Part shown: piece after piece, positions 1 to 27,427 of the stretch
Layout of the letters: every line of letters starts with the position of its first letter
Numbering within the stretch: position 1 is the stretch's first letter
Origin: Phytomonas francai
Taxonomy: Eukaryota; Euglenozoa; Kinetoplastea; Trypanosomatida; Trypanosomatidae
DNA length: 27,427 nt
Reading direction: 5' to 3'
NCBI GenBank assembly: GCA_001766655.1
Contig: MJCC01000007.1
Coordinates: 380,076-407,502 of the forward strand
Translations under genes and position numbers: made by a program
The notes under the pieces: model-generated
Told to the model about the DNA's origin: nothing
Seen by the model: only the letters and a program-made list of their open reading frames with translations
The model's database searches: none

Positions 1-2
1 GC

Positions 3-3000
3 TGCGCCGACGACGTGCAGCGGCTGCGCGTGGAGCTGCGCGGGCCCGACGCGGCGAAGGTCTACCGCAGCCCGCGGCGCGACGCCCTGCTCGCGCAGCT
101 CCTCGAGGGCTGCCGGGCCGCCGGCAACGTCGGCGTCGGCGTGGGCTCGCGCGGGGTGGACCGGCCGCGGCGGTTCTGCCCGCTCCGCGCCGCCGTCTCG
201 GAGGAGGTCGAGAGCATGCTGCTCACCTGCCTCATCGAGCCCGACAGGGTCGACTGCTCGGCCACCGCCCTCCTCACCGCCATCGAGTTCTTCAACGCGA
301 ATATCGACTACAGCGGCCTCAGCCGGAGCGAAAATAGGGATCGGCTGTTCAGCGAAAACCGTGAAAAGCTTATCTTTCAGGCGGTCAGGGCCCTTCTTTG
401 CCATTTTCCCGAGACCCGGGATGCGGGGGTGTTGGAGCAGCGCTTTCACGCGCTGCGGCGGCTTACCTTGTCGAGGGCGGGCTTCGGCGCGATCGCCGTC
501 GCCCCGGCGCTGGCAAAAGAGGTAGGCAAGTGCGTTGAGCACGCCCTCCAGCTTAAAGAGGTTCTCCTGACGCATGTCGTCGTGGAGTTCCTGAACACCC
601 TCATGACGCCCCATCACAACTGCTATGACATTGCGCACGAGATGGTGAACAAAAACGGCATTGCGGGCATGGAAAATTTTGTGGACGTGCTTATCCTGCT
701 GCTCTGGAAAAGCATCCGTAGCGAGGACTCCTCTTTGGTGGTGCTCAGTCTCCTGAACTTCTTCGAGTACGTGCTTTGCCCACCCTACAGCGAAACGACC
801 GACCAGAGGGTTTTCGAGGCGAGTATGCGCAAACTGGTGCAGGTCGTGGGCAAGGGGCTCTTCGAGCTTCTCGCCCACACCTGCGAGGCGATTCGCTACG
901 CGGCCGGGCGGCTTATTCGAGTGATCATGGAGGAGGGTACCGATGAGGATTTCAAGTTCATGCAGCAAGCCTCCCTCTCAGAGGGCGGCTTTTTGTACGA
1001 GTTTAACGTCGCCGTCTTCAGCGAAGACCGGCGGTCGCGCGATTTGGCGCGGCGGTTGTTGGCCTACTGGACCTTTGAAAACACCCCCATGCAGGATTTG
1101 CTCCGCCGTATGCTCCCTATTACCCTGCTGAGGTTTCTGCAGTCCTCTGAAGAGCCCCCGCCGGATGAGATCGAGTCGGAGCCGCAGAAGGACGTCCAGC
1201 CGATGACGGACGCTTACCGTGAGGCTAAAGGCGGGTTCTTCCGGCGGTCTTTTTACCCTCAAAGGCTTCAGCGAGCCCCCCATGAAGGAGGTGCGGCGTG
1301 GGGTGAAGGAGACACAGGACACAACGACGCGGGAAAAACGAAAAGCCAAATGTGCCCGCGTCCTCGTTCTGTGCGGCCGAATACAGGACTCAACTGGACG
1401 CTGTTCTTTTATAAAATTAAGCAGAACCACATGCGCGCGGATCTCATTTGGAATGCAACGACGCGAAGCGAGCTCAGCAACGCCATCGAGGCGGAACTGA
1501 CCGCCTTTTGCGCCGCACAGCGACTTCCCAGCGAGCGAGCGGTGGCGTGGAATTACCAAGAATTTGAGGTGGTCTACCACTCCCTCGCGGAGGAAGTAAA
1601 GATCGGCCAGCACTATCCTCGTTTGCTCTTGGAGAACCCCAATCCAGTTATCGCGCATCCGAGGGAGTTCTTTGAGGATCTTTACCACCACTTTCTGCTT
1701 GTGGAGAAGCCCTCAGAGAAGCTTGAGGCCCTCCGTGCCATGACGCGGCTGTACAACATCCACGCAGAGGCGATCGAGGAGCTGTCGAATCTCGCTCACT
1801 TCGTGCGCATGCTCCGCTCGACGACGGAGCCCTTGTTTCGCGATCGTCTGCTGCTTTTCTTTCGCGAAGCCCTCAAGGCGAGGCGTAACGTCAAGCTTTT
1901 TCTCGATGCTGGCGGGTTGGAGCCGCTGGTCGAGCTGGTTATCTTAGCGCATCTCGACATTGACCGGCCGCAGCTGCGCGCCGCTACAAACGCGATCGAG
2001 CCCGGCAGCTCCCTGGAAGCGCCACGGGGGGAGGAAAAGGAGTGGTACTACGAGGAAGACGGATCGAAATCAGGGCCGGTATCGTATATCCAGCTCAAAG
2101 AGCTCTACGCCGAGGGCGAGCTAAAGGATACGGGAAGAGTGTGGGCGCAGAGAATGTCGGGATGGAAGCAGCTTCGTGAGATTCCTCAGCTACGCTGGGG
2201 AATACTCTGCGCGACCATGCCATCCATCCTGAGCTTTACAGCGGTAACATGCACCATCTTGGATATTTTCCAGTACATCTGTGATCAATACCCTTCACGT
2301 AATTTAAGTGGTGCCGTTATTCTGCCTCTTCCAAGGGTCAAGCGCTTTCTTAGTGGCCCGACCGTCCTGCCGCATATCGTGCAGTTGTTGCTCACCTTCG
2401 ACTCCACCGTGTGTGAGCGGGTGAATCGGCTTCTTTACAGTATCCTGGAGGATAGCCCGCTCATCAGTCGTCTTTTTTTGACGGGGTACTATTATTTCTC
2501 CTTCATCTACACTGCCTCTGACGTGCTGCCGTTTTCTCGCATGTTAGGGCTCACACAACACCAGCAATCCCTCGTCTACCACGTGAATGGCGGCGCGTCC
2601 GCGCGAAAGAGCATCCTTGCGCCACTGCTACCGCCGGCAATGGTGTGCTTTCTAGAAAATCACGGCCCTGAGCGCTTCGCCGAGGTTTTTCTTGGCGAAT
2701 ACGAAACCCCAGAAATCATCTGGGGGAAGAACATGCGCCTGTACCTGGCGGGGAAGATCGCGGCCCACATCGCCGACTTCCTCCCACGTCTTCTGAGCAA
2801 TAACACCCTGGTTTATCAGTACTGCCCAATCGGAAACGTTGCGTATGAGCAGCTACAGCAGGAGCTCTTCTGCAACGATTACTACCTACGGCATCTGTGT
2901 GATACGCTGCAGTATCCGAACTGGCCTATTCGCGATGCCTTTTCCTTTTTGCGCGACCTTCTGGTGACCTGGCGCGATGAGCTCAATAAGGAGCCGTGCG

Positions 3001-5915
3001 GTCTCTCGCGGGAAGGGTGTCTGAAAACCTTGGAGCTGGCACTATCTGACGAGACGGGAGAGGCAGCGACACCGCAGAGGATTCGCAAGGCCTATTTCGA
3101 GCTCGCGACACGCTACCACCCTGACAAGAATCCAGAGGGCCGGCAGCAATTTCAAGCGATTCATGAAGCTTACACGTTTCTTATGAGTGATACCGTGCAG
3201 TCTGACGGGCCGGATCCGCAAAATATCTACCTCATTCTACAATCCCAGTGCATCCTCTTCAAGCAGTGCGCTGAAGACCTTAAAGCGTACAAATACGCTG
3301 GGTATGAGCTGCTGTTTAAGCTGCTTCGCAGTGAGCTGGCGGATCGCGAGATGCTGCGAAAGAGGGTACTCCTCGTCCTACCCGCAATAGAGCTTTGCCG
3401 TCTCACCGTTGAGAATGTTCCCCACAACTCGGATGAGCTGCAGGCGGAGGGTGGCATCCAGCTCCTCGGCGAGGTCACCTCCCGCTGCTTTGAATTCATC
3501 ACCTCCAACTCCACGCCGGATGCGATTCACGTGAGGGTTGCCGTGCACTGCATGGGGACCTTCACGGCGGTGGCACAGTTTGGGGAATGCCAACGCAAGA
3601 TCCGGGAGCTTTCGGAGATGCCTGAACTAACTGCCAAAGGCGTCGGGTACGGAAACGTTCTTGAGCTCTCGCGCGTGTGCATTCAGGCGTGTGAGGTGCT
3701 CTGCCTGGATCGCGAGCTGCAGGCGCGGCTGATCGCGGCGGGGGTGGTCTGGTACCTTCTGCGAGCGCTGCTTCAGTACGACCCGACGCTGGAGCGTGCG
3801 GGGGTGGAGCTGCAGGAGTCCCACCACATTCAGCTTTCGAGGAATTGCGTCGCGGTGCTCGCGATGAGGGCGCTCTGTGCCCTTTCGGGATGCGCACCGG
3901 ATGCCAGCTATCGCGCTACACCACCCAACGACGCGGTCTGTCGTCTGCTGAAGCGACTGCTGACACCCTATCTCTTCCGAATAATGGCCACGGTGCCGAA
4001 TCGTGAAGCCGAGGTCCTTTCTTGTCTAAACAGCCATTCCGAGAATCCGCACTTCTACTGGAATCACACCTGTCGTGATGAGCTGGGGGAGCTGCTGGAG
4101 GTGAACTCCGATCGCTGCCTCAGAGGGGAGATGATAGGGGATGAGGCGATGTCTTTGTTCTGCGATAGGGACTTTTCCTACACGCTCCACCGAAATGAAG
4201 TCCAGGTCGGGGGCGTCTTCTTACGCATCTACAAGGCTCAACCGGACTTCCGCATTGGGGACCCGGCCGCTTTCTTTTCAGCTCTTATTGAGGACCTGAA
4301 GGCTTGTCTATCGAACGCTGCCTCACCATCGCGTCTTGCGCTCACTATGACGTCGCTTCAGTGCCTCGTTCGCGGTCACTTTCTCGAGGTGGAAAAGGTC
4401 GCCGAGCAGCACGCCGCTGCGCTGGTCGAGCTCCTTGATACTTCGTCCCATACTGAGGTACTCATACCAGCCTTGAATCTTCTTGAGTACCTGATGAATT
4501 CGGAACACTTTGCAGAGTCGATTAGTAGAGTGCGTTTTTTGATTTCCAGACTGACAATTTTGCTCGGGAGTGCTGTCGAGGTTGAGGTTCACAAATACTC
4601 TCTGCAACTCTTCTTGCGGATGCTTGTACATCAGCCGATGGTTCAGGACGTCTTGGATCGCGGAATGCATCTGATTCTTTTACTTCATTACGCGACCGGT
4701 AGCACCAGAGAAATGAAAGAGCTGAGCTGTATGTGTCTTGCGAGAGTCCTTTGCGATAAGCTGGTTGGAGGTAAACTTTACCTGAGTTGCGCGCATTACC
4801 TCCCAGAAATTTTTTTAGATACCATCAAGGAAGGCAACCCCGCACAGGCATGCGTCATGCTAGATGTGCGAGAGCAGAGTCCGGAGCTGATTTGGAATGA
4901 GGATCAGCGGGAACAATTCGTGCAGCGAGTGTCGGCGTGTCGGGATGACATCGTGCGTGCGCTGACTCAGGATCCTCTGCTGAACTTGAGAACCCTACTG
5001 GAATTAGACGTTGTGGGGAGAGCGCCGCCGGTGGACGAGATTCAGGTGGGCGGAGTCTTTCTCTCAATGTATGTGCAGAACCCGATGTATCAACTTCGAA
5101 GGCCAAAGGAATTTCTCCTAGCACTTCTAGACCGCTATGTCGAGGTTTGCCAGCGGGCGCAGGACGTTTCCGAACTTTCGCCGGATGATGCGCGTCTACT
5201 TGAGCTGCTCACACAGTCTGGCGCGCTCCTCCTCAGCTCTTCTAATGATCTCAAGGACTACAGCTCGAGCCTAGGGTATATGCATCGATTGGTGCCGCTT
5301 TTGACCTCTCCTCATGAAGCTGTAGCGACGTCAGCCTTGCGCTGGCTGAACGAGATGTGGAGGTCGACGCGGTGTGTGGAGGCGACGATACCGTTGGACG
5401 CGATTGGCCCGCTGCTTAAGTTCATCGCGCAGCACCCCACCGCCGAGCCGCTGTTTCTCGATACCCTCGAGCGGTTCATCGCCGCCTCGACGCCGCGCGT
5501 CGGCGTTCTCGCGCTGGTGGCGCGGCATAAGTTGGTGCAGAGGCTGCTGCGGCAGCTCGAGGACGGCGCGGCGGCGGGGCAGGAACCGCGGGAGCCCCCG
5601 GCGACCACCCGCGCGCGTATCATCAATGTTATCAAGGCAATGGTGAGCCTCCGCGATCCAACCCACGGCGCGGATCTCGCGAGCGCGCTGCGGCGGAGCC
5701 CTGTCTGGCAGAAGTACAAGGATCAAAGCCAAGACCTTTTTTTGCTTTCCGCGCAGGTAGACACCAGGGGGGGGCATCTGACGGGTGGCCTTTCTGGGGC
5801 GGCGGCGTTGTTCTCCCCGCATCGAGCTCCAGGTGAAGCGCTTTTATTGACTCTTTCTGCACACGCGCAGACGGGCTACTCCACAGAGCCTCCGCCACTT
5901 CATGAAGACAAGTAG
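3..5915 (+). CDS. DNAJC13: RME-8/DNAJC13-family endosomal DnaJ protein, 5' end cut by window edge
   Basis: The frame is open from base 3 without an upstream stop or ATG, so the N-terminus is missing; 1970 residues remain (base 3 = residue 1). Visible in order: start of the armadillo-like helical region, a first IWN repeat (LIWN, residue 482), a GYF_2 domain (about 680-735, WYYEEDG...GPVS), a second IWN-type repeat (IIWG, 906), a J domain (about 1006-1063) with intact HPD (H1039), then IWN repeats 3 (FYWN, 1352) and 4 (LIWN, 1630). Repeats 3 and 4 are each followed by a copy of QVGGVFL. The C-terminus keeps the family-like YKDQSQDLFLLS and HLTGG words. This order is that of RME-8, known to work with Hsc70 on endosomes in clathrin uncoating and recycling/retrograde sorting. 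The missing part should carry the PH-like lipid-binding region. The function here is inferred from the family. Confidence 0.92.
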   Translation, partial: CADDVQRLRVELRGPDAAKVYRSPRRDALLAQLLEGCRAAGNVGVGVGSRGVDRPRRFCPLRAAVSEEVESMLLTCLIEPDRVDCSATALLTAIEFFNANIDYSGLSRSENRDRLFSENREKLIFQAVRALLCHFPETRDAGVLEQRFHALRRLTLSRAGFGAIAVAPALAKEVGKCVEHALQLKEVLLTHVVVEFLNTLMTPHHNCYDIAHEMVNKNGIAGMENFVDVLILLLWKSIRSEDSSLVVLSLLNFFEYVLCPPYSETTDQRVFEASMRKLVQVVGKGLFELLAHTCEAIRYAAGRLIRVIMEEGTDEDFKFMQQASLSEGGFLYEFNVAVFSEDRRSRDLARRLLAYWTFENTPMQDLLRRMLPITLLRFLQSSEEPPPDEIESEPQKDVQPMTDAYREAKGGFFRRSFYPQRLQRAPHEGGAAWGEGDTGHNDAGKTKSQMCPRPRSVRPNTGLNWTLFFYKIKQNHMRADLIWNATTRSELSNAIEAELTAFCAAQRLPSERAVAWNYQEFEVVYHSLAEEVKIGQHYPRLLLENPNPVIAHPREFFEDLYHHFLLVEKPSEKLEALRAMTRLYNIHAEAIEELSNLAHFVRMLRSTTEPLFRDRLLLFFREALKARRNVKLFLDAGGLEPLVELVILAHLDIDRPQLRAATNAIEPGSSLEAPRGEEKEWYYEEDGSKSGPVSYIQLKELYAEGELKDTGRVWAQRMSGWKQLREIPQLRWGILCATMPSILSFTAVTCTILDIFQYICDQYPSRNLSGAVILPLPRVKRFLSGPTVLPHIVQLLLTFDSTVCERVNRLLYSILEDSPLISRLFLTGYYYFSFIYTASDVLPFSRMLGLTQHQQSLVYHVNGGASARKSILAPLLPPAMVCFLENHGPERFAEVFLGEYETPEIIWGKNMRLYLAGKIAAHIADFLPRLLSNNTLVYQYCPIGNVAYEQLQQELFCNDYYLRHLCDTLQYPNWPIRDAFSFLRDLLVTWRDELNKEPCGLSREGCLKTLELALSDETGEAATPQRIRKAYFELATRYHPDKNPEGRQQFQAIHEAYTFLMSDTVQSDGPDPQNIYLILQSQCILFKQCAEDLKAYKYAGYELLFKLLRSELADREMLRKRVLLVLPAIELCRLTVENVPHNSDELQAEGGIQLLGEVTSRCFEFITSNSTPDAIHVRVAVHCMGTFTAVAQFGECQRKIRELSEMPELTAKGVGYGNVLELSRVCIQACEVLCLDRELQARLIAAGVVWYLLRALLQYDPTLERAGVELQESHHIQLSRNCVAVLAMRALCALSGCAPDASYRATPPNDAVCRLLKRLLTPYLFRIMATVPNREAEVLSCLNSHSENPHFYWNHTCRDELGELLEVNSDRCLRGEMIGDEAMSLFCDRDFSYTLHRNEVQVGGVFLRIYKAQPDFRIGDPAAFFSALIEDLKACLSNAASPSRLALTMTSLQCLVRGHFLEVEKVAEQHAAALVELLDTSSHTEVLIPALNLLEYLMNSEHFAESISRVRFLISRLTILLGSAVEVEVHKYSLQLFLRMLVHQPMVQDVLDRGMHLILLLHYATGSTREMKELSCMCLARVLCDKLVGGKLYLSCAHYLPEIFLDTIKEGNPAQACVMLDVREQSPELIWNEDQREQFVQRVSACRDDIVRALTQDPLLNLRTLLELDVVGRAPPVDEIQVGGVFLSMYVQNPMYQLRRPKEFLLALLDRYVEVCQRAQDVSELSPDDARLLELLTQSGALLLSSSNDLKDYSSSLGYMHRLVPLLTSPHEAVATSALRWLNEMWRSTRCVEATIPLDAIGPLLKFIAQHPTAEPLFLDTLERFIAASTPRVGVLALVARHKLVQRLLRQLEDGAAAGQEPREPPATTRARIINVIKAMVSLRDPTHGADLASALRRSPVWQKYKDQSQDLFLLSAQVDTRGGHLTGGLSGAAALFSPHRAPGEALLLTLSAHAQTGYSTEPPPLHEDK

Positions 5916-6119
5916 GGCGCCCGTGCGCGGGCAAAGTGCACACCGTAACATAGTTATTTCAGATAAAAATTCATCCTATGAATGCGTTTACTCGTCTGCT
6001 TTTTATATATTTACATATACATTCTTTTGTTGCCGGTTCACTTGATATTGCGTTATCAGCGCGTTTTTCCCTTTCCCTCGGGGGATGCACCATCGTGATC
6101 TATGTGTTTCTCTTTCTTG

Positions 6120-6176
6120 TATGGTTTCCTACTTTACCTCTCACCCTCCACCTTTTCACACCTTACGTCTTCCCAG
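6120..6176 (+). promoter_or_regulatory. Putative trans-splice acceptor for the CCCH zinc-finger gene
   Basis: A pyrimidine-rich run leads to CTTCCCAG, with the AG at 6175-6176. No ATG occurs between this AG and the proposed start at 6359. Splicing here would leave a leader of about 180 nt that becomes very C-rich. The acceptor is inferred from kinetoplastid trans-splicing rules. Confidence 0.55.
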
Positions 6177-6358
6177 TAAGAATTCTTTTCGCTTCACTTT
6201 ACGCCTTCCCGCACACTCCGAACACGCAAAGCTCGGCCATCAACCACTGCCCTTACTATCCAGCAACCGAGCAGCCCCTCCACGCCCATCCCCACCCCCG
6301 CCCCCGAAGCCCGACCCCCCGTCCCTTCCTTTCCCCGCCCCCGTCTCTGCCCCGCGCG

Positions 6359-6868
6359 ATGGTGAACCTTCCCGCCGTGGCACCGCACTACAGCGAGTCC
6401 CCCGCCGACTACGCCGGCCCGCCGCGCCCCCACGCCCAGCGCATCGACCCGACGAAGCTCAAGACGAAGCTGTGCCGCAACTACGCGCTCGGCCTGCCCT
6501 GCCCGTTCGAGCAGCGCTGCGCCTTCTCCCACGGTGACACCGCGACACGCTCGCCGACCACCGGGGAGACCGAGGCCTTCAGCCCGAACCGCGGACGCAG
6601 GGCCAGCTTCACCACCCTCGAGGAGGACGCCTGCGCGCCCGCGACGACCGCGATGCGGCGGGTCGAGTCGGACAGCGCCGAGCTCGACGCGGTCTCGAGC
6701 GACGCGAACTCGGACGCGGCCGGGGTGCGGCCGCCGCCGCCGCCCGCCTACGAGGTGGCCATCCAGGAGGACCTGGGGGGCATGGTGGATGAGCACTCCC
6801 TCCCCCCGGCCTACCCGACCCGGTACCGCTTCGACCCCTACAGCTACTCCAGCGTTCGGTACGAATAG
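6359..6868 (+). CDS. Small CCCH zinc-finger RNA-binding protein with two PPxY motifs
   Basis: This 169-residue protein has one CCCH finger, C39-x8-C48-x5-C54-x3-H58, preceded by basic KLKTKLC as in RNA-binding TIS11/ZFP-type fingers. The tail is acidic and serine-rich, with two PPxY motifs (PPAY at 128-131 and 149-152) and a Tyr-rich C-terminus. The frame is open back to 5978, but that extension translates pyrimidine tract and low-complexity sequence. ATG 6359 is the first ATG after the likely acceptor, and nearly all its codons end in G or C, so I chose it. Size and layout recall the small trypanosome ZFP proteins, where proline-rich and WW-domain members are known to interact; that link is by analogy. 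It probably regulates mRNA stability or translation. It lies between the RME-8-like gene and two RRM genes and has a long AT-rich downstream spacer. Confidence 0.8.
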   Translation: MVNLPAVAPHYSESPADYAGPPRPHAQRIDPTKLKTKLCRNYALGLPCPFEQRCAFSHGDTATRSPTTGETEAFSPNRGRRASFTTLEEDACAPATTAMRRVESDSAELDAVSSDANSDAAGVRPPPPPAYEVAIQEDLGGMVDEHSLPPAYPTRYRFDPYSYSSVRYE

Positions 6869-8632
6869 AACCTCTGAAAGGGAGGACTGGACGAAAAGGA
6901 AAGAATTCGTGATAGGAGCATGTGAAGCTCAAGTTCTTTTTTTTTTTTTCATTTCGTTTTCTTTTAACTCAAGGAGGTTTTTGAGAAGATATCAGCACAC
7001 AGACGCAAATTTACGTATATATTTCACATCGATGCATATGTATTTGTACGTATATCCAGTGGCATATCTTTCTCCCCCTGCCTTGTTTCTTTATTATAAC
7101 TTTTATTTATTACCTTAATTGGGCTCTTTTACTGTATTTTATTAAGTTTGCAATCTTGGCGGTTTAATACAAATGCTTTACCCACATTTCTGCTTGTGTC
7201 TTTTCTTACTTTTGAAAGCTTGTTGTGTTTTTTCCCATACTTTTTTTTCCCTCCGAATGAGTGTTTGGTGTTCTGTTATTTCCTTTCTCCTTATTTTTAT
7301 GCTATTTAATTTGTTCTAATGATTCGAAATTTTATTATTGTTATTGTTATTGTTGGGAAAACATTGCACAACGGTAGAATTGGGATCTATGAAATTGGAA
7401 GACGTCACAAGAATGAGAAGAAAAGGGTATAGGACGAGCAGAAGTTGTATATAAAGTGTATGGAACTATCTTTGAAGGCTCCTTAGAACATACTTTGATA
7501 CATTTATATCTAAATACATACCCGTAAGGACTTTTTTTTTTTGAATATCAGGCTCTTGATTGATTGATTTTCTTCATTTCAACATCAGTTTTTATCTGTG
7601 CTTCGTATGGTACAATTTCCTTTGGATGGATTCCCTTTTTTTGTTAATAGAGAACTTCATAATGATTGAACTTTCGCGTGTATGCTATAGAACCGTGCGT
7701 ACATACATACCTATTTATAGTGTTGGTACATGAATAAGTTTTAGGTATCATTGTAAGCTACAACCTTTGTGATTTCAGGAAAGGGGGAAACAATTTCTTA
7801 CAGCGGTAATTATCCTTTGAGTAGTTTAAAGTAAAATAATTCGACCTGTTTGTTTTGATTTTTAAAAAACTGCAAAACTGCTTCTGGCATTTTCTTATAT
7901 CTTACCATCTCGTCCAAGTTGTAAAAAGGTCTCTTCCGCCATCATATTTGCCAGTATTGTAAGGCACAGAAAGAATGACAAAAAGGGTTGAGAGCGGTTG
8001 TTTTCTGTTCTGAATAGAAGAGGAATAACATATATTATATATGCAGTGCGTCTAATTTATTGAGAAATGGGTAATTGGGTCAATTAGGTGAGGCAAAAAA
8101 TACTGAAATAGAATTGAAAATACTTTATTTACTCTTTTGTTTATATATATTTAGAGGAAAGATTTTTTTAAATTATTGTTGTTAACAAAGACTAAGTTGG
8201 ATTATATTATATCTTAAGAAAGTGACATGCTTTTCAAAAAAGGGTAGTGGGCTTTAATCACCGTTCAAATTTTCCATGAATACAAATGAAGGCAGGGAAG
8301 GAAGAGAAAAGACTCAAACCTTACTGCTGACAATTGGAGATGAGCGCGGGGTTCTTTTCGGTTCATTTTTTAACAATTACTACATAACTGGCATTTTTTT
8401 TTCCCAATACAGTTCCCACTCTTACTATTATTATCACCAGTTAAAAAAGCAGATTGAGTATTTTACACTAATTATTTTGTGTAGCATGTTTTTCCTTTGA
8501 TATTATTATTTTCTTATTATTAGTTTATGAGATTGTTTAACTACGCCCCACTTTCTTCTTAAATACATATACATGTATATATATATTTAATAAATTGTTT
8601 TCAATCTCTCACGATCACACAATGTGTTAGTT

Positions 8633-8677
8633 GATGGGTGATATAAATTCCATTGGGAATTTAGTTGAGCACCCATC
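8633..8677. other. Two-tier nested stem-loop
   Basis: GATGGGTG (8633-8640) pairs perfectly with CACCCATC (8670-8677). Inside, TAAATTCC (8644-8651) pairs perfectly with GGAATTTA (8656-8663) around the loop ATTG. The stems are separated by an asymmetric internal loop, ATA on one side and GTTGAG on the other. It could be a 3'UTR regulatory hairpin or part of a small structured RNA; the sequence alone does not decide, and either strand could fold. Confidence 0.55.
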
Positions 8678-9056
8678 TTTTAGGGTAAGTTAAAGAATGT
8701 TCAAGCGACATCTTCTACCCTCCTTCCGCCTTTCCTTGACCTATGATTAGTGAACTAAGGTATTATAAAATGCTCGCTTGATCCATTAGAGTAGTTGTGT
8801 TTTATGATATAGTGCACTTAGCTACGGCAGGCTAATTTTTCACAAAAGAGACGCACCAAGACTAAACAGTAATATCATTCCTCTCTTAGAGTAGTCGAGT
8901 CTGAATGATGAAAAGGAGTATTTCAAGACCATACAGCTACCATCCTTCGCGTTATGTATGACGCAATTAAGAGTTTTTTAGCGGGGTAAGATAGCTCAGT
9001 GCAACACTTTCCGGAATCAAGAGCGCCAAATACAATAAAAGCGTTAGGGTGGGGAG

Positions 9057-9086
9057 GAAGAACTACGTACCACCACACAGTTCTTC
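9057..9086. other. Simple stem-loop
   Basis: GAAGAACT (9057-9064) pairs perfectly with AGTTCTTC (9079-9086) around a 14-nt loop. In DNA of this composition a single 8-bp stem can arise by chance. Confidence 0.3.
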
Positions 9087-9100
9087 ACATATTGTTTTTC

Positions 9101-9125
9101 TACCTCTAATAAAGGTGGAGAGGTA
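9101..9125. other. Stem-loop with TACCTCT/AGAGGTA arms
   Basis: TACCTCT (9101-9107) pairs with AGAGGTA (9119-9125) around an 11-nt loop. A hairpin with nearly the same arms lies upstream of the second RRM gene at 12734-12750. Confidence 0.35.
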
Positions 9126-9436
9126 ATAAAATGCGCTTAATGTGGCAGTATAAAAGTGTCTCTTCCTAATGGAAAACCCTTTCCCATTTTTCCCTTATAA
9201 TTTGTCAAGTTCATGAAAAAAAAATTCTACAATTTTCCTACTCATTTTCGCTTCCACTGCTGAATTTTATTTTAAAAATCTCATGATGACCTGCATTCGT
9301 TGGTTCAGTTTCATTGAAATTTGAAGTTCCAAACAAATTCCAATCTCGCAACCCTTTCCCTTACAATTTACTCCAAAATACATTTTCCCATTTTATTTGA
9401 AAAGGGTTTCATCAAAAGCTTTTAAATCTGAAGAGC

Positions 9437-9480
9437 CCGTTTGTTCCTTTTATTTGCAATTATATTCTTCGCTAATTAAG
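9437..9480 (+). promoter_or_regulatory. Weak putative trans-splice acceptor for first RRM gene
   Basis: A T-rich, pyrimidine-biased stretch ends in an AG at 9479-9480, 81 nt before the ATG, with no ATG between. The tract is broken by purines, so the true acceptor may lie elsewhere. Confidence 0.35.
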
Positions 9481-9561
9481 TTTGTAAGTATAGGGAAACA
9501 CCTTGATTAAATTTGAATAATATACTACTGAACAAAACAGAAGAGAAAAACACTGAGCCTC

Positions 9562-10078
9562 ATGACCAGTCTTCAAAATCTATTCGTAGCAAAGTTGCCG
9601 CGCACCGTTACCGATACAGAGCTCGAAAAGATATTTGAGTCGTACAACCCCAAAAGCGCCAAGGTGATGCTCGACGCAGCCACCGGCAAAAGCAAGGGCT
9701 TCGGATTCGTCCTTTTCGATTCCGAAGAGGAGGGCGAGCTGGCCTTCAAGGAACTCAACAAAACTCACGTCACCATTCTCGGTCAGAACTTCAACCTGTG
9801 CATATTCCCCTCCAAGCATGACGGCAAGGTCGCGAAGGAGGTCAGCAACGCCCTTTACATCCGAAACATTCCGATGCGGCTCTCGTATATGGAGGTTGAG
9901 GCCTTCCTGAACAGCTTTGGCAAGCTGACGTACTTCGCCATGCGCGAGGACCACTACGGCAGCCCGGTGTGGGTCGTCTACGCGGAGTACGAGACCGTCG
10001 AGGATGCCAAAAACGCCCTCAACAAGCTCCACGGCAACAGCACGTACTTCCTCGGCTCTGCCGCCCTGCTGGCGAAGT
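9562..10078 (+). repeat. Direct repeat, copy A (RRM1-RRM2 block)
   Basis: Reading the two copies side by side, I found no difference between 9562-10078 and 13911-14427 (517 bp, offset 4349). The base before the ATG already differs (C against A), and after GCGAAGT the sequences diverge at once. Confidence 0.9.
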
Positions 10079-10833
10079 TTGAGGACAGCGAGGGGGTCAA
10101 GCGCGAGCGACGTCACCGCCGCCGGGAGGGCGTCGGGGCGCCCCCGAGCCACCCAAGCAGTGGGGTGATCTTCCCCCCCCGGCGGGGCGGCGCCGGGGAT
10201 CCGCGCGGCGGGGCCCCGCTGGGCCCCTCCTCTGGCCCGGGCTCCGGCCTCTTCCTCGGCTTTCCTCTCCCCCCGTCGGTCGAGAACAGTTCCTCCTCCC
10301 CCTCGCTCTACCTTAGCAACCATGAGGTCGCGGGGGCGGACGCGATGGCGCCGCCGCCCTACTCGGGCCAGCCGAGCGGCCACACCCCGCCCGCGCCCTC
10401 CCTGGGCCTGCCGGACTACCAGCCTCTGCAGGGCCTCGTCGTGCCGCCGCCGCCGCCTGGCTTCTGCTGCGTCCTCCTCGAGAACGGGCAGCAGGTCTAC
10501 CTCCCGTCCTCCGCCCTCGGCCAGGGCGCCGCGCCGCTCAACTTTGTCCAACTCCAGCGGCTCGCGCCCGGCGGGGCCGACAGCGGCCTCTCCCTTATGG
10601 GCTACAACGCCCCCGCGGCCACGGTCGTCCTCGCGGGCGCGCAGGAGCCCCTCGTGCTGGGATCTGAGACGCTCAGCCTTGCCTCGCCGCCCACCACCGG
10701 CCTCACGGCCTTCTCCCCGACCTACGGCGACAGCGCCCCCCTCCTTCACACGCCCTTCCTCGTGTCCTCGATCAACAACTCCCCACCGCCGGTCGGGTGT
10801 GGGCGCCAGATGGCTCCTTACATCACGATATAA
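9562..10833 (+). CDS. Two-RRM RNA-binding protein, copy 1, with Pro/Gly-rich tail
   Basis: This 423-residue protein has two RRMs. RRM1 (about 5-80) has RNP2 LFVAKL and a canonical RNP1 KGFGFVLF. RRM2 (about 94-172) has RNP2 LYIRNI and a divergent RNP1 around VWVVYAEY. A basic segment KRERRHRRR follows and could be a nuclear-localisation or RNA-contact patch. The rest is a low-complexity Pro/Gly/Ser/Ala tail with a PPPY motif (264-267) and VVPPPPPGF. I associate this tandem-RRM type with kinetoplastids but cannot name the orthologue. Such proteins are usually post-transcriptional regulators, which is inference here. Codons 1-172 are nucleotide-identical to those of the gene at 13911, whereas the tails do not align. 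The tail is much richer in GC than the RRM block. Long AT-rich spacers flank the gene. Confidence 0.88.
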   Translation: MTSLQNLFVAKLPRTVTDTELEKIFESYNPKSAKVMLDAATGKSKGFGFVLFDSEEEGELAFKELNKTHVTILGQNFNLCIFPSKHDGKVAKEVSNALYIRNIPMRLSYMEVEAFLNSFGKLTYFAMREDHYGSPVWVVYAEYETVEDAKNALNKLHGNSTYFLGSAALLAKFEDSEGVKRERRHRRREGVGAPPSHPSSGVIFPPRRGGAGDPRGGAPLGPSSGPGSGLFLGFPLPPSVENSSSSPSLYLSNHEVAGADAMAPPPYSGQPSGHTPPAPSLGLPDYQPLQGLVVPPPPPGFCCVLLENGQQVYLPSSALGQGAAPLNFVQLQRLAPGGADSGLSLMGYNAPAATVVLAGAQEPLVLGSETLSLASPPTTGLTAFSPTYGDSAPLLHTPFLVSSINNSPPPVGCGRQMAPYITI

Positions 10834-12206
10834 GGCAAGGGAGGGAGCTCCGGCGAAAGCGCTGGGGTTGGAGTGTGTGTGAATCGGCCTTGTGACCTGC
10901 CGCCCTCTGGTGTGACACAGGGTGGGGGGGGAGGGGCGGGTGGTATTTCTGCGTCTCGGCACCAGGGGGATGGAAGGGAGGCGTAATAAGCGGAGACGCT
11001 AAAGGATCTGCAAGGTTGGGACTGCAGGAAGTGTTGTATCTTTTTTATTATGGCTGATAACTGTAAGTAATATTCTTTAGAAAATTTATCCTTTGCATGC
11101 CATCAAGTCAATTCAAACCAAATATTTATGTTCTATGCTATACATTTAAATTATTCGGTATTCAAGTTTTCCGATGGTGCTTCTTAGTTAATGTTTTGTT
11201 TCTGATTAAAAAAAGAGCTTTAAGTAGAGGGAAAAAATGCACCAACTAGTCACACATTAATGATAATATCGATAATCAGAAAGGCTATTTAACTCTCTCT
11301 TTTTGAGGGTTTTCATTTTTTCCCATTCTTAAAACCAGGAATCATTTTAAATCAGAAATAGTGATTTTGTTTAGCTCTTTTAATACTTAATAGCGTGCTA
11401 ATCTATCTGAACATGTGTCCATTTTACTAATACAAGATGGCATCTTTTGTTTTTATTTAACCTTTTAGTATCTTGTCGTGGGAAATGGGCCTTGTCTATT
11501 GTTATCACTAATTATTGCTCTAGCATGAGTACATACTAAAATTTGCATTTTTGTAGTATTTCTTTGTTGTTGTTCATTTTTTTGCAGTTTTTCTTACATG
11601 TTTTGGGGGGTATCATTTTTCCCCTCCGTGTTTGTCTATATTGAATATCTCAGAATTAATACAGTCGCGACTACCAAGTACGTCTAAATAAACATGGAAA
11701 GGGGCAATTATTTTTTACCTATGTCATACAGGCGAGTACTCGAAGAATCAACGGCTAGGGAAATCCAGAGCTGTTTGGTTCCATATCTGTGTAGTTTTCA
11801 GAAAAAGATACCTTTTTCTATTTTTTTTTTTTTGCCGGCGCGTTCTGTCATTTCTCAGCTTGATGATGAAGCTCTTCACGGTATGTCTTTTGAGAGAATC
11901 TGTAGTTTTGGTTTCAATCTTTTAAAAATGCAACTTTTATGGGCTGTTATAGTTGATGGATGTATTTCTTAGGGTATTTTCTCCTTTTTTAGTTAATACT
12001 TTCTTCGTACGTAGAGCGGGGGTTGCGACTTTGCGAGCTAATAAGAGCATATTCAATGAATTCAAAACGAGGAATCTCTCCTGATTAATTTTCCTCAACC
12101 TGTCTAGCTCATCTAAATCAAGCAGCTGAGTCAATTTACTAAATGGGATTATCTATGTGCATTCGACCTTGAGGGAGTTAATACACATTTGTTGTGTACT
12201 TCAAAT

Positions 12207-12273
12207 TTCAATGAATATTTTGCACTTTTTCTCCTTGGGGGGTGGCTTTTGTCTATGTGCAGCATTCATTGAA
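12207..12273. repeat. 10-bp inverted repeat in AT-rich spacer
   Basis: TTCAATGAAT (12207-12216) and ATTCATTGAA (12264-12273) are perfect complements with a 47-nt loop. The 10-mer TCTATGTGCA occurs at 12152 and again exactly 100 bp later at 12252, inside the loop. It could be chance. Confidence 0.3.
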
Positions 12274-12309
12274 GTCCATCTTAAAGGTTGCAATTAGTTA
12301 TTCGTTTAA

Positions 12310-12313
<4 letters not shown>

Positions 12314-12342
<29 letters not shown>
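12314..12342. repeat. (AT)n microsatellite
   Basis: An uninterrupted AT dinucleotide run of 29 nt. Confidence 0.9.
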
Positions 12343-12355
<13 letters not shown>

Positions 12356-12733
12356 ATGTTATTCGATTATACTGTTATTTGCTTATTTTTTTCTTCTTTG
12401 AGTCTCTTTATGGATTCAAGACCCATATTTGCACCATTATTTGATACCCTGAATTATCTTTGTATTCTTAATAAAGTGCTGAATTAATTTGGTACTGCCA
12501 TTTTATCAACTTGAAATGATAAAAAGTGTTTTATTGAATTATATGCATTCACAAATACGTACAGCAGTTTAGATATTAAACGTAGAATTTATGGCTCATT
12601 AAAAGAAACCTATCCATAAAAAAAGGAGGTGTCACTACTAATTTCCAAAAGAAAAAAGGTAGAAATAAAGTGCTATTCGTTTTAAAAAATACCCTCTTTT
12701 AATGCTACAGCTTTGTGAACATTTCTTCTAGAC

Positions 12734-12750
12734 TACCTCTTCAGGAGGTA
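12734..12750. other. Short hairpin TACCTC/GAGGTA
   Basis: TACCTC (12734-12739) pairs with GAGGTA (12745-12750) around a 5-nt loop. The arms repeat those of the hairpin at 9101-9125. Confidence 0.3.
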
Positions 12751-13733
12751 TACCATTTTGGCGCATCTGTTGCTGTACATGAAGTCTAACAATAGACAAT
12801 CCTTTTGGAACAAAAGAAGCAATTTTAATTTTTGCGTGTGCTATACATTACATGGTCCATAAATGCGGTGGAAAATTATTACCTCATCTTTTTATTTTAT
12901 TCTATATTTTTTGCCTTCCTCATTCTGTTTTGACGTTTAGCTTCAACTTAGTTTTATGTGGCCGTACTTTTAAAGTACACAGAGTGCCGCTATCAGGACC
13001 GTGCTTCGCTCTTTGGCTTATCAGAACATAAATTGATTTTTTTTAAAGGGTGCAAAATGAGTATTGATAGAGGTAAAACTGGTGCTAGTAATATAAAGAG
13101 TTGTGTGCACTTTTTTGATTGCAAAAAAAAAAAAGGAAAAGAGAGTTTTATACTCTTCCTAGATGTTTATAAGATTACTGCAGAAAAATATGGTCCGAAA
13201 GAGACAATAGCGATATTACCTGTTACATTTTTTTTCTTTCAGGCATATGTGTGTTCGAAGTTTAACTAAAGTGTAACCAAGACATCTTATACTAAGCATG
13301 TTAACCTATTTTCCAAAAGCTGAATTTATAAATCTAAACCTAAGTAACTATATTCGATGTGTAACAAATGTACGAACACATCAGGAAATGGGGAGAATAA
13401 TTTTTTAAATAAAGCCGATCCCAAAAGTGTTGTGTGCTATATTATTTAGTGAAAATTTTCTTTACATACCCACTGATAGGTATAGCAACCTATGAGCATA
13501 ATTGCTTTTTCTTTTTTTCAGCCCTCATGCTTTCCCGATTAGATATTTAAACAACACTAACTCAATTTACCCCGTCACAAAATTTTCTTATTTTAGAGAG
13601 GTGTAGCTTTGTGTGTGTGGGTGGATGGGTCAAGTTATTTATGCATGGAATTTGACTAAAATGAAATTTATTTTCACCCAATAAATTTTCACTTTTTAGA
13701 AAGATTTTTACATTTCATCAAAATAAAAGTAAG

Positions 13734-13763
13734 CCTTTCCTTTTTTTTTCTTTATTTGCATAG
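13734..13763 (+). promoter_or_regulatory. Putative trans-splice acceptor for second RRM gene
   Basis: A strong pyrimidine tract (13734-13758) is followed by GCATAG, with the AG at 13762-13763. The predicted leader is about 147 nt and contains one short upstream ORF. Confidence 0.6.
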
Positions 13764-13766
13764 TGC

Positions 13767-13796
13767 ATGAGGAAAACACTAGTTCGGAAAGTATAA
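13767..13796 (+). other. Possible upstream ORF (9 codons)
   Basis: The ATG at 13767 opens a nine-residue frame (MRKTLVRKV) that stops at TAA 13794-13796. It begins four bases after the predicted splice AG and 114 nt before the RRM start. If the acceptor is right, it lies in the mature leader of copy 2. The candidate leader of copy 1 (9481-9561) has no ATG. Confidence 0.35.
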
Positions 13797-13910
13797 CCCT
13801 TGCTAATATTTTCACTCAAAAAAAACTATTGTCTAATTTCCTCCACCAAAAAAAGTTAAGCTGTAAAAATATACCCTTCTTGATCTTTCAAAGCGATCAT
13901 TAATATAAAA

Positions 13911-14427
13911 ATGACCAGTCTTCAAAATCTATTCGTAGCAAAGTTGCCGCGCACCGTTACCGATACAGAGCTCGAAAAGATATTTGAGTCGTACAACCCC
14001 AAAAGCGCCAAGGTGATGCTCGACGCAGCCACCGGCAAAAGCAAGGGCTTCGGATTCGTCCTTTTCGATTCCGAAGAGGAGGGCGAGCTGGCCTTCAAGG
14101 AACTCAACAAAACTCACGTCACCATTCTCGGTCAGAACTTCAACCTGTGCATATTCCCCTCCAAGCATGACGGCAAGGTCGCGAAGGAGGTCAGCAACGC
14201 CCTTTACATCCGAAACATTCCGATGCGGCTCTCGTATATGGAGGTTGAGGCCTTCCTGAACAGCTTTGGCAAGCTGACGTACTTCGCCATGCGCGAGGAC
14301 CACTACGGCAGCCCGGTGTGGGTCGTCTACGCGGAGTACGAGACCGTCGAGGATGCCAAAAACGCCCTCAACAAGCTCCACGGCAACAGCACGTACTTCC
14401 TCGGCTCTGCCGCCCTGCTGGCGAAGT
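13911..14427 (+). repeat. Direct repeat, copy B (RRM1-RRM2 block)
   Basis: Partner of 9562-10078. The unit starts at the A of the ATG and ends one base into codon 173. The next residues (KYADTEETKRERR against KFEDSEGVKRERR) are homologous but diverged. Confidence 0.9.
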
Positions 14428-14684
14428 ATGCGGATACAGAGGAAACCAAGCGCGAGCGCCGTCGGCGTCGCCGGGAGCAGCACCAAATGGGGATGCAAGG
14501 AAGCGTCACTAATAGCTACTCCCCGTTGACCGGGTCCCATTTGGGGTCGAACCTATCCCACAGCATCAGCCAGATCTTCTCTACAGCGGCCGAGGAGGAC
14601 CCGATGATGATGGTCGACCGCGTCGACGTCCCCTTCATTCAGCGCTACTCGTCCTTCGGGGCGCCTTGCCACGGCCGGGTCCTG

Positions 14685-14721
<37 letters not shown>

Positions 14722-15482
14722 AGTACTCCGCCCCGAAGCCCAAGCCCCCCGCCCTCGCCCCGCAGCCCAAGCCCTCCGCCCTCGCCCCGCAGCTCGCCAT
14801 GGACGTCCACACGCAGTCCCCAATCCCGCCCCTGGCGTCGACCTTCCTCAACGTGACCTTTCCCACGACGGCCTCCGTCAACAGCGGGCACTCGACGCGG
14901 ATGTCCGCGGTCGAGCAGTGCTCTGCGGACCGCCCGACCTCGGTGACCCCGCTCAGCTTCAGCCTCGGGCCTGACGCGGCGCTCGAGGGGAGCAGGCACT
15001 TCCCGCCGCAGATGTCCCTCCTCGGCGCGGAGTCGGGCGGCGCGAATACCGGCTTCTCGATCGACACCCCGGCGCCGCAGAGCGGGACGCTGAGCGCGAG
15101 GGGGAGCACGCACTACCGGCACAACCCCTACGCCCTCCTCACGCCCATCTCCTCCCCGATAGGCACACCGAGCCCGGGCACGCCGAGCCCAGGCACGCCG
15201 AGCCCAGGCACGCCGAGCCCGAGCACCCCGCGCGGGGTGCTGCCGATCCTCGCCGGCGGCGTCCTCGCGCACTTCGGCGGCAGCGGCGGCGGCGGCTCCA
15301 GCGCGGCGAACGCGAACGTCTTCTCCGCGAGCACCTCGAACAACACCAGCGGGTTCTTGTGTTCGGCGCATGGCGGCGCACAGAACGGTGGCTACACCGG
15401 GTTCACCCACGCCCACTTCGCGCGAACCAGCTCCCACGGGGTCCTCGCCACCTCGAACATGAGCATCAACAGCCGAAAATAG
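13911..15482 (+). CDS. Two-RRM RNA-binding protein, copy 2, with polyproline and GTPSP-repeat tail
   Basis: This 523-residue paralogue has the same first 172 residues as copy 1, so the same RRM1 and RRM2. A basic segment KRERRRRRR follows. Its tail is different: Ser/Met-rich sequence, ten prolines from (CCG)10 ending in a PPQY motif (269-272), PKPxALAPQ repeats, four tandem GTPSP units (about residues 418-437), a Gly/Ser-rich segment and an Asn/Ser-rich end. The SP/TP dipeptides could be phosphorylation sites for proline-directed kinases. The PPxY motif sits almost where copy 1 has PPPY (264-267), although the tails do not align overall. RNA binding is well supported by the RRMs; the target and direction of regulation are unknown. 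The start is fixed by the shared ATG. Confidence 0.88.
14691..14720 (+). repeat. (CCG)10 trinucleotide run encoding polyproline
   Basis: Ten uninterrupted CCG codons inside the copy 2 tail. All prolines use one codon, so the run may be young and variable in length. Confidence 0.9.
15162..15221 (+). repeat. 15-bp coding tandem repeat (GTPSP x4)
   Basis: Four units of GGCAC(A/G)CCGAGCCC(G/A) in frame encode GTPSP four times. The units differ only at third positions. Confidence 0.9.
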
Positions 15483-15652
15483 ACTTCCCGCACCTCTGCG
15501 CCATACTGGGCTTCTTCCTGGGGTTCTAGAGGCAGGGGAGTTGTAACAGTTCGGTTGGATTTCATAGCTGACGTCAACTGCGCGGTGGGCTCAGTGTTGG
15601 ACTACGAAATTAAGCGAATAGCACAGAGAGCTTTTTTTGTGCGTGTGTGAAA

Positions 15653-15673
15653 GTGTGTGTGTGTGTGTGTGTG
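15653..15673. repeat. (GT)n microsatellite
   Basis: An uninterrupted GT run of 21 nt in the downstream region of the second RRM gene. Confidence 0.85.
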
Positions 15674-17627
15674 AAGAGGTGAATGGTAAGGGGAGAGGTG
15701 GAGGGCGTACAAAAACTTGCTGTCCTGTAATAAGCATGTGGAAGCAAAAGGACGAAAATCATAACGTTGGTTTACGTGAATTTTGGTTTTGCTTAGCGGT
15801 ATAAATTCTACATTTAGCGCCTAATCTATATTTCTGATATCTTATCCTAGTTAATTGGACTGGGGGTTATGAACTATACATAACATCTGTAATATTCGTC
15901 TTGTTAACGAATCTGTCTGTTTTTTTTTTGACTTTTATACAATAAGGAAAGGGAAAGAGGAGGGGGTAGGGGTCGGAAGCACTGATAGATTCAGAAAAAA
16001 AGTGCGGTATAAACCCTAATTTGCATGGTGAAATGGCTTGGGACTTCCTGTTAAATATCCCGAATATAAATCTTAATTACGTTTAAGTACGGTAATACGT
16101 ATTTAGAGTTAGCTCTGAGAACGTATGCAACACCAGAATATTTTTGTTATTCGGTGAAAATAGGAATCGCGATTTAGGTGTTATTTAGACTAGATATCAA
16201 CACTGGAAATGGGAGTAATCCTGCATGTTCTTGAAAATGAGATAAACGACTTCGTTTGTAGTATCTAATGTTTTAGCCACTACGTCTTCGAATAGGTATT
16301 GTAAAAAACATAGAATCTTGGTTACTTTCCCAAATTCTACTATACACGTTTCTCTCTCCTATTCTGTGAAATAACTTAGCCCCGATACGCTTTTGCGGTT
16401 ATAATGATAGTAACATAGGTTGCCGACACCAAAGGAGAGGAGGGTTTTGTTTAAGCTTTTTTTGACGTTTTTTAATTGGGAGGATAACCTAATATGTTAA
16501 TTGAAAGGCAACAGGGAATGCGATCGGACGTGTATAAATATAGATATAAATAAATGATAAATATTGATATGTATTGGTGCATATTTATATTTATGAAATG
16601 TTATGGAAGGTATTTTCTGAATTGAACTCATATGGCTCCTTAGGAAATACATACCTCTTTGTTTGGGTACATTTATGTATAAGTTCCTTATTTTTACATG
16701 GGTCTTTAGGATCGTCTGGTCGTTGATAAAAGGAGATGTCATTATTTCCTTTTGATTTTGTTGTCTTGAATAGTCTTTACATTTTCTTTTTTGGCCACTT
16801 TTGTTCTATTATTGTTTTTTTTTACCTTTTTATTAAATAGCGGAGTCAAAAGAGCTACTCAATAAAGCTTGATACTTTATTTGGAGCACCCTTTTTTAGT
16901 TGCACCGCTAAAACAAGATATCTTTTATGTGAAGATTATTTTGAAATAAAATGTTGTAACTAAAGAAAGCATTTAATTTATAATCTAAGGGAAAGTTTTT
17001 ATGCTGCCCTATAAGCATCTGCTTACGTATGTTTAATTGAATACTTTGTAATTAGCGATTGTTTAAATGAAAAACCAATGCTCTTCCTTTCCTTCTTATA
17101 AAGGAATCTTGATGCTGTCGTTTTTTAATTTTTGGAGCGTAGATTCTTCTTTGGCTTTCACCTACTCCAATCATTCATTTATTCCTCGTCCTTTCATATT
17201 TATTCAATAGACATGCATATTATATAAAATGAAAGAATCATGGCAGTTTCATATTTGATGAGACTATGTATCTTTATCAATGTTCTTTTTTTTGCTTTTT
17301 TACACATTTCAATATTGATCTCTGTTACATAACTAAACTAAGGATGGTATTATTATTTTTCCTCCACGTTTTTTACTCCTTCACATTCTTTCTCGAAAGC
17401 ATTTTCGAACGGTGTCTGTAATCAAACTTTGGTGGGAAATACTAATAATAGACGTCTTAATAACCTGGTTCTGTTCCCCACCAGGGCGTTTGCTCTTCTC
17501 GGACTGCTTGATTGGCTGTTCCCAATAGGCAAAAAAAAAACGTGTTTATTAGCTTCTTTTTATCCGAACCAAGCTCTATTTATTTACTTTTTTTTTAATG
17601 GCGGAAGCATAACCTCTGATTAGCACT

Positions 17628-17667
17628 ACTTTTGTTTCATATTCTTTTCTATAACATGCATTCATAG
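17628..17667 (+). promoter_or_regulatory. Putative trans-splice acceptor for WD40 gene
   Basis: A T/C-rich stretch is followed by CATTCATAG, with the AG at 17666-17667. The 59-nt leader to ATG 17727 contains no other ATG. Confidence 0.5.
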
Positions 17668-17726
17668 GGTGGTCTCCTCAGAAGTTAAAGGAATAAAATA
17701 ACTAAAAAAGCATCTTGGAAAGAGAG

Positions 17727-20519
17727 ATGCCCCAGGGCGAGTCCCAAGATATCCTTTGCGAAACGTCTGTTCAGTGCTTTGCTGTCACTTCCGATTACAT
17801 CGTCTGGGTGGATCGTGGCACCCATCGCCTGCTTGTATGGACTCGCAGCAGCGCGCAGGATATCCAACTACTCACGGAGCTCGAACCCTGGTTCAAACCA
17901 TCCTGTATGGTGGCCTCCGAGGATGGTTGTCTGGTGTGCTATAGTGATAATGGCTACGTAAACTTTTACACTATTGACGTGCTGCGAACTTTACCAGAAG
18001 CAGATTCACAAGACAAGGGTTTGGGACCGGTGGATAACGGCCACGAGTTTTTTGATGAGCCGCTTTCGTCATCCTATCACAACAGCGGGATAAACCGCGA
18101 AAAATGCAGCATTCTACAGCGATGGTCTTTGCGTCTGTCTGCATCCGAAATCCTAACCCATGCAGACATTTCCCCGGACGGCTTGCTCACGGCGCTCTCC
18201 ACCTCAAGTCACCTTTTGCTTGTTTTACGATCATCTGGGGACGATGTCGGGGGCCCTTTACCCTGTCTAGGGGCTGACAGGCTCGTCTCGATGGAGGGTG
18301 AGGTGCACAATTGTTCGTTTTTATCATCTCATGTGTTGTTTAATCAAGAAAATAGACGCGTCTCCGGACAAGGGGGGTGCACGCGGACCTGCTTCCTATC
18401 TTCGGACCGACTATGCATTCTATTCCCGGATAATCAACTCATTGCGGTGCGAATTCATTTAGACAATGAACTGCAGCTCACAACCAGTTTTCAGCAAGAT
18501 GGTCACATTATCTCGCACAAACACACTGTTATTGCTATGGCTTCAAGCCGCGTGCAGGAGTGTTTGCTCGTGCTGGGGCTTTCCAACGGGTCCGTCCACA
18601 TCTTGGATGCGGAACGCCTGGAGGTGTTCAAGGTATTGGACACTCAGGCAATGCTCACGGGTTACTTCTGTAAATCGCTTTCGCACGTGTACTCTAGTAA
18701 ACACATGAGAACCCAATCAAGACGTTCAGAGCCGCCCTCTTGCTCTCCTATTGCCGCCGTTGGGGCGGGACAACAAGCGCGTGAGCACGCCGCAGCCCTG
18801 GCGCAAATCTACGCCTCCGCCATTTTGGATATCACGGTGGGTAGTTGGATAATGATTGCAACGCCGCGCAGCGTGCTGTACCTTGACAAGCACACACTTT
18901 TGCTCGACGAGGAGGGGGTGCAGTCAGTGGATGGAGCTGATCTGCGCGAGCCATTAAATCTAAGGCTTGACGATTTTGGTATCGAGAATAGTGAGGGGGT
19001 TGAAATTCGTTGTGCGCCAGACGGCAGCTGGGGCGCCTGGTTTATGGAGAGCCTAACTCTACGATATTTTTGTATTGGCGGGTTATATTTTCAGCCTTCC
19101 CTGCCGCGGTGGGCCCACGCGCAGGGGGTTCAAGGAAGAGAGGCGGACGTGGTGCACGCCCAGGCGCCGCTGCCGCGCACCTGGCTGAGGAGCCCTCTGG
19201 AAGGGTTTGGCGCGCCAGCCCCCCCAACCAAGACGGTGAAGAGCAGCAACTACACGGAGGCGCCGTGGTCTGTTCAGCAGGAACGCAAACGGAGGCTCAA
19301 AGAGAAGGCCAAATCTGGCGTTGGGCGCTTTCCCCCGGCCGAGCTGAGGCTCCTCACGTACCGCCCGCGCTCGCCGTATGAGGCGCACCCCTTTGTCGCC
19401 GCGAACAACGCCAATCGTGTGCTCGCCACACGCGCCCAGGTGCATCAGGCGGCAGTGCGGTCGAACTGCTTTACCGCAAATGGGGGTGCGTTGGTTACCA
19501 CGAGCGGGGATCGGTCGGCGTACTACCTCAAGCTTCCACTGAGCCGGCACCAGGGCGATGGGACCTTCCTGCGCGCGCACACCGCAGCTGTCCTTTCCTC
19601 AAGCGTCAACATGTCTCTGAAAACGCCCCTGGTTGCAACTGGCGGCGCAGATGGCGTCATTCACATCTGGAAACCCACCGCGTGCGAGGCCCCTTTGCTT
19701 TCTTACTCATTTCCCAAGGAAAGCGAGGGCGTCGGCAGTTGTGCTGGCGAAATCCGCGTGGTCCGTTTTTATTATATGGACAAGTTCCTGTGTTATGTAA
19801 GCCAAAACCGGATGATGTTGTCACAGCACGTGATTGGTCGGGATGCGGCGGTAAAATCTCCATGGCCGATCTCGGCGTTAAGTAAGGCCCGCCCCGGTGG
19901 TGCGCGGGGTTGCGGCGTCGACAACGGCGCCCAGGGGTCTCCTCCGCGTATCCTTGATCCTATTTTCACATACACCATGAACGAGGCTCAAGGCATTACA
20001 GCTATGGATTGCATCAACCATTTCGTCAGTACGCTAGTGGTGTTGGCGGGTTCGAATAAACAGATTTGCGTCCTCGACCTCGCTGTAGAGGCTCCGCTGC
20101 GTGTTATGGATGGCGCCCACAGCAGGCAGATTCATCACGTTTCTATGTGCACAGGAAGCCGTTTCGCCGGCGACGCCTGCTCTCTGAGCGCACAGCATCT
20201 TTTCGCGACGTCGGGTCTGGATGGCGCCGTGTACGTATGGGATCTGCGCCAGTCGCGGCCTGTGCGGCAATTCGCACTGCACAAAAACCAGGCGCTTCCG
20301 ACTCTAGGTCTGGCGTTCTCACCGGATGGGAGTATGTTGGGAGTCGGTAGCGAAAACGATGCGGTGTACGTATACGACCTTGGGATGGGTGGCGGGGCCG
20401 CTCCCTTGGATAGGCTGTCCTGCCAAAATGTTCCCACGGCAATCGCGTGGCACCCTGTTGAACCTTTAATGGCGGTCGGCTTGGCTAATGGACAGAACAT
20501 GTTTTTTGTTCAGCGCTAA
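17727..20519 (+). CDS. WDR27: WD40-repeat protein, WDR27-like
   Basis: This 930-residue protein starts at the first ATG after the likely acceptor; the frame is open four codons further up, from a TTG. WD-type blades are clearest in the C-terminal half: VATGGADGVIHIWK (about 635), FATSGLDGAVYVWDLRQ (about 825-842), SENDAVYVYDLG (about 873-887) and a last blade ending at the C-terminus. An N-terminal blade (VTSDYIVWVDRGTHRLLVWTR) suggests two propellers. A basic Gln/Lys/Arg segment (QQERKRRLKEKAK) interrupts the middle. Words such as VRFYYMDKF, GITAMDCINHF, GAHSRQIH and LAFSPDG in this order match my memory of WDR27, a poorly characterised conserved protein. Family membership is fairly sure; orthology is less so. 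A scaffold role is generic to WD40 proteins, and no catalytic motif is seen. Confidence 0.72.
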   Translation: MPQGESQDILCETSVQCFAVTSDYIVWVDRGTHRLLVWTRSSAQDIQLLTELEPWFKPSCMVASEDGCLVCYSDNGYVNFYTIDVLRTLPEADSQDKGLGPVDNGHEFFDEPLSSSYHNSGINREKCSILQRWSLRLSASEILTHADISPDGLLTALSTSSHLLLVLRSSGDDVGGPLPCLGADRLVSMEGEVHNCSFLSSHVLFNQENRRVSGQGGCTRTCFLSSDRLCILFPDNQLIAVRIHLDNELQLTTSFQQDGHIISHKHTVIAMASSRVQECLLVLGLSNGSVHILDAERLEVFKVLDTQAMLTGYFCKSLSHVYSSKHMRTQSRRSEPPSCSPIAAVGAGQQAREHAAALAQIYASAILDITVGSWIMIATPRSVLYLDKHTLLLDEEGVQSVDGADLREPLNLRLDDFGIENSEGVEIRCAPDGSWGAWFMESLTLRYFCIGGLYFQPSLPRWAHAQGVQGREADVVHAQAPLPRTWLRSPLEGFGAPAPPTKTVKSSNYTEAPWSVQQERKRRLKEKAKSGVGRFPPAELRLLTYRPRSPYEAHPFVAANNANRVLATRAQVHQAAVRSNCFTANGGALVTTSGDRSAYYLKLPLSRHQGDGTFLRAHTAAVLSSSVNMSLKTPLVATGGADGVIHIWKPTACEAPLLSYSFPKESEGVGSCAGEIRVVRFYYMDKFLCYVSQNRMMLSQHVIGRDAAVKSPWPISALSKARPGGARGCGVDNGAQGSPPRILDPIFTYTMNEAQGITAMDCINHFVSTLVVLAGSNKQICVLDLAVEAPLRVMDGAHSRQIHHVSMCTGSRFAGDACSLSAQHLFATSGLDGAVYVWDLRQSRPVRQFALHKNQALPTLGLAFSPDGSMLGVGSENDAVYVYDLGMGGGAAPLDRLSCQNVPTAIAWHPVEPLMAVGLANGQNMFFVQR

Positions 20520-20760
20520 ATCCGTCTTATCTTGCAAGGGTGGACTGTGGCACTGCAATGCTTACATGAAGCATCCAAAAAAATTCACTGGTAATAAGCA
20601 CGAACAGCTCTTCTCCCCCCCCCCCCCCATCACATCACTGTATATTACGGGCAGATTTATTCAGAGAGGTAAAGCAAATATAATTTTTGGAAAATGAAAA
20701 ACTAGTATTTTGATCGGTTAAGTTGTTATTTCAACACATATCTTCCCTTTTTCCCCTGTT

Positions 20761-20785
20761 AACACCGCCCAGAAAGGGCGGCGTT
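20761..20785. other. GC-rich stem-loop
   Basis: AACACCGCCC (20761-20770) pairs with GGGCGGCGTT (20776-20785) around AGAAA, nine of ten pairs, with one A-C mismatch. A-rich sequence follows. It stands out in an AT-rich spacer and lies in the probable 3'UTR of the WD40 gene. Confidence 0.45.
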
Positions 20786-21090
20786 TAAAAATAAATTCAT
20801 TGAGATTTGTAGTGTTTGGGTTCCCCGTGTAGTACTAAAATAAGCACCACTGCTAACGTATTTTCACGTAGTGTGCACCTTTCTCCATTCTTTTCCCTTC
20901 GTTATTTATTTTTCCTTGCCTATAGTGGGGTAAGTAGAGGGGAACGGTCCCCCCGCTGTTTTACTTCACGGTTTCTATTGCCTTTAATCCCGTTCTCTCC
21001 CCCGACAATGATTTTTATTATCGTAATTTTAAACGGCTTATTACTATTGGTTCAATTTCAAAATTGTTATTCAATGTCTGATTTATTTCG

Positions 21091-21165
21091 TTTTGTTTCC
21101 TGTTTTTTTTTTCTCTTTTCTTGCTCCTGCTACCAATCTGACACATTGTCTAAACCCACTGGGAG
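21091..21165 (+). promoter_or_regulatory. Putative trans-splice acceptor for RsfS-domain gene
   Basis: A long T/C tract (21091-21129, including a run of ten T) is followed by its first AG at 21164-21165. The 30-nt leader to ATG 21196 contains no other ATG. Confidence 0.6.
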
Positions 21166-21195
21166 AAGTATTAAATTAATTCCTTCGAGAGGGCA

Positions 21196-22446
21196 ATGAA
21201 ATTTACTGTTCGCTCATCGCTTGCTTTTTCCCAAGCACGCACAGCAGCAGCACCTCATTCGCTCTCACTTCGCCAGCTGATTCGAGGCTTTCCTGCACCA
21301 TCGCATTATCGAACGCACCCTTTCATCGTATGCCCCGTACCGACATTTTGTGGTAGTATCGTACCGTCCCAGTCGCGGGGAATTCACTCCAATGCGGGTT
21401 TCATGGACGATGACTTTGTGGATATTGATATGCCAACTGAGCTGGACAGCACACAAGTTGGGCCAGACAACAATGGTCCCCCCACCAATACGAACTCGGC
21501 TGCGGCCATCATGACGCCAAAGATTTGCGTGTCTGACGTAGATAAGCCAGTTCTTGGTGCTGTATACAAGCCACTGGAGAAACCTGGAACTGAGTACTCG
21601 CGATTCCGCATTCCATTGGAAACCCCTCGGAAGGGGAGGACCGTTCCGCGGTACAACAGCCGTTCGCTCCAGCAGTCCAACAAAGTGTCCCACGCGGGCA
21701 AGGAGGAAATGGGTGGTGGGGTACACGCCAAGTCGTCGCAGACCGGCGGCGTAAGGGATGAAAAAGAGTCTGTACCGCAAGATTCGAAACCACTACTCAC
21801 GGCAAAGGATTTGCTCGATCCGACGACGCTGGAGGGGGACGACGTCACCGCTCATCTGTCACACGACCGCATGCCAGAGCCCTCTTCCTTGCCGTACGAT
21901 GATGAGGCTTTTGCGGAAATGCTGCTCCAAATGGAAGTGGATGGCGCTATTGACGAGGTGTGGCAAGACGCCAAAAAAGCTCACGTGGAGGATGTCAAGG
22001 AGCTTCGCGAGGTGCTTCTGTCGCTCAAAGTGCGCGACATCTGCTGCATCGATGTCTCGGACAAAACCGCGAGCTTTGACTACATCATATGTGGGACCTG
22101 TGAAGGCCCTCGACATATCCACATCGCCGCTTGGGCGGCGCAGGAGGCGGATTCACTGCATCGTGTATCGAAGGTTAGCAGAAAAAAAAAGGATGAGTTG
22201 TGGGAGGTGGTACCCATCGGGCGCATCTTGCTCAGCCTCATGGTCGAGAGCCTGCGCGAGGAGCTGTCGCTGGAGCGTAAATGGGCGGTTACCCGCACCA
22301 TGGACCCGCTTTCGGCCGCGAATGCCCCTGTTAGCGAGGGCCGCCATGTTAATGCCCATGGTCTTTGGACGCTGACGTTGAATCTGCAGGACCTGGAAGA
22401 CTTTGAAGTAGACTACTGCAAAGATGTGCTCTTGGGTCAAGCGTAG
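21196..22446 (+). CDS. Mitochondrial RsfS/Iojap-domain protein (mitoribosome assembly or silencing factor)
   Basis: This 416-residue protein has an N-terminus rich in Arg, Ser and Ala without early acidic residues (MKFTVRSSLAFSQARTAAAP), typical of a mitochondrial presequence; RGIHSNAGF near residue 65 is a plausible end of it. An acidic, low-complexity region follows (70-245). The C-terminal part (about 266-400) reads as an RsfS domain: LREVLLSLKVRDICCIDVSDKT, DYIICGTCEGPRHI, then W-x-VVPIGRILLSLM...LREELSLERKW, which replaces the usual VVHVF...REFYDLE.LW. RsfS-family proteins bind uL14 of the large ribosomal subunit and block subunit joining; the mitochondrial relative MALSU1 acts in mt-LSU assembly. 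A mitoribosome role here is inference. The family domain is only about 105 residues, so the N-terminal extension is long. It is the last plus-strand gene before the convergent junction. Confidence 0.8.
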   Translation: MKFTVRSSLAFSQARTAAAPHSLSLRQLIRGFPAPSHYRTHPFIVCPVPTFCGSIVPSQSRGIHSNAGFMDDDFVDIDMPTELDSTQVGPDNNGPPTNTNSAAAIMTPKICVSDVDKPVLGAVYKPLEKPGTEYSRFRIPLETPRKGRTVPRYNSRSLQQSNKVSHAGKEEMGGGVHAKSSQTGGVRDEKESVPQDSKPLLTAKDLLDPTTLEGDDVTAHLSHDRMPEPSSLPYDDEAFAEMLLQMEVDGAIDEVWQDAKKAHVEDVKELREVLLSLKVRDICCIDVSDKTASFDYIICGTCEGPRHIHIAAWAAQEADSLHRVSKVSRKKKDELWEVVPIGRILLSLMVESLREELSLERKWAVTRTMDPLSAANAPVSEGRHVNAHGLWTLTLNLQDLEDFEVDYCKDVLLGQA

Positions 22447-22475
22447 CGGTACGATCTCTCTCTCTGTCTCTCTCT

Positions 22476-22511
<36 letters not shown>

Positions 22512-23367
22512 GTAGAAATGGACTAAAGTATCATCCATTAGCGTTTCCAGTAGAAGCACCTATATTGTGAGCGATGCTCACCGTCAACACTATAAGTCGT
22601 ACATCCCTGAAAAGTTGGATTCAATTGAGAAACATGTCATTAAAGATTCTGAGCTTAAGTGTAATATAAATCTTTGCTTTTAGGGATAGAAAAAAAATGG
22701 GGGTTCGGTTTGCACGTTTTCCTGTTTTTGTCTCTCTGGTAGGCGGGGAGGCCGCGTAGGAGCATGCTCCAGTTGTATCCAATCAGACAATATCCTCTTT
22801 CAATCAGTATCAGGGTTACAGAATTTGTGTTTAATTGTAGATTTTTCACAAATATATAATATATTGTATAGTGGCGCATAGATTATATATTTCAATGTAG
22901 TTTCCCATTGCATTTGACAAACAAATATAAGATCAAATAAGCATATCTCACTGCATATAAAATTAGTTTCCCATTAAAGCATGTAGCACATCATTTAAAT
23001 CTTTTTCCCCACTTTTATATCACTGAAAAGCATATTGTGCCGTCGCACGTTTACATAAATTGCGTTACGCCGTTCTCCTATGACATTCACGTCCTCCCAT
23101 AAATTTCGAAAATACCCCCCCCCAGGTTGCGCCTTGCCATGTACCTGAAGGTAGAGAGTGCATGTTGCTTATGGGAGAAAATATGCAAGTATTTTATTCA
23201 AGGTTTTAACATAATGCGTCTCTCATAGTCACTTCCTTTTGGACAAATAGATATAATTCTAAATCTAAAATTGATCTACTGGGTGTTATTTCATTTTTTA
23301 AAAACCTGAAAGCAAAAAAAAAGAAGATTTCACATTTTCCTTCAGAAAGCATTGTTATGGGTTGTAA
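22447..23367. other. Convergent strand-switch region (probable transcription termination)
   Basis: The plus-strand block ends at 22446 and the minus-strand block ends at 23368, so two polycistrons converge on this 0.9 kb. It contains a CT/TA repeat, a perfect small hairpin GTGAGC-GAT-GCTCAC (22567-22581), a run of nine C near 23107-23115 and AT-rich DNA. No gene is seen. In kinetoplastids such regions are where Pol II transcription from both sides ends, often marked by base J or variant histones; those marks cannot be read from sequence. Confidence 0.7.
22455..22508. repeat. Compound (CT)n-(TA)15 microsatellite
   Basis: A TC/TCTG-rich run (22455-22478) passes directly into fifteen TA units (22479-22508), just after the stop of the RsfS-domain gene. 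Confidence 0.9.
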
Positions 23368-24591
23368 TTACATAATTTTTTTAATGATTTCCGTCAACTC
23401 CTCTGCCCCGAGAATAGTCGGAACAGGGTACAGCGGGTTAGCTTCGCTAAGAGCACGCGATACCATCAGTGGGATGTCATCCTTGTTGATCGTGTAATTT
23501 TTTTCTTTCCCTGGTATTGTTTCCGGTATATCCAGTACCGCATTCAGGTCTCTGATTGCTTGAATAAACTTGTGAGCGCGCTCGGCGTCATTGCCCTCGG
23601 TAATACCGATAGCCCCCGCCAACTGGGCTAGACGGCGGTGTGCAGAAGGACCGTACGCCTCAAGAACATGTGGAAGAAGGACAGCGTTGGCGTAGCCATG
23701 AGGCACGTTGTACAAACCGCCAAGTGTGTGTGCAATCGCGTGAACGTAGCCCACGTACGCACGAGTGAAGGCGAGCCCTGCGGTGTACGCCGCATCCATC
23801 ATGGCCGTGCGGGCCTCAAGGTCGCTGCCATCTTTGTACGCCTTGGCAAGGCTCTTGAAGACAAGCTGCACTGCCGTGAAGGCGTCTTGTTCCGTTTGCT
23901 TGACCTGCAGGATGTTTATGTAAGACTCAACGGCGTGGGTCAATGCGTCCATACCAGTTGTGGCGGTCACAAACTTGGGCAGCATGAGAGTGAGACACGG
24001 ATCAAGCACCGCATAGTGTGGAAACAAGGAGGGGTCCTCGACGGGGTACTTGTTTTTCCCCTTGGCGTCAACCACAACGGCGCCCAGTGTGCACTCCGTC
24101 CCTGTGCCGGCTGTTGTAGGAACCACAAAAAGGGGTGGCAATCTGCGTAGCACCTTGAAGATCCCGGCCATCTGCTTAACTGTCATGTTTGGCCGCACGA
24201 CACGTGCCCCGACCAACTTTGCGCAGTCAATGGGACTGCCACCGCCGAAACCGACGATGTGATCGCATTTGTTATCCAAATACATCTTCAGTGCCTCCTC
24301 GACCTGCTCCTCGATCGGGTTGGGGGTCACGCCTTGGTAGATCGCAGTCTCCAGCCCCTTCTCCTTCATTCCCTTGATGAAGGAATCGAGGAGGCCGAGG
24401 CGCATGAGGACGCCGTCGGTCACAACCAGACTCCGTCGCAGACCCTTGCTTTGAATGAGTGCTGGGAGATCTTTTATGGCACCAGGACCTTTCAGAAGCT
24501 CGGGGCGCCTCCAGGGGATAAAAAAGGCAGACGCATACATAATGTATTGGAAGGCACGGCATGCCGCCCACCAGAACAGGGATACGGGCAT
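23368..24591 (-). CDS. Iron-containing alcohol dehydrogenase
   Basis: This 407-residue protein has the full-length fold of the Fe-ADH family. The NAD(P) site is seen as GGGSPID (116-122). Predicted metal ligands are D215 and H219 (GMDALTHAVESY), H284 (GYVHAIAH) and H298 (NVPHG), matching D196, H200, H263 and H277 of FucO; H288 matches the conserved histidine next to the active site. PTTAGTGTE (158-166) is the usual cofactor loop. It should interconvert an alcohol and an aldehyde with NAD(P)H; the substrate cannot be told. The N-terminus (MPVSLFWWAACRAFQYIMYASAFF) is hydrophobic, and I see no C-terminal SKL-type glycosomal signal (it ends KKIM). The family is patchy among eukaryotes and common in bacteria, so an ancient transfer is possible. 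It is the last gene of the minus-strand block. Confidence 0.93.
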   Translation of the reverse strand: MPVSLFWWAACRAFQYIMYASAFFIPWRRPELLKGPGAIKDLPALIQSKGLRRSLVVTDGVLMRLGLLDSFIKGMKEKGLETAIYQGVTPNPIEEQVEEALKMYLDNKCDHIVGFGGGSPIDCAKLVGARVVRPNMTVKQMAGIFKVLRRLPPLFVVPTTAGTGTECTLGAVVVDAKGKNKYPVEDPSLFPHYAVLDPCLTLMLPKFVTATTGMDALTHAVESYINILQVKQTEQDAFTAVQLVFKSLAKAYKDGSDLEARTAMMDAAYTAGLAFTRAYVGYVHAIAHTLGGLYNVPHGYANAVLLPHVLEAYGPSAHRRLAQLAGAIGITEGNDAERAHKFIQAIRDLNAVLDIPETIPGKEKNYTINKDDIPLMVSRALSEANPLYPVPTILGAEELTEIIKKIM

Positions 24592-24632
24592 ATTTTTAAG
24601 CGGTTAGTGATAAATGGGGTGAAAAACTCTCG

Positions 24633-24726
24633 CTGGGTTTTTGTGTATCGTTAAAATTGTTTTACGTACAGAATGGAAAAATGTTGATCAAAAAAAAAAA
24701 AAGTGAAGGGAATAAAAAGTGGGAAT
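24633..24726 (-). promoter_or_regulatory. Putative trans-splice acceptor for alcohol dehydrogenase gene
   Basis: The purine-rich run at about 24690-24726 is a pyrimidine tract on the minus strand. The first AG downstream of it (CT on the plus strand) is at 24633-24634, giving a leader of about 41 nt without an upstream ATG. Confidence 0.5.
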
Positions 24727-24831
24727 AATCGTTAGAATCCAGGAAGACAAACAACCCCAAGGACTCACGAGAAAAAAAAAATGAAATAGAGAAATAAAAG
24801 AATTCTCATAAAAATTTAAATTTCTGTCATG

Positions 24832-25386
24832 TTAAAAATCCAAAATCTCATCCAAAGGGCTCGGTCGACGAGGCGGTGGCACGTTTTCCCGCTGCATGTA
24901 GGACGAATGTGCGCCGTCTTCAGCATCGTCGCGCGTTACCAGAGGAATTTCATCCCAAATGGATTCGGCTTCTGTCTTCTGGTCTCCTTCCTTTTCGGTC
25001 ATTTCCTCATCTGCATCGGGTCCCTTCGGTGAGGGCCCATCCATCCCTTGAGCCCAATGGCGAGAAAAGTAACACCACGCGCACAGTAATTCGGCGATAT
25101 CTTTGGCAGGCATCGACGTCACCTCTGCATCCTCCAAATCCTGGAGGAGTGACCACGCTTGCTGCTCCAGCTGCTTGCACTTATCCTGTTGGGCGTTGGT
25201 GTGCTGAAGCCGGTGGTACTGCTGCAGGGAGTAGAGCCGCGTTACAATAGGAGCCGACGTTGGAGAGGGCCTAGACTCTAAATTGGTCGATGCGGAATGC
25301 CCCGCAGAAGTGGTCGCTGAACGCCTCTGCCTGAACAGGGCCAATAGGGCTCCATCTCTGCAGCACCCAGATATTAATCGTTTCAT
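24832..25386 (-). CDS. Unrecognised protein with possible mitochondrial presequence
   Basis: I do not recognise this 184-residue protein. Its N-terminus (MKRLISGCCRDGALLALFRQRRSATTSAG) is basic and hydroxylated with few acidic residues, compatible with mitochondrial import. The middle (about 50-115) is predicted helical, with Gln-rich and Leu-rich stretches (LYSLQQYHRLQHTNAQQDKCKQ, LLQDLEDAEV, LLCAWCYFSRHW) that may form a coiled coil. The last 65 residues are acidic and disordered, ending in PSPLDEILDF, a short hydrophobic tail that could be an interaction motif. The start is the first in-frame ATG. It lies in line with its neighbours and has coding-like composition, so I take it as real. 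It may be kinetoplastid-specific. Confidence 0.7.
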   Translation of the reverse strand: MKRLISGCCRDGALLALFRQRRSATTSAGHSASTNLESRPSPTSAPIVTRLYSLQQYHRLQHTNAQQDKCKQLEQQAWSLLQDLEDAEVTSMPAKDIAELLCAWCYFSRHWAQGMDGPSPKGPDADEEMTEKEGDQKTEAESIWDEIPLVTRDDAEDGAHSSYMQRENVPPPRRPSPLDEILDF

Positions 25387-25453
25387 GGGGCTAATATGTA
25401 TGTCTATATAAGTTATTTCTCGTTGACAAGTGCTCGATCACACATTATGGGTT

Positions 25454-25502
25454 CTAGAAGCAGTAAGGGAGGGAATCAACACAAGGGGGAAAAAGAAAAG
25501 CG
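25454..25502 (-). promoter_or_regulatory. Putative trans-splice acceptor for gene 24832-25386
   Basis: The purine-rich plus-strand run at about 25463-25502 is a pyrimidine tract on the minus strand, followed by TTCTAG with the AG at 25454-25455. A 10-codon upstream ORF (ATG at 25445-25443) would then lie in the leader, so another acceptor nearer the gene is also possible. Confidence 0.4.
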
Positions 25503-25759
25503 TTTGGCTGAAAGTTCCTGTAACTGTTAGAGTGGTTAAGAAGGCAACACGAACTCCTTTTTCTTTTTTCTACATCTGTGCATTCCTTCGGGTAGCCGCG
25601 AGGGCTCCTCAAGGTGCCAATCAGCCGATTTTATGGGCCTTCTATAGGGGATTTTGGCGTGCGTGGTCGATCGTGTTTCCTGTGATGTTGATTGTTGCAT
25701 CGTTTTCAATGCGTTCCCCTCGGTTTAGTGATTTGGTGAAGAGATGAACATTGTCGTCT

Positions 25760-25972
25760 ATGCACCCCCACAGACGCAGCCTGTCCCCTGGCGGCTCCTC
25801 TGTTCATCTTGCTGCCTCTCAGACAACTGCGCCGCGTGTTCGAGCACCCGCCAAGAAAATCCGGCCCACTATGAAGGTAGGAAAAGGGTGTTCCCTAGGA
25901 AGGGAACCCCCCACGGGCCTAAAGGCGGAAAGAGGCCCTGCATCCAATTTCAGAATACTTTATCAACTTTAA
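25760..25972 (+). CDS. Doubtful small ORF in GC-rich island
   Basis: A 70-residue frame beginning MHPHRRSLSPGGSSVHL. The first 37 codons have coding-like, C/G-ending usage and make a basic Ser/Pro/Ala-rich peptide (PRVRAPAKKIRP); the rest is less convincing and overlaps two hairpins. It runs against the minus-strand block, which argues against a standard gene in a kinetoplastid. I record it because nothing else explains the composition. It may be a pseudogene fragment. Confidence 0.15.
   Translation: MHPHRRSLSPGGSSVHLAASQTTAPRVRAPAKKIRPTMKVGKGCSLGREPPTGLKAERGPASNFRILYQL
25890..25938. other. Two adjacent 6-bp hairpins
   Basis: GTTCCC (25890-25895) pairs with GGGAAC (25902-25907) around TAGGAA. 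GGGCCT (25915-25920) pairs with AGGCCC (25933-25938) around 12 nt. The stems are seven bases apart, a possible compact structured RNA. Confidence 0.35.
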
Positions 25973-26266
25973 GCTTGAGCTTCGGGAATAAAAAAATATC
26001 AATTATACCCATATATACATACATACATATACATATAGCATAATGCAACGCAATGAACAAGAAATAGGTATAAACGAAAAGGAATCAGATTAATACCTTT
26101 GGTTTAATTTATAATGCCTACATCCCATAACAAAGGGTAAGCCCTGCTGGGTATACGAGTTGGCATTAACCATGTTAGTGCTTGACAATTATAGGAAAAG
26201 GAATTTATACCGTGATTAGCGCTAAATTCTTGTTTTCCAGCCCCCATGCCTTTGTTATCGAGACGT

Positions 26267-26893
26267 CTACATGAAGTCATCCTCATCGGGTACTTCCCCA
26301 CGGTTCGTCCGCATTAGGCGCTCGTCCATGACGCTTGCATAGCTACGTAGCTCCTCCTGACGACGCATTTCCTCCCTGTCTTGCTTTTCTTGCTCTCGCT
26401 TCGCCTGGGCTACCTGACGTTCTTCACAGCGCTCCTCCGCATCCCTTTCCTCTCGAAGCGCCTTGAAGTTGACTGAGTTCTTCTCCACCCGTGTCTTTTC
26501 CAGACGTTTCAAAGTCGCTGTGTCCTTCTTCGCGATGGTGTGGTAACGCCGCAGCTTTTCATCATGAAAGCCTACTTGGCCCACTGCCATCGATCCGTTC
26601 TTTACGAGGTTGCTCCAAGGCGTGTAGACGATCCGAACGTTGTTCAGCTTACAGCCCTCGATACTATTGGCCTTTGTGAGCTGACAGCACTCCTCGATCA
26701 TTTCAGGGGTGAGGTCGTCCATTGTTTTGCCTTTAGGCATGCGCACATAGACGTGGGCACTACTGTGGTTGTCTACGTGGAACCAAATGTCCTCAGGCCA
26801 GCCATGGGCAATTAATTCTTCGTTTTCGTACTTGTCGCGGCCCATGTAGCAGAGCACGGAAGGGCTGGAGAAGAGCGTAAAGTAGAATACCAT
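26267..26893 (-). CDS. CCDC25: CCDC25/Jlp2-like NFACT-R domain protein
   Basis: This 208-residue protein has the same length as human CCDC25 as I remember it. It begins MVFYFT and carries the NFACT-R signature: [20 protein letters not shown], then [29 protein letters not shown] and VYTPWSNL...[10 protein letters not shown] (to about residue 117). The rest is a charged coiled coil (about 122-190, Glu/Arg/Lys/Gln-rich) with ELRSYASVM, ending DEDDFM, close to the family ending. NFACT-R domains are shared with Rqc2/NEMF and with FpbA-type proteins and are thought to act in RNA or ribosome-linked processes; human CCDC25 has also been reported as a membrane sensor of extracellular-trap DNA, which is unlikely to apply here. 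The molecular role in protists is unknown. The start is unambiguous from the conserved N-terminus. Confidence 0.95.
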
Positions 26894-27427
26894 CTTTCTA
26901 TCTGTAGAAAATAACTATCATGGGAAATCAATAGAAAAGGGGAATAATAGGGAATAAATTATGCTGAATCTGAATACGCAAAAGTAAAGAAGAACTACAT
27001 TTTACAAAGAGTCACCGAATGTGTAGAAGTGAAGGAGGGAAAGTTTTCAAGCTCGCAGCGACAACGGAAAACGCTGTGTTCTAACAATCTATACCTAACT
27101 GTCGCTGGGGGAAAAAAAAAGGAAGGGGTAGGGTCGGGTGAGGTGGGGGGTAAACGCACTTAGGAGGGTCACAACTTGTTGCGGCCTTATTCCGATTAGA
27201 TATTAGCCAAATTTTTCGTCTCGCTGACATTCTGCCCTTCTTTACTCTTTTCAAGCACCTCGTACCCTCTATTGGACCTTCCCCAACCCGCGTAAAAAAT
27301 TAACAACCACGACACACCCCCACGTATCGATAAGTTTTGGGCTAAGACCTCTACGATCTTGACAAATTCTATCTAATTCGAAGGGCCCGGGGATCCCCCG
27401 GGCCAACGCCCTGGGTATACCCCCCCC
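26894..27427. other. Region upstream of CCDC25-like gene, to window end
   Basis: Contains a minus-strand pyrimidine tract (purines at about 26920-26957) with a candidate acceptor AG at 26915-26916, some 21 nt before the start codon. Further G/A-rich runs lie at about 27020-27045 and 27111-27150. No gene or RNA is seen. The last 45 nt are an odd GC-rich near-palindrome followed by a run of C. Confidence 0.5.
27383..27404. repeat. GC-rich near-palindrome at window end
   Basis: ApaI (GGGCCC), SmaI (CCCGGG), BamHI (GGATCC) and again SmaI recognition words overlap or abut within 22 nt, almost perfectly self-complementary with a one-base offset. TTCGAA lies just upstream. Confidence 0.6.

What the first reader, a model, noticed from the sequence alone, without database searches (positions are those of the whole stretch)
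9562..14427. Two RRM paralogues share a 517-bp block that appears identical and starts exactly at the ATG
9562-10078 and 13911-14427 read as identical, including all silent sites and unfavoured codons. The base before the ATG differs, the upstream spacers look unrelated, and just after RRM2 the genes drop at once to diverged homology (KFEDSEGVKRERR against KYADTEETKRERR), then to unalignable tails. A simple recent duplication would not leave such edges. The pattern fits gene conversion that keeps homogenising one RNA-binding module while tails and UTRs evolve freely: two regulators with the same RNA specificity but different partners and control.
Basis: partly seen in the sequence, partly recalled or inferred. 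Interest (0 to 1): 0.75.

Follow-up and report, generated by a model that had tools for sequence, protein, structure and literature searches.

The report
RNA-binding gene pair overwritten by conversion
Two neighbouring RNA-binding-protein genes in a plant-trypanosome-like genome, old duplicates with different tails, carry a letter-for-letter identical RNA-binding half, most likely because one copy has recently overwritten the other; such copying between neighbours is known in these parasites, and this is a clean example.

Summary
Confirmed: 9562-10078 and 13911-14427 are identical over 517 bp, ending at the ATG on the left and at base 10078/14427 on the right. A genome search found only these two copies. 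The nearest proteins are from Phytomonas EM1 and Hart1. Both genes encode two RRMs. Their tails match two different old orthologue groups, A and B, that also stand next to each other in Leishmania relatives, so the duplication is ancient and recent exon shuffling is excluded. In those relatives the RRM blocks of A and B are only 61-67% identical; here they have zero differences at about 113 synonymous sites. A recent gene conversion is therefore well supported. An older transfer of B-type RRM1 into gene A, before EM1 and Hart1 split off, is likely from marker residues but not proven by tree tests. Three Trypanosoma species look partly homogenised too, sparing residues about 68-82 of RRM1 (proteins only). 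The same genome has similar exact-core blocks in UBP1-like and DnaK-type tandem pairs. The ATG edge is where homology ends. Best reading: ectopic gene conversion, a known process; shared RNA specificity is plausible, untested.

The parts
9562..10833 (+). Gene A: 423-aa protein with two RRMs and an A-type tail (SSGVIFPP ... GFCCVLLENGQQVYLPSS)
   Evidence: ORF; Pfam RRM_1, two stretches; tail against HMMs built without Phytomonas: A 2.4e-12 and B 5.9e-6 with the basic linker, A 1e-5 and no B hit at E<=10 without it
13911..15482 (+). Gene B: 523-aa protein with two RRMs and a B-type tail (STFLNVTFPT ... HYRHNPYALLTPISS)
   Evidence: ORF; Pfam; tail: B 2.7e-19 and A 0.031 with the linker, B 4.1e-17 and A 1.7 without it
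9562..10078 (+). Converted block, copy in gene A (codons 1-172 plus one base)
   Evidence: 517/517 identical to 13911-14427, maximal exact match
13911..14427 (+). Converted block, copy in gene B
   Evidence: as above
9562..9840 (+). RRM1 (aa 1-93) in gene A; carries B-type marker residues (C80, F82, K85)
   Evidence: diagnostic sites; residue-82 marker; model; tree placement on the B side not decisive
9841..10077 (+). RRM2 (aa 94-172) in gene A; shares more states with Leishmania A than B from codon 118 on; direction of transfer not resolved
10078..10131 (+). Basic linker of gene A (FEDSEGVKRERRHRRREG), first diverged segment after the block
   Evidence: 7 of 18 amino acids differ from gene B; 3 of the 11 codons with the same amino acid differ silently
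14427..14480 (+). Basic linker of gene B (YADTEETKRERRRRRREQ)

Best explanation
Genes A and B are an ancient tandem pair of double-RRM regulators in a trypanosomatid closest to Phytomonas. Ectopic gene conversion between the neighbours, probably during homologous-recombination repair, copied one gene's stretch over the other. Homology ends at the ATG, because the upstream flanks are unrelated, and fades in the basic linker after RRM2, so the tract fills the RRM block and stops there. Shown: identity, edges, two old tail orthologies, diverged blocks in relatives, and comparable exact cores in other tandem pairs of this genome. Likely: an older transfer of B-type RRM1 into gene A before EM1 and Hart1 split off, so that at least two rounds took place. 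Inferred: the repair mechanism, and that both proteins now read the same RNA motif while the tails recruit different partners.
For: Identity with sharp ends. Tails belong to different old orthologue groups. Adjacent locus tags of A and B proteins in L. martiniquensis, Leishmania sp. Namibia and Porcisia, and equal longest-contig lengths in other pairs. Within-genome RRM identity 61-67% in seven Leishmaniinae pairs (Porcisia counted among them) against 100% here. Window A differs from EM1 A at 18 and from Hart1 A at 17 of 172 residues, but from window B at none. Residue 82 is F in 26 of 27 B-tail rows and Y in 13 of 17 A-tail rows; the four A exceptions are the window, EM1, Hart1 and one T. grayi copy, and the one B exception is the other T. 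grayi copy; 11 further rows had no clear tail type. In codons 1-111, 19 of 22 classifiable sites are B-type in the window (6 more fit neither). Three Trypanosoma pairs have identical runs of 65-78 residues, reached in 0 of 5000 shuffles. Exact core blocks in two other tandem pairs of this genome.
Against: No relative's DNA was available, so recurrence outside the window rests on proteins. No B protein of EM1 or Hart1 was found, so an older event is read from gene A alone. Tree tests do not prove it: for RRM1, Phytomonas with Leishmania A is not rejected (p 0.14, log-likelihood 17 lower), nor Phytomonas with Leishmania B (p 0.21); with Trypanosoma, the unnamed pair and window B left out, the A-tail rows held together fit as well (p 0.56, log-likelihood 0.59 higher), which leaves Phytomonas free to sit on the branch between A and B. 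The rejection of all A rows as one clade (p-AU 3.8e-6) includes the Trypanosoma rows and may come from T. grayi. RRM2 looks A-like, which may be retained ancestral state. Raw reads were not seen.
Confidence: 0.87

Rival explanations
1. Assembly artefact: two diverged blocks were collapsed or over-polished to one consensus.
For: No reads available; the 200 kb of this contig fetched hold 10,077 N (why is not known); relatives have diverged blocks.
Against: Both copies sit in unique flanks on one 822-kb contig, with no N in the window. Gene A of two separately sequenced Phytomonas has the same marker residues in RRM1. Blocks as far apart as in Leishmania would hardly collapse to zero differences.
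Confidence: 0.05
2. Exon shuffling: a recent copy of the RRM block was fused to an unrelated tail, making a new gene.
For: The edge at the ATG and the unalignable tails would look like this.
Against: Each tail has its own orthologues attached to RRMs in other trypanosomatids, and A and B bear adjacent locus tags in other genomes.
Confidence: 0.02
3. Very strong purifying selection on protein and RNA keeps the blocks identical, without conversion.
For: RRM cores are conserved.
Against: The same block differs by 17-18 of 172 residues between the window and EM1 or Hart1, and all about 113 synonymous sites agree between the two copies.
Confidence: 0.01
4. Conversion is favoured by selection: keeping one RNA specificity in two regulators with different partners is the reason the blocks stay the same.
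For: The block covers exactly the RNA-binding half; the pair looks homogenised again in Trypanosoma; UBP1-like neighbours show the same core identity.
Against: A DnaK-type chaperone pair on the same contig shows the same pattern, so a general habit of the genome explains it. Leishmania and relatives keep the two RRM blocks diverged. In Trypanosoma the spared segments suggest selection for difference, not sameness.
Confidence: 0.25

Closest known systems
Concerted evolution and gene conversion in Trypanosoma brucei tandem arrays (Jackson 2007, PMC1855330; abstract and search passages seen)
   Same: Tandem duplicates homogenised by gene conversion; chimaeric copies in 21 of 47 arrays; homogenised and diverged parts in one locus; loss of orthology between species
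   Different: In the passages seen the only RNA-binding protein is a nucleolar one (array 64a); this RRM pair, Phytomonas, and a tract bounded at the ATG were not seen there
UBP1/UBP2 tandem RRM genes of trypanosomatids (the window genome's pair lies in L003, C8:219500-228500)
   Same: Neighbouring RRM genes with exact blocks of 185 and 164 bp in the coding part and diverged flanks; best PDB hit of one copy is T. cruzi UBP1, E 7.1e-48
   Different: One RRM, short tails, exactness interrupted by a diverged patch, and identity continues a little beyond start and stop
T. brucei RBP7A/RBP7B, tandem and described as almost identical (PMC4403954 passages; PMC6034907 passages)
   Same: Tandem, nearly identical RRM regulators
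   Different: Described there as single-RRM, with chromosome-10 gene numbers; the closest T. brucei protein to this family (P0063) has its longest contig at 1.18 Mb, short for chromosome 10 (its length recalled), so it is probably not RBP7
T. brucei DRBD5, Tb927.6.3480, a double-RRM repressor (PMC5380359 and PMC5746284 passages)
   Same: Double RNA-binding-domain regulator; possible orthologue, by recall of chromosome synteny only
   Different: Orthology not tested here: no DRBD5 sequence was at hand

Membership tests
Ectopic gene conversion between tandem paralogues | Tract of near-perfect identity, silent sites included, inside otherwise diverged paralogues | tested here: met
   517/517 identical, diverged flanks
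Ectopic gene conversion between tandem paralogues | Duplication older than the identity | tested here: met
   Tails belong to separate orthologue groups shared with Leishmaniinae
Ectopic gene conversion between tandem paralogues | History of tract and flank disagree | tested here: met
   For the window pair: identical blocks, tails of different groups. For the older step in EM1 and Hart1 the tree tests do not decide
Ectopic gene conversion between tandem paralogues | Non-reciprocal transfer seen in reads or crosses | not testable with these tools
   No reads or crosses
Tandem-RRM (HuR/HuD/Sxl/PABP-like) RNA-binding proteins | Two RRM folds in tandem | tested here: met
   Pfam RRM_1, two stretches; model mean pLDDT 87 but pTM 0.58; Foldseek HuR, Sxl, PABP and HuD RRM1-2 at E 1.5e-14 to 1.5e-13, whole-chain TM only about 0.4, so the arrangement of the domains is unsure
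Tandem-RRM (HuR/HuD/Sxl/PABP-like) RNA-binding proteins | RNA binding and sequence preference | not tested
   Needs binding assays; RNP1-like KGFGFVLF is present in RRM1, and RRM2 has VWVVY in its place (motif names recalled)
T. brucei RBP7 | Orthology to Tb927.10.12090/12100 | tested here: inconclusive
   No RBP7 sequence held; contig length of P0063 speaks against it
T. brucei DRBD5 | Orthology to Tb927.6.3480 | not tested
   No sequence held; name only from papers

The most novel reading that the evidence does not exclude
Tandem RRM regulators in trypanosomatids share one RNA-reading module by recurrent conversion while selection guards the parts that must differ. In Trypanosoma the tracts spare the segment between helix 2 and strand 4 of RRM1 (and of RRM2 in two of three species), which would set a residual difference in RNA choice; in Phytomonas this guard was lost and the two regulators became identical readers with different effectors.
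Probability: 0.18. Interest if true: 0.7.

Novelty: new member of a known kind. Interest (0 to 1): 0.4.

Why it matters
It shows that paralogous RNA-binding regulators, the main control layer in organisms without gene-by-gene transcription control, can be recoupled in their RNA-reading half long after their tails have diverged. RRM-only trees or best hits would then misassign orthologues, and reagents aimed at the block would not tell the two genes apart. The segments that stay different in Trypanosoma point to residues that may set RNA specificity, a direct hypothesis for binding tests.

Tried and rejected
Mosaic block (RRM1 from B, RRM2 from A): of 34 classifiable A/B sites in codons 1-168, 19 of 22 before codon 112 are B-type and 11 of 12 from 118 to 168 are A-type; 7 further sites there fit neither. 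The best split fits 30 of 34, as good in 8 of 100,000 shuffles. I first ran a Fisher test with a wrong count of 12 to 0 and corrected it. I do not claim the mosaic: B-type proteins P0030 and P0032 look alike in RRM2, Angomonas B shares some of the A-like states, and tree tests do not decide. For RRM2, Phytomonas with Leishmania A p 0.42; Phytomonas with Leishmania B, Angomonas B and one more B is already a weak clade (37/40); Phytomonas with Leishmania B alone p 0.018.

RBP7 identity: first guess from memory, dropped after the contig-length check. Reciprocal swap in T. grayi: seen in proteins, but the longest contigs of the two copies are 5959 and 3912 bases, so a mis-join is not excluded. No B protein of EM1 or Hart1: searched with gene A, gene B and the B tail; protein length limits and capped candidate lists apply. 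Paper searches listed no title on this pair; eight papers were opened, by passages only, the rest not. The synteny search gave gene identifiers only. tRNA scan of the window: none. NCBIfam on three proteins: DnaK and general RRM families.

Rows dropped: A1 holds 34 of the 106 proteins found plus the two window genes; A2 holds 53 of them plus the window block. The tail controls are not clean outside Leishmaniinae: with the linker kept, many rows match both HMMs; with it removed, four of six Trypanosoma A tails match A at 1.4e-7 or better, T. cruzi at 5e-4, T. congolense not (0.2), and of the three Trypanosoma B tails none matches B significantly, so their B label rests on the short YRHNPY motif. 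The unnamed A (euk5963) also fails (2.9). In one search the weights of the weighted shuffles come from the same seven Leishmaniinae pairs (P 0.34-0.55 weighted, 0.07-0.22 uniform), so these are no independent control. The unnamed pair also passes the run test (P 0.0008 weighted), Angomonas weakly (0.034), though their longest runs are only 21 and 17 residues.
Full report
OBSERVATION. The two stretches 9562-10078 and 13911-14427 are identical over all 517 bases; the base before and the base after differ. The block holds codons 1-172 of two uninterrupted ORFs of 423 and 523 residues, each with two RRM_1 stretches. No other exact match longer than 16 bp exists between 7001-12000 and 12001-17000. 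The upstream 800-bp flanks are unrelated (best E 0.54), and downstream identity decays within about 50 bases. In the genome (17.4 Mb, 37 contigs) the DNA search lists only these two copies; 15 of the 17 protein matches are other RRM stretches at 27-40% identity.

ORGANISM AND FAMILY. The best protein relatives are Phytomonas sp. EM1 and Hart1, then Leishmania, Leptomonas, Porcisia, Novymonas, Angomonas and Trypanosoma. EM1 and Hart1 proteins match gene A over 93% and 79% of its length; gene B only over 34%, the RRM block. Reading the tails shows two groups: A with GYCYTLxESGQQIFIPAS-like sequence, B with SYRHNPYAPVTP-like sequence. HMMs built from 10 A tails and 11 B tails without Phytomonas place the window's tails apart: with the basic linker removed, the gene A tail scores E 1e-5 against A and gives no B hit at E<=10; the gene B tail scores 4.1e-17 against B and 1.7 against A. 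A and B proteins bear adjacent locus tags in L. martiniquensis (LSCM1_03836/03837), Leishmania sp. Namibia (JIQ42_03502/03503) and Porcisia (JKF63_03002/03003). The pair is therefore an old tandem duplication, and the identity of the blocks is younger than the genes.

WHAT THE BLOCK IS. Within one genome the A and B RRM blocks are 61-67% identical in seven pairs of Leishmania, Leptomonas and Porcisia, 62% in Angomonas (partial A, 85 of 137), 58% in one further unnamed pair, 83-89% in T. theileri, T. grayi and T. melophagium, and 100% here. Residue 82 separates the types: F in 26 of 27 B-tail proteins and Y in 13 of 17 A-tail proteins (11 more rows unclassified). The four exceptions with an A tail are the window, EM1, Hart1 and one T. 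grayi protein; the one B exception is the other T. grayi copy. In codons 1-111 the window is B-type at 19 of 22 sites that separate Leishmania-type A from B and can be classified. In the RRM1 tree of 36 rows the window pair, EM1 A and Hart1 A form a starred clade (99/95) on the B side (83/100, not starred). Tests do not settle it: Phytomonas with Leishmania A p 0.14, with Leishmania B p 0.21; all A rows as one clade is rejected (3.8e-6), but that set includes Trypanosoma with its swapped T. grayi pair. With Trypanosoma, the unnamed pair and window B left out, the best unrooted RRM1 tree sets Phytomonas beside Leishmania B with Angomonas B outside them (95/83), but A-tail rows as one side fit as well (p 0.56). 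That the A state at residues 80-82 is old is suggested by Trypanosoma A proteins, most of which share it. So an older B-to-A transfer of RRM1 in Phytomonas is likely, not proven. RRM2 resembles A of Leishmania, which can be ancestral; its direction is open.

TIMING. The window's A block differs from EM1's and Hart1's A block by 18 and 17 of 172 residues, and from its own B block by none. With 113 synonymous sites and no change, pairwise dS is below about 0.027 (rule of three). The first codons after the block already differ in 7 of 18 residues, and 3 of the 11 codons that keep their amino acid differ silently. One recent event is needed; a second, older one if the marker reading is right.

RECURRENCE ELSEWHERE. 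The three Trypanosoma pairs have 19-29 differences in 170 aligned residues, but runs of 65, 69 and 78 identical residues; 0 of 5000 shuffles reach this, uniform or weighted by the Leishmania pattern. In all three, residues 68-74, 76 and 80-82 differ; T. theileri and T. grayi also differ through most of 159-171; T. melophagium has no difference after residue 93 within the block. On the predicted model 68-82 lies between helix 2 (55-65) and the last strand (80-84) of RRM1, reaching into that strand, and 159-169 between helix 2 (146-156) and the last strand (170-173) of RRM2. T. theileri and T. melophagium are close (94% in the A block) and may share events. This is a protein-level pattern, and the tail labels of Trypanosoma B rest on a short motif.

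BACKGROUND. A UBP1-like pair on C8 shares exact blocks of 185 and 164 bp with a short diverged patch between them (one copy tested against PDB). In 227.5 kb of C35 (10,077 N in the 200 kb fetched) the script finds three tandem paralogue pairs with ORFs of 150 aa or more within 20 kb; two further rows are antisense ORFs of the same pairs. Two of the three have long exact blocks: the RRM pair and a DnaK-type pair (one copy tested), where a 129-bp exact match begins at the ATG and a 1051-bp exact core is followed by a fall to 59%. The third pair is 26% identical at protein level. The sample was not random: it adjoins the window. So the habit is not special to RNA-binding genes, and the ATG edge is expected where upstream flanks are not homologous.

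MECHANISM. Most likely: homologous-recombination repair uses the neighbour 4.35 kb away as template. The tract can fill the block because homology runs from ATG to linker, and it stops where homology stops. Leishmania-like pairs at about 64% protein identity have probably passed below the level at which conversion works. This is inference from general knowledge of recombination.

FUNCTION. The block is predicted as two RRMs (mean pLDDT 87, pTM 0.58), with HuR, Sxl, PABP and HuD RRM1-2 among the best structural hits at whole-chain TM near 0.4. Two proteins with identical RNA-reading halves and different low-complexity tails are likely to meet the same mRNAs and act differently on them. That is plausible and untested. 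The T. brucei counterpart may be DRBD5 (a recalled lead; papers seen in passages), probably not RBP7.

KNOWN OR NEW. Widespread concerted evolution, partial gene conversion and chimaeric tandem copies are described for T. brucei (PMC1855330, abstract and passages). The present pair is a clean new example, with domain-wide exactness and old tail orthology as its strong points. The paper searches listed no title on this pair.

Noticed in passing
G000:C35:310736-312706 and 319990-321906 (outside the window): Tandem DnaK/HSP70-type pair: exact 129 bp from the ATG and 1051 bp core, then alternating diverged and 95-99% stretches and different C-terminal ends.
   Followed up: partly
L003 4353-4823 and 6768-7241 (G000:C8): UBP1-like tandem pair with 164 and 185 bp exact blocks around a short diverged patch.
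   Followed up: partly
L004 677-8691 (G000:C30:182500-192400): Three neighbouring RRM genes on the minus strand share exact blocks up to 133 bp; one ORF contains masked letters; another candidate for partial conversion.
   Followed up: no
T. grayi proteins P0036 and P0037: The RRM1 segment types around residues 68-82 look swapped between A-tail and B-tail copies compared with T. theileri; exchange or draft mis-join.
   Followed up: partly
window 22446-23368: Convergent strand switch: the plus-strand gene ends at 22446 and minus-strand genes begin at 23368, a likely end of two polycistronic units; no tRNA in the window.
   Followed up: no
window 10834-13910: About 3 kb of spacer between genes A and B with a TA repeat near 12311-12357; long UTRs likely.
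   Followed up: no
window 21196-22446: Protein with an RsfS-type domain at residues 270-363 (Pfam PF02410, E 9.2e-10) and a long N-terminal extension, possibly a mitochondrial ribosome factor.
   Followed up: no
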